From Psychrobacter nivimaris (GTDB taxonomy: Bacteria > Pseudomonadota > Gammaproteobacteria > Pseudomonadales > Moraxellaceae): 64,000 nucleotides of DNA. Under the pieces are notes generated by a model. It saw only the letters and a list, made by a program, of their open reading frames with translations. It was not told where the DNA came from and made no database searches. The DNA lies in assembly GCF_009812035.1 (NCBI RefSeq), contig NZ_VZIZ01000017.1:1-64000 (forward strand). The letters run 5' to 3'. A program made the position numbers and the translations under genes. This document shows positions 1 through 64,000 of the stretch, one piece after another. Every line of letters starts with the position of its first letter. Position 1 is the stretch's first letter.

Positions 1-44
1 CTTCTTTTGGGTTAGTATAACCTCTTAAGCGTGGTCCGATTTAA

Positions 45-89
45 TTATGCCACTACATTTTGTTGTGTGTTCGCATTTAACTGTTCCAT
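45..89 (-). CDS. possible 14-codon small ORF
   Basis: A short frame (MEQLNANTQQNVVA) starts with ATG six bases behind a perfect AAGGAG (positions 96-101). This is the same start layout as the other minus-strand genes of this island. No function is recognised. It may be a leader peptide, a real microprotein, or the surviving start of a gene broken by an early stop; the sequence past the stop runs off the window. The strong ribosome site is visible; translation is inferred. Confidence 0.3.
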   Translation of the reverse strand: MEQLNANTQQNVVA

Positions 90-134
90 GAATATCTCCT
101 TTGTAAGTTAATGAGAATCTTTCTTCTCATACAG

Positions 135-168
135 TTACGGAGTCCCATATTTTTTTACGGCATCCCAT
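135..168. repeat. two 14-base direct repeats
   Basis: TTACGGAGTCCCAT (135-148) and TTACGGCATCCCAT (155-168) are spaced 20 bases apart start to start, about two helical turns, with two mismatches. They lie in the gap between the Cys-rich protein gene and the small ORF upstream of it in this listing. A protein-binding site is possible. Nothing else is recognised in 90-254. Confidence 0.35.
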
Positions 169-254
169 GTAGTCCAATGATTGGCCAGATATGCAACATA
201 AAAAGGAGCTGAATAATCAACTCTTTTCTTATGCCGTCTATCCTTACCACTGTT

Positions 255-1166
255 TTAACTTATAGCTGTCACACTCTCCCTTAGACTTCTTTCAATATTA
301 CCGACATTGTAGGGAGCAACACTATTTTTCGACCCACCTTGAGGACTGCTATTGGCCTCATCTGTCTCTACTGGATAAAACTCTTCAGCTACATCCATCA
401 GACCATCGCTATCAATCTCAAAGCAGGAATTGACATAACCTTGTTTAGCAGCTTCCTCTAATGCCGCTTGATCAAAGCCGTGTTCGCTAAGCTCTTTATC
501 AATTGCCTGTGCATCTTGTACGGCTTGTTTAAGCGTCACATCATCACGCAGCGTTAAATCCACAAAGTAAATCGGCGTGCGATAGCTTTGCGTCGTGCTC
601 TTACCTCTAAGCGTGAGTTGCAGTGGCAAACATGACAGCTTGTTGCCGGATACCGCCGCAAAGTAGCTAAGCCTTGCTGCAAGCGTTCGAATACTATTAA
701 AGCCAGTCGTCCGAAAGATAAATGTACCGAGCTCATCGTCTTCAGACAGATTCACGTACAGTCTGCCATACGGCTTACAAGCCCCGCCTTGTGCCAATGG
801 ACAGCGATCAGGTGATGGGCAAGGAAGCTGCTCGACACCATTATTGGTTCTGCGCTGACATTGCTCACCGTCACCCACACATAATGGACGACCTGTCTGT
901 CTATCGAACAGCGTGTACTCAGCACGAAGGTTTAGCTCAGGATCGTTAAACAACATACGTACGGGAATCTGTCTGAGCTTACCGTCGTTATTTGCACGCA
1001 GCTTTGCATCGAGTGGATGATTGATCCAGCCATCCTTGTTTTGAACTTGACTGGTAATGGTGAATTGATCGTCTTTGGCAGGCAGACGTTTGCCATCTTT
1101 TTCAATGACACGACCAATGCTGATACGACCGAGTACGGGCGGGGTTATCGTGAGACCTTTAATCAT
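255..1166 (-). CDS. Cys-rich 'hydrolase or metal-binding' protein of mobile elements
   Basis: This 303-residue protein resembles the family commonly labelled hydrolase or metal-binding protein in SXT/R391-type integrative elements, where it sits beside a YqaJ exonuclease and a DUF932 protein, as here. The N-terminus (MIKGLTITPPVLGRISIGR) and a block with FIFRTTGFNSIRTLAARLS around residues 148-167 fit that family by recall. A Cys cluster (CVGDGEQC, then CPSPDRCPLAQGGACKPYG, about residues 96-134) could hold a metal ion. The C-terminal 80 residues are acidic and less ordered. AGGAAT precedes the ATG. The biochemical role is unknown; the neighbours suggest recombination or single-strand DNA work. 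Confidence 0.7.
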   Translation of the reverse strand: MIKGLTITPPVLGRISIGRVIEKDGKRLPAKDDQFTITSQVQNKDGWINHPLDAKLRANNDGKLRQIPVRMLFNDPELNLRAEYTLFDRQTGRPLCVGDGEQCQRRTNNGVEQLPCPSPDRCPLAQGGACKPYGRLYVNLSEDDELGTFIFRTTGFNSIRTLAARLSYFAAVSGNKLSCLPLQLTLRGKSTTQSYRTPIYFVDLTLRDDVTLKQAVQDAQAIDKELSEHGFDQAALEEAAKQGYVNSCFEIDSDGLMDVAEEFYPVETDEANSSPQGGSKNSVAPYNVGNIERSLRESVTAIS

Positions 1167-1198
1167 GGTGATATTCCTTATGTGTTTTGATGAGCCAT

Positions 1199-1228
1199 AA
1201 AAAAGCCCACCTATCTCAGGTGGGCTTT
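1199..1228 (-). terminator. intrinsic terminator after the YqaJ gene
   Basis: An 11-base stem (AAAGCCCACCT pairing with AGGTGGGCTTT, 5-base loop) is followed on the minus strand by a T run that reads into ATGGC. It closes the YqaJ gene before the Cys-rich protein gene starts at 1166. Confidence 0.85.
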
Positions 1229-1291
1229 ATGCGCTTGCTTGATTCGCTTTAACTGGTTGATTGCTGCGTTGATGATTAAGTGACTGATGGC

Positions 1292-2434
1292 TTAGTCATT
1301 AAGAATGACAAAGCGTCTACTACCTTGCTTGGTTTTACTAAACTGTATGAGCAATTCAGGATGCGCTTTGATAACCGCTTTGCTATCAAGACCGACACTG
1401 TCTTTCGAGCGCTTCCATGAAATAGCCCCTTTATCAAACACAGCGACCTCATTGTCTTTGATAAGCGTTTGCAGCTGATGCTTAACCTGATCATGACGCT
1501 GTTCGATGTCTTCCATGGATGCGCGGTAGTTTAAGAGTTGCTCAAACAACCTGTTGGCCCCGTCATCGCCTCGTAGATCAACCTTGCTTGATGGTTTAGG
1601 CGTTGGATACAGCTGTTTTAATGCTCTTGCTGCTGACTCGCTATGATCAGGGGTTGGCGGAGTGTCTGTTTCTACGTATTGCCAGAACAGACGCTCATGC
1701 TCCATGATAGACTCGATTAAACGCTCATCACGCTCAACCTTATAAATCTTAGCCTCGTGTCCGCACAGCAGTACGCAGATATGAGCAGCTTGTTTGCCAG
1801 TCACCGCCAGCTGATGTTGTACTTGGCAGGTCACATACAAAGGCACGCCGTCACGCCACAGCTTGGTACCATGTTCACCAGCGGTTTTACACTCTAAAAT
1901 CTGAACCTCATCATTAGTAGTGATGGCATAGTCTAAATTCGCCAGCATAAAGGCGTTATCAGGATCAGGATGCTGCAAGACAGCATTGACACGCCTAACC
2001 TTATTGCCTGTATGCTCTTGGTAGTATTTCGCTACCATGGGTTCAAGCGTATTGCCCCAGTACAGGGGCGAGTAACCCTCGATGCCGTTATTACCACTAG
2101 CATCAATGTTTGAGCTCATGCGTCCTGTCTTGATCATCCATAGCTCAAGCATGGACAAGTATGGGTGGATACCACAAGCGGCAGCAGCATCGGAGCTGCC
2201 AATTCCTTGTCTGCGTACTTGTAGCCAATCTTCACGGCTTAAGTCTTTGGTATTGACCAAACGCTTAGGCGTGGTTGATGTCTTTGGTTGAGCAGTTTTA
2301 TTTTGCTTTAGCGTGATTTCTACTGGTTTGACCTTGGTTTTAGATTTAGCGGTTCGGGACGCTTTGCCTGTCATGACTGAACGTTTAGGTTTTAGCTGAG
2401 TCGTGTTTATATGATTTAATGCGATCAGGTTCAT
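1292..2434 (-). CDS. YqaJ-family (lambda-type) recombination exonuclease
   Basis: A 380-residue protein of the YqaJ/lambda exonuclease family, which resects double-strand ends for phage-type recombination. The first 60 residues are a Lys/Thr-rich tail. The core starts at WLQVRRQGIGSSDAAAACGI (about 70-89), the typical family opening. PD-(D/E)XK-type residues are visible: E131 in the GNTLEP segment, D168 in LANLDY, and E181/K183 in ILECKTA. The C-terminal third, from about 290, has a coiled-coil-like stretch. A strong AAGGAG seven bases before the ATG fixes the start. Phage and SXT systems pair such exonucleases with an annealing protein; none is recognised within the window, so a partner may lie to the left. 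Confidence 0.85.
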   Translation of the reverse strand: MNLIALNHINTTQLKPKRSVMTGKASRTAKSKTKVKPVEITLKQNKTAQPKTSTTPKRLVNTKDLSREDWLQVRRQGIGSSDAAAACGIHPYLSMLELWMIKTGRMSSNIDASGNNGIEGYSPLYWGNTLEPMVAKYYQEHTGNKVRRVNAVLQHPDPDNAFMLANLDYAITTNDEVQILECKTAGEHGTKLWRDGVPLYVTCQVQHQLAVTGKQAAHICVLLCGHEAKIYKVERDERLIESIMEHERLFWQYVETDTPPTPDHSESAARALKQLYPTPKPSSKVDLRGDDGANRLFEQLLNYRASMEDIEQRHDQVKHQLQTLIKDNEVAVFDKGAISWKRSKDSVGLDSKAVIKAHPELLIQFSKTKQGSRRFVILND

Positions 2435-2499
2435 GGTGAACTCCTTTATTAAGTTTATTCTTGGTGATCTGTAAATGTGCCTTGCTTAATTGACGGCAT

Positions 2500-2526
2500 A
2501 AAAAAACCACGCTCAAAGGCGTGGTT
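2500..2526 (-). terminator. intrinsic terminator after the DUF932 gene
   Basis: An eight-base stem AACCACGC/GCGTGGTT with a 6-base loop, followed on the minus strand by seven T residues. It lies just downstream of the DUF932 stop codon. Confidence 0.85.
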
Positions 2527-2545
2527 AATTCGTTAGACAGAGTAG

Positions 2546-3541
2546 CTAGGCAATCAAGCGTAGCGCTTCATCGAGGCTTTTGTCCTTGAGCTTAGCACCA
2601 GCCCCAAACCAGGCGGAATCCAATCGATGATCTTGCGACATCGCACGGCGTTCATGATCAACAAACTCTGTCATCGCATTCAATAGTCCATAAGCCGTGT
2701 CTTTAGCTGACGCCAAATCTGCACCGCGACCTTGACCGTTAAACATGTTCATCACTTGATTCATGGCTTTCGCATTAGGAACCGCATCTTTTTCTTTCTT
2801 AGCGGTATTAAACAGAATCAGGCCATCGTCTTTGACATCGTTAAACACACGGTTTAAGTAGTTGGCCGCTTCTGCTTGCGTGACGCGTCTATTGGTTAAT
2901 TGCTTCATCTCATAGTTAAACGCATCCCACTGGCTGACGGAGACGCCCAATTGCTGCTTGACCTTGTCGGCATCAAAGGTCGTGCTATGCGGTACTTTCA
3001 CCACGCCGCCATTACCGTTCGCAAGGCTGATCGCTAAGGTGTTATTACATACCACGCGAATATTGGTGAACTGTGCCGTGGTGGCAAGCGTACCATCACA
3101 CGCGGTTGCTAGTAGCAAATAGCCATGACTAACATCACCGCCACGTAGTGTTGCGGATTGTCCCGTACGAGCGAGTGCCCAGAACTTGCGACCTCCTTTT
3201 AACACCCCTGCGGTCTCTAATTCAAAGTCAGCTTGTTCAGTCAGATCACGATAAAACTCCAAAATCTCACTTGGTTGTACTTCTTGGTAGCGCTGACTCA
3301 CCACTGATAACGGCTCAAGCGTGTCTGAGCGATACAGTACCTTATTGTTGTCATAAGGCATGATCAGGTTTTGCCCTTTATCGTTGGTTGCCATGTAGCT
3401 GACATCTGAGGATTCGATACGCCAATCCATCCCAGCCTCGCGTGCCCAGACCTCAATCGGCTGTTTGGGGGATAGCTCGTTGCCAAGACCATGCCAAGGG
3501 GTTTCGCCAACGTATGCCATGCTTTCAATTAAATGTGCCAT
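2546..3541 (-). CDS. DUF932 (phage/plasmid-like TIGR03299) protein
   Basis: A 331-residue DUF932 protein. The opening MAHLIESMAYVGETPWHGLG is the signature start of the TIGR03299 phage/plasmid-like group. Later family-like segments include TNIRVVCNNTLAISL (about 160-174) and the C-terminal HRLDSAWFGAGAKLKDKSL. The molecular function is not established. It travels with YqaJ exonucleases in integrative elements and some plasmids, so a role in element recombination or replication is inferred. AAGGAG precedes the ATG, so the start is firm. It sits between two separately terminated genes and is probably transcribed alone. Confidence 0.85.
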   Translation of the reverse strand: MAHLIESMAYVGETPWHGLGNELSPKQPIEVWAREAGMDWRIESSDVSYMATNDKGQNLIMPYDNNKVLYRSDTLEPLSVVSQRYQEVQPSEILEFYRDLTEQADFELETAGVLKGGRKFWALARTGQSATLRGGDVSHGYLLLATACDGTLATTAQFTNIRVVCNNTLAISLANGNGGVVKVPHSTTFDADKVKQQLGVSVSQWDAFNYEMKQLTNRRVTQAEAANYLNRVFNDVKDDGLILFNTAKKEKDAVPNAKAMNQVMNMFNGQGRGADLASAKDTAYGLLNAMTEFVDHERRAMSQDHRLDSAWFGAGAKLKDKSLDEALRLIA

Positions 3542-3609
3542 GTTGATACTCCTTTTAAGATTGATTATTTAAACGCTTTGATAATTGATTGAGTAAATAA
3601 ATGAGGACG

Positions 3610-3897
3610 TCAGATACTAAAGGTATGCTGACAGGTACTGCATAGATAGCGCGGCATGATAGTCGCTCTTAGTAATGGCGGCTGCATCAGCCGTTGCTGT
3701 GCCAGATTAATTACGGTGGCAATAGCGCCACCTGCAACCATCCCGATCATCGGATTAATCTTGTAATACTTACAGACGCTCACCCCAAGACTGACTAAGA
3801 GCTTGGGTGAGCACAGATGCTCTGACATGCTTTGCATACTGGTATCCGTATTCTCTAAAACGTGTGCTGAATGACAATGGGGACAGATAGGTTTCAT
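3610..3897 (-). CDS. small protein with a zinc ribbon split by a membrane-like helix
   Basis: A 95-residue protein of unknown function. CPHC lies at residues 5-8 and CSTC close to the C-terminus, so the four cysteines could form one zinc ribbon. Between them is a hydrophobic Gly/Ala-rich stretch (MIGMVAGGAIATVINLA) like a membrane helix or glycine-zipper segment. The frame is open to an ATG at 3921, but that codon lies in the terminator of the upstream gene. The ATG at 3897 has AAGGAG at the right distance and is preferred. Spliced-looking zinc-ribbon membrane proteins of this kind are common in phages and plasmids, but I do not recognise a named family. Confidence 0.65.
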   Translation of the reverse strand: MKPICPHCHSAHVLENTDTSMQSMSEHLCSPKLLVSLGVSVCKYYKINPMIGMVAGGAIATVINLAQQRLMQPPLLRATIMPRYLCSTCQHTFSI

Positions 3898-3921
3898 AGA
3901 ATCTCCTTGATAATGGCGCAT

Positions 3922-3948
3922 AAAAAAGGCCTGCTAAAAGCAGACCTT
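3922..3948 (-). terminator. intrinsic terminator after the Rep-like gene
   Basis: The imperfect stem AAGGCCTGC/GCAGACCTT (one mismatch) is followed on the minus strand by six T residues. It separates the Rep-like gene from the zinc-ribbon gene. Confidence 0.75.
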
Positions 3949-4085
3949 AATTAGGCGTTGAGGGATAGACGGATAAGATCGCGATGGCTCCTTATCTCAT
4001 CTCGTGGGGATACTGTATATCTGAAATTATTTTGATATTAAGGGATATCTATGCTGTGGCTTTATTAAACACCCCTCTTACCGAG

Positions 4086-4973
4086 CTAGTGAGTCATGCT
4101 TTGCCCAAAGGTATTCATATTCGGTAAAGACACTTTAAGACGTTGATAGCTACCATCAGGCTTATCAGGACGGGTTAAATACAAAGCAGCATTAACCGCA
4201 TTCTCGACTTCTTGTAAGTTATTACGATGAATCATTCCAATACCAAGTATGCCGCGGCGTGCAAGACCTTCTTTATGCTTTTTAGTATTTAAGATAAAGC
4301 AATAGCCAACGCCTTCAGTAATATCTCGCCATTTTTGTCCCACTTGATCAGCCAAATAGTTGTCCTTGTAATGTTTTGCGCCATCAAAGATCAGCAGCAG
4401 ATGACAATGAAAGCCACCATTTTTTCCACCATGTTCTAATGACCAAGCATAGCTAAGTAAATGCGTAAAACAAGTATCGCCATTATGAATGGCGTCTCTT
4501 AATTTTTTCATATGAAAGTCAAAATCACGAATGGTAATGTGATGACTGATCTCTTGTATGTATTTTAAATCCACTCGAACAAACAACAATCTTGAATGGT
4601 CTGATATGAGGGTTCTGATATTAAGCTCTAAGTTTTTGCCATTTTGATTACTCTGATAACGCCACGCACTGTAGTCTTTTTTAATCGCCTTCTCATAACC
4701 TGACAGTAACTGAATAAACTGCACCGTCTTTTCATCGTTCCAAAATACGTTATAAGCGTAAGCGTCACCAATAATCATATTGGTGCTTTCTATAAATGCC
4801 TGGATAGGTTTTGAGTATCTGAATTCAGAATCAAGGCTAATCATGAACGAGTAATAGAACTCGTTCAATTGACTTTTGATTTGTTGGAAATTGATGGTAC
4901 CAAATAATACATCTCTAACCAGTCTGTCGACGTTAGAGATAAGCTGTGAGTGATTAACAGGTGAGTAGATCAT
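4086..4973 (-). CDS. HUH-type Rep-like protein (inovirus Gp2 / YagK-YfjJ family)
   Basis: A 295-residue protein resembling inovirus Gp2 and the YagK/YfjJ C-terminal family found in cryptic prophages. These are taken to be rolling-circle-type initiators or relaxase relatives. The HUH motif is seen as GGFHCHLLLIF (HCH at residues 189-191). A preceding segment, LLFVRVDLKY (129-138), fits the first catalytic strand, and NAALYLTRPDK (261-271) fits the family's Tyr-containing helix, with Y265 a candidate nucleophile. The start is supported by AGGAAAG. It is transcribed away from a 435-base gap full of palindromes, where a Rep would be expected to act. Family membership is by pattern; nicking activity is inferred. 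Confidence 0.75.
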   Translation of the reverse strand: MIYSPVNHSQLISNVDRLVRDVLFGTINFQQIKSQLNEFYYSFMISLDSEFRYSKPIQAFIESTNMIIGDAYAYNVFWNDEKTVQFIQLLSGYEKAIKKDYSAWRYQSNQNGKNLELNIRTLISDHSRLLFVRVDLKYIQEISHHITIRDFDFHMKKLRDAIHNGDTCFTHLLSYAWSLEHGGKNGGFHCHLLLIFDGAKHYKDNYLADQVGQKWRDITEGVGYCFILNTKKHKEGLARRGILGIGMIHRNNLQEVENAVNAALYLTRPDKPDGSYQRLKVSLPNMNTFGQSMTH

Positions 4974-5051
4974 GGCTTGCTTTCCTATGAATATAAAGTT
5001 GAATGGGTGCTACATATATTCATAGGGTTGTGTATTTTTTTACTGTTCAGT

Positions 5052-5066
5052 GCGGATAGCATCCGC
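5052..5066. repeat. hairpin GCGGAT-agc-ATCCGC
   Basis: A perfect six-base inverted repeat with a three-base loop, GC-rich within AT-rich surroundings. It lies 79 bases upstream of the Rep-like start codon. Confidence 0.6.
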
Positions 5067-5083
5067 CTTAGTTAAATAGTACC

Positions 5084-5100
5084 TAATATAACTTATATTA
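5084..5100. repeat. 17-base AT palindrome
   Basis: TAATATAA-C-TTATATTA is a perfect inverted repeat around one central base. It could be an operator or an easily melted element. Confidence 0.6.
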
Positions 5101-5170
5101 TCGTACCGTCTCTTCATGAGTATCCAAAGGCAGGATTTGTGTAAGCCAGCGTTGGGTTTATGAAAATCAC

Positions 5171-5191
5171 AACACAGTAATTCGCTGTGTT
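5171..5191. repeat. hairpin AACACAG/CTGTGTT
   Basis: Seven-base perfect arms with a seven-base loop, in the middle of the divergent spacer. Confidence 0.5.
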
Positions 5192-5298
5192 TTAGGGAAG
5201 AAGGTGAAGATAGAGTTAGCTGATCGTCATTGATGTTACTTTATAATAATCTACTAGCTAAAGCATATATAATTCCTACAACGTGCTAAAGTTATACC

Positions 5299-5342
5299 GA
5301 CGTTTTAATGACGTTTTAACGATGTTTTTCTGACGTAAATAA
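5299..5342. repeat. degenerate 11-base tandem array (iteron-like)
   Basis: Four successive 11-base units begin GACGTTTTAAT, GACGTTTTAAC, GATGTTTTTCT and GACGTAAATAA. The first two differ at one base; the last two are diverged. A one-turn period upstream of a gene with a ribbon-helix-helix-like segment suggests cooperative binding and autoregulation, or replication iterons. Confidence 0.5.
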
Positions 5343-5408
5343 TGGTATTTTAATAATAGAGAATTAATAAAAAATAATTTACTTTTAATTATTATATTGA
5401 GATAAATA

Positions 5409-6770
5409 ATGAGAAATGTGCGTAGAAATAGTAGCGAGATTTTGATAAAGGAAGAAGAGTATATTGAAAAAAAGGTAAATGCTCTTAGCGTCTACAATGT
5501 GTATTGGTGCCTTTCTGAGTTGAGAAAGCGTGGTCAACTATCAACAGGAACTGTATTGAAAAATGACTCCTTTTGTAAATTACAGTTAATAAGGATTTTA
5601 AAAGAGCGACGCTACAGCGCTAGAAGTTTAAATACATTTTTAGAAGTCAGTGCTGAAAACAGTATTCCTTTGTCATACGTCAATTGGTTTTACGACGATA
5701 CAAGAGCTGCACTGTGGTTAAAGATGGTGTTAAGAAATACTATCAACTCAAGTGAATCCATCATCACAGAATCTGATATATCAATTTTTATTCATGATGT
5801 TATTTTTAATAGAAAGCTGCTAATTTCGAATAAAAAAATTGTTGAGAGAAGTAGCGACTCACAAGTTGCATTGAAAAAGATAACTTTAGAATTACTAAAA
5901 GACACTTACCTTCTCAGCCAAGTAAATTCGAAAGATATTAGATGGCTTACTAATAATGGCGGTAGGGTTAAGATAAACCATATGTATCAATACATGAATA
6001 AAATGCATGATCTTAACAACTTGAAAATAAATAAAGAGAATAAAAAAAAGAACGGAGGACGAAAAATACACATGAATAAGGCTGGGTGCCAACAGGCTTT
6101 AATTTGTTCTGGCACTATTAAATTTAAAGAAACAGATACAGCTATGCGGCTTTGTCACATACTGGCATCACTTGATTATTGGATGTTCGATACCTATTGG
6201 CTTTACAAAGATGGCGACGTTGTAGACAGAGAAACGGCTGATAATAGAGGCCTCTTTATTAGTAATATGGAAGACGTTTGGAATTCGAAGCAAAGGCGTG
6301 ATCGCAATAAAATCAAGAAAAATCAGGGTATAGATCTCACAAGCGACAATAAGAAAAACCTAAAGTATCTTGCTAAGGCTTGTGGTAAGACACAGCGTGA
6401 AGTGTTAAATGACTTAGTTGAATCTGCTTACAGTCAAATGAGAGGTCAGGACATTCAGCTAGACCCATCTTTTCCTAATCAATATAAGGCTTTCGATAAG
6501 ATAACTCTAGAGAAGCCCTCCAGCTTGCCAAGCGAACATACTGAGAGAGAGGTCATTTCTGAAGACACTTTTCTAACTAAAGATAAGCAAGAGTTAAGTA
6601 GCGATTATGATGCAGATCCAGTTGATCAATCGAGATACGATAATGAAGAGGTGCCAGCTGAGACTATTACACCCAAACAAGAAGTTCAACCATTTTACCC
6701 TAAAGTAAGTAATAGAAAACCAGCTGAAGATAAAGCCGATACTAATACAGAAAATTATAATCAGTTATGA
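5409..6770 (+). CDS. unrecognised island protein with ribbon-helix-helix-like segment
   Basis: A 453-residue protein I cannot assign. The first 200 residues look helical and basic. Around 205-222 is a Lys/Asn-rich linker (NKENKKKNGGRK), then a more hydrophobic block (MRLCHILASLDYWMFDTYWLY, about 246-266). Residues 307-343 (a short strand GIDLT, then helices containing KNLKYLAKACGKTQREVLNDLVE) fit the ribbon-helix-helix pattern. The last 90 residues are acidic and low in complexity, with many Glu, Asp, Pro and Ser. The gene is AT-rich relative to its flanks and has only a weak ribosome site. It lies between the Rep-like gene and the integrase, a common cargo position. Replication accessory, transcriptional regulator or defence protein are all possible. 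Confidence 0.6.
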   Translation: MRNVRRNSSEILIKEEEYIEKKVNALSVYNVYWCLSELRKRGQLSTGTVLKNDSFCKLQLIRILKERRYSARSLNTFLEVSAENSIPLSYVNWFYDDTRAALWLKMVLRNTINSSESIITESDISIFIHDVIFNRKLLISNKKIVERSSDSQVALKKITLELLKDTYLLSQVNSKDIRWLTNNGGRVKINHMYQYMNKMHDLNNLKINKENKKKNGGRKIHMNKAGCQQALICSGTIKFKETDTAMRLCHILASLDYWMFDTYWLYKDGDVVDRETADNRGLFISNMEDVWNSKQRRDRNKIKKNQGIDLTSDNKKNLKYLAKACGKTQREVLNDLVESAYSQMRGQDIQLDPSFPNQYKAFDKITLEKPSSLPSEHTEREVISEDTFLTKDKQELSSDYDADPVDQSRYDNEEVPAETITPKQEVQPFYPKVSNRKPAEDKADTNTENYNQL

Positions 6771-6866
6771 CTTAATATAGGGATAGGTTTTTCTAGCTTG
6801 CTGAGTCTAAGCCAACAAGTGCTATAAAGTTTTATCCCTGTCCTACTGTATGGTTTTATATTAAGT
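6770..6866. repeat. long inverted repeat starting at the stop codon of the 453-residue gene
   Basis: ACTTAATATA (6770-6779) pairs perfectly with TATATTAAGT (6857-6866). Directly inside it GGGATA (6780-6785) pairs with TATCCC (6833-6838). No T run follows, so this is more like an RNA fold or binding site than a simple terminator. It lies between this gene and the convergent integrase. Confidence 0.45.
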
Positions 6867-6970
6867 TGGCCCTATACGTAGCTCAATTGATTATGATACA
6901 GAATTTATTACGTTTAAGAAAATTAGTGCTAATAGACGGCTGTAATAATTTTTCTTAACAGTTAAATACA

Positions 6971-8332
6971 TCAGTTATTCTCAATGTAGACTTGCAGCTC
7001 ATCAGCTGTGATACCTTGCTCTAATAGCGCTTTGATCAGATCTTGCTTATCAGCATTTTGTAATGAGTCAGGACGTTTGCTTTCTAATGAATGCTCAATC
7101 TGCTGACGAGCAGTTTGGAAGTCCACAACTTCGCCTTTGTCTCTTAGTAAGTCTAAAAAATCAGCCCAAACCTGCATGATTTTACGGCGTTCTTCTAAGT
7201 GTTGCGCATGGTTATACACTGCGCGAATGCTACTTTTCTTATCATGGGCCATTTGCTTTTCGATCGCATCGCCCATGTAGCCAAGCTCGTTCAGATTGGT
7301 TGAAGCGATGTGGCGAAAGCCATGTCCTGTCTGTTTACCAGCATACCCTAGTATATCTAGCGCGTTATTGATGAATTCTTCGCTGTACGGCTGATGCATG
7401 CCCGTGTGATAGAAAACATATTCATATTCCCCTGTGATGGCTTTCATTTCTTCTAGCACTGCGAGCATTTGGTCTGATAGTGGTACGACATGCTTACGCG
7501 CAATTTTGAGATTGTCGATATCAACACGCCATAAACGGTTAGCAAAATCAATGTGTGACCATTTCATCATACGCAGCTCAATGGTGCGACAAAATGAATA
7601 GGCTAAGAATTTCATACCTAATCTAGTTTGGTCGTGACCATGATAACCCTCGATAGCTTGTAGTAGGCCAGGCAGCTCACTGATATCGACATGCTTCATG
7701 TGCTGACTTTTGGCTTTAGGATAGAGTTCCTTTAGATCATCGATTGGGTTTTGCTCAATGATACGCTCGCGTTTGGCACGCTTCAAAACATTAGCAACCA
7801 AATCAATAGTGCGTCTGGTAACCTCACGTGGTGGTTCACCGTTTTTGTTCACACGCTTTTCGATCTCGTCTGCCATTGATCGGCAGTCTTCAAAGCTTAC
7901 ATCCTTTAAAGCAATGCCTTCAAAATGAGATAACACGTCTTTATGCATACGGTTATAGTCTTGCTGATAGGTACGTGGCTTGACGTTACGTTGTCGTTCA
8001 GCAAGCCAGTCTAGCGCATAGTCATTAAATTTTTGGGCATGAATATTGGCAAGCTTATCTTGCCGTTTTTTATTTTTTGGATCAACACCGTTAGCCAATA
8101 ATGCTTTGATCTCAGTATTGGCTTGTCTGGCCTGAGATAGCGACATGAGTGGATAGGTACCAAGAGTCATACTTTTTTGCTTACCATCAAAGCGATAAAC
8201 GCTTATCCATGATTTTGTACCCGTGCTACGCACAAAAAGCTGTAATCCATACTTGTCAGTATACTTGTCAGGCCGCAAAGGTATGCACTTCTCACTTGGT
8301 TTAAGCTTACGAATTTTGGTATCACTTAGCAT
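6971..8332 (-). CDS. P4-type tyrosine integrase (DUF4102 N-domain)
   Basis: A 453-residue site-specific recombinase that inserts and excises the element at the neighbouring tRNA-Ser. Residues 1-90 fit the DUF4102 arm-binding domain (MLSDTKIRKLKP..., SWISVYRFDGKQKSMTLGTYPLMSLSQAR). A SAM-like core-binding domain follows (about 100-190), then the catalytic domain. Catalytic residues visible are R249 (FCRTIELR), H337 and R340 (HGFR), H363 (MAHDKK) and Y373 (RAVYNH). The length is somewhat above the usual 400-430. The start codon overlaps a TTGGTCTA octamer repeated upstream, suggesting autoregulation. The gene reads away from the tRNA, as usual for this class. Confidence 0.92.
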   Translation of the reverse strand: MLSDTKIRKLKPSEKCIPLRPDKYTDKYGLQLFVRSTGTKSWISVYRFDGKQKSMTLGTYPLMSLSQARQANTEIKALLANGVDPKNKKRQDKLANIHAQKFNDYALDWLAERQRNVKPRTYQQDYNRMHKDVLSHFEGIALKDVSFEDCRSMADEIEKRVNKNGEPPREVTRRTIDLVANVLKRAKRERIIEQNPIDDLKELYPKAKSQHMKHVDISELPGLLQAIEGYHGHDQTRLGMKFLAYSFCRTIELRMMKWSHIDFANRLWRVDIDNLKIARKHVVPLSDQMLAVLEEMKAITGEYEYVFYHTGMHQPYSEEFINNALDILGYAGKQTGHGFRHIASTNLNELGYMGDAIEKQMAHDKKSSIRAVYNHAQHLEERRKIMQVWADFLDLLRDKGEVVDFQTARQQIEHSLESKRPDSLQNADKQDLIKALLEQGITADELQVYIENN

Positions 8333-8333
8333 G

Positions 8334-8468
8334 TTGGTCTATTCCTCATACCTACGAGCTATACATTCAAAGCGTTAAGACAATTATGTTGGTCTAAGGC
8401 GTATAAATCTAGATCGAATGTTGGTCTAATTACGGTCTATATGAATAATAGACCAACGAATAGACCAA
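8334..8468. promoter_or_regulatory. cluster of TTGGTCTA octamers at the integrase promoter
   Basis: Five perfect copies occur in 135 bases: TTGGTCTA at 8334-8341, 8389-8396 and 8421-8428, and the reverse TAGACCAA at 8449-8456 and 8461-8468. A partial GGTCTAT lies at 8434-8440. They may be integrase arm sites or operators for an excisionase or repressor. The repetition is seen directly; the binding role is inferred. Confidence 0.65.
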
Positions 8469-8495
8469 CACAAGCGACGTGATAGGTGGGTCGCG

Positions 8496-8599
8496 TTGGG
8501 TGGGGTTGGGAAAACAGCAGACATAAAAAAAACGCTAGACGCGTTATTTATAAAGGGTTTAATTGGTATATGAGTAGAATTGGGTCAAGGTGGGAAAAC
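8496..8599. repeat. 20-base direct repeats near the tRNA end
   Basis: TTGGGTGGGGTTGGGAAAAC (8496-8515) and TTGGGTCAAGGTGGGAAAAC (8580-8599) match at 16 of 20 bases and start 84 bases apart, near eight helical turns. Their position between the integrase and the tRNA fits arm-type sites of the attachment region. Confidence 0.5.
8523..8545 (-). terminator. terminator of the tRNA-Ser transcript
   Basis: Arms AACGC/GCGTT with a five-base loop are followed on the minus strand by a run of T residues. It lies about 70 bases past the tRNA 3' end, inside the island, so the element may supply this terminator. Confidence 0.55.
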
Positions 8600-8615
8600 T
8601 AAGATTTTATAAGAT

Positions 8616-8706
8616 TGGCGGTGAAGGAGGGATTCGAACCCTCGATACGCTATGAACGTATACACACTTTCCAGGCGTGCGGTTTCAGCCACTCACCCAC
8701 TTCACC
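8616..8706 (-). tRNA. tRNA-Ser(GGA), likely integration site
   Basis: The complement folds as a class II tRNA. The acceptor stem is GGTGAAG/CTTCACC, the anticodon loop reads CTGGAAA with anticodon GGA, a long variable arm follows, the T loop is GGTTCGAATCC, the discriminator is G and CCA is encoded. It closely resembles enterobacterial tRNA-Ser(GGA). The 3' half borders the integrase side, so attB is expected within its T-arm/acceptor end. No second copy of that end occurs in 1-8615, so the other attachment site lies outside the window. Confidence 0.95.
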
Positions 8707-8835
8707 GTTTTTTGAACGCCTAAGTATAGCGGATACCATTTAAAATGTCACGACTTGCGCGCTATCTTTCTTTATTGGCAAGCGCCTGCTAGGATAGCAA
8801 GTATGTAACGGCAAGTATAAATGGTTGAAAGTTGA

Positions 8836-9729
8836 ATGATAAGTTTTAGTAGGCTTAAGTACGGATGTAAGAATAGTGCGCTGATGGCAGTATTACTTGT
8901 CGCGACAGGTATTACCCAAGCACACGCTGATGATCTGACCCAGTGTAGCCAGTCTTTTTATGGGGGTGTTTATCCTGAATTTACCAATACCAAGCTAAAA
9001 AAAGACACACAAGCGCTATGCATGGATGGCTTTGCGGTCATGTACTCGGGGGTATCGCGTACACCGCTTTGGTCAGCAGAGCATCTCGATCGCACACGTC
9101 TACAACAAGCTAAGCAGATCGATCGTGAAGATAGCTTTCACGAAGAGAGTAAACTGCCAAAGTCAGCACGAGCCTCATTATCCGATTATTCAGGCTCTGG
9201 CTATGATCGAGGTCATTTGGCACCCAATGCCAATATGGCCAATCGCAGCCAGCAGTATGATAGCTTTAGTTTAGCCAATATTGCTCCGCAGTCACCACGT
9301 AACAATCGCTACATTTGGCGTAATATTGAATCTGCCACTCGGTATTTAACGCAGCAATACGGTGAGGTGTATACCATCACGGGTGTGGCATTTACTGATA
9401 AAAAAACCAAGCAGCTCGCTAACCGTGTCCTTGTGCCTAGCCACTTCTTCAAAGCGGTATATATCCCAGCAACCAATCAAGCAGGCGTGTATTACGCACC
9501 AAATGATGAGTCAGAACGCATCGATGTGATCAGTATCGATGAGCTGACCACTGAGATTGGCATCGATGTATTACCTATGCTAGATAGTCAGTCCAAATCT
9601 CAAGCGTTTGATTTACCATTGAAGGCAGGTGAGAGCTCAGATACCCCTGAGGCACCTGTGGAGGAGCCTGAGTGGATGCTATTTGTCTGGGCTATTTTAG
9701 AATGGTTAATTGCACAGTTGCAAGCTTAA
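8836..9729 (+). CDS. secreted DNA/RNA non-specific endonuclease (NUC family)
   Basis: A 297-residue nuclease of the beta-beta-alpha-metal (Serratia nuclease/NucA) family. A signal peptide is visible at residues 1-31 (ALMAVLLVATGITQAHA). The catalytic motif DRGHLAPNA includes D124, R125, G126 and H127, with H127 the expected general base. Downstream NIAPQSPRNNRYIWRNIE supplies the Mg-binding Asn. The C-terminal 40 residues add an acidic linker and a hydrophobic tail (WMLFVWAILEWLIAQL) that might tether it to a membrane. It likely degrades extracellular or periplasmic nucleic acid. The ribosome site is weak. It lies outside the island, just past the tRNA. Confidence 0.9.
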   Translation: MISFSRLKYGCKNSALMAVLLVATGITQAHADDLTQCSQSFYGGVYPEFTNTKLKKDTQALCMDGFAVMYSGVSRTPLWSAEHLDRTRLQQAKQIDREDSFHEESKLPKSARASLSDYSGSGYDRGHLAPNANMANRSQQYDSFSLANIAPQSPRNNRYIWRNIESATRYLTQQYGEVYTITGVAFTDKKTKQLANRVLVPSHFFKAVYIPATNQAGVYYAPNDESERIDVISIDELTTEIGIDVLPMLDSQSKSQAFDLPLKAGESSDTPEAPVEEPEWMLFVWAILEWLIAQLQA

Positions 9730-9800
9730 GCTGAAAGTAAGACCCAAAAATATCCACATTTCGAAAAATATAAAATGTTACTGATAATAAGGATAATCAA

Positions 9801-10064
9801 ATGATTGAGCCATTCGCCAACGACCATCAAAGCATGCAGATTGGTGATCTTGTCATTGAAAATCAAAAAGACAAGATTATTATATATGGTGATATTGATC
9901 TCACTTTTGACGAGTTAGGATACGAGCAAGCCCAACAGTTACATGAGCTGTCGGAGAAAATCGTACAAGCATTTTCAGATAAAAATCTATATAGCAAGAA
10001 CGATACTAAGTCAAAGGAAAATGATGACCAATTAGATAAAGATATCGACAATCCTTTCCTATAA
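9801..10064 (+). CDS. small acidic hypothetical protein
   Basis: An 87-residue protein with an AAGGAT ribosome site. The first half looks like a strand-rich region (IGDLVIENQKDKIIIYGDIDLTFD), followed by a helix (YEQAQQLHELSEKIVQAF) and a charged tail ending DIDNPFL. There is no signal peptide or membrane segment. I do not recognise a family. The spacing of 71 bases after the nuclease allows co-transcription, but no functional link is evident. Confidence 0.6.
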   Translation: MIEPFANDHQSMQIGDLVIENQKDKIIIYGDIDLTFDELGYEQAQQLHELSEKIVQAFSDKNLYSKNDTKSKENDDQLDKDIDNPFL

Positions 10065-10325
10065 GTCTTTGATATGGTTTTATTTTTACAGAAATAAGAA
10101 ACTGTAAAAAAATTACTAGGCAAAACCTAAAAATTGCTTATAATGAGTTAAGACATCGCTTGTATCGCTCGAATCTTTAACCAAAAGCTTATAAGTTGTA
10201 ATGGTAACTATCATTTAAAAAGGTCGAAACCGTAAAGCTCGTAATGAAAGGTTCTAGCAAAGGATAAGCATAGGACAACAGAAACATAACGTTTCGAGTA
10301 ATCATTGTATGAAGGGAGTCAATCT

Positions 10326-10709
10326 ATGAAATTATTTACAAAGACCACTTTAGCAGTTGCTGGTATTGGTATTGCTAGCATGGCATTCGCCGCTGACCCA
10401 TTAGCCAACACTACTTGGCAGACATATGATGAAGGCAAGCCAAAAGGTACGGTAAAGATCACTGAGTCAAATGGTGTGTTGACCGGTACTCTTATTGCTA
10501 CTAACTCAGCTAAAGGCAAAAAGCACGTTGGTACGACTATTATTAAAGGTCTAAAAGCTGATGGTGGTGGTAAATATAGTGGTGGTACGATTACTGACCC
10601 TGAAAAAGGCAAAGACTATCGTATGACTGCAAGCTTAAGCGGCAACACGTTGAAGCTAAAAGGCTATATCGGGCCATTCTCTCGTAGCCAAGAGTGGAAA
10701 AAGAAATAA
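10326..10709 (+). CDS. exported DUF2147-like protein
   Basis: A 127-residue exported protein. Residues 1-22 form a signal peptide ending in MAFAAD. The mature part (WQTYDEGKPKGTVKITESNGVLTG..., LKADGGGKYSGGTITDPEKGKDYRMTASLSGNTLKLKGYIG) fits DUF2147, small periplasmic beta-barrel-like proteins of unknown role. The ATG at 10326 is preferred over an upstream ATG at 10305 because GGGAG lies directly before it and the signal peptide starts there. A strong terminator follows, so it is probably monocistronic. Confidence 0.75.
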   Translation: MKLFTKTTLAVAGIGIASMAFAADPLANTTWQTYDEGKPKGTVKITESNGVLTGTLIATNSAKGKKHVGTTIIKGLKADGGGKYSGGTITDPEKGKDYRMTASLSGNTLKLKGYIGPFSRSQEWKKK

Positions 10710-10740
10710 ACTAAAAAATTAGTTTCAGCTTAATACATAA

Positions 10741-10777
10741 AAATCCCGCGTTACCGAAAGGTCTCGCGGGATTTTTT
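10741..10777 (+). terminator. intrinsic terminator
   Basis: A ten-base stem AAATCCCGCG/CGCGGGATTT followed by a T run. It closes the DUF2147-like gene. Confidence 0.9.
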
Positions 10778-10903
10778 ACGTTTTAGATTTAAGCTTATGG
10801 CTTCAACAGGGGAGAACTTTAAACACTAAAATTATAAACACCGATACTACAGTGGGTAGTATCAGCGCATTTGACAGCAATCTTTAGCTTACTGGAAAGG
10901 AGC

Positions 10904-12166
10904 TTATCTTATAAATTCTGGGTAAGCTTCCATACCACATTCTGCAATATCAGCACCTTCGTACTCGTCTTCTTCAGAGATACGTAGACCGATAACTAGC
11001 TTGATGATAGACCAAACCACTAGGCTGGCAATGAATACCCAAGCAAAGATGGTTGCAGCACCCACAATCTGACCGATGAAGGTAGATGCTGGGTTAGTGA
11101 TAGGTACAATTAGTAAACCGAATAGACCGACCACACCGTGAACTGAGATTGCACCAACTGGATCATCAATCTTGATTTTGTCTAAGGCTAAGATTGATAA
11201 CACTACAATGATACCGGCGATAACACCAAAGATAGTGGCTTGTAGTGCAGAAGGGGTTGAAGGCTCAGCAGTAATGGCTACTAGACCAGCTAGTGCACCG
11301 TTTAGGAGCATGGTTAGATCCGCTTTACCAAAGATGATGCGAGCTAAGATCAAGGCACCGACAGCACCACCAGCAGCAGCAGCATTAGTGTTCAAAAATA
11401 CTATTGCAACAGAGTTAGCACTAGCGATGTCGCCTAATTTAAGCACTGAACCACCGTTGAAACCGAACCAACCCATCCACAAGATTAGTGTACCGAGTGC
11501 CGCCAATGGTAGGTTGGCACCAGGAATAGCACGTATCTCACCGTTAGGACCATATTTACCTTTACGTGAGCCTAAGAGTAGTACACCTGCTAGAGCTGCT
11601 GCAGCACCAGCCATATGTACAATACCAGAGCCTGCAAAGTCAGAGAAGCCCATGTCGCCTAGGTTGAATAAACCAAAGACATCGTTGCCGCCCCATGTCC
11701 AGCTACCTTCTAATGGGTAGATAACACCAGTCATGACTACAGCAAACAACAAGAATGACCACAGTTTCATACGCTCAGCAACAGCACCTGATACGATTGA
11801 CATACAGGTCGCTACAAAGACCACTTGGAAGAAAAAGTCTGATGCGGCAGAGTAGACAGAGTCGCCACCGAAGCCGTTTTCAGCAGAGGCTGCTAGAGCG
11901 TCTTCTACTAACGTATCACCGCCTGCAATTCCGCTTAAGAATAAATCGCCACCATACATAATCGCATAGCCGCATACCATATACATGATACTAGCCGTTG
12001 CAAATAGTGCGACGTTTTTAGTTAAGATTTCGACTGTATTTTTTGATCGGACCAGTCCGGCCTCTAACATAGTGAAGCCTGCTGCCATCCACATGACCAA
12101 CGCACCACATATCAAAAAGTAAAACGTATCGAGCGCATATTGGAGCTCAAAGATTTGACTTTCCAT
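10904..12166 (-). CDS. amtB: ammonium transporter AmtB
   Basis: A 420-residue Amt-family inner-membrane channel with about eleven membrane helices. Expected landmarks are visible: the early WMAAGFTMLEAGLVRSKN segment, the FSDFAGSGIVHMAGA block carrying the first pore His and the conserved Asp, and SVHGVVGLFG with the second pore His. It passes ammonium/ammonia under nitrogen limitation and is blocked by the PII protein encoded just upstream. There is no predicted signal peptide cleavage. GGGGGAA precedes the ATG. It sits 107 bases downstream of glnK and is likely co-transcribed from the glnK promoter. Confidence 0.96.
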   Translation of the reverse strand: MESQIFELQYALDTFYFLICGALVMWMAAGFTMLEAGLVRSKNTVEILTKNVALFATASIMYMVCGYAIMYGGDLFLSGIAGGDTLVEDALAASAENGFGGDSVYSAASDFFFQVVFVATCMSIVSGAVAERMKLWSFLLFAVVMTGVIYPLEGSWTWGGNDVFGLFNLGDMGFSDFAGSGIVHMAGAAAALAGVLLLGSRKGKYGPNGEIRAIPGANLPLAALGTLILWMGWFGFNGGSVLKLGDIASANSVAIVFLNTNAAAAGGAVGALILARIIFGKADLTMLLNGALAGLVAITAEPSTPSALQATIFGVIAGIIVVLSILALDKIKIDDPVGAISVHGVVGLFGLLIVPITNPASTFIGQIVGAATIFAWVFIASLVVWSIIKLVIGLRISEEDEYEGADIAECGMEAYPEFIR

Positions 12167-12196
12167 TTAAATTCCCCCTTGAATTTATAATATAGA

Positions 12197-12213
12197 TATC
12201 GGCATTACCGATA
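12197..12213. repeat. small hairpin between glnK and amtB
   Basis: TATCGG-catta-CCGATA is a perfect six-base inverted repeat in the 107-base spacer. No T run follows, so it could be a processing or stability element. Confidence 0.35.
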
Positions 12214-12273
12214 GATAAAAATGCTGTAAGAGTCTGTACCTATAAGTTTATGCCCGTAGGTAGGTCTTCAAAT

Positions 12274-13090
<817 letters not shown>

Positions 13091-13945
13091 TTAGGCTTTA
13101 GGAAATAGTAGATAAGGGGTTTTTGTACTGACCAATAGCTTTTTAGTGTCGCTACCTTGTAGTAATTCGCGTAGACGAGATTGGCCAAAAGCCCCAGTCA
13201 TAAGTAAACCGATATCATGCTGATTTTGATAGTAGTTCAAAGCCGCAGCTACATCACGGCAGTCAAGCAATGTCTTTTTGGATTTGATACCCGCCTGTTT
13301 GAGTTTGGCGTAGGCTTCACGCAACGCATCACAGTTATCAGAAGTTTCCTTGCCAACCATCACAATATGAACCGTTAGTGCACGCACCAGTGGCGTTTTA
13401 CACAGCCAATTTAGTAGTTTATGGCACGTTGGACTGTTATCAAACGCAAATAAAGCGGTAGTAGGGGGCAAAAATGGTGCATGTGTCACCAAAATGGGGC
13501 AGTGACTGACTCGAATGAGTTGACTTAGTGTTGATTTGCAGGTGACATGATGACCTATAACGATCAATTGTGCTTGGTCATCGACGTAATCAATGCTTTG
13601 ATTTAGGTTCTCATGACGATGCAGTGTATATGTCTTTAGCTTATGGCGTTGCTGCTCACAATACGAGGTCGCTTGAGATAATAGCAGTCGGCCTTGCGCT
13701 TTTAGTTCACAGTTGCTCAGATGCTCTTTGGATGTGAACTGTTCGAGCAAAGCGTTTTCGTCATCAATATTGAGGCAACCAGAATAATTGATAGCGGCTT
13801 TTTGCTGCAAGCTTGGCATCGAGTGCAATAAGCCAACAGGCGCGCGCAGGCGAATAGAAGCCCACATACTAGCTTCTAGTACCGCTTGAACATGATCAGG
13901 ACAGTCCAAGCAAGCAATCACACTATCTGGTTTTAAATTACTCAT
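13091..13945 (-). CDS. tandem universal stress protein
   Basis: A 284-residue protein with two UspA-like halves. The first half (about 1-150) includes QLIVIGHHVTCKSTLSQLIRVSHCPILVTH. The second (about 160-284) includes LLMTGAFGQSRLRELLQGSDTKKLL, close to the G-x2-G-x9-G(S/T) nucleotide-binding signature. The role is probably stress-linked or signalling in the cytoplasm. It lies 174 bases downstream of a SulP transporter on the same strand; this SulP-Usp pairing is seen in related bacteria and suggests modulation of anion or bicarbonate uptake. No clear ribosome site precedes the ATG. Confidence 0.85.
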   Translation of the reverse strand: MSNLKPDSVIACLDCPDHVQAVLEASMWASIRLRAPVGLLHSMPSLQQKAAINYSGCLNIDDENALLEQFTSKEHLSNCELKAQGRLLLSQATSYCEQQRHKLKTYTLHRHENLNQSIDYVDDQAQLIVIGHHVTCKSTLSQLIRVSHCPILVTHAPFLPPTTALFAFDNSPTCHKLLNWLCKTPLVRALTVHIVMVGKETSDNCDALREAYAKLKQAGIKSKKTLLDCRDVAAALNYYQNQHDIGLLMTGAFGQSRLRELLQGSDTKKLLVSTKTPYLLFPKA

Positions 13946-14119
13946 AAAACGACCACATCATTTTAATAATAAAAATCGGCTATCTCAGTTTATGGTTGGC
14001 GTATGCAAAATACATCCAACCCTTTTACTAATATAACTGTCTATTAATATCCGATACATCAGCCATGGACTAATAATACAGCCATATGGCAACCGCGTAG
14101 ATTCGCTTAACAGTTTCGC

Positions 14120-15619
14120 TTAGTCTAACAAGCCAATGTCTCGGCGGTCATGAACAGAGAAGCGATCAATCAGTGTTCGACTCGCATTGTTGAGTCCTAC
14201 CACTTTGACATCAATACCTTCACGTTGCAAGCGCATCACTAGTTTGTCCAAGGTATCAACAGCGCTAACATCCCAAAAATGTGCTTGGCTTACATCAATC
14301 TGAATACTATCTACAGCCTCTTTGGTATCAAAACTATGTAAGAACTGGGTAGTAGAGGCAAAGAATACCTGTCCTTGAACATAATAGTAGCGAGTGTTGC
14401 TGCTGTCATCATATTCACTAAAGATGGTTAGGAACTGACCAATTTTATTGGCAAATGCCAAAGCAGATAGTAAGACACCTACGCCGACACCGTAAGCTAA
14501 GTTGTGAGTAAAGACGGTAGTCAATACAGTCGCTAGCATGACGATATTGAACGACATTGGGTGTGTCTTAAATTCGCGAATAGATTGCCAGTTAAACGTA
14601 CCAATCGATACCATAATCATGACTGCAACCAAGGCTGCCATTGGAATTTGACTGACCCACTCGCTCAAAAACACGACCATAATCAGAAGGACTACACCGG
14701 CTATCAAAGTAGATAGACGCGTACGACCACCTGATTTGACGTTGATCATTGACTGACCAATCATTGCACAGCCTGCCATACCACCAAAGAAACCTGATAC
14801 GACGTTAGCCATACCTTGACCACGACACTCTTTGTTTTTATCACTTGGTGTATCGGTCAATTCATCGACGATCGTTGCTGTCATCATAGACTCTAAAAGA
14901 CCAACAATGGCAAGTGCGATAGAATAGGGTGCAATAATCAGCAAGGTATTTAGGTTTAACGGAATGTCAGGTAACAAGAATACTGGCAATGAATCTGGCA
15001 AATCACCCATGCTACCAACGTTGCGAATATCGAGATTCATATACATTGCAACAGCGGTCAAACCAACAATACAAATAAGCGGTGAAGGAACGATGCGACC
15101 GATTTTAGGAATAAGTGGAAACAGATAAATAATCGCCAAACCAGCTGCCGTCATGATATAAACAGTCATGCCAACACGCTCAGTCATTGGGTTCAGTTCT
15201 GGTAATTGCGCAGCAAAAATCAGTATTGCTAAAGCATTGACGAAACCGATAACCACTGAGCGAGAAACAAAGCGCATCAGATTACCAAGCTTTAGAATGC
15301 CCATCACGACCTGAATGGCACCACAAAGCAAAGTTGCGGCAAGCAAATATTGCAAACCGTGGTCAGCAACCAAATCGACCATGACCAGTGCCATAGCGCC
15401 AGTCGCCGCCGAAATCATACCTGGACGACCACCGACAAAACTGATCACTACCGCGATACAAAATGAGGCATATAAGCCAACCTTTGGATCAACACCAGCG
15501 ATAATGGAAAAGGCAATGGCTTCTGGAATAAGGGCTAGGGCTACAACCAAACCCGATAAAACGTCACCGCGAACATTGGAAAACCACTCGTCACGCAAGT
15601 TATCAATAAAAGATGTCAT
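14120..15619 (-). CDS. SulP-family anion transporter with STAS domain
   Basis: A 499-residue inner-membrane transporter. The N-terminal signature [35 protein letters not shown] is typical of SulP, followed by about ten to twelve membrane segments. A cytoplasmic STAS domain fills the last 110 residues ([27 protein letters not shown]). Substrates in the family include sulfate and bicarbonate; the sequence alone does not decide. The frame runs up to a TTG at 15646, but the ATG at 15619 gives the usual N-terminus. Neither start has a good ribosome site. A four-copy tandem repeat lies in its upstream region. Confidence 0.9.
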
Positions 15620-15760
15620 AAGTAAACTACATAGGGTTAGAGGCAAAAAAAGTAATCATTACTCATTTATAAAATGATCGCGTCGCTAATAATAGCTATT
15701 CATTTTTCTTTTACTTCAACATGCACTAGGTCATGTTGCTGTGTTGGATTGTGAGAAATT

Positions 15761-15840
15761 AATAACCAAAATATCTAACTAATAACCAAAGTATCTAACT
15801 AATAACCAAAGTATCTAACTAATAACCAAGATATCTACTG
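15761..15840. repeat. four copies of a 20-base tandem repeat
   Basis: Units AATAACCAAAATATCTAACT, AATAACCAAAGTATCTAACT (twice) and a final AATAACCAAGATATCTACTG run head to tail. The two middle copies are identical. The array lies about 140 bases upstream of the SulP start. It may be a regulator-binding array or a variable-number repeat. Confidence 0.85.
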
Positions 15841-16255
15841 ATTTTTTTGGTATCAAAAATACGCTCATCAATAATCAATACGATGATAAGGGCAGTAAAT
15901 TACCTAAAAATATTTTTTAAAAGATTGCTTAAAGTAGGCGACTAGATAGATGTACCTACAATAATATATAGAGTCAGCAATCACTTGCTGTAGTAGAAGG
16001 TGATATATCACTCGTCAAATTATCAAAATTGTCTGATACACCCTTATCACAACGAGAATCGTTAATGAAGAGGCGTGACAATAGCGCGATAAATGTGACA
16101 ACATGCTAAACTAAAATGCTTGAGCAATGTGCTCAGCACAATACTGATAAATATTAATCAAGCTGACTATTATAGCATTAGCCACTTAATATAAAAACAG
16201 GCGAATAATAGCATAAACTCATAAAAAATCAGTACCGAAATCTGAACGATGGCGT

Positions 16256-16274
16256 TAAGATGCTGCACATCTTA
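16256..16274. repeat. hairpin upstream of murD
   Basis: TAAGATG-ctgca-CATCTTA, extended by further pairs to about ten. It lies about 75 bases before the murD ATG without a following T run, so it could shape the murD leader. Confidence 0.4.
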
Positions 16275-16347
16275 GCGGCGTCGATTAGAGTCGCTATACA
16301 GCATACTTATTTGATGCAATTTTTCTCGTTTAATAGAAGGAATAGAT

Positions 16348-17772
16348 ATGACCACTAATACAGCAACAGAAGCCTTACTTCATAAGGGTAGTGGTCTACA
16401 AGTCGTGGTCGGTTTGGGGCAGTCTGGATTGTCAGTCGCGCATTATCTGGCCAAGCAAGGCTATCAAGTCGCAGTCACTGATGCTCAAGTTACCCCTAAA
16501 TTGGCCGATAAGTTGCCAGCCGAGATTGAGATTCGTCAATTCGGTGAGATAGATGCCGATTTATTGCAGCAAGCGGCACGTATTATTATTAGCCCAGGTA
16601 TTTCTCTTGAGACTGCCGCTGTGGCTGCTGCTCGCCAAGCCAATATTCCTGTAGTTAGTGATATTCAACTGTTCTGTGAAGCGTGTACCGCACCCATCGT
16701 AGCGATTACAGGTTCTAACGCCAAAAGTACGGTCACTACGTTAGTTGGTCAAATGGCAGCTGATGCTGGCGTTAACGTGGGTGTTGGTGGCAATATCGGT
16801 GTACCCGCTTTAACATTGCTAGATAATTCTGATATGGAGCTTGCGGTACTTGAGTTGTCTAGCTTCCAATTAGAAACCGTTACCAACTTGGGCGCAAAGG
16901 TAGCAACTGTGCTCAATATGTCGCCTGATCATTTAGATCGTCATGGAGATATGCTTGGCTACCATCAAGCCAAACATCGTATCTTCCAAGGTGCCAAGTC
17001 GGTGATGATTAACCGTGAAGATGCGCTCACTCGTCCATTGGTCGCAGACAACCTACCGAGAATTAGTACGGGTATTCATGCCCCTGATAAAGGTCAGTAT
17101 GGTCTGATTACCGACACAGAGGGCCAAACTTATCTTGCTCGTGGTACAGAACGATTACTGTCGGCAGACAAACTGTTGATTAAAGGTCGTCATAATCTAC
17201 TGAATGCGCAAGCGGCTCTGGCACTTGGCGAGCTTGCAGGATTGCCGCTAGAGAGTATGCTGACCACTTTGCAGCAGTTCACAGGTCTTGAACATCGCTG
17301 CCAATATGTGGCCAATGCTGCTGGTATTGATTATTTCAATGATTCTAAAGGCACCAATATTGGTTCGACCATGGCCGCTATCGAAGGCTTAGGTGCAGTC
17401 TATGCGCCAAAAGACGGTAAGCTATTATTGATCTTAGGCGGGCAAGGTAAAGGGCAACAGTTTGGTGAATTGACGCCTTTTATCAATCAATATGTGAGCC
17501 AAGTCTTGTTTATTGGTGAAGATGGTCAGCAGATTGAACAACATCTCAGAGCTGCGAAAGTGAGTGATGATGTCGCACTGCATCAGTGTCAGACATTAGA
17601 GAATGCCTTTGCGACTATTCAACAAGTCACTACCAGTAGCTTATCGCAGGTGCAGGCTGTATTGTTGTCGCCTGCCTGCGCCAGCTTTGACCAGTATAGT
17701 GGTTATGCGGCTCGCGGTGAACACTTTAGCCAACTGGTCAATCAATTAGACACCGCACAATCAGAAGCTTGA
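16348..17772 (+). CDS. murD: UDP-N-acetylmuramoylalanine-D-glutamate ligase
   Basis: A 474-residue Mur ligase that adds D-glutamate to UDP-MurNAc-L-Ala in peptidoglycan synthesis. The N-terminal Rossmann-like domain has VVVGLGQSGLSVAHYL. The ATP-binding loop is AITGSNAKSTVTTL, a slightly unusual form of GTNGKST (SNAKST). Further family residues are in LELSSFQLE, MSPDHLDRH, and FNDSKGTN in the C-terminal half. AAGGAA precedes the ATG. ftsW follows on the same strand 280 bases on, a piece of the usual division and cell wall cluster standing apart from other mur genes here. Confidence 0.96.
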   Translation: MTTNTATEALLHKGSGLQVVVGLGQSGLSVAHYLAKQGYQVAVTDAQVTPKLADKLPAEIEIRQFGEIDADLLQQAARIIISPGISLETAAVAAARQANIPVVSDIQLFCEACTAPIVAITGSNAKSTVTTLVGQMAADAGVNVGVGGNIGVPALTLLDNSDMELAVLELSSFQLETVTNLGAKVATVLNMSPDHLDRHGDMLGYHQAKHRIFQGAKSVMINREDALTRPLVADNLPRISTGIHAPDKGQYGLITDTEGQTYLARGTERLLSADKLLIKGRHNLLNAQAALALGELAGLPLESMLTTLQQFTGLEHRCQYVANAAGIDYFNDSKGTNIGSTMAAIEGLGAVYAPKDGKLLLILGGQGKGQQFGELTPFINQYVSQVLFIGEDGQQIEQHLRAAKVSDDVALHQCQTLENAFATIQQVTTSSLSQVQAVLLSPACASFDQYSGYAARGEHFSQLVNQLDTAQSEA

Positions 17773-18052
17773 TAGGTAGTCGAATATATTAAGCAGCTAT
17801 ATAGATTGGCATAGCAGATGTCTCTTCTCTAGCAACAGCCAGTATTTTCTGGATAAATGATTGTTTTGCTTATAGATTACTGCTACTGTCAATCATATAA
17901 CTTTGACTACTGAAATAGGTGCTAACTCAGGCGTTTGTCGATGGTTAAAGGTTTTTTATCACCATCTATTTAGTACGATTTATTTTATGATTTTTTAAAC
18001 GGTGGCGTTTCATAGACGCCGTGTTTTTTCGTTTGTTAGTGTATATAAAATT

Positions 18053-19249
18053 ATGGCGCTCTCTTCTTTTTTTCGTTCCTCGCCCCAAACCAAGCAAACC
18101 TCTGGCTCAGATGGTGTTCTGTCTATGCCATCAGCGCGCGCAATTTTATTGTCTAGCGTCGGCTGTATGATGGTGCTTAGTCTGCTGATGGTTGCTTCTG
18201 CTTCTATTCCTTTTGCGCTCAGCCGCGGTATGACAGAGCTATATTTTTTCAAAAACCAGCTGTTGTATATGACGATTGGTTTAATCGTTGCGGTCATTCC
18301 TTATTATGGCGTGTCTTTACGCACCCTTTATAAAACTGAGACCCAGTTTGCTTTGTTAGGCATCACGGGGCTATTGCTTGTTGCCACGTTGTTTAGCACA
18401 CCAATTAATGGCTCTAAACGCTGGCTCACAGTAGGCGGCTTTAATTTTCAGGTAGCTGAGTTAGCCAAACTGGTCATGATTGTGTTTGTATCTGACTTTG
18501 TGGTGCGGCGATCTTTTGAAGTTCGTAATGGCCTAGATGGTTTCTTACGAATTATGTTGGTAGTGGCGCTGATCACGATACTGCTATTGTCGCAGCCAGA
18601 CTTTGGTTCTTTTGTCGTCATCATTGGTACGCTGTTCGCGATTTTTTATATCGCTGGGGCGCCTTATAAGCATTTCTTAGCATTGGGTGCTGCTGCTATC
18701 GGTGGGGCGGTATTGATGGTGACTACGGCAGAGTACCGACTGGTGCGTGTGATGTCGTTTATGGATCCATTTGATGATGTGCAAGATACTGATTATCAGC
18801 TGGCACGTAGTTTGATCGCCTTTGGTCGTGGCCAGTTCACGGGTGTCGGCTATGGTGAAAGTGTACAGAAACTGTCGCATTTGCCTGAGGCGCATACGGA
18901 TTTCTTATTAGCCATTACGGGTGAAGAGTTAGGGTTCGTCGGTGTTAGCATGGTACTCATACTTGAAGCATTGATCATCGGTAGTGCGATGCGTATCAGT
19001 TACAACGCGCTGAAACGTCGTCAAATGCGTATGAGCTATACCGCTTTCGGAATCGGTGTGGTGTTTATTGCCCAGACGATTATTAACGCTGCGATGAATA
19101 TGGGTGCCATTCCAACCAAAGGTCTCACTATGCCGTTCTTTAGTTATGGTGGATCGTCTATGTTGATTAGCTTGGTTATGGTTGCGCTATTATTAAAGAT
19201 ATATAAAGAAAGCCCTGAAATCGAGAAAAGCCAATGCCGTTATTACTAA
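18053..19249 (+). CDS. ftsW: septal peptidoglycan glycosyltransferase FtsW
   Basis: A SEDS-family membrane protein, 398 residues with about ten membrane helices, that polymerises lipid II at the division septum with FtsI. Family motifs seen include NGSKRWL, VAELAKLVMIVFVSDF, PDFGS, and the C-terminal NMGAIPTKGLTMPFFSYGGSS. The frame opens at a GTG (18002), but ATG 18053 is preferred. Neither has a clear ribosome site, so the start is uncertain. It is distinguished from RodA mainly by the murD neighbour and by the HLPEAHTDFLLAITGEELGF block. A terminator follows. Confidence 0.92.
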   Translation: MALSSFFRSSPQTKQTSGSDGVLSMPSARAILLSSVGCMMVLSLLMVASASIPFALSRGMTELYFFKNQLLYMTIGLIVAVIPYYGVSLRTLYKTETQFALLGITGLLLVATLFSTPINGSKRWLTVGGFNFQVAELAKLVMIVFVSDFVVRRSFEVRNGLDGFLRIMLVVALITILLLSQPDFGSFVVIIGTLFAIFYIAGAPYKHFLALGAAAIGGAVLMVTTAEYRLVRVMSFMDPFDDVQDTDYQLARSLIAFGRGQFTGVGYGESVQKLSHLPEAHTDFLLAITGEELGFVGVSMVLILEALIIGSAMRISYNALKRRQMRMSYTAFGIGVVFIAQTIINAAMNMGAIPTKGLTMPFFSYGGSSMLISLVMVALLLKIYKESPEIEKSQCRYY

Positions 19250-19319
19250 TAGGCTCTATATATAATAGTCTCTGCATAGCTTCAGATTTTCGGTAAATAG
19301 TGTTTAGCATTATTGCAAT

Positions 19320-19347
19320 AAAAGCGTCACTCTTAGTGGCGCTTTTT
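19320..19347. terminator. bidirectional terminator between ftsW and gluQ
   Basis: AAAGCGTCACT pairs with AGTGGCGCTTT (one G-T pair), with T runs on both strands. It serves the two convergent genes. Confidence 0.85.
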
Positions 19348-19385
19348 ATTGTCTATTTTACGGCTGTTGATGTATTAACTATTTG

Positions 19386-20393
19386 TTAATAAGATAAATT
19401 TAACTGCTGCTTGCCTTGTAGCGGGGTGTTATCCCATTGCGCAATGGCTTGTTCAAGCATATTTTCTGGGGTATCGATATCGACCTTTGCTTGCTGCAGT
19501 AGCGATAGTGCTTCAGCAATAAGTTGACTCGGGTTTGATGTGTCGATTGGTTGAGCAAGGTTTTGCTTAGAGAGTTTTTGGCCGTCAGCATTATTAATCA
19601 ATGGCAGATGATACCATTGGTCAATAGTAGGTAGGCGGGCGGCTTGCATGATACCGATTTGCGCAGTCGTCATAGGTAGAATATCAAGGCCACGCATGAT
19701 ATGACTAACCTGCTGTAGACCATCATCGAGGCTAGCTGCCAGTATGTAATTAATCATACCATCCTGACGACGAGCGACCATATCGCCTAACGTCTGCTGC
19801 GGATTATCCCATTGTAGTCCCTGAATACCGTCATTGAAGCCAATCCGATAGTCTGGTAGCTGAATACGTAGCTTATGCTGCTGTCTATCAAGGTCAGCTG
19901 CCACACAGCGACGTGGATACCGCTGCCGATTTGGCTGTACTTGGTCAATTAACGAAATCTGTTCGTCTAATAATGTCTGATCGGTCGCCGCGGTTAAGCC
20001 GGCACGACTATGGTTTCTACTTATCTCTTCTTGCGCCCAGTACTGTTCTAAGTCCTTACGGGAGCATTGGCAGCCATAGGTCAACGGTCTCAGGTATGAT
20101 GATAGATAGTCGTTGTAGATATCAATGCGCTCAGACTGATAAATAACATCACCATCCCAATGTAATCCAAGTGCCTCAAGATCCATCAAAATTTGCTCAG
20201 TGAACTGTCTATCGCAGCGTTCAGTATCGGTATCTTCCATACGCAACAGCCACTTACCACCAATTGATTTGATATGGCAAAAGCTGGCAAGCGCAGTCGT
20301 TAAAGAGCCGAGATGTAATTCACCCGTTGGTGAAGGCGCAAAGCGGCCAATAGGCTGTGATGGTAGCGTTTGAGTCGGCATGGCGGTAAGCAT
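19386..20393 (-). CDS. gluQ: glutamyl-Q tRNA(Asp) synthetase
   Basis: A 335-residue paralogue of glutamyl-tRNA synthetase that lacks the anticodon-binding half. It places glutamate on the queuosine of tRNA-Asp. The class I start [16 protein letters not shown] and the KMSKS-like DGQKLSKQN are visible. Zinc ligands are suggested by [10 protein letters not shown] and a later RRCV. The frame extends to a TTG at 20402; the ATG at 20393 is chosen, with 20381 as an alternative. It lies downstream of dksA on the same strand, the classic dksA-gluQRS arrangement, with a terminator between them. Confidence 0.95.
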
Positions 20394-20561
20394 TGTTTTC
20401 AAAATAAATGGCTGTCTATAAGAGGTAATAAAGATAGAATAATAAATATGAGTAACAAAAGATATTCATTAAGTGAGATTGTTTTGTTAGTACTGTCATT
20501 ATTCAGGCGATTGTATTTATCAGAGCAAAGTCAGTAACGCAACAAAATAGTGACAGTCTAA

Positions 20562-20592
20562 AATACAAAAAGCGACCTATTATAAGGTCGCT
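20562..20592 (-). terminator. terminator between dksA and gluQ
   Basis: The stem AAGCGACC/GGTCGCTT is followed on the minus strand by five T residues. Known dksA-gluQ pairs in enterobacteria also carry a terminator in this spot that limits gluQ expression. Confidence 0.85.
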
Positions 20593-20623
20593 TCTGTTTA
20601 CATTCATATCTGTAATATCTGAT

Positions 20624-21061
20624 CTAAGCGCCTTGGTTTTGACGTTCTTTGATTTCAGATAAGGTTTTGCAGTCGATACATTGGGTAGCGGTTGGACGTG
20701 CCTCAAGGCGACGTAATCCAATCTCTACACCACAAGTCTCACAAAATCCATAGTCATCATTTTCGATTTCTAACATAGATTTGTCGATTTTGCGGATAAG
20801 TTTGCGCTCACGGTCACGAGTACGTAATGCCAATGCAAACTCTTCTTCTTGAGTGGCACGGTCATTGATGTCTGGCATGGCGCTTGACTCATCTTGGATG
20901 TAGTTTTTGGTACGATCCGCTTCGCCAATCAGTTGGTTTTTCCAATCCAATAAAATAGCCTTAAAGTGCTCCAACTGCGCATCAGACATATACTCTTCGT
21001 CTTTGGCCGGCACATAAGGAGTAAATTTAACTTCACTCGGATTCGTGGTCAGGGTGCTCAT
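20624..21061 (-). CDS. dksA: RNA polymerase-binding factor DksA
   Basis: A 145-residue protein that enters the RNA polymerase secondary channel and, with ppGpp, adjusts transcription of rRNA and amino acid genes. The coiled coil with its acidic tip (MPDINDRATQEEEFALALRTRDRERKL) is intact. The zinc finger is CETC...CIDC near the C-terminus (FCETCGVEIG and TQCIDCKTL). The length is close to the 151 residues of E. coli. AGGAT precedes the ATG. Confidence 0.97.
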   Translation of the reverse strand: MSTLTTNPSEVKFTPYVPAKDEEYMSDAQLEHFKAILLDWKNQLIGEADRTKNYIQDESSAMPDINDRATQEEEFALALRTRDRERKLIRKIDKSMLEIENDDYGFCETCGVEIGLRRLEARPTATQCIDCKTLSEIKERQNQGA

Positions 21062-21553
21062 ATGGGTATCCTACTTTTTCAAATTAATTCAATAAAACGA
21101 CGTATCAAAAGACAAGACGTTATTAATGCTACAAACGCTACAATTTGTCCTTTTATCAAACGTTTCACCACTTGGTAATACAAGTAACACAGCTGATCAA
21201 ATAATATCGTAGACTTTATATACTGACAGTTATATACCGATTGTTAGATAGATTGTTATATAAACTTCGGTTTTAATAATACTGTCTAAAGCATGCCGTA
21301 GGTCATTGATTGTGAAAACTGAGCTTGTGGTTAATGGGCCATCCTAGCTATCGTGCAGTGGCTTCATATTAGATATTGGGCCACCCTAGCTTTATTTCAT
21401 AAGTTGTATCATTGTTTGTAATAATAATGAAGTGATTTTTTATACTGAATGCATATTTTATTTGTTTATTACTGTATTTTTTATCAAAAAATATTGGCGT
21501 AAGCTATAATTATAAAGGGCTATAGCTTTTACTAGTACCAATAATTCTGGGCA
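21062..21553. other. dksA upstream region
   Basis: A 492-base AT-rich gap between the cpdA stop and the dksA start. It carries the near-identical direct repeats TGGGCCATCCTAGCT (21335-21349) and TGGGCCACCCTAGCT (21377-21391), starts 42 bases apart. No gene is seen. Confidence 0.4.
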
Positions 21554-22393
21554 TCAAGTATCCAGTCTTTCAACCCAGCTTGCAACTGTTCCATTGTTGG
21601 CTAATTGCAACCAGCGATATCCTGGTAATGCATGCTCATCATAAGAAAAATCATCTTCATAGGGTTTGAACTGATAGCAGGTAGATGGCGTGCTATACAC
21701 CGTGACGCCTTGGCGCAGTCGAACTTGCTCTTGGTGAGTATGCCCACTGATCACCACTTGTAGCTGTTCAAATGGTGCCATATGCTCCCAAAAGCTCTCA
21801 GTGTTTTCTGCCATATGGGTATCAATCCAGTCAGAGTCAACTGGAACAATATGATGGTGTAGGGCGATTAATGCAGGCTTATTACAGGTACTGAGTCTCT
21901 CACATAACCAATTAATATCAGTAGGCGTAATCTCGCCTGCGACCTTACCAGAAATGGATGAGTCTAATAACAACAGCTGCCAGAAGTCAGTCTCAATGAC
22001 ATGACGACTTAACAAACGTGAGTCAGCAGGCTGAGCGACAAGCTCTCGCTGAAAAAATGGCAAGTCTTTACCATTCTCGTCCGTCACATCATGATTACCA
22101 GCAATACAAGCAAAAGGAATCTGAGTCGCTTGTAATACAGTAAAGATATGATCGTAAATTGAAGACTTTACTCGATTGACCAAGTCACCGGTCACAATAA
22201 TCAAATCACAGCGAATATCTTCACTAAGCGCCTGCTGAAGCACGGCTTCAAAACTACGCTGACAAGTTACGTCATCACTATAGGTGTTACTTTCATCAAC
22301 AAAGACAGGCGTCGATAAATGCAAATCAGTAATCTGTAAAATATTTATCGTTTGGTCAGAGGTGCTTAACTTATTGGCAGGATAGTTTGGCAT
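21554..22393 (-). CDS. cpdA: CpdA-like class III cyclic nucleotide phosphodiesterase
   Basis: A 279-residue calcineurin-like metallophosphoesterase. Metal-binding motifs are complete: DLH (ITDLHLS), GD (VTGDLVNR), GNHD (IAGNHDVTD), HHH (ALHHHIVP) and GHTH (VISGHTHQE). The layout matches CpdA, which hydrolyses 3',5'-cAMP and so damps CRP-type signalling. Substrate choice among cyclic nucleotides cannot be read from sequence alone. AGGGA precedes the ATG. It lies downstream of znuB on the same strand but 316 bases away. Confidence 0.85.
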   Translation of the reverse strand: MPNYPANKLSTSDQTINILQITDLHLSTPVFVDESNTYSDDVTCQRSFEAVLQQALSEDIRCDLIIVTGDLVNRVKSSIYDHIFTVLQATQIPFACIAGNHDVTDENGKDLPFFQRELVAQPADSRLLSRHVIETDFWQLLLLDSSISGKVAGEITPTDINWLCERLSTCNKPALIALHHHIVPVDSDWIDTHMAENTESFWEHMAPFEQLQVVISGHTHQEQVRLRQGVTVYSTPSTCYQFKPYEDDFSYDEHALPGYRWLQLANNGTVASWVERLDT

Positions 22394-22709
22394 TGGTTCA
22401 GTCCCTTATCGAATCACAACAATAAGTATTGTTAGCGCGAGTATGGATAAATGAGCTACTATTTTTCACTGGGTATTTATAATTATCATGAATCTACTAT
22501 AAAAGAGCACAGCGTTTGCCTTGAGCTTACTTTGACTCTAATCAACGATATTTATACTATCGACTAGTAATATCAAAGTTAAAATCTAGAGCCACCTTAT
22601 AGTATTATCTAGCTAAAGCATTCATTATATTAATAAAATAAAGTCGAACAAAAAGATAGCGAAAAACAGTCATATTTTATTTATTATAACGTATTTACAG
22701 CGACGCTAA
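22394..22709. other. spacer between znuB and cpdA
   Basis: A 316-base AT-rich gap. No gene, clear terminator or repeat was found; a cpdA promoter is presumably here. Confidence 0.3.
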
Positions 22710-23513
22710 CTAAAGTTTTATCTTTATTAACTTCGAAAAAATGAGTGCAGTAAAAAATAAAGCAGCTAATATCAAGACGATAGAAAGACCTGTTTGAATA
22801 TCTAGCCAAATACTGCCCCACACACCAAGTGTCACACCCAGTTGAGCGACTATCAACGCTATAATCACCATTTGTTTTGGCGATGCCGACCATAGACGTG
22901 CGGTCAGTGCAGGTAGCACCAATAATCCGCTGATTAATAGACTACCAACCGCCTGTAGAGCAATCGCACAAAACCCTGCCAGTACACCCATAAAAAACAG
23001 CCGTTGCCGTGTTGGGTTGATACCTTGAATACGTGCCAATGCTTCATGCGTTGCAAGCTTGATTTGCGCAGGCCAAATATAGATAAGCAGTCCCAAGCCA
23101 GCTAATACGCTACCAGCAAGCAAAGGCAAATCTGCCCAATCAAGATCTAATAAGTTGCCGAATAAAAACCCGAGCACATTGGCCTGTTGGTCAGTCAATT
23201 GGGTCAAAGCCAGCAATCCTAGGCACAAGAGCGACACTGACACGACTGCCAATACAGCATCCACTGGCAGACGCTCATCATCAATCAAGACCAATCCCAG
23301 TACGACCATGACACTGACTAATGCAATGCCGATACCCATTGGTAATTGCCACCACACCGCTAAAGCCACACCTAACAACGTGCCATGGGCTAAGGCATCG
23401 GCGAAAAACGCCATACGCCGCCATAATACTAAGCAACCTAACGGCGCTGATAATAACGCTAATATACTGCCAGCGATCCAAGCAGGCGCAATGATGGCTA
23501 ACCAAGCAGTCAT
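22710..23513 (-). CDS. znuB: zinc ABC transporter permease ZnuB
   Basis: A 267-residue inner-membrane permease with about eight helices, of the metal-type ABC-3 family. The early LVLWRRMAFFADALAHGTLLG and the LLISGLLVLPALTARLWS segment are typical of ZnuB. It forms the channel for zinc delivered by ZnuA and is driven by ZnuC. It is the last gene of zur-znuC-znuB. The ribosome site is weak. Confidence 0.93.
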   Translation of the reverse strand: MTAWLAIIAPAWIAGSILALLSAPLGCLVLWRRMAFFADALAHGTLLGVALAVWWQLPMGIGIALVSVMVVLGLVLIDDERLPVDAVLAVVSVSLLCLGLLALTQLTDQQANVLGFLFGNLLDLDWADLPLLAGSVLAGLGLLIYIWPAQIKLATHEALARIQGINPTRQRLFFMGVLAGFCAIALQAVGSLLISGLLVLPALTARLWSASPKQMVIIALIVAQLGVTLGVWGSIWLDIQTGLSIVLILAALFFTALIFSKLIKIKL

Positions 23514-23626
23514 AATGAATGTCCGTAAAATTTTTTATAAAAGAGTAAAGCCGTATTATTTATATGTTTAATAGTTTTGGCTTTAATGAGCTGGATTTTG
23601 GCGATTTTGAGCCTTGATTACTGACG

Positions 23627-24424
23627 CTATAGCTTGCTTGGTGCATGGTGTTCACAGGCATGGGGCTGATGCACGTATGGCTGCTCATAATGATGACCAA
23701 ATAGCTTTTGAAACTCAGTACTAATAGCTAGCTCGCTTGGTTGTCCTTCACAGCAAATATGCTTATTCAAACAAATGACGCGGCGGCTGCCTTTCATGAC
23801 CCAGTGCAAATCATGAGAAACCACAAGCATGGCGCAACGTAAGAAATCAGGCAGCTCATCAATAAACTGATAGAGCCAAACTTCGGTATCGGGATCGAGA
23901 CCCTGCATCGGCTCATCTAAAATAAGCAAATTGGGTTTGTCTAGTAGCGCTCTGGCCAATAGTACGCGCTGCGTCTCACCACCTGATAAATGCAACATCT
24001 GCCGTGATAGTAGATGGGTTAATGATAAGTTATCAAAGATAAACTGCCGCTGCTCAGAGGTTAGGCGTTTTTTATCTGCTTGCGCCAACAAATCGCAAAC
24101 GCGCAATGGCAATATCGGTGGCACAGCAAATCGCTGCGGTACGTAGCCAAGCTGTAGCGGCTGATGTGCTGTCATAGAGCCATCAGTTGATTCAATCAAA
24201 CCTAAGATAAGTTTGACTAGCGTTGACTTACCAGCGCCATTGGGACCGATAAGGCTGACCGTTTCGTTAACAGCAATGTCAATATCTATGTGAGAGAGCA
24301 GGCGTTGAGGCCCAATATGGTAACTGATATTTTTTAAGCTCAATAATTTGTCAGCATTACTCACAGTACTGTCATTTGTAACAGCAGTATTTGACTGATT
24401 AGAAGGTAGGGTAGAGGTATTCAT
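23627..24424 (-). CDS. znuC: zinc ABC transporter ATPase ZnuC
   Basis: A 265-residue ABC ATPase. Walker A is GPNGAGKST, the signature is LSGGETQRVLLARALL, Walker B is LLILDEPMQGLD and the switch His is in VVSHDLHWV. The QLGYVPQRF segment is typical of metal-uptake ATPases. A His-rich C-terminus (HHYEQPYVHQPHACEHHAP) may bind zinc. The ATG at 24424 is chosen over 24439; neither has a good ribosome site. It lies 78 bases after zur, so coupling within one transcript is likely. Confidence 0.93.
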   Translation of the reverse strand: MNTSTLPSNQSNTAVTNDSTVSNADKLLSLKNISYHIGPQRLLSHIDIDIAVNETVSLIGPNGAGKSTLVKLILGLIESTDGSMTAHQPLQLGYVPQRFAVPPILPLRVCDLLAQADKKRLTSEQRQFIFDNLSLTHLLSRQMLHLSGGETQRVLLARALLDKPNLLILDEPMQGLDPDTEVWLYQFIDELPDFLRCAMLVVSHDLHWVMKGSRRVICLNKHICCEGQPSELAISTEFQKLFGHHYEQPYVHQPHACEHHAPSKL

Positions 24425-24502
24425 AATATGACAACGCATAGGTAAATAGACAATCGACGAATCATGCTTAAAACTTTTACACGAACCACAGTAGTTTTAA
24501 TT

Positions 24503-25081
24503 TTACTGGCAAGCTTGGCAACGACCGCTAAGCTCAATGACACTACGCTCAACCACAAACCCCACATCTTGCTCGGCAAAGCTCATCATTTCCTGAACGG
24601 GCAGGCTGCTGCATTCTTGAACGCGTTGACACTGATCGCAGATCAAGAAGGCGGCTGTATGCTGGGCGCGCGGGTGACAGCAAGGAACATAAGCATTGAT
24701 AGAGGTCAACTGATGAATCAACCCTTCACTTAGCAAAAATTCTAAACTGCGATAAACCGTTGGCGGCGCGACATTTTTCGGCGCACGTTTTTTAGTTGTC
24801 TTAGTGTCTATTGATAGTGTGGGTGAGCTCGTTGCTTTTTGAATATCGTTGCCATCAGGTATAGATAATCGCATTTGCTGCAACTGAGTGATTAGGTCAT
24901 AAGCGCCAACGGGCTGATCCGCCTCTAATACCAATTGGTATATCTGCTGACGCAAAGGCGTAAAGCGCGCGCCATTTAGACGGCAATGCTCTTTAGCTGC
25001 TGCTAAGCGTTCATGAACATCATGCGGAGTCAGATCTTGCACATCATGCAAATGTTCGCAGATCGATGAAGTAATAGACAT
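24503..25081 (-). CDS. zur: zinc uptake regulator Zur
   Basis: A 192-residue Fur-family repressor that shuts off zinc uptake when zinc is ample. The winged-helix start includes LRQQIYQLVLEADQPVGAYDLI and PPTVYRSLEFLLSEGLIHQL. The structural zinc site is seen as CDQC and the terminal CQAC. A 30-residue Ser/Thr/Lys-rich insert before APPTVYRSL lengthens the DNA-binding domain relative to E. coli Zur (171). The ATG at 25081 has AGGAG in front; an upstream ATG at 25159 would lie within the Zur-box palindrome, so it is unlikely. Autoregulation is expected. Confidence 0.93.
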   Translation of the reverse strand: MSITSSICEHLHDVQDLTPHDVHERLAAAKEHCRLNGARFTPLRQQIYQLVLEADQPVGAYDLITQLQQMRLSIPDGNDIQKATSSPTLSIDTKTTKKRAPKNVAPPTVYRSLEFLLSEGLIHQLTSINAYVPCCHPRAQHTAAFLICDQCQRVQECSSLPVQEMMSFAEQDVGFVVERSVIELSGRCQACQ

Positions 25082-25143
25082 GGTACAAGCTCCTAAAAAT
25101 AGCATGGTAATCGCATGACGTTTTTTATGATAGCGTTTTTTAT

Positions 25144-25158
25144 TGTTATAGCATAACA
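25144..25158. promoter_or_regulatory. Zur-box-like palindrome
   Basis: TGTTAT-agc-ATAACA is a perfect inverted repeat between the divergent zur-znuCB and znuA genes. It resembles the gammaproteobacterial Zur operator core GTTATA-n-TATAAC. Its central location would let one dimer pair control both directions. Confidence 0.65.
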
Positions 25159-25291
25159 TACTAAAATAAGAACTGAGTTAATTGTCTTATAGTAGTCTTG
25201 TATATCTACCCTTTTTACAGGAGTGGGGCAGGACACTATGACTTATACTTTCGTTATCCAACAATGCTATCTAACAATAAAAGAGCTTACT

Positions 25292-26185
25292 ATGAACGCT
25301 GTTTTTACTTACTCCGTACGTTCGCTTATCACATTACAGCGCTTGCTAATGACAGGACTGATAGTTCTAGGGTCTTTCACACTGAATGCACAAGCTGCAA
25401 CGGTCAGTGTTAGCAATTATCCGCTATTCTTGTTAAGTGAAGCGGTAACAGAAGGCGCACCATCAGCCAATCGACTATTGCAAGCGGGGGAGGTGGGACA
25501 TCATGGTAGTATCAGCCCAGGTGATATCAAAGCAATCAAAGACAGTAAGTTCGTGGTATGGTTTGGTGAGCCGCTAGAAAACAATCTAGCAGCGAGCCTG
25601 AAAACAGCCCCAAATGCCATTGCTTTATTTGAGTTTGATGCATTCAATCGACATCCATTACGTGATGTAAAGGGCGACGCTATCACGGGTACACTAGATC
25701 CACATATTTGGTTAGACCCTGAAAATGCCAAAGCCATTACTCGCGCATTGGCTGTGATTCATAGCCATGCCAATCCGCAATATAAAGATCTATACCAAGC
25801 CAACGCGAAAAAATTTGCACAGCAACTAGACAAAGAAGTTACTGCATTTGAGAAAAGCTCTATTCAAAGTGCCTCAAAAACACGACCTTATTGGGCTTAT
25901 CATGATGCTTATCAATATATCGAAAATAGCTTACACTTAACGCTCGTTGGCAGCCTGAGCGTAGATCATCACCTATCACCCAAAGCAAGCCAACTACGTT
26001 GGTTGAATGAGCAGCGCCCAGCCAAGCAAATGTGTTTGATTAGTCCAAGTGAGCCGGCAAAGGGCTTACTTGCGAAATTGCAACCAGTGAAGAGTACGGT
26101 ACAACCTGAAGATATGAGTAGTAGCGATGACTTTATCAGCGGTTGGCAGAATATGGCCAAACAGATATATCAATGTATCTCGTAA
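25292..26185 (+). CDS. znuA: periplasmic zinc-binding protein ZnuA
   Basis: A 297-residue cluster A-1 solute-binding protein. A signal peptide ends near LNAQAAT. Candidate zinc ligands sit in VGHHGSISPGD, DPHIWLDP and YWAYHDAYQYIE. The His-rich charged loop found in many ZnuA proteins is missing: residues between the first and second ligand blocks are ordinary. The ATG at 25292 has AAGAG in front, whereas the longer frame from 25223 would place 23 odd residues before the signal peptide. It is divergent from zur with a shared operator. Confidence 0.92.
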   Translation: MNAVFTYSVRSLITLQRLLMTGLIVLGSFTLNAQAATVSVSNYPLFLLSEAVTEGAPSANRLLQAGEVGHHGSISPGDIKAIKDSKFVVWFGEPLENNLAASLKTAPNAIALFEFDAFNRHPLRDVKGDAITGTLDPHIWLDPENAKAITRALAVIHSHANPQYKDLYQANAKKFAQQLDKEVTAFEKSSIQSASKTRPYWAYHDAYQYIENSLHLTLVGSLSVDHHLSPKASQLRWLNEQRPAKQMCLISPSEPAKGLLAKLQPVKSTVQPEDMSSSDDFISGWQNMAKQIYQCIS

Positions 26186-26462
26186 TGTAGCCAAAAACAG
26201 CACTTTGCTAGGATTATTTGAGTTGGTTGTACAGCTTCGCTTCGAGCATTTATTACAGACTAAATAATATAATAATCTTAGCAAAATGCGTTAGGTGACT
26301 GATAAAAGTCATATTTTACTTGCTTAATAGTTACGCTCTACCTATAATAAGTAGCGTTTTATTTTGGCCGAAAGGTAATGCCTGTAGAGTAAGTCATTCA
26401 CGGATAAAATTATCATAAGTATGATATATTGTCCCAATGCTGTAAGGGCTATAGGAATACCG

Positions 26463-26861
26463 ATGACCAAGCCTGCCAAACGCACGCAAAAAGACAAGAT
26501 TGGCATCTATATTAAACGACAATCATGGATACTATTTATCCTTACTATCATTGCTTGGATAGTAGATACTATTTGGCTACATAGTGAGCTTACGATAGCA
26601 AAAAGCGCTGCAATTGGTGCGCTACTAAGTTTTATTACTCAAGCAGTATTTGCGTTTTTTATTTTTTGGTACACCGGATATCGCGCGCGCCAACACATCG
26701 TTAGCCAGCTATATCGGGGTCAGATGTCAAAATGGTTATTGACCGTGTTTGGTTTTGCACTAATTTTTATTACCGTACAACCCCTATCTGCGCCAGCGCT
26801 GTTTATCGGTTTTATGGTAATGCAAATTAGTCACAGTTGGATGTTGTGGCATATACGCTAG
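26463..26861 (+). CDS. atpI: ATP synthase protein I
   Basis: A 132-residue membrane protein with four helices and a basic N-terminus (MTKPAKRTQKDKIGIYIKRQ). Position before atpB and the overall pattern match AtpI, an assembly aid for the c-ring or a Mg-handling factor. ATG 26463 is chosen over a weaker upstream start at 26421. It is separated from atpB by an unusually long 676-base gap with a terminator, so it may be expressed apart from the structural genes. Confidence 0.8.
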   Translation: MTKPAKRTQKDKIGIYIKRQSWILFILTIIAWIVDTIWLHSELTIAKSAAIGALLSFITQAVFAFFIFWYTGYRARQHIVSQLYRGQMSKWLLTVFGFALIFITVQPLSAPALFIGFMVMQISHSWMLWHIR

Positions 26862-27300
26862 CGCTAATAAATGATCGCTAAACAGATGGTTTATTAATAG
26901 TACTGGCAAGTCACCCTGCCGTCCAGCTTCTCTATGACTAGTTCGAAAAGTCGAAGCACAACGCTGTCTTAGGATAGCACCAGTGATTATAAAGACCGCA
27001 CTATGAGTCTCAATGTTAGACGTAGTATGCAGTGAGAGGGTAGGGGTTATTCAACTATCTGTATTGCTGATAATTAGAGTATTGTTATCTGATTATGGTT
27101 AGTGGCTATATTAGCAAGTAAAACTGGTGGCTAACTTATTCATACAGTGGATAAAAAAATCACAATTGACTTTACACGAATACAACGCTGCATTAATATA
27201 GGCGGCTAAATATTTTGCTTATAAGCGCTACACTAGGCGCCGATCGTAAAAAACGGTCAGTGGGCAAGCACATATATAATAATTTTGCGTATAAAAATGC

Positions 27301-27335
27301 AAGGGCTATTACTGAGTTATCATAAGCCCTTTTTT
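27301..27335 (+). terminator. terminator between atpI and atpB
   Basis: AAGGGCT pairs with AGCCCTT (17-base loop) and is followed by a T run. Confidence 0.65.
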
Positions 27336-27365
27336 GATAGCTAAAATTTATCTCACGCTATCAAA
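27333..27365. repeat. hairpin overlapping the atpI terminator T run
   Basis: TTTGATAGC pairs with GCTATCAAA (nine bases, perfect, 15-base loop). Its left arm uses the last T residues of the preceding terminator, so the two RNA folds compete. Confidence 0.5.
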
Positions 27366-27525
27366 TATTGCATATTAGTAATAGAACTATGGGTTGGATG
27401 TTGTTGGTTACATGAGTGATTTAGTACGGTCTATTTGTCTGCTTAATAGTAAGATAGATATAAATACTACACCTCATCAGATGACAACCATATTTTTGGT
27501 AGTTGATTAAATCGTTGATTAATAA

Positions 27526-28404
<879 letters not shown>

Positions 28405-28419
28405 TTAGACATTCAATAG

Positions 28420-28686
<267 letters not shown>

Positions 28687-28704
28687 TCCGAAAGCTCAGT
28701 TGTA

Positions 28705-28763
28705 CATGTTTGGTATTCGGAGACTTTCTATCAAATATAGTCAAGATTTGACTACCAAACATG
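28705..28763 (+). repeat. nested stem-loops in the atpE-atpF spacer
   Basis: CATGTTTGGTA (28705-28715) pairs with TACCAAACATG (28753-28763), eleven perfect bases. Inside it, AGTCAA-gat-TTGACT (28739-28753) is a second perfect hairpin sharing one base with the outer arm. There is no T run. It may protect the atpE message. Confidence 0.65.
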
Positions 28764-28803
28764 ATCAATGAAACTGATTTTTCATTAACAAAGAGGTGAT
28801 CAC

Positions 28804-29274
28804 GTGAATATCAATTTTACCCTCGTCGGTCAAGCCATTGCTTTTGCAATATTTGTGATTTTTTGCATGAAATTCGTGTGGCCACCACTTATCGGTGCCA
28901 TCAATGAGCGTCAGCGTAAAATTGCTGAAGGTCTGAATGCCGCAGAAAAAGCAAAAGCAGATTTGGCGACCGCGGAGCAAAATGTCCAGCAGGAACTTGA
29001 TCTTGCAAAGACCAAGGCTGCCGCTCTAATCGAGCAAGCGAACAAGAGTGCCAATCAGCTCGTCGAAGATGCAAAATCGCAAGCCCAAGCGGAAGGCGAG
29101 CGCATTCGTCAACAAGCGCAAGCATCTATCGATCAAGAAATCAATCAAGCGCGTGAATCATTACGTGCCCAAGTTGCTGAACTGGCTGTACTTGGTGCAG
29201 AGAAGATTTTGCAAGACAAAGTCGATGTGCAAAAACATGCCAGTATGTTAGACCAACTGGCGGCGAAGCTGTAA
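28804..29274 (+). CDS. atpF: ATP synthase Fo subunit b
   Basis: A 156-residue stator subunit, identical in length to E. coli b. One N-terminal helix ([22 protein letters not shown]) leads into a long Ala/Gln/Glu-rich coiled coil. The start is GTG, supported by AGAGGTGA before it and by the family length. Confidence 0.96.
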
Positions 29275-29287
29275 TTGTGAGGATATA

Positions 29288-29911
29288 ATGGCTGACTTAT
29301 CAACCTTAGCACGACCGTACGCTAAAGCCGCGTTTGACTATGCCAACGAAAACGGCGCAGTCAACGAGTGGGAAAACTTCTTACTTGTTGCTAGCACTGT
29401 TGTCAATGACAAGTCGTTCAGTACTTGGCTAGACAATCCAGCTGTTTCTGCTGAGCATAAGTCAGCTGCTTTGGTCGATCTTTATGATACGCAAGTAGCT
29501 AGCGCTAATGATTCTGCTTTTAAGCAGTTATTAAGCGAAGCTCAAGGGACTAGCCTTGACAGTAACGTAAGCTATCCAAAAGTATCAGTAGCACTTAGTA
29601 ACTTCGTTAAACAGTTATCAGAACAAGAGCGTCTGGCGCTGCTTCCTGAAGTTTATGAGCATTATCGCCGTCACAAGGCAATAAGCTTAAAGCAGCTTGA
29701 CGCATATGTGACCTCTGCCTACCCATTGACTGATGAACAGCGTCAAACGCTACAAACGCGTCTTGCTGCCTCGCTAAATGCTAGTGTAGTGATTCACGAA
29801 TCAGTTGATCCAAGTCTATTGGCAGGCGCTACAATCAAAGTCGGTGACAAAGTCATTGATGATTCGATGCGCGGCAAGTTACAACAGTTAAAAACACAGC
29901 TAACTGCCTAA
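29288..29911 (+). CDS. atpH: ATP synthase F1 subunit delta
   Basis: A 207-residue delta subunit that links the F1 head to the b stator. The N-terminal [13 protein letters not shown] and C-terminal [19 protein letters not shown] are standard. It is about 30 residues longer than E. coli delta (177), the extra being Ser/Ala/Gln-rich in the middle (about residues 78-105). It starts 13 bases after atpF. Confidence 0.95.
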
Positions 29912-29933
29912 TGCCAATCATCAATACAGTCAA

Positions 29934-29946
29934 ATATTGGCTGTAT
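29934..29946 (+). repeat. hairpin in the atpH-atpA spacer
   Basis: ATACAG (29934-29939) is separated from CTGTAT by the bases at the line break only in coordinate terms: the right arm is 29941-29946 after a single T; outer AATC/GATT can add pairs. The close arms limit folding, so this is the weakest of the atp spacer repeats. Confidence 0.2.
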
Positions 29947-30004
29947 GATTATAAGAGCAATTAAGTCAGTGGGCGGGTTATCATAAATTAAAGGAAACAA
30001 GGCA

Positions 30005-31549
30005 ATGCAACAATTGAATCCAGCGGAAATCAGTAACCTGATTAAGCAGCGTATTCAAGACCTTGATGCGGGTGCAACTGCAAAGAATGAAGGCACGATT
30101 GTCAAAGTATCTGACGGTATCGTGCAGATTCATGGTCTTGAAGATGCCATGTACGGCGAAATGATTGAGTTTGAAGGCGAAATCTACGGAATGGCTCTAA
30201 ACTTAGAGCGTGATTCTGTTGGCGCGGTAGTACTTGGTGATTACCTAAAGCTGCAAGAAGGTCAAAAAGCCTATTGTACTGGTCGTATTCTTGAAGTGCC
30301 AGTAGGTCCTGAGCTGTTAGGCCGTGTTGTTGATGCTTTGGGTAATCCTATTGATGGCAAAGGTCCTATCGATGCCAAGATGACTGATAAAGTCGAAAAG
30401 ATCGCTCCAGGCGTTATCGACCGTCAATCAGTAGATCAACCAGTAATGACTGGTTATAAAGCTGTTGATACCATGATTCCAATCGGTCGTGGTCAGCGTG
30501 AGCTTATCATTGGTGACCGTCAGACTGGTAAAACAGCGATGGCTATTGATGCGATCATCGCACAGAAAGCTTCAGGCATTAAATGTGTATACGTGGCTAT
30601 CGGACAGAAACGTTCGACTATCGCTAACGTAGTACGTAAGCTTGAGCAAACTGGCGCACTAGAATATACCACTGTTGTGGTTGCTTCAGCATCAGAGCCT
30701 GCAGCACTTCAGTATATCGCACCGTACTCAGGTTGTACGATGGGCGAATACTTCCGTGACCGCGGCGAAGATGCACTGATTGTATTTGATGACTTATCAA
30801 AGCAAGCAGTTGCTTATCGTCAGATTTCACTACTATTACGTCGTCCGCCAGGTCGTGAAGCTTATCCTGGTGACGTATTCTATTTACACTCACGCCTACT
30901 TGAGCGTGCATCACGTGTAAATGCTGATTATGTAGAAAAGTTCACTAACGGTGAAGTGAAAGGTAAAACTGGTTCTTTAACCGCACTACCAATCATTGAA
31001 ACACAAGCTGGTGATGTATCTGCATTCGTACCAACCAACGTGATTTCGATCACTGATGGTCAGATCTTCCTAGAGTCTAGTTTATTCGCCTCAGGTATCC
31101 GTCCAGCAGTAAACGCTGGTATCTCGGTATCTCGTGTTGGTGGTGCCGCTCAGACTAAGATCATCAAAAAGCTATCTGGTGGTATTCGTACCGCTCTAGC
31201 TCAATATCGTGAACTAGCAGCATTTGCTCAGTTCGCATCAGATCTTGATGACGCAACTCGCGAACAGCTTGATCATGGTGAGCGTGTGACTGAATTGATG
31301 AAGCAGAAGCAGTATCAGCCGATGTCAATCTCTGAGCAAGCAGCCGTTATCTATGCTTCAAACGAAGGCTTCTTAGCTGACGTACCTGTCGAAAAGATTG
31401 GTTCTTTCGAAGAAGCGTACCTACGTTATATGCATGATGAGCAAAGTGAATTGATGCGTGAGATTGATGACACTGCGAACTACAATGATGATATCGCAGG
31501 TCGTTTAAAGTCATCTCTAGAGACCTTTAAACAAAATCACAGTTATTAA
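30005..31549 (+). CDS. atpA: ATP synthase F1 subunit alpha
   Basis: A 514-residue nucleotide-binding, non-catalytic subunit. The P-loop is GDRQTGKT (about residues 169-176), and the arginine-finger region is [11 protein letters not shown]. The length equals the family norm (513). AAGGAAACAAGGC precedes the ATG. Three copies alternate with beta around the rotor. Confidence 0.98.
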
Positions 31550-31598
31550 TTTAACGGGTTAAGCCGAATTGGTTATAACTGTAGCTTAGAGCTGATAA

Positions 31599-31633
31599 AG
31601 TGGCGCGTTGTCTGACCAGATATTTGCGCCACT
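31599..31633 (+). repeat. inverted repeat in the atpA-atpG spacer
   Basis: AGTGGCGC (31599-31606) pairs with GCGCCACT (31626-31633), with a 19-base loop, followed by GTTTT. It could be an attenuator or a processing site in the unusually long 216-base spacer. Confidence 0.55.
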
Positions 31634-31765
31634 GTTTTAACCATTACCGGTATTAGATCGCGTAATGCCACAAGATATAAAATGTTATTCTGTAGGATTG
31701 ATGTTGTATATCAAACGATTGTCGCATGCGCCAATGCTTTTTAACCCTCTTATATTGGAATCATT

Positions 31766-32647
31766 ATGGCAAGCTTAAAAGAGATACGTGCCAAAGTCAC
31801 CAGTATTAAAAGCACCCAGAAAATTACTCGTGCTATGCAAATGGTAGCGGCAAGTAAAATGCGCCGTGCGCAAGAGCGCATGGACGTGGGTCGCCCGTAT
31901 GCTGATAGTATGCGCCGGGTTATTTCACATTTGGTGCATGCCTCATCAGACTACAAACATCCGTATATGGTATCGCGTCCAGTCAATAAGGTTGGCTATA
32001 TTGTCATTACCTCTGACCGTGGCCTAGCGGGTGGTTTGAATATTAACTTATTCAAAGCCCTAACTAAAAGTATCCAAGATTATCAAGATCAGTCTGTACA
32101 AGCTGAGTTTGCAGTCATCGGTGCCAAAGGTGTGAGTTTCTTCAAAAACTTTGGTGGTAAAGTTACGTCGGCTGTGACCGATTATGGCGATAAACCAACG
32201 TTTGAACAATTGAATGCACCGGTTCAAGCGATGCTTGAAGACTATAGTAACGGCAATATTGACCGTATCTATGTGGTCTATAACCGATTCGTCAATGCAA
32301 TGACTCAGAAACCAACGGTCAATCAGTTGGTTCCTCTACCAGAGCAGTCATTTGATGATGAAGACAGTGGTCTACAGACAGAACTTAGCTGGGATTATAT
32401 CTACGAGCCTGACATCAAGACGTTAATTGATGAATTGCTTGGTCGCTATATTGAGTCGATTGTTTATCAAGCGGTAATGGAAAATATTGCCTCTGAGCAG
32501 TCTTCACGTATGGTTGCGATGAAAGCGGCAACAGATAATGCTGGTGACCTTATTAACGATTTACAGTTGGTTTATAACAAGCTGCGTCAAGCGGCGATTA
32601 CCCGAGAAATCTCGGAAATCGTTGGCGGTGCTGCTGCTGTTTCATAA
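31766..32647 (+). CDS. atpG: ATP synthase F1 subunit gamma
   Basis: A 293-residue rotor shaft subunit. N-terminal helix ([33 protein letters not shown]) and C-terminal helix ([38 protein letters not shown]) are standard. It ends 38 bases before atpD. Confidence 0.97.
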
Positions 32648-32667
32648 TTGACTACACCTATATATAG

Positions 32668-34119
<1,452 letters not shown>

Positions 34120-34140
34120 GTTGTATAAGCATAAGCTAAC

Positions 34141-34172
34141 GAGTAGATACAATATAAACCTTATATCTACTC
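34141..34172 (+). repeat. hairpin in the atpD-atpC spacer
   Basis: GAGTAGATA (34141-34149) pairs with TATCTACTC (34164-34172). Inside, ATATAA/TTATAT offers an alternative pairing. No T run follows. Confidence 0.55.
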
Positions 34173-34233
34173 TTCAGTAACGCATCGCAGTTTTACTGTT
34201 TTTTGATCGCGCTTTGATGGTAAGGAATTAAGT

Positions 34234-34650
34234 ATGGCAACGTTACAATGTCGCGTCGTAAGTGCTCGTGAAGAGTTGTATTCAGGCGAAATTAGCATGT
34301 TAATAGCTACTGGTACCGAAGGCGAGATTGGTGTATTGCCAGGTCACACACCGCTTATTACTTTGCTAAAGCCAGGTGCAATGCGAGTGCAAACACCAAA
34401 CGGTGAAGAAGAAGTAATCTACGTCTCAGGTGGTGTACTAGAAGTACAGCCTAAGATGGTTACGGTATTGGCTGATACAGCTATGCGTGCACACAATCTT
34501 GACGAAAGCAAAATCGTCGAAGCACGTAAAAAGGCTGAGCAAATGCTAGTTAACCAGTCTGATACGCTACAAACCAATGCGGCTTTGGCCTCACTTGCAG
34601 AGTCAGTAGGACAATTACAGACTATTCGTAAGTACAAAAACCGCGCGTAA
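34234..34650 (+). CDS. atpC: ATP synthase F1 subunit epsilon
   Basis: A 138-residue regulatory subunit of the central stalk. The N-terminal beta-sandwich contains GEIGVLPGHTPLITLLKPG, and two C-terminal helices follow (KIVEARKKAEQML...). AAGGAAT precedes the ATG. It is the last gene of the operon and is followed by a terminator. Confidence 0.97.
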   Translation: MATLQCRVVSAREELYSGEISMLIATGTEGEIGVLPGHTPLITLLKPGAMRVQTPNGEEEVIYVSGGVLEVQPKMVTVLADTAMRAHNLDESKIVEARKKAEQMLVNQSDTLQTNAALASLAESVGQLQTIRKYKNRA

Positions 34651-35250
34651 TTTATTACTGATAGCTCTAGCTAATCATTTAGAGTTATCCCTAAAAGTAA
34701 TAATAAAAAGACAGTCCATTATATGGGCTGTTTTTTTATGTCTATTCATTATGAAATTAACTGTTCTGGGGTAAATACACACGGTTATTACTTGGATAGT
34801 GTTTGTGGTAGCTCAATCTATTCTCAGGAAAAATCTTTTATTATCAATGAATCATCGCCTATTGGAATTTTCTTAAAAAGACACTGGCGACAACGTTAAT
34901 ATATGGTTATATTAGACATAACGTATTATAAGCAACGAGCAGTAACTGTACGCGATAATATTGGCTCGATGGTTTGGATAATTAGCAAACGATAGATAAT
35001 ACAAATTGCGATGTACTAACGAAGTAATTGACGTAATTTCTGGACGCAAACTAAAGTTTTGATAGGGGTAGTTTATAGGTTTTGTTACCGACTATAAGCT
35101 ATAGTATAGGAAGCTGATAATTTAATAGTATACTGTGCTACCAAGTTTGTAACAGCTATACGAACATCAATTGTGCCACTATATGGTGCTATTAATTTTA
35201 CCGCTCTTACTTTTACTGCTTTTAAATTAGATGTATTAGAGGATATAACA
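34651..35250. other. atpC-bfmR spacer
   Basis: A 600-base AT-rich gap with the atp operon terminator at its start. CTATA-agc-TATAG (35092-35104) lies roughly 150 bases before bfmR and might be a regulatory site. No gene is convincing. Confidence 0.35.
34711..34737 (+). terminator. terminator of the atp operon
   Basis: ACAGTCC pairs with GGGCTGT (one G-T pair) and is followed by seven T residues. Confidence 0.85.
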
Positions 35251-35967
35251 ATGACAACGAATGAAGAAGACAACACCCCCCGAATCTTGATTGTTGAAGA
35301 TGATGAGCGTCTGGCCATGTTGACTCAAGATTACTTGGTCAAAAATGGTTTAGAAGTGGCAATTGAAACTGATGGTAATCGTGCTATTCGCCGTATCGTC
35401 AATGAGCAGCCAGATATGGTTGTACTGGATGTTATGCTACCTGGTAGCGATGGTTTGACCGTATGCCGTGAAGTACGCCCGCATTATCAAAATCCAATTT
35501 TGATGTTGACTGCCCGTACTGAAGACATGGATCAGGTATTGGGTCTTGAGATGGGTGCTGACGACTATGTTGCCAAGCCTGCTCAGCCACGTGTATTGCT
35601 TGCTCGTATTCGTGCGCTACTGCGCCGCTCAGAAAATGCACCATCAGAAGATGTGCCACAACGTTTAGAGTTTGGCGAGTTAGTCATTGATAACGGTGGT
35701 CGCTCAGTTAATCTAGGTGATGAGCTCGTCGATTTCACCAGTGCTGAATATGATTTACTATGGTTGCTTGCTTCTAATGCAGGTCGTATTCTATCTCGCG
35801 AAGATATCTTTGAGCGTCTACGCGGTATTGAGTATGATGGTCAAGATCGTTCAATTGACGTACGTATCTCACGTATTCGTCCAAAAATCGGTGATGATCC
35901 AGAAAATCCAAAGCGTATTAAGACCGTACGTAGTAAAGGCTATCTATTCGTAAAAGAAGGCAACTAA
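35251..35967 (+). CDS. bfmR: OmpR-type response regulator BfmR
   Basis: A 238-residue receiver plus winged-helix regulator. The receiver has the acid pair EDD (16-18), phospho-acceptor D60 (VVLDVMLPG) and the Lys in YVAKPAQPRVLL. The C-terminal segment (DLLWLLASNAGRILSREDIF, SIDVRISRIRPKIGDDPENP) matches Acinetobacter BfmR, the master regulator of envelope, capsule and biofilm, almost word for word by recall. The ATG at 35251 follows AGAGGAT; the longer frame from 35173 lacks support. RstA of enterobacteria is the wider homologue. A terminator separates it from the kinase gene. Confidence 0.9.
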   Translation: MTTNEEDNTPRILIVEDDERLAMLTQDYLVKNGLEVAIETDGNRAIRRIVNEQPDMVVLDVMLPGSDGLTVCREVRPHYQNPILMLTARTEDMDQVLGLEMGADDYVAKPAQPRVLLARIRALLRRSENAPSEDVPQRLEFGELVIDNGGRSVNLGDELVDFTSAEYDLLWLLASNAGRILSREDIFERLRGIEYDGQDRSIDVRISRIRPKIGDDPENPKRIKTVRSKGYLFVKEGN

Positions 35968-36010
35968 TATTGTTGCTTCTATAGGTTGATTAATTATTAA
36001 TCACTATTCG

Positions 36011-36039
36011 AAAAAACCAGCAACGATGCTGGTTTTTTT
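36011..36039 (+). terminator. terminator after bfmR
   Basis: CCAGCA-acga-TGCTGG flanked by six A and seven T residues. A strong intrinsic terminator inside a two-component locus. Confidence 0.85.
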
Positions 36040-36206
36040 GTGGCTAAATTCTAATTTTTAAACTTAAATGCAGTGTTATGTGGTTTAATTAACTCATTAT
36101 TATAGACGCTGACTAAATATATGTCATACATATAAGTCTTTGGATGATTGCTGCATATGAACTAAAATGCGGTAATTAAAAGTCTATCTCTATTCGATCA
36201 TGCTCG

Positions 36207-36248
36207 ATATCATCAAACACATAGCACTATCTATATGTTTGATGATAT
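36207..36248. promoter_or_regulatory. large palindrome in front of bfmS
   Basis: Left arm ATATCATCAAACACATAG (36207-36224) and right arm CTATATGTTTGATGATAT (36231-36248) pair at 17 of 18 positions around a six-base loop. There is no T run. It ends 36 bases before the bfmS ATG, so it could be an operator or an RNA hairpin in the leader. Confidence 0.65.
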
Positions 36249-36284
36249 TAGCAATCTCTATTTATTAAGTTGGTCACGGCACGT

Positions 36285-37982
36285 ATGTCATTAGTCTCTT
36301 CTTTAAAACACAGTATTTTTGTTCGTATCTATGCTGGGCTACTTATAGTCTGCTTATGTGTGGCACTGTTTGCGCAGTTATTGATGGATACCATTAATAA
36401 GGAGCGTGTGCAGTCTTATCGTGAAAATATGGCAATGGGCGCGTTTCATTTGGTGAGTGAAGGAATCTCTCACCAAAATAGCGAAGAAGAGCGTGAATAT
36501 TGGTTATCAGATGCGAGTAGTTTGTTTGGTACTACTTTTAAAGTCTTGCCTATTGACGAAGTAGATTTTAGCGCCAGTGAGTTACGCCGTTTTAAAAATG
36601 ATAATACCGTTGTACGTTATTTCAACCAGCCTGTATATGCAGATGTTTATTATCGTTTGCCGGACAACAAGAGTGTTTTAACAGCGAGAATCTCACAGGT
36701 TACTGAGCAGCAAGTACGGGCAATCGCGGTCTTTTTGTTAGACGATTTGTCTTATCACATGACACTGTCGGACAAACGCGCACGTTTGGCTGAATTGGAG
36801 AAAAAGTTTTCTTTTCCTTTAGCGTTTAAAGCAGTTAATACGCTTGAGTTAGATTCAGATCAGCTGTCTCGTTTGCGTCGTGACGAAGTCGTCATATCGC
36901 TGCAAGATACTAACAGTAGTACGAGTAACTCTGCGATTAGGGTAGTGGTACCCTCTGAAATCAATGATATGGCAATTTTGATTGGGCCTATACCGTTATT
37001 TAACTGGTTCCCGCTTAACTTAATTATTAGTATGATTCTTATCAGTATGTTCCTAATTAGCTTAGGTGTATATGCGCTCATCTTCCCGCTTGAACGTAAG
37101 CTACAATTGATTCAGGTAGGTGTGAATGAGGTCAGTCAAGGTAACCTTGATATTCAAGTACAGGTTATTGGTCAAGATGAAATAGCGCGTTTGTCAGCGA
37201 CTTTTAATGCCATGACCTCGCATATTAAGCGTTTGATTGAATCACAGCGAGAGCTTACCCGAGCGGTCTCACATGAGCTGCGTACGCCAGTGGCTCGTAT
37301 TCGATTTGCAGTAGATATGCTCGCTGATACTGATGACGAAGACTCACGTTTTATGCAGCGTGATTATATTGATGAAGATATTGAATCGCTTAATGGTTTG
37401 ATTGATGAGATTTTGACCTATGCTAAGCTTGAGGAAGGGTCACCAAAGTTAGATTTAGAACCAGTAAACTTAAGAGAGCTGTTAGAGCAGATCGAGCGCG
37501 AAACCAATGCGCTAGGTAAACCTATCAAAATAGTAACCAGTTTACCAAATGCAAAAGTAACAGCAGTGGCAGATAGACGCTACTTACACCGTGTGATTCA
37601 AAATCTTGCAGGTAATGCATTACGCTATGCAGAAACAACCATTATCATTAGTGCTGGTGTCAAAAAAGGTAATGCCTTCGTTAGTGTCGAAGATGATGGA
37701 CATGGTATTCCTGAAGCAGATCGCGAAAAAGTATTCATTCCATTCTCACGCTTAGATGACAGCCGTACACGCGCGTCAGGTGGCTATGGCCTAGGCTTGT
37801 CTATTGTATCGCGTATTGCCTTTTGGTTTAATGGTAGTATGAAGGTAGATGAGAGTCGTGAGTTAGGCGGCGCAAGGTTCGTGATGACGTGGCCTATTAA
37901 ACCATTGACGCAAATTCTTGCTGCTGATGAATTGACGCAGGAGAAAAGCGAGCGCGACTTCGATACTAAGTTGTCAGATTAG
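36285..37982 (+). CDS. bfmS: sensor histidine kinase BfmS
   Basis: A 565-residue membrane kinase. Helices at about 11-34 and 243-267 bracket a periplasmic sensor domain of about 200 residues. A HAMP follows (about 268-320), then the H-box RAVSHELRTPVAR with H330. The ATPase has NLAGNALRYAE, DDGHGI and GGYGLGLSIV. It should phosphorylate or dephosphorylate BfmR. The frame opens at a TTG (36270); ATG 36285 is preferred, though no clear ribosome site is present. Separate transcription from bfmR is likely. Confidence 0.88.
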   Translation: MSLVSSLKHSIFVRIYAGLLIVCLCVALFAQLLMDTINKERVQSYRENMAMGAFHLVSEGISHQNSEEEREYWLSDASSLFGTTFKVLPIDEVDFSASELRRFKNDNTVVRYFNQPVYADVYYRLPDNKSVLTARISQVTEQQVRAIAVFLLDDLSYHMTLSDKRARLAELEKKFSFPLAFKAVNTLELDSDQLSRLRRDEVVISLQDTNSSTSNSAIRVVVPSEINDMAILIGPIPLFNWFPLNLIISMILISMFLISLGVYALIFPLERKLQLIQVGVNEVSQGNLDIQVQVIGQDEIARLSATFNAMTSHIKRLIESQRELTRAVSHELRTPVARIRFAVDMLADTDDEDSRFMQRDYIDEDIESLNGLIDEILTYAKLEEGSPKLDLEPVNLRELLEQIERETNALGKPIKIVTSLPNAKVTAVADRRYLHRVIQNLAGNALRYAETTIIISAGVKKGNAFVSVEDDGHGIPEADREKVFIPFSRLDDSRTRASGGYGLGLSIVSRIAFWFNGSMKVDESRELGGARFVMTWPIKPLTQILAADELTQEKSERDFDTKLSD

Positions 37983-38173
37983 ACCAAGTTATAGGGCTAA
38001 GCTATAAGAGCAAGCTATCAGACTAAATCATCAGACTACGCCATAATTATTAGTCATGATACTAAAGATAATCAGCGTCATCTTAACGGTATAACACGAT
38101 AGCGCTTTATAGCCAGGTGACGCACTTGTCGCTATTTTTAAGACAGTTGGACAATGTCATAGGAGAGCATAGG

Positions 38174-38353
38174 ATGCCGTATTTATTTGGTGGCTTGGTA
38201 GTGTTGAATGCGATTACGCTAGGCTATTATTTATTTTTAAAACAGCCATCAACGACCCAAACACTACGAACAGCTCAGGCTGAAATTACCCAGCCATTAG
38301 CTTTTACTAACAGTGCTGAGTATATTCCGCCGGCTATTGGTAGCAAAGACTAG
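38174..38353 (+). CDS. small single-pass membrane protein downstream of bfmS
   Basis: A 59-residue protein with one membrane helix (YLFGGLVVLNAITLGYYLFL, residues 3-22) and a Thr/Ala-rich tail. The frame also opens at a GTG (38117), but ATG 38174 has AGGAGA seven bases before it. I recognise no family. Its position after bfmS could point to a sensor accessory role, which is speculation. Confidence 0.5.
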   Translation: MPYLFGGLVVLNAITLGYYLFLKQPSTTQTLRTAQAEITQPLAFTNSAEYIPPAIGSKD

Positions 38354-38391
38354 CTTTGATATCTTTGCTTATTCAGATTGAAGTCTTATCA

Positions 38392-39867
38392 CTATTTTAA
38401 ATTTGGCGCTGTACTGTCTACCTCAGATACTTCGTCTACGTCAGCCGCTAATGTCGTATCTCCAGCGACTTTAGAGAGTAGGGGAATGCGTACGCATACT
38501 TGTAGCCCACCTTCAGGGTGGTTAATGGCTTCAACAGTACCGTGATGTAATCGTGCAATACGATCAACAATTGCAAGACCTAGTCCGCTACCTTGAGTAG
38601 TCCGTGCCGTCTCTCCACGTTCAAACGGTTGCATAATCCGCTCTAATTGATCATCAGCGACGCCATCACCGCAATCTCGTACACAAATCACTAACTGTTC
38701 TTGAGCTTCTTTGTTCACTACATTTTCACTGACCACATCCGTATCTTCGTCTTCGACAGTTTCTATAAATGTCGGTACAACCGTTGCCGATAAATAAATA
38801 GGTGGCTTTCCATAACGATTGGCATTATTAACCAAGTTGATAATCAGGCGCTTGATGGACAATGGACGTACGGGAACGACCTTGTCGCATTCTGACTCAT
38901 ATACAAACTTCATTGGCGCAAACTGCACCATGATTTCGTTAAATATGGTATCTAGATTGGTCAAGCTGACTGGCTCATCAGAACCGTCTTTCATAAAAGA
39001 GATGAACTGCTCCAAAATGGCATCCATATCCTCAATATCGTAAATCAGCCCTTCACGGAAAAAATCATCTGGTAGCATCTCTGCAGTTAAGCGCATACGT
39101 GTCAACGGCGTCCGCAAATCATGTGAGATGCCGGCAAGCATGATTGTTCGCTCTTTTTGCGCTTGGTTTAAAGTCGTAAACAGTCGGTTAAAGGCCATAT
39201 TAACTTGACGTATTTCTGTGGGGCCTTTCTGAGTTGGCAGTGTGGTTGCATGACCAAGACGAATATAGTTAGTAGCCGCCCGTTGTAAGTAGCGTAGCGG
39301 GCGATTCAACTGACGCGCTAATAGAATAATTGTGAGTAGCGATAGAATAGGCAGTCCAATCAAAAATAGCACCAATAACGTTGGGCTATATTGTGAATAG
39401 TAAACCACAGGCTCGCGCACCCAAAAACTGTCATCACGGCTATCTTGTACCCATAGCTGCGGCGTTGGCTTAAATTTAAAATAGACCTCTACAGGACGAC
39501 CAAGCTGCGCACCGATTTCACGCTGTAGTACGTCAGTGAAAAAGCTCACGAATGGCTTGTCAGCGACTTCTGGAAAGTCGCTCGGATTATTTACCACGAC
39601 GACATGAGAGTGCTGGTAAATCCATTGGCGTACTTCGGGACGACCTTGCCAGTCTTTATTAACACTATTGATCAGCTGCAACTCACTCGTCAAATAACGC
39701 GCATGGTTTTTTAACTCTGGCAGATACAGACTACGCCAAAAGAACAAAATTGATAAGCTCACACTAATAAGCACGATAAAGGCAACCATCAAGGTCGTTA
39801 GCCAAGTGTTGGAATAAGAGCGTGGCAGCCAACCTTTACGACGCGGCTTTGGGTTTGGAGAGATCAT
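38392..39867 (-). CDS. envZ: EnvZ-like osmosensor histidine kinase
   Basis: A 491-residue inner-membrane kinase. Helices at about 23-45 and 162-184 bracket a periplasmic domain of about 115 residues. HAMP is followed by the H-box MLAGISHDLRTPLTRMRL with H249, matching EnvZ. The ATPase has NLVNNANRYGKPP, RDCGDGV and GSGLGLAIV. A 30-residue acidic insert (VPTFIETVEDEDTDVVSENVVNKEAQ) interrupts the ATPase domain. No ompR lies next to it: the upstream neighbour is rpsP, divergent. The OmpR partner is presumably elsewhere. Confidence 0.82.
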   Translation of the reverse strand: MISPNPKPRRKGWLPRSYSNTWLTTLMVAFIVLISVSLSILFFWRSLYLPELKNHARYLTSELQLINSVNKDWQGRPEVRQWIYQHSHVVVVNNPSDFPEVADKPFVSFFTDVLQREIGAQLGRPVEVYFKFKPTPQLWVQDSRDDSFWVREPVVYYSQYSPTLLVLFLIGLPILSLLTIILLARQLNRPLRYLQRAATNYIRLGHATTLPTQKGPTEIRQVNMAFNRLFTTLNQAQKERTIMLAGISHDLRTPLTRMRLTAEMLPDDFFREGLIYDIEDMDAILEQFISFMKDGSDEPVSLTNLDTIFNEIMVQFAPMKFVYESECDKVVPVRPLSIKRLIINLVNNANRYGKPPIYLSATVVPTFIETVEDEDTDVVSENVVNKEAQEQLVICVRDCGDGVADDQLERIMQPFERGETARTTQGSGLGLAIVDRIARLHHGTVEAINHPEGGLQVCVRIPLLSKVAGDTTLAADVDEVSEVDSTAPNLK

Positions 39868-40293
39868 ATGTGTCCAACAGAGTAAAAGAAAAGTTATTGT
39901 GATATAGCGTGTAGCTCTTTAAATACGATTGCCTTAAGGCTAGTCCATACATCGATCTATAACGGTATATCATAGAATAGCATAACCAATAAATAGTACT
40001 GATACAGTATGCAATCGACGAGCAAGCCAAATATTTATTGGAACAGATATAAAGTTAAGCTTAAGGATAAATGTATTTAGTAATCATCTATTTTTCAGAG
40101 AGAGCAATAGTAATCTATAGAATCTAAAGAAAAACTTTAAAAATAAGTCATTATCATCAGTTATATTTTACTTAGGTCGACATTTAAGCTATTGTTAATA
40201 AATAATTAAATATGCACAGTTTATGTTTTCAACAAATAAAGACTGTGATATAATTATGCCCTTTTTGGTATACCTGCGAAAGAGAGAATTCAC
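39868..40293. other. divergent envZ / rpsP upstream region
   Basis: A 426-base AT-rich gap between the divergent genes. A good -10 for rpsP is listed separately. No ompR remnant or other gene is seen. Confidence 0.4.
40249..40254 (+). promoter_or_regulatory. -10 box of the rpsP operon
   Basis: A perfect TATAAT lies 40 bases before the rpsP ATG. TTTCAA, 16 bases upstream, is a weak -35. The tract before it is AT-rich, as in strong ribosomal promoters. Confidence 0.5.
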
Positions 40294-40563
40294 ATGGTTG
40301 TTATTCGTTTAGCACGGGGCGGTGCCAAGAAACGCCCATTTTATCAAGTAGTTGTTGCTGATCAACGCCGCGCGCGTGACGGTCGCTATATTGAAAACAT
40401 CGGCTTTTTTAACCCACTCGCTAAAGAGTCTGAAGAAGCAGTACGCCTAAACATGGAAGCGTACAATGCGTGGATCGCAAAAGGTGCACAACCTTCAGAT
40501 CGCGTTGCTTCATTAGCAAAAGCTTACAACAAGTCTGCAGCTCAAACTGAAGCAACTGCTTAA
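40294..40563 (+). CDS. rpsP: 30S ribosomal protein bS16
   Basis: An 89-residue protein opening with [20 protein letters not shown], the hallmark of S16. The length is close to E. coli (82). AGAGAG precedes the ATG. First gene of the rpsP-rimM-trmD-rplS set. Confidence 0.98.
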
Positions 40564-40679
40564 GTTTTGGTTGTTGCTGAGACGTTCGTAGAAAACTATG
40601 ACATGACTCAGTAGACTTTAGAATACATAGCGTAACTGGTCTGACCAGGGTGCGCCATTAACTGTTTATCGCTTTTGAC

Positions 40680-40699
40680 GCAATTGTTTTTGCAATTGC
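40680..40699 (+). repeat. hairpin between rpsP and rimM
   Basis: GCAATTG-tttttg-CAATTGC has perfect seven-base arms and is followed by TGTTTT. It may be an attenuator that lowers rimM-trmD expression relative to the ribosomal proteins. Confidence 0.5.
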
Positions 40700-40727
40700 T
40701 GTTTTAATCATTGTTAGGTTAGCTGCT

Positions 40728-41261
40728 ATGTCATCTGTTCCAAACGCTAGTGCCCTTATGAAAATTGGTCAGCTTAAGAAGCCTTACGGCATTAAAGGCT
40801 GGCTTTGGGTATTCAGTGATACGGATGACCGTACAGCAATATTCGACATGAAGCCGTGGTGGATGAAAACTGCCACTGGCATGAAACCTTTGACTGTGAA
40901 AGCTTGGCGTGAGCAAGGAACAGGAATTGTGGCTCAATTTGAGCAGATTCCTGATCGTAATGTTGCTGAGACTATGAACGGTGTTACCGTTTGGGTCGAA
41001 CAAAACGTCCTGCCTGAAACAGCTGAAGACGAATATTATTGGTCGGATTTGGTCAGTCTGCGCGTGATGAACGAGCAGGATGAGTATCTAGGTAATATCA
41101 CTGAAATGTTTGAAACCGGTGCCCATGACATCATGCGTGTAACGGCAAATTCAGACAGTTTGGACAATGAAGAACGCCTGATTCCATGGCATAAGCAGAC
41201 TGTGATAGAAGTCAATATGACTGAAAAAACAGTGCTTGTGGCATGGCCGAGTGATTACTGA
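40728..41261 (+). CDS. rimM: 16S rRNA processing protein RimM
   Basis: A 177-residue 30S maturation factor. N-terminal part includes IGQLKKPYGIKGWLWVFSDTD, and the PRC-barrel half includes YYWSDLVSLRVMN, LGNITEMFETGAHDIMRV and RLIPWHKQTV. It helps assemble the 30S head near S19. Confidence 0.96.
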   Translation: MSSVPNASALMKIGQLKKPYGIKGWLWVFSDTDDRTAIFDMKPWWMKTATGMKPLTVKAWREQGTGIVAQFEQIPDRNVAETMNGVTVWVEQNVLPETAEDEYYWSDLVSLRVMNEQDEYLGNITEMFETGAHDIMRVTANSDSLDNEERLIPWHKQTVIEVNMTEKTVLVAWPSDY

Positions 41262-41338
41262 TAGCGTTTCTGGCTTTTTAGTCAGACGTTGTTATTACTT
41301 ACACCGATTGTTTTAGCCTTAACGCAAGTAGACATCAG

Positions 41339-42103
41339 ATGTATTTTTCCGTAATTAGTATTTTTCCTGAGATGTTTGCCACGATTCGTGAATTTGGAAT
41401 CACGGGCCGAGCAGTGACTCAAGAGCAAGTTACGATTGAATGCATTAATCCACGTGATTATACCACCGATAACTATCGCCGTATTGATGAGCGCCCTTAT
41501 GGGGGTGGTCCTGGGATGGTGATGATGGCTGAGCCATTATCGAAAGCCATTGAGGATGCACGATTGCGTGCCAGTCAGCACGGTTGCCGTGTCGATAGTG
41601 AGCACTGTCCGGTGATTTATATGTCACCGCAAGGACAGACGCTTAGTGAGAGTAGCGTAGTCAATATGACTGATTACGATGGCATGATTTTATTATGCGG
41701 TCGTTATGAAGGTATTGACGAGCGTTTACTATCACAATATGTCGATATGGAAGTATCGTTAGGTGATTACGTGTTGACTGGTGGCGAGTTGCCAGCAATG
41801 GTGCTGATGGATAGTGTGATACGTCGTCTGCCCGATATCATGGGTGATGACAAGTCAGCGGAGCAAGACTCTTTTGTCGATGGCTTGCTTGACTGTCCAC
41901 ACTATACTAAGCCGCATGAGTTTGCGGGTATGGCGGTTCCTGAGGTATTACTTTCAGGTCACCATGCCAATATCGCTAAGTGGCGTTTTAGTCAGCAAGT
42001 CAGTCGTACGCAAACGCGTCGTCCAGACTTATGGCAAGCGTTTACTCCAACGGTAGAGCAAGCGAAGTGGTTGAAAGCATTGGCCAAAGCAGATAAAAAG
42101 TAG
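41339..42103 (+). CDS. trmD: tRNA (guanine-N1)-methyltransferase TrmD
   Basis: A 254-residue SPOUT-class enzyme that makes m1G37 in tRNAs to prevent frameshifting. The trefoil-knot S-adenosylmethionine site is seen as [13 protein letters not shown] and [19 protein letters not shown]. The start [13 protein letters not shown] is standard. Confidence 0.97.
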
Positions 42104-42308
42104 ATTTTTAAAATCTGACTTTATTGTTACTAGGTTTGATAAACAGTTAAGAAACAGAATTTTGAGCAATAATAAAACGAGTCATCACATAGTGGCCGTT
42201 GGTTATAACCCATTTACGTTGTGTCTCACTATAAAGAGATGCGATTAATTATTACAAACAGGTGATATGCGTTAAGCCTCTATTATCTAATGTGAGGAGA
42301 TAACTCTC

Positions 42309-42728
42309 ATGAGCAACAAGCATCCATTGGTTCAGGTCATCGAAAACGCTCAATTGCTTGAGCGCCCAAACTTTGCACCCGGCGATACCGTTGTGGTACA
42401 AGTAAAAGTACGTGAAGGTGAGCGTGAGCGTTTACAGGCTTTTGAAGGCGTTGTAATTGCTAAGCGTAACCGCGGTCTAAACTCAGCGTTTACCGTACGT
42501 AAAATCTCAAGCGGCGTTGGTGTTGAGCGTGCATTCCAATTGCATTCACCAATCATCGATAGCATTGAAGTGAAACGCCGCGGTGCTGTTCGCCGTGCGA
42601 AACTGTACTACTTACGTGAGCGTTCTGGTAAATCAGCACGTATCCGCGAAAAACTTGCGCCACGTCCAGCTCAGAAAAAAACTGACGCTGGTGTACCTGA
42701 TGCAGTTGATACTGCACCTGGTATCTAA
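42309..42728 (+). CDS. rplS: 50S ribosomal protein bL19
   Basis: A 139-residue L19. Core motifs include [20 protein letters not shown] and [20 protein letters not shown]. It has a C-terminal extension of about 25 residues ([20 protein letters not shown]) over E. coli L19. AGGAG precedes the ATG. The 205-base gap after trmD is unusually long for this operon. Confidence 0.97.
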
Positions 42729-42853
42729 GCACAAGTTTGCCGTTTTGAATTAGTCCTATAATTTTAGGATTGGCTCAAGACAAGGTAATAGTAGATACAA
42801 GCCCTTATTCATAGGTTTATTTATAAATAAGCGGGCCATACCAAAAAAGACGA

Positions 42854-42889
42854 AACCCCAATCTATGCGAAAGCTAGATTGGGGTTTTT
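42854..42889 (+). terminator. terminator after rplS
   Basis: AACCCCAATCTA pairs with TAGATTGGGGTT, followed by a T run. On the minus strand only a short T run exists, so it mainly serves rplS. Confidence 0.85.
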
Positions 42890-42952
42890 GTATGTATAGC
42901 ATTAATAATTTGAGTTTTATCAGCTCTGATAGTGCCAGTTATAAGCTAAAAC

Positions 42953-43513
42953 TTATTGAGCATCAAATGTATCGATGCGGTTGACTTGCTCTTTGGACTT
43001 ACTGTATTTGCGCAGTCTAATGTATAAAGTCTTGGTAACGGTTGCAATGAGCTTTTGCTGCTCATCAACGATATCGACTTTATATTCACGGAATACCGCT
43101 TCGCCTTCTTTTGCTAGATCTTGAATAGTAATAATTTCAGAGCTAGGTATTTTCATGCGTGCAGTGACTTTGCTATTGCCAGGCGCAATGAAATCAATAT
43201 GTGAGCTTTTGTCCCACACCACGTAATTACTACCCAGTTGATGCATCAGCATAAGCATATAAAAAGGGTCAACCATTGAATATAAGCTACCACCGAACTG
43301 AGTACCAACGATATTTTTGTTCAGAGTGTTTAGTCCCATGCTGACTACGCACAAACCCTGATCGAGACTAATATGATCGATTTTGATACCTGCACCAATG
43401 TATGGTGCATAAGTATTAAGGCGTAGCTTTAATAAATGCGGTGTCAGCAATGGCATGATGCTTTGCTTGGCCCGACGTTTCAAAGTCTCAAGGTTGGTAG
43501 GTAATACGCTCAT
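42953..43513 (-). CDS. DUF4442 hotdog-fold putative thioesterase
   Basis: A 186-residue protein resembling DUF4442, a hotdog-fold family related to acyl-CoA thioesterases (YiiD C-terminal type). The central helix region NIVGTQFGGSLYSMVDPFYMLMLM and the strand WDKSSHIDFIAPGNSKVTARM are typical. The substrate is unknown. AGGAC precedes the ATG. It is convergent with rplS. Confidence 0.8.
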   Translation of the reverse strand: MSVLPTNLETLKRRAKQSIMPLLTPHLLKLRLNTYAPYIGAGIKIDHISLDQGLCVVSMGLNTLNKNIVGTQFGGSLYSMVDPFYMLMLMHQLGSNYVVWDKSSHIDFIAPGNSKVTARMKIPSSEIITIQDLAKEGEAVFREYKVDIVDEQQKLIATVTKTLYIRLRKYSKSKEQVNRIDTFDAQ

Positions 43514-44025
43514 AAACTTGTCCTGTTGCCTTTTCTCAATTTTTTGATTGTATCAATAATGCGGTTTTACACAGTATCACTGGTAAATAAATCGATAAAA
43601 AGTATTTATCATAATTAAAAAGTACTCAGCCCGCTAGCTCTAAAGCGTAACCGAAATGACATATTTATACCCACTTATAAGTAAAGATCGTTATTTATTA
43701 TAACTATCTTTGCTATTCATCTATGTGATAAAAAATCATCTAGATGCAAATCATTATCAATAAAATGGTCATTTATCCTAATTCAAAGTCCATAACAGAG
43801 AGATTTTTTCCTCATAGTTTTCTATTAAGGTTAATTTTGTCTCAAATAGAAACTTTAGTTTATATATTATAATGAGATACATAGTATCTTTAAATGGTTT
43901 TAGGTTCGCATTTCATCAAGTCTTGGCATACAATAGTTCGCAGTTTGTAATAGGCGCTTTGGTCTATGACATTAGAGCAGAGCGTGTGCAGTCAATCAAA
44001 GACGTAATCGACACAAGGAAATGTG
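43514..44025. other. divergent upstream region of DUF4442 and the permease gene
   Basis: A 512-base AT-rich gap. AGATAC-ata-GTATCT (43875-43889) is a small palindrome. The stretch 43740-43758 matches a Fur-box consensus at 13 of 19 bases, including the full right half AATCATTATC, which is only suggestive. No gene is seen. Confidence 0.3.
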
Positions 44026-45549
44026 ATGAGTAACCCTCAGACCCCCTCTTCAGGGTCTAATCCGCCGACCTCGAACGTAAACCACGACAGTCAAGTACAA
44101 GGCAGTTATGTAGATTTGCATAAGCCCAGTTCTAGTTTTGACAGTCGTGATGCTTATTTAAACCATGAATTACAAATCATGCAGCCGAAACGCTGGCGTC
44201 CTAATTTACCATTCCGTGATTACCGTTTTGAATACGAAGATACTATTCCAGCAATGGCCGCGACCATCGGTAAAGTTGTTATGGTGGGCGCCATTGCAGC
44301 AACCTTTGCAGGTCCACTCGGCTTAGGTGATGCGTTTGTCTTAGAAAACGTGCGCTATGAGCTATTGATTGTCTCCTTCTTTATTATCTTATTTTCGGGC
44401 TTTCTATTGCCGACGGCCAACCTTGCAGGTACTCACGGCCCACTTATTCCTCTGATTCCTATTGTGGTAGCAGCTGGTGGACACCCGATGGCTTTTGGTT
44501 TGCTTATCGGTGCTTTTGGTCTGCTCCTCGCGATTAGTAAAGGAGGAAGTTTGCTGGCTAACTTAACCAGTAAAGGTGTGTGCGGTGGCCTATTGATTTA
44601 TTTGGGCTTTATCGGAACCACATCACAGGTCAAAAATCTCTTTGCTTGGGCAGAAGGGATTGGCATGTCGCATATCGCTTTCTTTATTATTCTGGCGACT
44701 ATCCTGTTGTATGCATTGCTTGAGCATTGGCAAAAACGCTGGCTCGCAGTTCCGCTAAGCTGTGTATTGGGCGGTGGTCTTGCCTTTGCATTGGGTGCAC
44801 CTTTTGCGTTCAAAACAGCGCCAGGTCTACCAAACATGAATCCAATGTATTGGTGGGGCGAAAACACAGGTTGGATGTTAGGTCTGCCGACGATTGAAAG
44901 CTTCATTGTAGTACTGCCGTTTGCTATTTTGGCCGTGGCAATGTGGTCGCCAGATTTCTTGGGCCATCAGGTGTTCCAAAAAATCAGCTATCCTAAGCGT
45001 ACTGAAAAAGTGCTTATGGATATTGATGACACCATGACCAGTGCTTCATTTCGTCAGGTAGTCGGCTCTGTATTGGGCGGTGCCAACTTTGCGTCATCTT
45101 GGGGAACGTATATTGTTCCTGCGGCGATTGCTAAACGTCCAATTCCTGCCGGTGCTTTATTGACGGCTCTATTTTGTATTATCGCAGGGGTTTGGGGCTA
45201 TCCAATGGATTTAGCCATCTGGCAACCAGTGATGTGTGTGGCCTTGATCGTTGGGGTGTTTATTCCATTACTAGAAGCTGGTATGGAGATGACGCGTGAA
45301 GGTAAAACCACGCAGTCTGCTGCGATTGTGGTGTTTGCCTCTGCATTGGTGAATCCTGCCTTTGGTTGGTCGCTCACGTTGTTGCTTGATAACTTGGGCT
45401 TGATTGGCTCTAAAGAACGTAGTGCGAATTTGACTAAGATGAGCCGCTGGATCATACCGGGTATTATGTTCCTGGTACTGACAGGTGTCATGGCTATCGT
45501 CGGTATGCTGCCGGGTATCCCAGCACTGATGGCAAACTTCCGTCATTAG
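44026..45549 (+). CDS. DUF3360-like multipass permease
   Basis: A 507-residue membrane protein with about eleven to twelve helices after a 70-residue polar N-terminus. It has the look of an APC-fold permease related to SulP/NCS2 and by recall fits the DUF3360 family, whose substrate is unknown. Notable blocks are GTHGPLIPLIPIVVAAGGHP, SPDFLGHQVFQKISYPKRTEKVLMDIDDTMT and a buried acidic helix LLEAGMEMTREGKT. The start at 44026 is preferred over the GTG at 44023 because AAGGAA lies five bases before it. The transport substrate cannot be read from sequence. Confidence 0.65.
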   Translation: MSNPQTPSSGSNPPTSNVNHDSQVQGSYVDLHKPSSSFDSRDAYLNHELQIMQPKRWRPNLPFRDYRFEYEDTIPAMAATIGKVVMVGAIAATFAGPLGLGDAFVLENVRYELLIVSFFIILFSGFLLPTANLAGTHGPLIPLIPIVVAAGGHPMAFGLLIGAFGLLLAISKGGSLLANLTSKGVCGGLLIYLGFIGTTSQVKNLFAWAEGIGMSHIAFFIILATILLYALLEHWQKRWLAVPLSCVLGGGLAFALGAPFAFKTAPGLPNMNPMYWWGENTGWMLGLPTIESFIVVLPFAILAVAMWSPDFLGHQVFQKISYPKRTEKVLMDIDDTMTSASFRQVVGSVLGGANFASSWGTYIVPAAIAKRPIPAGALLTALFCIIAGVWGYPMDLAIWQPVMCVALIVGVFIPLLEAGMEMTREGKTTQSAAIVVFASALVNPAFGWSLTLLLDNLGLIGSKERSANLTKMSRWIIPGIMFLVLTGVMAIVGMLPGIPALMANFRH

Positions 45550-45586
45550 CAGTAGGTTATTGCATAAACGATAATAGAACAAACTA

Positions 45587-45610
45587 AGCCGGCGAAAGCT
45601 GGCTTTTTTA
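45587..45610 (+). terminator. terminator after the permease gene
   Basis: AAGCCGGC-gaaa-GCTGGCTT with one G-T pair, a GNRA loop and a following T run. Confidence 0.85.
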
Positions 45611-45703
45611 TGGGTAGCGCTGCGATAATAATTGGCTTGTAAAACAATGACTCCCGCCCCATAACTAGCAGTATTACTAAGATTTTTAAGAGCAATAAAT
45701 TCT

Positions 45704-47548
45704 ATGGTTAATGTCTCAGAATCGAGTCCTGTCGATGATAAAAAAGCCCGTCTTAAGCATCTGATTAAACGCCTGCCTAACTTGCCAGGGGTGTATAAGA
45801 TGCTGGGTAAGAACGGCGATATATTATACGTTGGTAAAGCTAAGTCGCTAAAAAGCCGAGTAAATAGCTATTTTGCCAAGACGATTGATCATCCAAAGAC
45901 GCGGGCGCTAGTGGCGCGGATTCATAATATTGAGACTATCATTACGCGTAGTGAGACCGAAGCGCTGTTGCTTGAACAGAATCTAATCAAAGAGCATCGT
46001 CCACCTTATAATGTGCTGCTGCGTGATGATAAATCCTATCTGTATGTATTTATCTCAGCCGATAAGCCTTATCCACGTTTGGCTTACGGTCGCGGCAAAG
46101 GCAATCATCAAAAAGGTCGATTCTTTGGCCCGTTTCCCTCTGCACATGCGGCAAAAGAAACGTTGGTCTTGATGCAAAAGATGTTTCAAATGCGTCAATG
46201 TACCAATACCTTTTTTAAGCAGCGTCAACGTCCTTGCCTTGAGTATCAGATCAAACGTTGCCGTGCGCCCTGTGTCGGTTTGGTATCGCCAGAAGAGTAC
46301 GCAGAAGATGTGAACAATACCATCCGTTTTTTAAAAGGCGACTCTAGTGACATCCATAGTACGCTGATTGAAAAGATGGAAGCGTCAGCTGAAGCGTTAG
46401 ATTTTGAAAAGGCGGTATTTTATCGCGATCAGCTGTCCATGCTACGTGAAGTACAAGCAAGGCAAGCGGTCTATACCGTACAAGGTGAGGCAGATGTGAT
46501 TGCCATTGCCAGTCAGGCTGGCATGACTTGTGTGAACGTACTGACGGTACGTGGCGGCCGTGTATTGGGCGGGAAAAATTATTTCCCAGATGTGGATAGT
46601 AGTGAGTCGCTAGCAGACAATTTATCAGCTTTTATTACGTCATTTTATTTCCAAGTGACCGATGATTTGCCCGCCGAAATCATATTGAGCCATCAGATAC
46701 CAGATCAGGTGGCAGTAAGCGAAGCATTGGCAACGCATTTTGGCAATAAAGTAGTCATCAAGACCAACGTGCGCGAGCACCGTTCAGAGTGGCTGGACTT
46801 AGCCACATTGAATACCAGTAATGCATTAAAAACCAAGCTTGGCGATTATTTAGAGCTGCACGCACGATTTGGTGCGCTAAAAGACGTGTTGGCGACTGTC
46901 ACCGATCGGACGATTGATCGCATTGAATGTTTTGATATTTCACATACGATGGGTGAGGCGACCATCGGTAGCTGCGTGGTATTTGACCAAGGTGGCTCGC
47001 GCCGTCGCGATTACCGTCAGTATGCTATCCATGATATCCAAGGTGGCGATGACTACGCTGCGATGAAACAAGTACTGACTCGACGTTACAAGAAACAGCC
47101 GTTACCAGATTTGCTATTGGTTGATGGTGGTAAAGGTCAGCTTGGTATTGCCAAAGAAGTATTAACTGAATTGGGTATTCTTGGTGACACCTTGCTCATT
47201 AGTGTGGCAAAAGGAGAAGGGCGAAAGGCTGGGCTTGAGGTATTGCACTTTATCGATCACGAACCGTTGGATCTACCGATGGATAGCAAAGCATTGCACT
47301 TGCTGATGCATATTCGTGATGAGGCGCATCGTTTTGCGATTACCGCTCACCGTAAAAAACGCGATAAGCGTCGCTCATCATCAGTGCTAGAGGTAATACC
47401 GGGACTGGGTGAGAAACGTCGTCGTGACTTGCTCAATCATTTTGGTGGTATGCAGCAGCTATTAGGCGCTTCACAGCAGGAGTTGGCAGGCGTACAAGGT
47501 ATCGGACCAGTACTCGCAAAAACGGTTTATAAAGTATTGCATGAGTAA
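45704..47548 (+). CDS. uvrC: excinuclease ABC subunit C
   Basis: A 614-residue dual-incision nuclease of nucleotide-excision repair. The N-terminal GIY-YIG nuclease reads [22 protein letters not shown]. The UVR motif is at [23 protein letters not shown]. The RNase H-like half has [21 protein letters not shown] and [11 protein letters not shown]. Two helix-hairpin-helix repeats end the protein ([18 protein letters not shown] and [14 protein letters not shown]). Confidence 0.97.
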
Positions 47549-47617
47549 AGAGTTAGATATTATCAAGCATCAGTTTTTATCTTATTAATTGACTATAAAT
47601 AAGACTGTGTGAAGATT

Positions 47618-47672
47618 AAAAAAAAGGGGCAGTCTTGGATAATTTTACTTATCCAAGATTGCCCCTTTTTTA
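47618..47672. terminator. strong bidirectional terminator between uvrC and folA
   Basis: A stem of about 23 bases (GGGGCAGTCTTGGATAA with its partner, one G-T pair) with a six-base loop. T runs flank it on both strands. It serves the convergent uvrC and folA. Confidence 0.92.
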
Positions 47673-47683
47673 ATAGGCTTTTA

Positions 47684-48256
47684 CTACTTATCAGTTTCTA
47701 CTTTATAAGTGGTAAATTTAAAGCTTAAATCGCTTTTTTCATCGTGCATCTGCTCAGACTCGTCTGCTACTTTAAAGCGTTCTGGCAGCTCAGGGTAAAA
47801 TGCATCGCCGTCTGCAATATCAGTATTTACATGAGTCAGCTCAATACGGTCGGTGTACATCAGAGCATCACTAAATACTCGCTCTCCGCCAATTACCCAA
47901 ATCGTATCGAGATGCGCGCCATGTGCTAGGCTAGCTGCCTGTGTCAGAGCGTCGTCTAGGTTGTGTACCACATAAGCATTGCTGCTATCTGTAAGACCTT
48001 TCGTCTCAGCATAATCCATCTGTGTGGTGACAATGAAGCTCACACGCTTGGGTAATGGTTTACTACCCATTGACTCAAATGTCTTACGACCCATGATCAC
48101 AATACCTTGAATCTTACTATCGTTTTCTTTGGTCGTCATGCTTTTGAAATGTTGCAAATCTGCTGAGATATGCCACGGTAGCTCATTGTTTTTGCCGATA
48201 CAACGATTGCTACTAATAGCAGCGATTTGGGCAACTTCGGTATGGGCATAGCTCAT
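47684..48256 (-). CDS. folA: dihydrofolate reductase
   Basis: A 190-residue enzyme that regenerates tetrahydrofolate for thymidylate and other one-carbon reactions. The N-terminus (IAAISSNRCIGKNNELPWHISADLQHF) carries the substrate loop, and GIVIMGRKTFESMGSKPLP and IWVIGGERVF form the NADPH site. It is about 30 residues longer than E. coli FolA (159). AAGGAT precedes the ATG. It lies 65 bases downstream of thyA, whose product it recycles. Confidence 0.96.
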   Translation of the reverse strand: MSYAHTEVAQIAAISSNRCIGKNNELPWHISADLQHFKSMTTKENDSKIQGIVIMGRKTFESMGSKPLPKRVSFIVTTQMDYAETKGLTDSSNAYVVHNLDDALTQAASLAHGAHLDTIWVIGGERVFSDALMYTDRIELTHVNTDIADGDAFYPELPERFKVADESEQMHDEKSDLSFKFTTYKVETDK

Positions 48257-48320
48257 AATATATCCTTTTTATTATATTCTTAAGTTTTGCTTTTATTTAG
48301 CGTAGTTAATCAAACTAACT

Positions 48321-49190
48321 TTATACGGCGACTTTTGCTTTGATAGCAGGGTGCGACTCATAGTCATTGACGCTAATGTCTTCGTAATCAAACGCAAATA
48401 TGTCTTTTACTTCAGGATTCAAAGACAACGTCGGCAATTCATATAGCGAGCGAGTCAACTGTAGCTCAGCCTGCTCACGGTGGTTTTGATAAATATGACA
48501 ATCACCACCTGTCCAAACAAACTCTCCAACTTCTAGACCACACACCTGCGCGATCATATGAGTCAATAGCGCATAGCTCGCAATGTTGAAAGGCACGCCT
48601 AGGAATAAGTCAGCCGAACGTTGATACAACTGGCACGACAGCTTATTGTCTGCGACAAAGAACTGAAATAACGTATGACATGGTGGTAGGGCTACTTGCT
48701 CTGCCTCACCTGGATTCCAGCCAGAAACAATCAAACGGCGTGAATTCGGATTAGTCTTTATCTGTTCAACGACTTGTGCGATTTGATCGACGCCATCAGC
48801 GTTATAACTGGCATCTTCATTTTTGGTCGCGCCATAGTTACGCCATTGATGACCATAGATAGGACCCAAATCGCCAGCAGGTCTGTTAAAGCGCGCGGTC
48901 TGTTCTGCTGTCGCCCACTCATTCCAGATACGAACGTTATTCTGTTGCAGATAGTCAACATGAGTGCTGCCACTTAAAAACCATAATAGCTCATAAGCGA
49001 TAGATTTAAAGTGAACCTTTTTAGTCGTTAGCAGTGGAAAGCCTTCTGCTAAGTCAAAGCGTAGCTGCGCGCCAAAATGGCTAAGCGTACCAGTACCAGT
49101 ACGATCACCTTTTTCAGTGCCATTGTCGAGAACGTGGCGTAGTAAATCTAAATAGCCTTGCTCGTTATTACTTTGGGTGTCATTGATCAT
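48321..49190 (-). CDS. thyA: thymidylate synthase
   Basis: A 289-residue ThyA that methylates dUMP using methylene-tetrahydrofolate. The catalytic Cys is in [12 protein letters not shown]. Other landmarks are [13 protein letters not shown] and [22 protein letters not shown] precedes the ATG. It sits in lgt-thyA-folA, a common gammaproteobacterial order. Confidence 0.97.
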
Positions 49191-49338
49191 AAAATGCTCT
49201 TTAGTTACTGCTGACAGTACATACAGGCTAGATGGATAGTCGATATATACACTGTCATTATTGAAAGTATTGCTAGGATAAGCGTTTTGACAGCTTACCC
49301 TATTTTAAGTCATCAACCTTTATCACAAAAGGGTAGGC

Positions 49339-50223
49339 TTAATAAGCAGCTTGCTTACCCCAGTCGTAGATGCCACGTTTGTAAGCGTAACCGATCAAGA
49401 ACAGACCGATAATTATCATTGGGGCGCTTAGTATCTGACCTTTGGTCATCCAACCCAGCAAGATGAATCCTTGGTCGATGTCTGGCTGGCGAAAGAACTC
49501 AATGATAAAGCGGCTAAAGCCATAACCAAGCATAAAGACACCGGTCACTGCCATCCGAGGACGGGGCTTCGATGAGTACCACCACAAGAATAGAAACAAC
49601 AGTAGACCTTCTGCAAGGGCTTCATACAATTGCGACGGGTGACGAGGCAACAGGTACTGACCATTGACTTCAGTCATCAGATCTTGTAGCGCAGGATTAG
49701 CTTGTAGCTGCTGCATATCAACACTAGCGGCCTGCGGGAAGTAGGTCAACCAGTTATAGCCACCGTCAGATACGCGGCCCCATAGTTCGGCATTGATGTA
49801 GTTACCAATACGTCCGAACAATAAACCAGTTGGTACGCAGGGAACGACAAAATCGAGCACTTGGAAAGGTGTCTTTTTATATTTGCGGGCAAAATACAGC
49901 ATACCCAACATGACACCAATCAGGCCGCCATGGAATGACATACCGCCTTCCCAGACCTTGAACAGATAGGCAGGGTTTTGGAGCAGTTCACCGAACTGAT
50001 AAAATAATACATAGCCGACACGGCCACCTAATATCACACCAAGTGCGCCAAAAAACACTAGGTCAGAGACCATATCTGTCGTCCAGCCTTCACGCTTGGT
50101 ACTGCGGTACCATGCCAGTCCGTAAGCGGCGGCAAATGCCAACAAATACATCAGCCCATACCAATGGACTTCGACAGGTCCAACTGCTAATGCTACAGGA
50201 TCGTACTGAGGATGAATCATCAT
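49339..50223 (-). CDS. lgt: prolipoprotein diacylglyceryl transferase
   Basis: A 294-residue inner-membrane enzyme with seven helices that lipidates the cysteine of prolipoproteins. The signature GRIGNYINAELWGR and the catalytic His region MSFHGGLIGVMLG are present. It matters for lipoproteins such as UrtA encoded nearby. There are two adjacent ATG codons (50223 and 50220) and no clear ribosome site. Confidence 0.96.
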   Translation of the reverse strand: MMIHPQYDPVALAVGPVEVHWYGLMYLLAFAAAYGLAWYRSTKREGWTTDMVSDLVFFGALGVILGGRVGYVLFYQFGELLQNPAYLFKVWEGGMSFHGGLIGVMLGMLYFARKYKKTPFQVLDFVVPCVPTGLLFGRIGNYINAELWGRVSDGGYNWLTYFPQAASVDMQQLQANPALQDLMTEVNGQYLLPRHPSQLYEALAEGLLLFLFLWWYSSKPRPRMAVTGVFMLGYGFSRFIIEFFRQPDIDQGFILLGWMTKGQILSAPMIIIGLFLIGYAYKRGIYDWGKQAAY

Positions 50224-50540
50224 AAGGGCATCATAATATTGATAATAAAATACTGACTATAATAGCAAATTTCGTTCAATGGGCATACACAATTGCTATG
50301 ACGCCAATCAGAGGATATTGGTAATGTGAGTTTTTGAAATGGCACAGAATATATAGGCTAAGAGTCAAAAAATAAGAAGTGAGGTAAAAAGTGACTTTAA
50401 TTAAGGAGTGTTTTCGTGATGATATGTAATCTTGGTAGCTAGCAGCTCAGAATAAAAGCGTGATTTCTGTTGTTTTAAGCGGTCACTACCAAGTGTTCGT
50501 AAATAAACGCAGTTAAGCCAATATAGCTAAGTAAATGCAG
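50224..50540. other. spacer between urtE and lgt
   Basis: A 317-base gap. CTTGGTAG (50431-50438) pairs with CTACCAAG (50486-50493) around a 47-base loop. No typical terminator for the urt operon is seen. An lgt promoter is presumably close to 50224. Confidence 0.35.
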
Positions 50541-51239
50541 CTAGATGGCGACTAAGTCTTGTACTTTGTTTTCGACCATCGTGTCGCCTGCGCCTTGTGA
50601 GACTACCTTGCCGCGTGATAATACCGTGTAATTGTCAGCAAGCTCTTCGGCGAACTCATAGAACTGCTCAACCAGTACAATGGCCATGTCACCTTTGTCA
50701 GCCAAGTCACGTAGTACTCGGCCAATATCTTTGATGATAGAAGGCTGTATACCCTCAGTTGGCTCATCTAAAATTAACACAGTCGGCTCGGAGGCTAAGG
50801 CACGGGCGATAGCAAGTTGCTGCTGCTGACCACCAGACAAATCACCACCGCGGCGATGTTTCATCTCATCGAGTACCGGAAAAATATCGTATAAATGCTT
50901 GGGTACGTGTTTTGCCTTGCTGCGTGAAAACTTGGCCATACCGATTAAAATATTTTCTTCTACGGTCAGTGTTGAAAAAATATCGCGTCCTTGTGGTACA
51001 TAAGCCAGTCCAGCTCGGACACGTTGCTCGGGAGACATCTTGCTGATGTCTTTATCATTAAGCAAAATCTCTCCTGATTTAATCGGCAATATCCCCATCA
51101 GGCATTTAAGTAGCGTAGTTTTGCCCACGCCATTGCGTCCAAGTATCACGCTGCACGCGCCTACAGGTGCTGTAAACGAGACATCTCGTAAGATATGACT
51201 GCCGCCGTAATACTGGTTGATATCGTTCACTTGTAACAT
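50541..51239 (-). CDS. urtE: urea ABC transporter ATPase UrtE
   Basis: A 232-residue LivF-like ATPase. Walker A is GRNGVGKTT, the signature LSGGQQQQLAIARAL and Walker B VLILDEPTEGIQ. The opening MLQVNDINQYYGGSHILRDV matches UrtE, and EPTEGIQPSII is typical of this group. AGGAG precedes the ATG. Last gene of urtABCDE. Confidence 0.95.
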   Translation of the reverse strand: MLQVNDINQYYGGSHILRDVSFTAPVGACSVILGRNGVGKTTLLKCLMGILPIKSGEILLNDKDISKMSPEQRVRAGLAYVPQGRDIFSTLTVEENILIGMAKFSRSKAKHVPKHLYDIFPVLDEMKHRRGGDLSGGQQQQLAIARALASEPTVLILDEPTEGIQPSIIKDIGRVLRDLADKGDMAIVLVEQFYEFAEELADNYTVLSRGKVVSQGAGDTMVENKVQDLVAI

Positions 51240-51317
51240 AGCTGTCTCCTAAACTCTAAAACTTTTCTAATATTTTAAAGGGAATATTCGTTTGGCTCGT
51301 CTAGATGATTCGTTCGG

Positions 51318-52163
51318 CTATCGCCCTAAGTAGGACTCAATCACTGCTTCATTGGCTTGCACTTCAGCTAACGTACCTTCGGCCAAAATAGCCCCTTGTG
51401 CCAATACCGTGACTTTTTCACTGATAGCATCGATAAAGGTCATATCGTGCTCGACCACTACTAATGTATGATTCTTTTTAAGCCGTAGACACAGCTCAGC
51501 GGTATGTTCTGTTTCGGCATCGGTCATACCTGCCACAGGCTCATCAAGCAAAATAAGCTTGGGGCTTTGCATCAGTAACATACCAATCTCTAACCACTGT
51601 TTCTGCCCATGTGAAAGCAAACCAGCAGGTTTGTTGATTTTATCGGTCAGGCGAATTTGTTGTAGGGTCGCGTCGAGGGTATCGCGAGTATCGGCATTGA
51701 GTTTGTTGAACAAGCTTTTAACCACACGTTTGTCTTTTGGCGCAGCAAGTAACAGATTATCCATTACCGTAAAATTTTCAAAGACAGTAGGTTTTTGAAA
51801 CTTGCGTCCGATGCCAGCTTCAGCGATTTGTTCGGTGGATAAGTTAGCAAGGTTGTGGGTTTGACCAAAAAATACGCTGCCCTCAGTGGGGCGGGTTTTA
51901 CCTGTGATGACATCCATTAGTGTGGTTTTACCAGCGCCATTGGGGCCAATAATGCAGCGTAGCTCACCTTCTTCAATATATAGTGACAGATTGTTGAGTG
52001 CTCGAAATGAATCAAACCAAACACTTAAGTCTTCTAAATATAATGCAATGCCATGGCTAAAATCGACGCCTGATGGCTTTGGGTGACTGCGGCCAGTACC
52101 GCCGTGAGTACTTCCATACTCATTAATAATTTGCTCAGTCGTTGACGGTTTATCATTTAGCAT
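51318..52163 (-). CDS. urtD: urea ABC transporter ATPase UrtD
   Basis: A 281-residue LivG-like ATPase. Walker A is GPNGAGKTT, the UrtD-type signature LLSHGQKQWLEIGMLL and Walker B LILLDEPVAGMTD. The HGQKQWLEIGM form is characteristic of UrtD. The ATG at 52163 shares one base with the urtC stop (TAATG), suggesting translational coupling, and has AGGAG upstream. The longer frame to 52262 only reads back into urtC. Confidence 0.95.
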   Translation of the reverse strand: MLNDKPSTTEQIINEYGSTHGGTGRSHPKPSGVDFSHGIALYLEDLSVWFDSFRALNNLSLYIEEGELRCIIGPNGAGKTTLMDVITGKTRPTEGSVFFGQTHNLANLSTEQIAEAGIGRKFQKPTVFENFTVMDNLLLAAPKDKRVVKSLFNKLNADTRDTLDATLQQIRLTDKINKPAGLLSHGQKQWLEIGMLLMQSPKLILLDEPVAGMTDAETEHTAELCLRLKKNHTLVVVEHDMTFIDAISEKVTVLAQGAILAEGTLAEVQANEAVIESYLGR

Positions 52164-53233
52164 TACTGTTTCTCCTTTTTGAAGCGATCGAACAAGCCCA
52201 TAATGCCATTGGGTAAAAACAACGTTACGACGACGAACAGTCCACCTAATATCAATAGCCAAAATTCAGGGTAGGCAACCGTAAAGTAGGTTTTTACTGC
52301 ATTTACCACACCAGTTCCTAAAATCGCGCCAATTAAGCTTCCTCGACCACCAGTTGCTACCCAGACGGCTATCTCAATCGAGTTCACTGGGTTCATCTCA
52401 CTCGGATTGATAATGCCGACTTGCGGCACGTATAGCGCACCTGCGACACCAGCAATGACAGCGGATAATACCCAAGCGGATAGCTTGTACCATAATGTAC
52501 GGTAGCCTAAATACTGCAAGCGGTTTTCGCTGTCACGAATGGCACCAAGTACTCGACCATAAGGTTGGTTCATTAAATGACGCAAACCCATATAAGAGAC
52601 TAACAATGCTAAGGCCGTGACGAAGCACAGCATTGAGCGCGTAGAGGCAGCGGTAATGTCATAGCCGAGTAAGGTGGTAAAACCAGTAAAGCCATTGTTA
52701 CCACCGAAGCCTGTCTCATTACGGAAGAACAGCAAGGCTGCTGCATAGACCATGGCTTGGGTGATGATAGAAAAATAAACGCCTTTGATTTTGGAGCGAA
52801 AAGCAAAGAAACCAAATATAAACGCAACCAAGCCAGGTACTAATACGACCAGTACGACTGCCCACCAAAAGTGCTGCGTGCCAGCCCAATACCATGGCAT
52901 CTCAGTCCAGCTCAAAAATCGCATAAAGTCAGGAAGCGCGTCGCCTGCTGTCTCACGTGTTAGGTACATGCCAAACGCATAACCACCCAAAGCAAAATAC
53001 AAGCCATGTCCCAAGCTCAAAATACCAGCATAGCCCCAGACGAGATCTAGTGCCAAAGCCACCATGGCCAGTGCCATGATTTTGCCAATCAAGGTAATCC
53101 AGTAGGCTGAAAGGTGAAAGGCTGAGGTCTCCGGCATAAGATGTAGCCAAGGCAGTATCAGTAGTACGGCAAAACATAATCCAATTAAAACAGCACTACG
53201 CGGTGTATCAGACAGTAATTTGATCAGTATCAT
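52163..53233 (-). CDS. urtC: urea ABC transporter permease UrtC
   Basis: A 356-residue LivM-like permease with about ten helices. The block LVWGYAGILSLGHGLYFALGGYAFGMYL and the cytoplasmic loop GAIRDSENRLQYLGY are typical. AAGGAG precedes the ATG at 53233, eleven bases past the urtB stop. The longer frame to 53272 is not needed. Confidence 0.95.
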   Translation of the reverse strand: MILIKLLSDTPRSAVLIGLCFAVLLILPWLHLMPETSAFHLSAYWITLIGKIMALAMVALALDLVWGYAGILSLGHGLYFALGGYAFGMYLTRETAGDALPDFMRFLSWTEMPWYWAGTQHFWWAVVLVVLVPGLVAFIFGFFAFRSKIKGVYFSIITQAMVYAAALLFFRNETGFGGNNGFTGFTTLLGYDITAASTRSMLCFVTALALLVSYMGLRHLMNQPYGRVLGAIRDSENRLQYLGYRTLWYKLSAWVLSAVIAGVAGALYVPQVGIINPSEMNPVNSIEIAVWVATGGRGSLIGAILGTGVVNAVKTYFTVAYPEFWLLILGGLFVVVTLFLPNGIMGLFDRFKKEKQ

Positions 53234-53243
53234 AGGAGTCTCC

Positions 53244-55070
53244 TTATTCGACAAAGCGGCCTTTGAGTGCAAATAAACCTTGTGGCCGTTTCTGAATAAA
53301 CAGAATCACAAGAACCAACAACACAATCTTTGCCAATACCGCACCGATACCAATCTCAAGTACCGTACCGCTAATACCAAGTCCCAAGGCGGCCAATACT
53401 GCGCCCCATACTTGTCCGACACCGCCAACGACGACGACCAAAAAGGTATCAATGATATAGGTTTGGCCCAAATCAGGACCGACGTTGCCTACTTGGGCAA
53501 GGGCACAGCCAGCCATACCAGCCAGCCCAGAACCCAAACCAAATGCCATCATATCGATACGTGCAGAGGGGATGCCAACAGCACGTGCCATTTGACGGTT
53601 TTGAGTGACGGCTCGTATAAACAAACCAAAGCGGGTTTTGTTGAGTAAGTACACCAAGAGTGCCACGACGATGACGGTAAAACCAATAATGGCGATACGG
53701 TTATAAGGCAGCACCAAACTTGATGACACTTGGTACGCGCCGCTGAGCCACGCCACGTTACTGACTTCAACGTTTTGTGCACCAAAAATCATTCGTACTA
53801 ATTGCATCAAAATCAGACTGACGCCAAAGGTCGCCAGCAAGGTCTCTAGCTCACGACCATATAATGGGCGAATCACGATACGTTCAATAATCATGCCGAT
53901 GATGGCACTAACTAAAAATGCAGCTGGAATAGCAACAAGCAGATACCAGCCAGCCATATCTGGCATATAAGCTTGAAAGAAGTTTTGCACCATATAAGTG
54001 GTATAAGCCCCGATCATGATTAGCTCACCATGTGCCATATTAATCACGCCAAGCAGACCAAAGGTAATCGCGAGACCAAGCGCCGCAAGCAGTAAAATAC
54101 TAGCGGTACTCATACCAGTGAAAATATGACCCGTCCATGTGCTGATTTCGATACGACGTGACACGCTAGATTCAGCATCGATAAGTGCAGCTTTGAGCGA
54201 GGCATCTAAGCCATCAGCCGCGAGGGCAGACTCGATATCGACCAATACTTGTGGGTTATCACTATCAGCGAGTAGATTGACCGCTGCAATCTGAGTGGGC
54301 AGGTCACCGTTTTTGAAATCAATACGAGCTTGTAGTGCGGTTAGTGCTTTTTGAACTTTAGCGCTGTCTTCATTTGCCGCTGCTGTCGTAATAATGGCTG
54401 GATCTACTTGGTCAATATTGTCAGCCAAAATCTCTACAGCTTGCAGGCGCTGTGCGGGCTTGTCAGAAGCCAGCTTTACCTTAGCCTGTCCAAAGATAAG
54501 CGCTGAGCGAAGGGCATTAGTCAGGGTGATTTGTGATAAATCACTTGGCCAATCGTCAGTCTCTTTTTTATCAGGATAAGTAAACAGCTGATCTTCTTTA
54601 TTCAATAAATACGTTTGCCCACCGTTGCCTTGATATAGCTCATCATTGGCAATAAATTCAACCAAACTATCTAAACTCTCAACGGATCCTGGCCAATCAC
54701 TTAGCATGGCTTGGCGCTTACTAAAATCGCCGGCCACGAATTGTTGAATGGCATCACCTGAGCTTGTAGTTGCTGTTGAAATATTTGAGGTGCTGGCTTG
54801 AGTAGAAGTAGATACGTTCGCAGTCGTGACCAGTGATTGCTCACTATGAACGGTATTCGTATCGTGGTCATGTACCTGACCATCATGATCCGCATACGCT
54901 GTGGTGGTGAAAGTTGTTATGCATAATGCCATCAATGCAAGTAACCGCAGAGGCACATAAATTGAAAAACGAGCCGCCTGCTGCATGACTTCACTGACTG
55001 ATGCTTGTGGGTTATTACCATTTTTAGACGATGTTTGCCCTACAAACGGGCGTAAAGTATGGTGCTGCAT
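53244..55070 (-). CDS. urtB: urea ABC transporter permease UrtB
   Basis: A 608-residue LivH-like permease with the long periplasmic N-terminal domain typical of UrtB. A hydrophobic signal-like segment (LRLLALMALCITTFTTTAYA) follows a 40-residue polar head. Next come a His/Asp-rich stretch (ADHDGQVHDHDTNTVH), a Ser/Thr-rich linker, and helical repeats to about residue 300. The membrane part begins near GMSTASILLLAALGLAITFGLLGVINMAHGE. It is longer than common UrtB (about 530). GGGAG before the ATG at 55070 fixes the start. Confidence 0.92.
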   Translation of the reverse strand: MQHHTLRPFVGQTSSKNGNNPQASVSEVMQQAARFSIYVPLRLLALMALCITTFTTTAYADHDGQVHDHDTNTVHSEQSLVTTANVSTSTQASTSNISTATTSSGDAIQQFVAGDFSKRQAMLSDWPGSVESLDSLVEFIANDELYQGNGGQTYLLNKEDQLFTYPDKKETDDWPSDLSQITLTNALRSALIFGQAKVKLASDKPAQRLQAVEILADNIDQVDPAIITTAAANEDSAKVQKALTALQARIDFKNGDLPTQIAAVNLLADSDNPQVLVDIESALAADGLDASLKAALIDAESSVSRRIEISTWTGHIFTGMSTASILLLAALGLAITFGLLGVINMAHGELIMIGAYTTYMVQNFFQAYMPDMAGWYLLVAIPAAFLVSAIIGMIIERIVIRPLYGRELETLLATFGVSLILMQLVRMIFGAQNVEVSNVAWLSGAYQVSSSLVLPYNRIAIIGFTVIVVALLVYLLNKTRFGLFIRAVTQNRQMARAVGIPSARIDMMAFGLGSGLAGMAGCALAQVGNVGPDLGQTYIIDTFLVVVVGGVGQVWGAVLAALGLGISGTVLEIGIGAVLAKIVLLVLVILFIQKRPQGLFALKGRFVE

Positions 55071-55200
55071 GTGCGGCTCCCTATTTTTCACAGACAACAA
55101 ACCCTTAGCCACTACTACTTAACGGATTAAGCGATAGAAGAGTTGATAAGGTTTGGTGTTATTTAAAAGTTGAGAATAAGTGTTGAAAATAAATGTGAAA

Positions 55201-55247
55201 AGTAGGCGTTAGGATTGTTATTAGTGTCATTTATCCATCCGCCTACT
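55201..55247 (-). repeat. stem-loop between urtA and urtB
   Basis: AGTAGGCG pairs perfectly with CGCCTACT around a 31-base loop, followed by TTTT on the minus strand. It may act as a partial terminator or 3' stabiliser and so favour the binding-protein message over the permease message. Confidence 0.5.
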
Positions 55248-55298
55248 ATTCAATTACTATCCACGTGCTTTTCAGTACTGACTTATTTAGGGAATAGC

Positions 55299-56651
55299 CT
55301 ATTTAGGAATGTATTCGCTCCAAGGCTGCGCTTGAATGACTTCTGGTGTTTTAAAAATCGTATCAAACTGACCATCGGCACGGATTTGACCAATCATGAC
55401 TGGCTTCCATAGATGATGATTTTTATCATCCATTTTCAACGTGTAGCCAGAAGGCGCATCAAATGTCTGACCAGCCATGCTGATACGTACCTTATCGACA
55501 TCGGTGGTGCCTGCTTTTTCAACGGCTTGTTTCCACATGTTGATACCCACATAGGTAGCTTCCATTGGATCATTGGTCACGACTTTTTCAGCATTCGGTA
55601 ATTTTTGGTCTAATGCATATTGCTTGTAGCGTTTGGTAAATGCACTGTTGGTTGGGTTTTTGATCGACATAAAGTAGTTCCATGCCGCCAAATGACCTTG
55701 TAGCAGGCTGGTATCGATACCGCGTAGCTCTTCTTCACCGACTGAGAACGCCATGACTGGAATGTCTGACGCTTTGATGCCTTGGTTCGCCAGTTCACGA
55801 TAGAACGGAACGTTTGAATCACCGTTGATGGTAGAAATTACTGCGGTCTTTTTACCCGTTGAGAATTTTTTGACATTAGATACGATGGTTTGATAATTGC
55901 TGAAGCCAAATGGTGTGTACTCTTCCATGATGTCTGCATCAGCCACGCCTTTCGATTTCAAAAATGCCTTTAAAATCTGGTTGGTGGTACGTGGATAAAC
56001 ATAGTCAGTACCTAACAATACAAAACGCTCTGCACCGCCACCTTCTTCACTCATTAAGTACTCTACCGCTGGAATGGCTTGCTGATTTGGTGCCGCACCC
56101 GTGTAAAAAATATTTTCTGATTGCTCTTGTCCTTCGTACTGCACTGGATAAAACATCAACCCGTTTAACTCTTCAACCACTGGCAGTACGGATTTGCGTG
56201 ATACCGATGTCCAACCGCCAAAGATGACATCTACTTTGTCTTGAGTGAGCAGCTGACGGGCTTTTTCGGCAAACAACGGCCAATCAGAAGCAGGGTCGAC
56301 GACTACTGGTTCTAGTTGCTTACCGAGTACACCGCCATTGGCATTGATCTCATCAATGGTCATCAGCGCGGTATCTTTTAGAGAGGTTTCAGAGATGGCC
56401 ATGGTGCCAGATAGCGAATGTAAGATGCCCACTTTGATCGTGTCGCCATCAGCGGCAGGGGTAGTCGTTGTCTCTGTATTTGTTTCGGCTGTTGTCTCTG
56501 TGGCTGTCGCGGTTTCGGCAGGCTTTTGACAGCCAGCGAGACTCAAGCTACCAACGACGGCAATCGCTAATAATGAGAAGCGTGATTTGATTTTGCCTTG
56601 CAGATGAGTCTCAACAAACTGAGGATTGGCTAAAGTTGGTAACGAAAACAT
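55299..56651 (-). CDS. urtA: urea ABC transporter substrate-binding lipoprotein UrtA
   Basis: A 450-residue periplasmic binding protein. The lipobox LSLAGC places the lipidated Cys at residue 41. A Thr/Glu/Ala-rich linker (about 45-70) ends before DTIKVGILHSLSGTMAISE, the start of the urea-type binding domain. GWTSVSRKSVLPVVEE and FYPVQYEGQE are typical of UrtA and differ from amino acid binders. Two in-frame ATG codons occur; the second (56651) has AGGAG at a proper distance, while for the first (56657) it is too close. Under predicted sigma-54 and NtrC control. Confidence 0.96.
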   Translation of the reverse strand: MFSLPTLANPQFVETHLQGKIKSRFSLLAIAVVGSLSLAGCQKPAETATATETTAETNTETTTTPAADGDTIKVGILHSLSGTMAISETSLKDTALMTIDEINANGGVLGKQLEPVVVDPASDWPLFAEKARQLLTQDKVDVIFGGWTSVSRKSVLPVVEELNGLMFYPVQYEGQEQSENIFYTGAAPNQQAIPAVEYLMSEEGGGAERFVLLGTDYVYPRTTNQILKAFLKSKGVADADIMEEYTPFGFSNYQTIVSNVKKFSTGKKTAVISTINGDSNVPFYRELANQGIKASDIPVMAFSVGEEELRGIDTSLLQGHLAAWNYFMSIKNPTNSAFTKRYKQYALDQKLPNAEKVVTNDPMEATYVGINMWKQAVEKAGTTDVDKVRISMAGQTFDAPSGYTLKMDDKNHHLWKPVMIGQIRADGQFDTIFKTPEVIQAQPWSEYIPK

Positions 56652-56709
56652 GGACATCTCCTAAATAAACACAAAAGATAAAATATGGCTCCTGAACACT
56701 TATTAAGAG

Positions 56710-56726
56710 TTCAAGTTCCGTGCCAA
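56710..56726 (-). promoter_or_regulatory. sigma-54-like promoter of urtABCDE
   Basis: The minus strand reads TTGGCACGGAACTTGAA. The -24 part TGGCACG is perfect and the -12 part is TTGAA with correct spacing. It differs from the glnK promoter at only three of 17 bases and lies 59 bases before the urtA ATG. Confidence 0.6.
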
Positions 56727-56796
56727 GTAGAAAAAGCCAATAATCGTGTAATAATTGAGCAATAATTAAGTATTGTTTAATATATTCATTAATTTA

Positions 56797-56853
56797 GTGC
56801 AGGAAGGTTAATAAACTGCACCATAAAGGGGAGATGAACAAAAAAATGGTGCA
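56797..56853 (-). promoter_or_regulatory. NtrC-like half-sites upstream of urtA
   Basis: TGCACCAT (minus strand, 56853-56846), ATGGTGCA (56824-56817) and TGCACTAA-like (from about 56801) lie 70-140 bases upstream of the sigma-54-like promoter. The NtrC consensus is built on TGCAC...GTGCA. The spacing between half-sites is wider than usual. Confidence 0.45.
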
Positions 56854-57064
56854 ATACAGAAAACCAAATTTTTAAAATTGAAGAGCTACCATATGAAGAG
56901 ATTTATCGCTAAAGGCGCTGTTTACTAAAAATTCTGTCTGCCAAAAGCATTTATTGCCAAAGACCTGCAAAACGGCTACGGTAATATCTCTAAGATAGTT
57001 ACTATTTTGCGCGTTGAGCCAATGCGTGGCTGCCATGATGGATTTTACTGCTAAGGAATGATGT

Positions 57065-58717
57065 ATGAACGCACAATTAACGGATTCGCCTGTCTCAACA
57101 GGCCATGGCAGCGTATTACCGCCGCTTAATCAGATAACTAGATTTGCTATCCTGCCATTTGTACTTGGTAGTAGTGCCGTCTTGGGATTGTCTTCGGCGC
57201 AAGCGGCCACCAGTAGTGTCGAGCAGGTGACTATTTATCAGGGGCTGGCGAGCGTGACGCGCGCATTGCCAATCACAGGTAGCGGTGAGCAAACGGTGGT
57301 GTTTTCGTGCTTGTCACCTTATATGGATAAAGAAAGTCTAAGTGTACAAGCGACGAATAATGTTAGCGTTGGGGAAGTCAGTATCGAAGAGCTGACAGGT
57401 GAGCAGGCAGCCCAGTGTCAGTATCAAGATGATGCCAAGGTACAGACGCAGCAAAATACTCTAGCTAGTATTAATGCGGAATTAGAAGCAGCACGGTTAG
57501 CAAAGGCCTACTTGCAGAATTTGACCAAAGCCACGCAAGTTAATACAGACAGTACGATTGCCAATAATGCCCGCGATATAGAAACTCAAGCGACCAGTAT
57601 TAACCAAAGAATTCTAGAGATTCAACAGCGACAAGCGCGTGCCCAAGACGCACTGAATCAACTGATGGCAGGCAGCGCGACATCGACCTTTAACAAGGTG
57701 ACACAGGTGAGTGTACGTACGGCAAGTCGCTCGCCAAGTAGCGTTAAGTTGCATTATCAAGTGCAAGGTGCAGGTTGGGAGCCTGCGTATCAAGCTCGCC
57801 TAAATACAAACAGTGAGCAGTTAAGTATCACAGCTTCTGCGATTATTGCTCAGCAAACTGGTGAGAACTGGACAAACGTACCACTGACACTTAGTACCGT
57901 TAATCCTAATCAAAGTACGACGGGGCAATTGCCGTATGTGCAGCGTCTGTCATTGTATGAAGAGAGCGAAGATGCTCGAGTAAGACGTGAGCTACCTATG
58001 ATGGATGCGTCCCCTGTTATGATGGAAGAGCCTGCTTATAATAAAGGAGCAGGGGCAGCTATGGCACCCCTACCTAATTTTACAGTCAGTAGCCAAAACA
58101 AAAATGGCATCATCGAGTATCGTTTACCGCAGTTGGTCAGTATTCCGAGTGACGGGAGACGTGTACGAACCGTGATTAGCGAGCAGGCAGGTAATAGTAA
58201 GCTCTGGATTCGCAGTACGCCAAGTGTTGAGACTGCTGCCTACTGGTATGCGTCAGCGCCGTTTTTGACGCCGGACTGGGTCGATGGTTCGCTACAGTTG
58301 TACCGTGATGACAACTATGTAGGTCAGTCACGTTATAATTATCAAGTGCTAAAAGAGCAGGGGATTGGATTTGGTCGTGATTCAAATATGCTCGTAAAAG
58401 AGCTGACCAATGAAGATAAGCAAGGTGAGAAAGGCGTGCTAAACCGTACGCAAACACTGACGACCACCAAAGCCTATCAGTTTACCAATCAGCACAATCG
58501 TAGCGTACGCTTACAAGTACTGGGCAGTGAACCTATCAGTCGTGACGATAGTTTAAAGGTTGCGGTGACGCATACGCCGCCTGTGACCGAGCGAGATTGG
58601 AATGACAATCAAGGTATGGTGGCGTGGGAATTTAACTTACCAAGTAAGCAATCACAAGTAATACGTTCAACCTCCCAAATTAGTTATCCTGCCAATAAAT
58701 TGCTAACTGGCAATTAA
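57065..58717 (+). CDS. DUF4139 / mucoidy inhibitor MuiA-like exported protein
   Basis: A 550-residue exported protein of the MuiA/DUF4139 type. The signal segment ends near SSAQAAT (about residue 49), behind an unusually long polar head. A coiled coil (about 127-205, NTLASINAELEAARLAKAYLQNL...) precedes the DUF4139 beta domain with HYQVQGAGWEPAYQARL, the family hallmark. The family was named for suppression of mucoid growth; the mechanism is unknown. AAGGAATGATGT precedes the ATG. It is divergent from urtA. Confidence 0.82.
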   Translation: MNAQLTDSPVSTGHGSVLPPLNQITRFAILPFVLGSSAVLGLSSAQAATSSVEQVTIYQGLASVTRALPITGSGEQTVVFSCLSPYMDKESLSVQATNNVSVGEVSIEELTGEQAAQCQYQDDAKVQTQQNTLASINAELEAARLAKAYLQNLTKATQVNTDSTIANNARDIETQATSINQRILEIQQRQARAQDALNQLMAGSATSTFNKVTQVSVRTASRSPSSVKLHYQVQGAGWEPAYQARLNTNSEQLSITASAIIAQQTGENWTNVPLTLSTVNPNQSTTGQLPYVQRLSLYEESEDARVRRELPMMDASPVMMEEPAYNKGAGAAMAPLPNFTVSSQNKNGIIEYRLPQLVSIPSDGRRVRTVISEQAGNSKLWIRSTPSVETAAYWYASAPFLTPDWVDGSLQLYRDDNYVGQSRYNYQVLKEQGIGFGRDSNMLVKELTNEDKQGEKGVLNRTQTLTTTKAYQFTNQHNRSVRLQVLGSEPISRDDSLKVAVTHTPPVTERDWNDNQGMVAWEFNLPSKQSQVIRSTSQISYPANKLLTGN

Positions 58718-58825
58718 TAAGTACTATCTATAAAGGCTAATTTATTAATAGGTAAAGTTTGAAATAGTATCTTTGCCTCTATTAAGAATTATCCGCATAT
58801 CAAAAATGATTATAAAAGGAAAGCT

Positions 58826-59659
58826 ATGTGTATTGTCGCTATTGCTTGGCAATTATTTGATGAGTTACCACTGGTACTACTGTCTAATCGTGATGAGTTT
58901 TTGCAGCGCCCAACTGAGCCGCTCCACCAGTGGTCTGACCAACCTATTTATGCTGGACGTGATAAACAAAGCGGTGGCACGTGGTTAGGCATTCATCAGT
59001 ACGCGTCACCAGCGCAGAGTGCAGAGTATTATGAACAAAATGGTCGTTGGGCTGCGGTATTGAATTTTCGTGATGGGGTGCAGGCAAGCAGTGATGAGCG
59101 CTCACGTGGTGCGTTGGTCACCGAGTTTTTAACAGGGACTCTAAGTCCAATGGATTTTGCACGGCAGATTGATTTGCAGGATTATGCAGGCTTTAACCTG
59201 ATCATTGGCGACGCTGCGCAAGCTGTGATCGTCAATAATCGTGGTCATGCACCCACGCCACTATATTCAGGTCTACATGTTATCTCTAATGGTCAACCAG
59301 AGGACATTTGGTTTAAGACAGAGCGGTTGCGCGGACGACTACGCCAAGAGGTGCTGCCATTGATTGCAGAGGATAGCTCACCTACGTACTGGCAAGAGGC
59401 GGCTTTTAATGTTTTGTCAGATAGTACCAAAGCACCAGAAGACAAACTGCCTATTACTGGCGTGGCATTTGAAGTAGAGCAGATGTTATCGTCTGTTTAT
59501 ATTGAACCCGTCGCTTTTGGCGATACTGAAACTAGCAAACCTACTTATGGTACCCGCACTCAAAGCATCTTAACGTTGCGTAAAGAGAGAGATACGGGAG
59601 CAAACTACACGGCGAATATTATTAGCCGAGAGTTTGACAATCATAATCATAGTCACTAA
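58826..59659 (+). CDS. NRDE-domain (TANGO2-like) protein
   Basis: A 277-residue protein opening with MCIVAIAW and the name-giving NRDE in LLSNRDEFLQRPTEPL. C2 is a possible N-terminal nucleophile, since the fold resembles Ntn hydrolases. Further family blocks are GRDKQSGGTWLGI, NFRDG and TYGTRTQSILTL. Its biochemical role in bacteria is unclear; animal TANGO2 is linked to lipid and haem handling. AAGGAAAG precedes the ATG. Confidence 0.88.
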   Translation: MCIVAIAWQLFDELPLVLLSNRDEFLQRPTEPLHQWSDQPIYAGRDKQSGGTWLGIHQYASPAQSAEYYEQNGRWAAVLNFRDGVQASSDERSRGALVTEFLTGTLSPMDFARQIDLQDYAGFNLIIGDAAQAVIVNNRGHAPTPLYSGLHVISNGQPEDIWFKTERLRGRLRQEVLPLIAEDSSPTYWQEAAFNVLSDSTKAPEDKLPITGVAFEVEQMLSSVYIEPVAFGDTETSKPTYGTRTQSILTLRKERDTGANYTANIISREFDNHNHSH

Positions 59660-59683
59660 CAATGACTGTTAGTAGATAATAAA

Positions 59684-59733
59684 AAAACACCCACGGTAAT
59701 TGCTAATATTCTAGCTACTATCGTGGGTGTTTT
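59684..59733. terminator. bidirectional terminator between NRDE gene and rppH
   Basis: AAAACACCCACG pairs with CGTGGGTGTTTT (12 bases). There are four T residues on the plus side and seven on the minus side. Confidence 0.85.
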
Positions 59734-59756
59734 GCATTGTACTAATGAGTGACTCA

Positions 59757-60275
59757 TTACATCAGCAGATGATTATTTTGCTCAGGAATGATCAGCTCTT
59801 GCTTTAGGGGAAGTTCGCGTACCAATTCTTGCAAGGCACGACGATAAACGCCTCGTTTAAAGTGAATCACTTGTCCGAGTGGATACCAGTAGCTGACCCA
59901 TTGCCAATGGTCAAATTCAGGTTTCCCTTCATCAAAGCGGATATGTTGAGTATTTGGCTCATCTAAGCGTAGCAAAAACCATTTTTGTTTTTGCCCAATA
60001 CATAAGGGATGCTGACCATGACGTACATAACGTTTTGGCAAACGATAGCGCAACCAGTCTTGCGTGACTGCCAATAAGTCTACGTGACGCGGATGTAAGC
60101 CGACCTCTTCCCAGAGCTCGCGATACATTGCATCCATCGGCGTCTCCCCGCGGTCGATACCACCCTGCGGAAATTGCCAAGCGTTGTGACCAATACGTTT
60201 TGCCCACAGAACCTGCCCTTGTGTATTTGCCAAGATGATGCCGACGTTGGCGCGAAAGCCGTCTGCATCTATCAT
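59757..60275 (-). CDS. rppH: RNA pyrophosphohydrolase RppH
   Basis: A 172-residue Nudix hydrolase that removes pyrophosphate from 5'-triphosphate mRNA ends to trigger decay. The Nudix box is complete: [23 protein letters not shown]. The N-terminal [23 protein letters not shown] and the QFPQGG strand are typical of RppH. AAGG precedes the ATG. Confidence 0.95.
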
Positions 60276-60750
60276 GACTAAACCTTTTAATTTGTTTAAA
60301 AATAGCTTGTTTTGACTTGAAACCGTGACAGCAATCGTAATTATTATAAGGTGATTGTTATCGATATCCGCTCAAAACAAGATTTATTACCGTTATTAAA
60401 CCAAGAAACAAGCAAAATGTGTAACAGTATTTTGCTATAAAATGTTTCACGAGTTTTACCTTTTAAAATCAACTATTTACAAGCAAACTTTTGTAGGTTT
60501 TTATACGGCATTTTTAGGCAAGTGTTGATGAGTAGTAATAGGCGGATGAACATACGATTATTTAGTAAACTGTCGAAGTCCACTATTGCGATATTTATAA
60601 AGTGATAAAAGCACAGATTTCACTGGCGAGCTAGCAGCAAAACAATGAGCCTATAAAATCTTGCTTTGGCTTATGCTACACTAGCTGGGCAATATATCAT
60701 TCACACAATAATAATAGGCAATACGCCATTTAAAATAAGGAACATCTGCA
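60276..60750. other. divergent rppH / osmC-like upstream region
   Basis: A 475-base AT-rich gap. Promoters for both genes are expected. I found no convincing -35/-10 pair, repeat or small gene. Confidence 0.3.
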
Positions 60751-61164
60751 ATGTCAGAATCAAAAGCAAGCGTCATATGGCAAGAGAACAAAGCCTTTAT
60801 GGGTGTGTCACCATCAGGACATAATGTACAAATCGATGCTGATAAAGAAAAAGGCTCAAGCCCAATGGAGCTGATTTTGTTAGGACTAGGTGGTTGCGCC
60901 AGTTATGATGTCGTAGAGATTTTACAGAAATCACGCCAAGCAGTGACGGATGTACGTTGTGAGCTAACCGCCCAGCGCGCTGAAACCGTACCAGCGGTCT
61001 ATACCGATATTCATATGCATTTCGTTGTCACTGGTCAAGATGTCAAAGAAAAACAAGTCGAAAAAGCCATCCAGTTATCAGCAGAAAAATACTGTTCTGC
61101 CAGCCGTATGTTAGTAGCAGGTGGGGTCAATATCACCCATGATTTCGAAGTGGTTGCAGGCTAG
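60751..61164 (+). CDS. OsmC/YhfA-family protein
   Basis: A 137-residue OsmC-superfamily protein, closer to YhfA than to OsmC or Ohr. The two conserved cysteines are in GLGGCASYDV and EKYCSASRML, so thiol peroxidase activity is possible. ELILLGLGGC is the family core. AAGGAAC precedes the ATG. It is 11 bases from the MAPEG gene. Confidence 0.85.
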   Translation: MSESKASVIWQENKAFMGVSPSGHNVQIDADKEKGSSPMELILLGLGGCASYDVVEILQKSRQAVTDVRCELTAQRAETVPAVYTDIHMHFVVTGQDVKEKQVEKAIQLSAEKYCSASRMLVAGGVNITHDFEVVAG

Positions 61165-61175
61165 GGACTTATATA

Positions 61176-61604
61176 ATGATAAGTGCATTCTTTGAGTTGG
61201 TAACTGACAAAGTGGCGTCTGCCATTTTGGCCATGGTGGTAGCAAGTCTATTGCCATGGGCGGTGTCAATCGTTGCAAAAGTATCTGGTGGCTTTAGAAT
61301 CAGAAATAATGCACATCCACGCGAATTTTTTCAAAATGCGACAGGCATGGCAGCACGTGCTAATGCAGCACAACAAAACAGCTATGAAACCTTGCCAGTA
61401 TTTTTGGCGGCAGTGTTGGTAGCGATGCTGTTCTTTGTACCGCAGTCGATTATCAACGTATTGGCTTGGCTGTATGTGATGATACGAATTGGTTTTTGTG
61501 TGGCATATATTACTAATTTGGCAATGTTCCGCTCTATCCTTTGGGTATTATCAATGACCTGCTGTCTAATGCTATTTTATTTAGCGATACGAGTCAGCGT
61601 CTAG
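61176..61604 (+). CDS. MAPEG-family membrane protein
   Basis: A 142-residue four-helix membrane protein of the MAPEG superfamily (membrane-associated eicosanoid/glutathione proteins). ATGMAARANAAQQNSYETLPVFLAAV is the family block. Pairing with an OsmC-like protein suggests a role in thiol or peroxide handling. AGGGAC precedes the ATG. The TAG stop codon is part of the CTAG target site of an inserted MITE-like element, with the reading frame intact. Confidence 0.85.
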   Translation: MISAFFELVTDKVASAILAMVVASLLPWAVSIVAKVSGGFRIRNNAHPREFFQNATGMAARANAAQQNSYETLPVFLAAVLVAMLFFVPQSIINVLAWLYVMIRIGFCVAYITNLAMFRSILWVLSMTCCLMLFYLAIRVSV

Positions 61605-61776
61605 GGCATGTCCTCAATTCAAAAGACAGTTATCTAAACGGATTAAAAATGGCTAAGTTTTGCCAAACAGCGTCAAATCGCTTGCTAGTATCTCGATATT
61701 ATCTACGCTATTTTTCTCGTTTGACGGCAATTTATCTCATTTTTATCTCCATTTTTGAAATGAGGACACACCCTAG
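61601..61776. mobile_element. 168-bp MITE-like element with CTAG target duplication
   Basis: The element spans 61605-61772, flanked by CTAG on both sides (61601-61604 and 61773-61776). Terminal inverted repeats of 20 bases are GGCATGTCCTCAATTCAAAA (left) and GGTGTGTCCTCATTTCAAAA (right, reversed), matching at 17 of 20. The 4-base CTAG fits the YTAR target of IS5-type transposases. The interior has no intact transposase, so mobilisation in trans is inferred. Confidence 0.75.
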
Positions 61777-61821
61777 TAAAAATACCCGTAACCGCCAAAA
61801 CGCTCAAATACAAGCAAGTGA

Positions 61822-62856
61822 TTAATCTCGTACGCTTGCTTGTAGGGCGCTAATAATCACCGCTTTATTTTTTTCTCGTTTGATACTTTCCCACACTGTT
61901 TGTGCCTCAACATAGCCTTTGGTAAGCATGCCTAGCCATTGTTTATAACGACCGACCAATACCACATCGTTCTTTGCTTCACCTTCCAAAAACTTGATCT
62001 GATGCGCGATTAAATCTTGCCATAACAATGTAGCCGTATTCTCTACGCTGTTAGTACTTTTTTCAGTATCATTATCAACCTGTGCCACTAAATCAGGACG
62101 CGTTACTACGCCGCGACCTAACATTAAATGCTGTGTACCTGCTTGCGTCATACAGTTTTGCGCATGCTCAAAGTTCCAAATTTCTCCATTGGCAATGACT
62201 GGAATATCGAGCGCATTAAAACTCTGAATTTTGTCCCAATAGGCGGGCGGCTTATAGCCTTGGGTTTTAGTGCGTGCATGGATGGTGAGCCAATCAGTGC
62301 CGCTAGAAGCAATTGCGCCGCGAATATCATCCATGCGACTGGTATCGGTGTAGCCCAAGCGAATCTTAGCTGATACTGGTATGTGAGCGGGAACGGCTTG
62401 GCGTACGGCACTGATAATCTGATACATGGTTTCAGGTTCATCTAACAATACAGAACCACCGCGATGGCTATTTACTGTTTTTGCAGGACAGCCAAAGTTG
62501 ATGTCGATAGCAGGCGCGCCAAGCTCACAAGCGTACGCGGCGTTTTCTGCCATCAGCTGTGCTTCACTACCGAGTAGTTGAACATGAATGGGTGTACCAG
62601 AAGCCGTTTTGGCATCATGATGTAGTTCAGGTACATACTTATAAAACACATGCGCAGGCAAGACGTGCTGTGTGATGCGGATAAATTCACTGACTGACCA
62701 ATCATAAGGACGACCCAAGTCAGACGCAATTTGAGTTAAAATTTGGCGCATTAATGGATCGGTCAAGCCCTCCATAGGCGCGAGCAAACGCACGGGAGTC
62801 GCAAATAACTGATTAATAGTATTTTGACGCGTTTGAAGTTGCTGGCTATTATTCAT
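61822..62856 (-). CDS. dusC: tRNA-dihydrouridine(16) synthase DusC
   Basis: A 344-residue flavoenzyme that reduces uridine 16 of tRNA. The N-terminal LLAPMEGLTDPLMRQIL, catalytic Cys in INFGCPAKTVNSHRGG, and VSAKIRLGYTDTSR match DusC rather than DusA or DusB. The C-terminal helical domain (VVLVGRYKQWLGMLTKGY) binds tRNA. A Ser/Thr/Glu insert near 262-275 is unusual. No strong ribosome site is seen. Confidence 0.93.
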   Translation of the reverse strand: MNNSQQLQTRQNTINQLFATPVRLLAPMEGLTDPLMRQILTQIASDLGRPYDWSVSEFIRITQHVLPAHVFYKYVPELHHDAKTASGTPIHVQLLGSEAQLMAENAAYACELGAPAIDINFGCPAKTVNSHRGGSVLLDEPETMYQIISAVRQAVPAHIPVSAKIRLGYTDTSRMDDIRGAIASSGTDWLTIHARTKTQGYKPPAYWDKIQSFNALDIPVIANGEIWNFEHAQNCMTQAGTQHLMLGRGVVTRPDLVAQVDNDTEKSTNSVENTATLLWQDLIAHQIKFLEGEAKNDVVLVGRYKQWLGMLTKGYVEAQTVWESIKREKNKAVIISALQASVRD

Positions 62857-62931
62857 GCTGGTGATTCACTGCTAAAGGGTCGTTATAAGAGAGATTGAAT
62901 AAAACTTGAGGCTGACAGAGGTGTAGGGTAA

Positions 62932-64000
62932 TTAAGTATTACCAAAAATCACTTTTTTCCCCGTCTGTAATCCTGATATCAAATCTTTAATATTGTGGAT
63001 ATCTAGATTATTCTGCGCCCGCGTACAAGCGACATAGAGCAAGCGCAGCTCTTCTGGGCTTATCTTGACCGCGTTGGTGGTCACATCGTAGTAAAAATCA
63101 TCATCTAGTTGTACTTTGCCCCATTCAAGCCCTTTGGCTTTATGCGCGGTAGAGATGACATAGTCCGCATTTTCGATACTGGTAAGACTATTGACCGCTT
63201 GGCTTAATACATTAGTCCCATGATCGTCGACCAGTTTGACCAATGTCTTGAGATCACTGCCTTCATTGGTTTCAGCGTACTCTTGTACATCACCCCAGTT
63301 ATAAAAATACGCTAGCTCTGGTACACCATAAGCCGATTTACCATTTTTTAAGTTTTCCGCTGCTTGGCAGAATTTGAGCATACGGTCGGTATCGGCTTGT
63401 AGCGCCACGCGATGCCCGTGCTTTAATCCTGTCAATAATTGCGACATCGCCGCAGCATTAGTACGGCATAAAATGGCGTCCTTTTTACTGTGTACCATAC
63501 CTTTATCAGTAGAGGACTGCTTATTTGGATTGCCTTTTAGCGGCACGTCTTCTTGCAGTGCTTTTAATAAGGTGTTGGCCACTTCTGCAATCGGCTCACC
63601 AAAGCGAAAAGACTGCGTCAATAACGTCTGAGGCAATGGCAGCTTTTTCATCGCATTGACCGCACCGCGCCATTCATAAATCTGCTGATGAGCATCGCCC
63701 ACATAGATGACTTGTCTCGACTGCTGGGTCAAGATACCCATCATCAATGGGTCAGCATCCTGTGCTTCGTCAAATAAAATAAAGTCCGCTGGAATACTAG
63801 GTTTAGATAAGGCCCACAGCTTAAGATAAATATCATGACCAATACCAGCTGGATGACGCGCATCAATCGACTGTAACCAGCGCTGCTCAACAGCAGGGTA
63901 GAGCATCTCACGTAGCTGCTCTGCATCTGAGTCATCGAGCCAGCTTGGGAAAAGTATGTGCCTTGGCGCAGGGTAGCTAGCATGCGTGCTACAGAAATTA
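62932..64000 (-). CDS. UvrD-family (superfamily 1) helicase, 5' part outside the window
   Basis: The frame is open to the right edge, so the N-terminal part with Walker A is missing. The visible 355 residues contain Walker B LFDEAQDAD, motif III VGDAHQQIYEWRGA, motif IV TLLTQSFRFG, motif V STAHKAKGLEW and motif VI LLYVACTRAQNNL. The set and spacing resemble FBH1-like or compact UvrD-like helicases rather than UvrD/Rep themselves. It probably unwinds DNA in repair. The first internal ATG (63906) is not the true start. Confidence 0.88.
   Translation of the reverse strand, partial: NFCSTHASYPAPRHILFPSWLDDSDAEQLREMLYPAVEQRWLQSIDARHPAGIGHDIYLKLWALSKPSIPADFILFDEAQDADPLMMGILTQQSRQVIYVGDAHQQIYEWRGAVNAMKKLPLPQTLLTQSFRFGEPIAEVANTLLKALQEDVPLKGNPNKQSSTDKGMVHSKKDAILCRTNAAAMSQLLTGLKHGHRVALQADTDRMLKFCQAAENLKNGKSAYGVPELAYFYNWGDVQEYAETNEGSDLKTLVKLVDDHGTNVLSQAVNSLTSIENADYVISTAHKAKGLEWGKVQLDDDFYYDVTTNAVKISPEELRLLYVACTRAQNNLDIHNIKDLISGLQTGKKVIFGNT

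Follow-up and report, generated by a model that had tools for sequence, protein, structure and literature searches.

Among ribbon-helix-helix (RHH) proteins, CopG pairs with RepB, and MatP consists of a helical N-terminal region followed by the RHH. For the ParR/parC partition systems, the accessible part of a published account describes 11-bp repeats in plasmid R1, family-specific arrays and a typing of compatibility for plasmids whose Reps are alike (PMC9426499). On R388, an array with an 11-bp period surrounds the stb promoter, and StbA together with the repeats suffices for stability without StbB, as stated in the available sections of the corresponding report (PMC3098194). Among the matches listed in our literature search, the closest element class in print is that of the Pseudomonas islands with an integrase, AlpA, YqaJ and a Gp2-like protein; in the part of the paper at hand, a tyrosine integrase, YqaJ and an inovirus Gp2-like protein are placed in the common part of islands I23, I44 and I55, and the terms 'DUF932' and 'ribbon-helix-helix' are absent from its main text (PMC12595487). 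In titles and opening lines of abstracts among the same matches, a cassette of RHH gene and repeat array is not described, and these partial texts do not explain by what means such islands avoid one another or keep their HUH Rep under control.

Here we analysed a stretch of 64,000 nucleotides from Psychrobacter nivimaris (contig NZ_VZIZ01000017.1), referred to as the window, with respect to a gene encoding a 453-residue protein, Q453. The genes around it are arranged in the order Gp3-like, YqaJ, DUF932, zinc-ribbon-like and HUH Rep (all on the reverse strand), Q453 (forward), integrase (reverse) and tRNA-Ser (Table 1). As in I55-like Gp2/YqaJ islands, an integrase, YqaJ and a Gp2-like Rep occur together, and att repeats lie at a tRNA. 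The window shows a single element end and one att copy, the contig starts at position 1 and the far end lies beyond it; both repeats are seen in a sister element in another genome (G246), where the 22-bp repeat at the tRNA-Ser 3' end recurs ~38 kb away (107787, 145733).

Table 1. Features of the element and of the Q453 locus, in window coordinates.
Feature	Position	Strand	Basis or remark
Gp3-like (recombination directionality factor-like) protein	255..1166	-	PF18897
YqaJ / RecE-like exonuclease	1292..2434	-	family match
DUF932 core protein	2546..3541	-	family match
Zinc-ribbon-like core protein, 103 aa	3610..3921	-	sub-threshold Pfam Zn-ribbon; place kept in Psychrobacter loci
HUH Rep, YagK_YfjJ_C / inovirus Gp2-like	4086..4973	-	PF11726, 29.8 bits (cut-off 25.8); His-Cys-His motif visible
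rep-side intergenic part	4974..5224	.	tracks Rep type; conserved in loci with like Reps
Perfect 12-bp inverted repeat, 19-nt loop, beside rep start	4984..5026	.	seven-locus alignment
GCGGAT-AGC-ATCCGC hairpin	5052..5066	.	stem kept in 6/7 aligned loci
Q453-side intergenic part	5225..5408	.	varies with RHH type; homology break in seven loci
Four 11-bp iterons GACGTTTTAAT GACGTTTTAAC GATGTTTTTCT GACGTAAATAA, presumed Q453 binding array	5299..5342	+	family-wide periodicity
Q453 (453-aa RHH protein gene)	5409..6770	+	open ORF, ATG start; homologues elsewhere
Helical module 1, ~residues 86-172 (limits by eye)	5664..5924	+	hhalign match to module 2 in relatives
Helical module 2, ~residues 173-300 (limits by eye), runs into RHH	5925..6308	+	hhalign
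RHH segment, residues 303-346 (predicted)	6315..6446	+	AlphaFold2 helices; VIA-align to CopG, PutA
Disordered acidic tail, residues 355-453	6471..6767	+	pLDDT under 50; composition of 352-453
Tyrosine integrase	6971..8332	-	PF13356, PF00589
22-bp att core, tRNA-Ser 3' end	8609..8630	-	same 22 bp flank related element in G246
tRNA-Ser	8616-8706		adjoins integrase end of element

All loci compared were picked because they carry a Q453 homologue. The first set comprised 40 regions out of a longer family match list and includes one, L051, from the genome of the window itself. Homologues of Q453 and Rep were both present, and always divergent, in 39 of the 40; in the exception (L069) Rep is split and an ORF for the Q453 homologue was not found. 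The divergent pair recurred in 38 of 40 loci fetched later, the other two (L191, L196) lying at contig ends. Among 12 distant loci, neither Psychrobacter nor solitary Marinomonas copies, nine have a divergent YagK_YfjJ_C Rep, sometimes with a gene between (L082, L089, L093-L097, L100 and L101, with L095 from a genome of the genus Marinomonas), whereas in L085, L091 and L092 we saw no such Rep in the ORFs up to 3 kb away. In six distant loci (L092, L094, L095, L097, L100 and L101), a gene of ~430-580 aa adjoins the RHH gene in divergent orientation, in five of them between the RHH gene and Rep. Psychrobacter loci hardly depart from the order Rep, zinc-ribbon, DUF932, YqaJ, Gp3, which Acinetobacter loci follow more loosely. 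An integrase lies close on the far side of Q453 in 34 of 72 loci, with 31 lacking it there and seven undecided. The first-pass annotation had described Q453 as lying next to an integrase and facing a divergent HUH Rep, which the Pfam matches to both neighbours bear out. It had also called this the cargo position; Q453 is not cargo, as its place beside Rep is fixed across loci. Whether homologues always sit by Gp2/YfjJ-like Rep genes, which it had put forward for a survey, can be affirmed for nearly all loci of both 40-locus sets, the solitary copies of Marinomonas described below being the exception.

Q453 is kept as a protein in other genomes and is therefore not a chance ORF. Matches were found in 55 of 105 Psychrobacter genomes (E <= 1e-4), making Q453 islands common in the genus, in 45 of 299 genomes of the same family (E <= 1e-3, many partial) and in 24 of 293 genomes of the same order, five of which belong to its own genus. 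In HLPLT-type alignments to Q453, the named matches include Psychrobacter, Acinetobacter, Marinomonas, Vibrio, Photobacterium, Shewanella and Alloalcanivorax. As the first-pass annotation had it, the protein resembles no known family: in Pfam, NCBIfam, PHROGs and PADLOC, not one curated family scored above its cut-off and no characterised one matched over the full length, PADLOC models gave no family at E <= 1, and plasmid, phage and viral-contig collections contained no relatives, the viral scan reaching close relatives only. Matches to PH_5 (19.9 bits, cut-off 30) and RepC_IncLM (13.7 bits, cut-off 80) were discarded. We were likewise unconvinced by YAR1 (E 0.07, in the tail) from the PDB sequence search and by eIF3 subunit C (E 0.01) and the regulator Reg576 (E 0.32) from the PDB profile search. 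Sub-cut-off matches of relatives to unrelated models, such as DUF1264 in L095 and RE_BstXI in L097, were taken as chance. RepB-RCR_reg (PF10723) stayed below its cut-off of 21 in L083 and L094 (13.2 and 13.3 bits) and did not match Q453 itself. Individual relatives matched phrog_3180, an Arc-like repressor, and phrog_3887, a transcriptional regulator. In five homologues (L035, L037, L038, L040 and L041), the tails are near-identical in places despite very different N-terminal parts, a pattern that we read as mosaic recombination within the gene. Decaying copies also occur, with Q453 split in L034 and L183, Rep in L069 and DUF932 in L099.

The AlphaFold2 model of Q453 agrees with the layout first read from the letters, namely a long helical N-terminal region, a strand-helix-helix segment at 307-343 and an acidic disordered tail. 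Residues 4-350 are mostly helical with pLDDT mostly above 80, a long helix (274-305) is followed by helices 312-325 and 329-346, and pLDDT falls under 50 at 355-453; the tail (352-453) contains 23 D/E vs 12 K/R. When residues 172-352 were modelled separately (mean pLDDT 88.7), rows 1-13 of VIA-align (Z 4.8-6.1) comprised MazE-mt9, the PutA DNA-binding domain, Rv0298, CopG, CopASO, TacA1 and MatP; the antitoxins among them (MazE-mt9, Rv0298, CopASO and TacA1) we take to be of the RHH class. CopG rows had Z 5.5-6.0 and rmsd 1.9-2.0 over 40-42 residues, the best being 1ea4_F (Z 6.0, rmsd 1.9 over 42), where the tool itself rates a Z of about 6 as middling and the first clearly unrelated row stands at Z 4.2. 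The whole model matched TacA2 (Z 4.2, rmsd 1.8 over 45). Foldseek alone gave no significant match for either model, and Pfam RHH models did not match Q453 at E <= 1; in three relatives (L089, L094 and L095), RHH_1, RHH_3 and RHH_7 scored 14.6-17.9 bits, below their curated cut-offs of 20.5-27. From these models, all of them monomers, residues ~307-351 are predicted to adopt an RHH fold, with the ~45-residue strand-helix-helix arrangement of the MetJ/Arc/CopG superfamily, in the place where the segment had been pointed out.

The first reading of this DNA mentioned neither a repeat within the helical region nor the upstream array and cassette exchange described below. Profile-profile comparison (hhalign) of modules 1 and 2, ~85 residues each, in relatives gave probabilities of 95.0 (L045), 96.9 (L082) and 77.0 (L048), by which the helical modules of Q453 appear to be tandem repeats. 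In the short homologues L094, L095 and L097, judged by eye, only module 2 and the RHH are left.

The window's four iterons lie 67-110 bp 5' of the Q453 start codon, the fourth, GACGTAAATAA, being the most degenerate. Autocorrelation of ~115 bp upstream of Q453 in 39 loci gave z-scores of 10.0, 8.8 and 3.6 at lags 11, 22 and 33, and lag 11 remained at 9.5 once the seven strongest loci were removed. A second set of 33 loci, added later, gave 9.4, 9.1 and 5.7, and dinucleotide shuffles of all 72 gave 13.9, 11.1 and 6.7; these z-scores, like our shuffles and permutations throughout, ignore kinship of the loci, and the z values are inflated because the loci are related. From the first set we removed L034, whose gene is split, L057 and L058, which we judged to duplicate the L051 element, the distant L082, and L069, which lacks a pair. 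From the second we removed the broken L174, L179, which scores identically to L166, L192 at a contig end, L195, which may be truncated, L197, located where L039 is, and the unpaired L191 and L196. The lag-11 excess was 0.065 for the 72 Q453 upstream regions vs -0.010 for control regions upstream of 349 other genes in these loci, with a maximum of 0.003 in 2000 control resamples. Taken singly, 38 of the 72 loci exceeded the 95th percentile of controls and 34 did not. Lag-11 autocorrelation was not raised on the rep side or in the middle of the same intergenic regions in the 39 and 33 loci. The signal is weaker outside Psychrobacter, with lag-11 z of 2.8 in 11 loci of other families and 1.4 in four Acinetobacter loci. 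In some HLPLT-type loci (L065, L098, L045 and L070), a palindrome like AATATCACGAGTGATATT lies near the start besides the 11-bp array.

With RHH types assigned by eye from the strand motif, the iteron unit was found to differ between types: the window's type has (G/A)AYGTTTTAAT-like units, the LLLT type units that contain TACT, and part of the KIYKKN type CTAGAAATAAA-like units. Every type singly, as well as the mixed rest, had a lag-11 z of at least 3.4. We do not claim degeneration of the RHH in L040 and L041, as the small 'other' group that holds both keeps the signal.

The two halves of the intergenic region proved to follow different genes. In an alignment of the window with six loci whose Rep is 85-91% identical to the window's, ~250 bp beside rep are common to all and similarity is lost at ~5225, past which only like RHH types agree. 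The arms of the 12-bp inverted repeat in this common part are identical in six of the seven loci, with one change in L032; the rep-side block, which also contains the GC hairpin, is a candidate Rep origin or rep leader. Shared 7-mers on the Q453 side numbered 10.1-15.3 for loci of the same RHH type vs 5.7-6.1 for different types, irrespective of Rep, and those on the rep side 50.5-56.2 where Reps were at least 75% identical vs 9.1-10.0 otherwise, irrespective of RHH type. Label permutation of this double dissociation gave 0/1000 vs 137/1000. Because of the homology break and the double dissociation, we assign the array to the RHH gene and conclude from the aligned loci that gene and array are exchanged together as a cassette against a conserved rep side. 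The array does not follow Rep type, and we rejected it as a Rep-binding origin. Median pairwise identity was 87% for Gp3, 85% for DUF932, 81% for YqaJ, 81% for the integrase (16 loci only), 46% for the zinc-ribbon protein, 44% for Rep and 20% for Q453. Unlike its neighbours on the DUF932 side, the zinc-ribbon-like protein is thus about as variable as Rep.

Nineteen genomes carry two or three elements, giving 23 co-resident pairs within the total of 72 loci; left out were the Acinetobacter loci, L069, G264 (scores as G212), L191, L196 and L197, as well as L183, L192 and L195 for short RHH segments. Mean identity of the RHH segments was 19.7% for co-resident pairs vs 26.2% between genomes (permutation P 0.009), and none of the 23 co-resident pairs reached 35% vs 396 of 2533 pairs between genomes. 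The count at >= 40% gave P 0.028 and the mean identity of whole Q453 P 0.042; at the whole-protein threshold of >= 40%, 0 of 24 co-resident vs 172 of 2751 pairs (~1.5 expected) was not significant, nor was the single co-resident pair with the same RHH group label (3.2 expected, P 0.14). Rep of co-resident elements showed no avoidance (P 0.8). Since 18 of the 23 pairs combine one element with and one without an integrase beside Q453, site effects are just partly controlled, and integrase type as the cause of the result likewise in part, by stratifying for integrase presence (mean identity, P 0.024; count of pairs >= 35%, P 0.047). The avoidance is modest in size and, being suggestive and not proof, points to type-specific exclusion.

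In the genus Marinomonas, 27 of 48 genomes have a Q453 match, 25 of them long. In the six loci whose neighbours were checked (L083, L084, L086, L087, L088 and L090), the Q453 gene is present and no Rep or core gene was found in 20 kb. Upstream of 16 Marinomonas loci (among L130-L150), lag-11 z was 5.5, with a lag-32 peak as large (6.3), in loci that are vertically related. The median dN/dS of these 16 was 0.09, from the 49 usable of 120 pairs and with synonymous sites near saturation. With the solitary copies, a host may have taken over the gene that once controlled an element.

Taken together, these observations lead us to a tentative model, to which we give somewhat less than an even chance, in which Q453 is a self-regulating, array-binding protein that sets the immunity or compatibility type of its element, binding and exclusion both being our inference. 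Of the three roles suggested in the first-pass annotation, namely replication partner, element regulator and defence protein, the regulator fits best, and the defence protein finds no PADLOC match. Q453, with its two tandem helical modules and C-terminal RHH, would be the core control protein of an HUH-Rep integrative element, working in the manner of an immunity repressor or of a ParR/CopG-type RHH regulator with its own iterons. Judging from periodicity and covariation, its dimers may sit side by side, one turn apart, on the 11-bp array just 5' of the gene, and from this position they would repress the gene itself. A resident Q453 could also bind a like array in trans, so that the divergent Q453/rep control region of an incoming element of the same type would be silenced and its establishment blocked. 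Any element with the same array would be bound in trans, and gene and array would therefore move together; they travel jointly as what may be a specificity cassette, by whose exchange elements probably diversify. A direct block of rep by Q453 is conjecture on our part, as the array lies on Q453's side of the intergenic region, with a candidate rep promoter in the other block, and lag 11 is not raised near rep. Promoter-like matches were at shuffle level (15 found vs 15.8 expected).

Q453 might instead be a solo partition protein that pairs or tethers excised, Rep-replicated circles through the array as a centromere, making it a motor-free determinant of partition incompatibility as in one reading of R388 StbA. 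The R388 stbDRs (9-bp repeats with 2 bp spacing, hence an 11-bp period) act through StbA and may need no motor, according to the available sections of that report (PMC3098194), and in the accessible account of ParR/parC the R1 protein requires at least two 11-bp repeats and, for C. perfringens plasmids whose Reps are alike, compatibility goes by ParR/parC family (PMC9426499). A genome with two elements whose Reps are 99% and Q453 proteins 24% identical (G102, L042 and L067) would also suit partition. Integrated elements, by contrast, need no partition, partition incompatibility should not remove an integrated element, and the six checked solitary copies of Marinomonas have no adjoining element to partition. 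We prefer immunity and regard partition as unlikely, since the elements that share a genome are integrated and Marinomonas has retained solitary copies, although in function ParR/parC and StbA/stbDR come near to Q453 and its array. RHH proteins act as accessory factors in relaxosomes, and Q453 could similarly aid loading or nicking by Rep at an array within the replication origin. The pairing with an HUH Rep is steady in both 40-locus sets and in nine of the 12 distant loci, all of them chosen for the homologue, but array and Q453 vary freely against Rep (in 44 locus pairs Reps are at least 75% identical and RHH types different), the DNA that does track Rep is the other half of the intergenic region, and Marinomonas retains gene and upstream signal in loci where no Rep was found, which makes such a role quite improbable.

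It is also conceivable, if distinctly unlikely, that RHH and array serve only the expression of their own gene, the real function, such as toxin, defence or cargo control, residing in the helical modules and tail. The conservation of the modules as a tandem repeat would fit, as would the finding that in-register pairs of the window-type pattern (at most two mismatches) occur solely at the own promoter in four of six scanned sequences, the other two having one extra pair each (41285/41307 in the window, 11889/11900 in L036); left unexplained would be the cassette exchange and the dissimilarity of co-resident proteins, and PADLOC offers no match for such a function. Another reading, which we consider very improbable, is that the periodicity reflects a phasing common to AT-rich bacterial DNA and that chance in sampling produced the co-residence result. 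The upstream regions are 75% AT, and with related loci z-scores and permutations overstate independence; against this, 72 AT-matched control upstream regions (75% AT) gave a lag-11 excess of -0.0085 vs 0.065, the second set of loci agrees with the first, and rep side and middle are flat. For the array itself we dropped this artefact as strongly disfavoured by the dinucleotide shuffles and control upstream regions.

Going further than the immunity model for Q453 itself, we entertain, as a possible but rather doubtful extension, an undescribed form of immunity typing in widespread HUH-Rep elements, in which Q453 and its private array would be an exchangeable cassette that, whatever the Rep type, determines which elements are able to coexist in a cell, and the solitary Marinomonas copies, with upstream arrays and under purifying selection, might be host-owned immunity to elements of this class. 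The swappable pair of Q453 and repeats may be the tag by which related islands distinguish each other, and protein and matching array would form a compact specificity determinant that could serve to type islands. Through its natural swaps, the cassette already comes in matching and non-matching pairs, suited to assays of binding and compatibility in laboratory strains.

Compared with described systems, the element differs from islands I23, I44 and I55 in that, in the part of their description at hand, AlpA and an HTH protein are named and no RHH/iteron cassette (PMC12595487). StbA and the stbDRs of R388, as far as the available sections describe them, belong to a different kind of element and resemble Q453 by the array, which has an 11-bp period and lies at the own promoter. 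ParMRC systems (type II) share with Q453 an RHH protein, here a predicted fold, and an upstream direct-repeat array; unlike them, Q453 has a large helical N-terminus, its elements are integrated, and no ParM-like gene was present among the six scanned window neighbours (Rep, integrase, DUF932, YqaJ, Gp3-like and zinc-ribbon-like). MatP, a chromosomal Ter-domain protein, covers most of the 172-352 model in VIA-align (7nyw_J, Z 6.0; 3veb_A, Z 5.3), but at rmsd 5.8-6.8, so that only the RHH part of the likeness is convincing. The RHH segment of pMV158 CopG superposes on that of Q453, and its gene likewise belongs to an HUH-Rep replicon; whereas the CopG chains matched in VIA-align comprise 43-45 residues, Q453 adds ~300 residues of helical modules and a tail, and its gene is divergent to rep.
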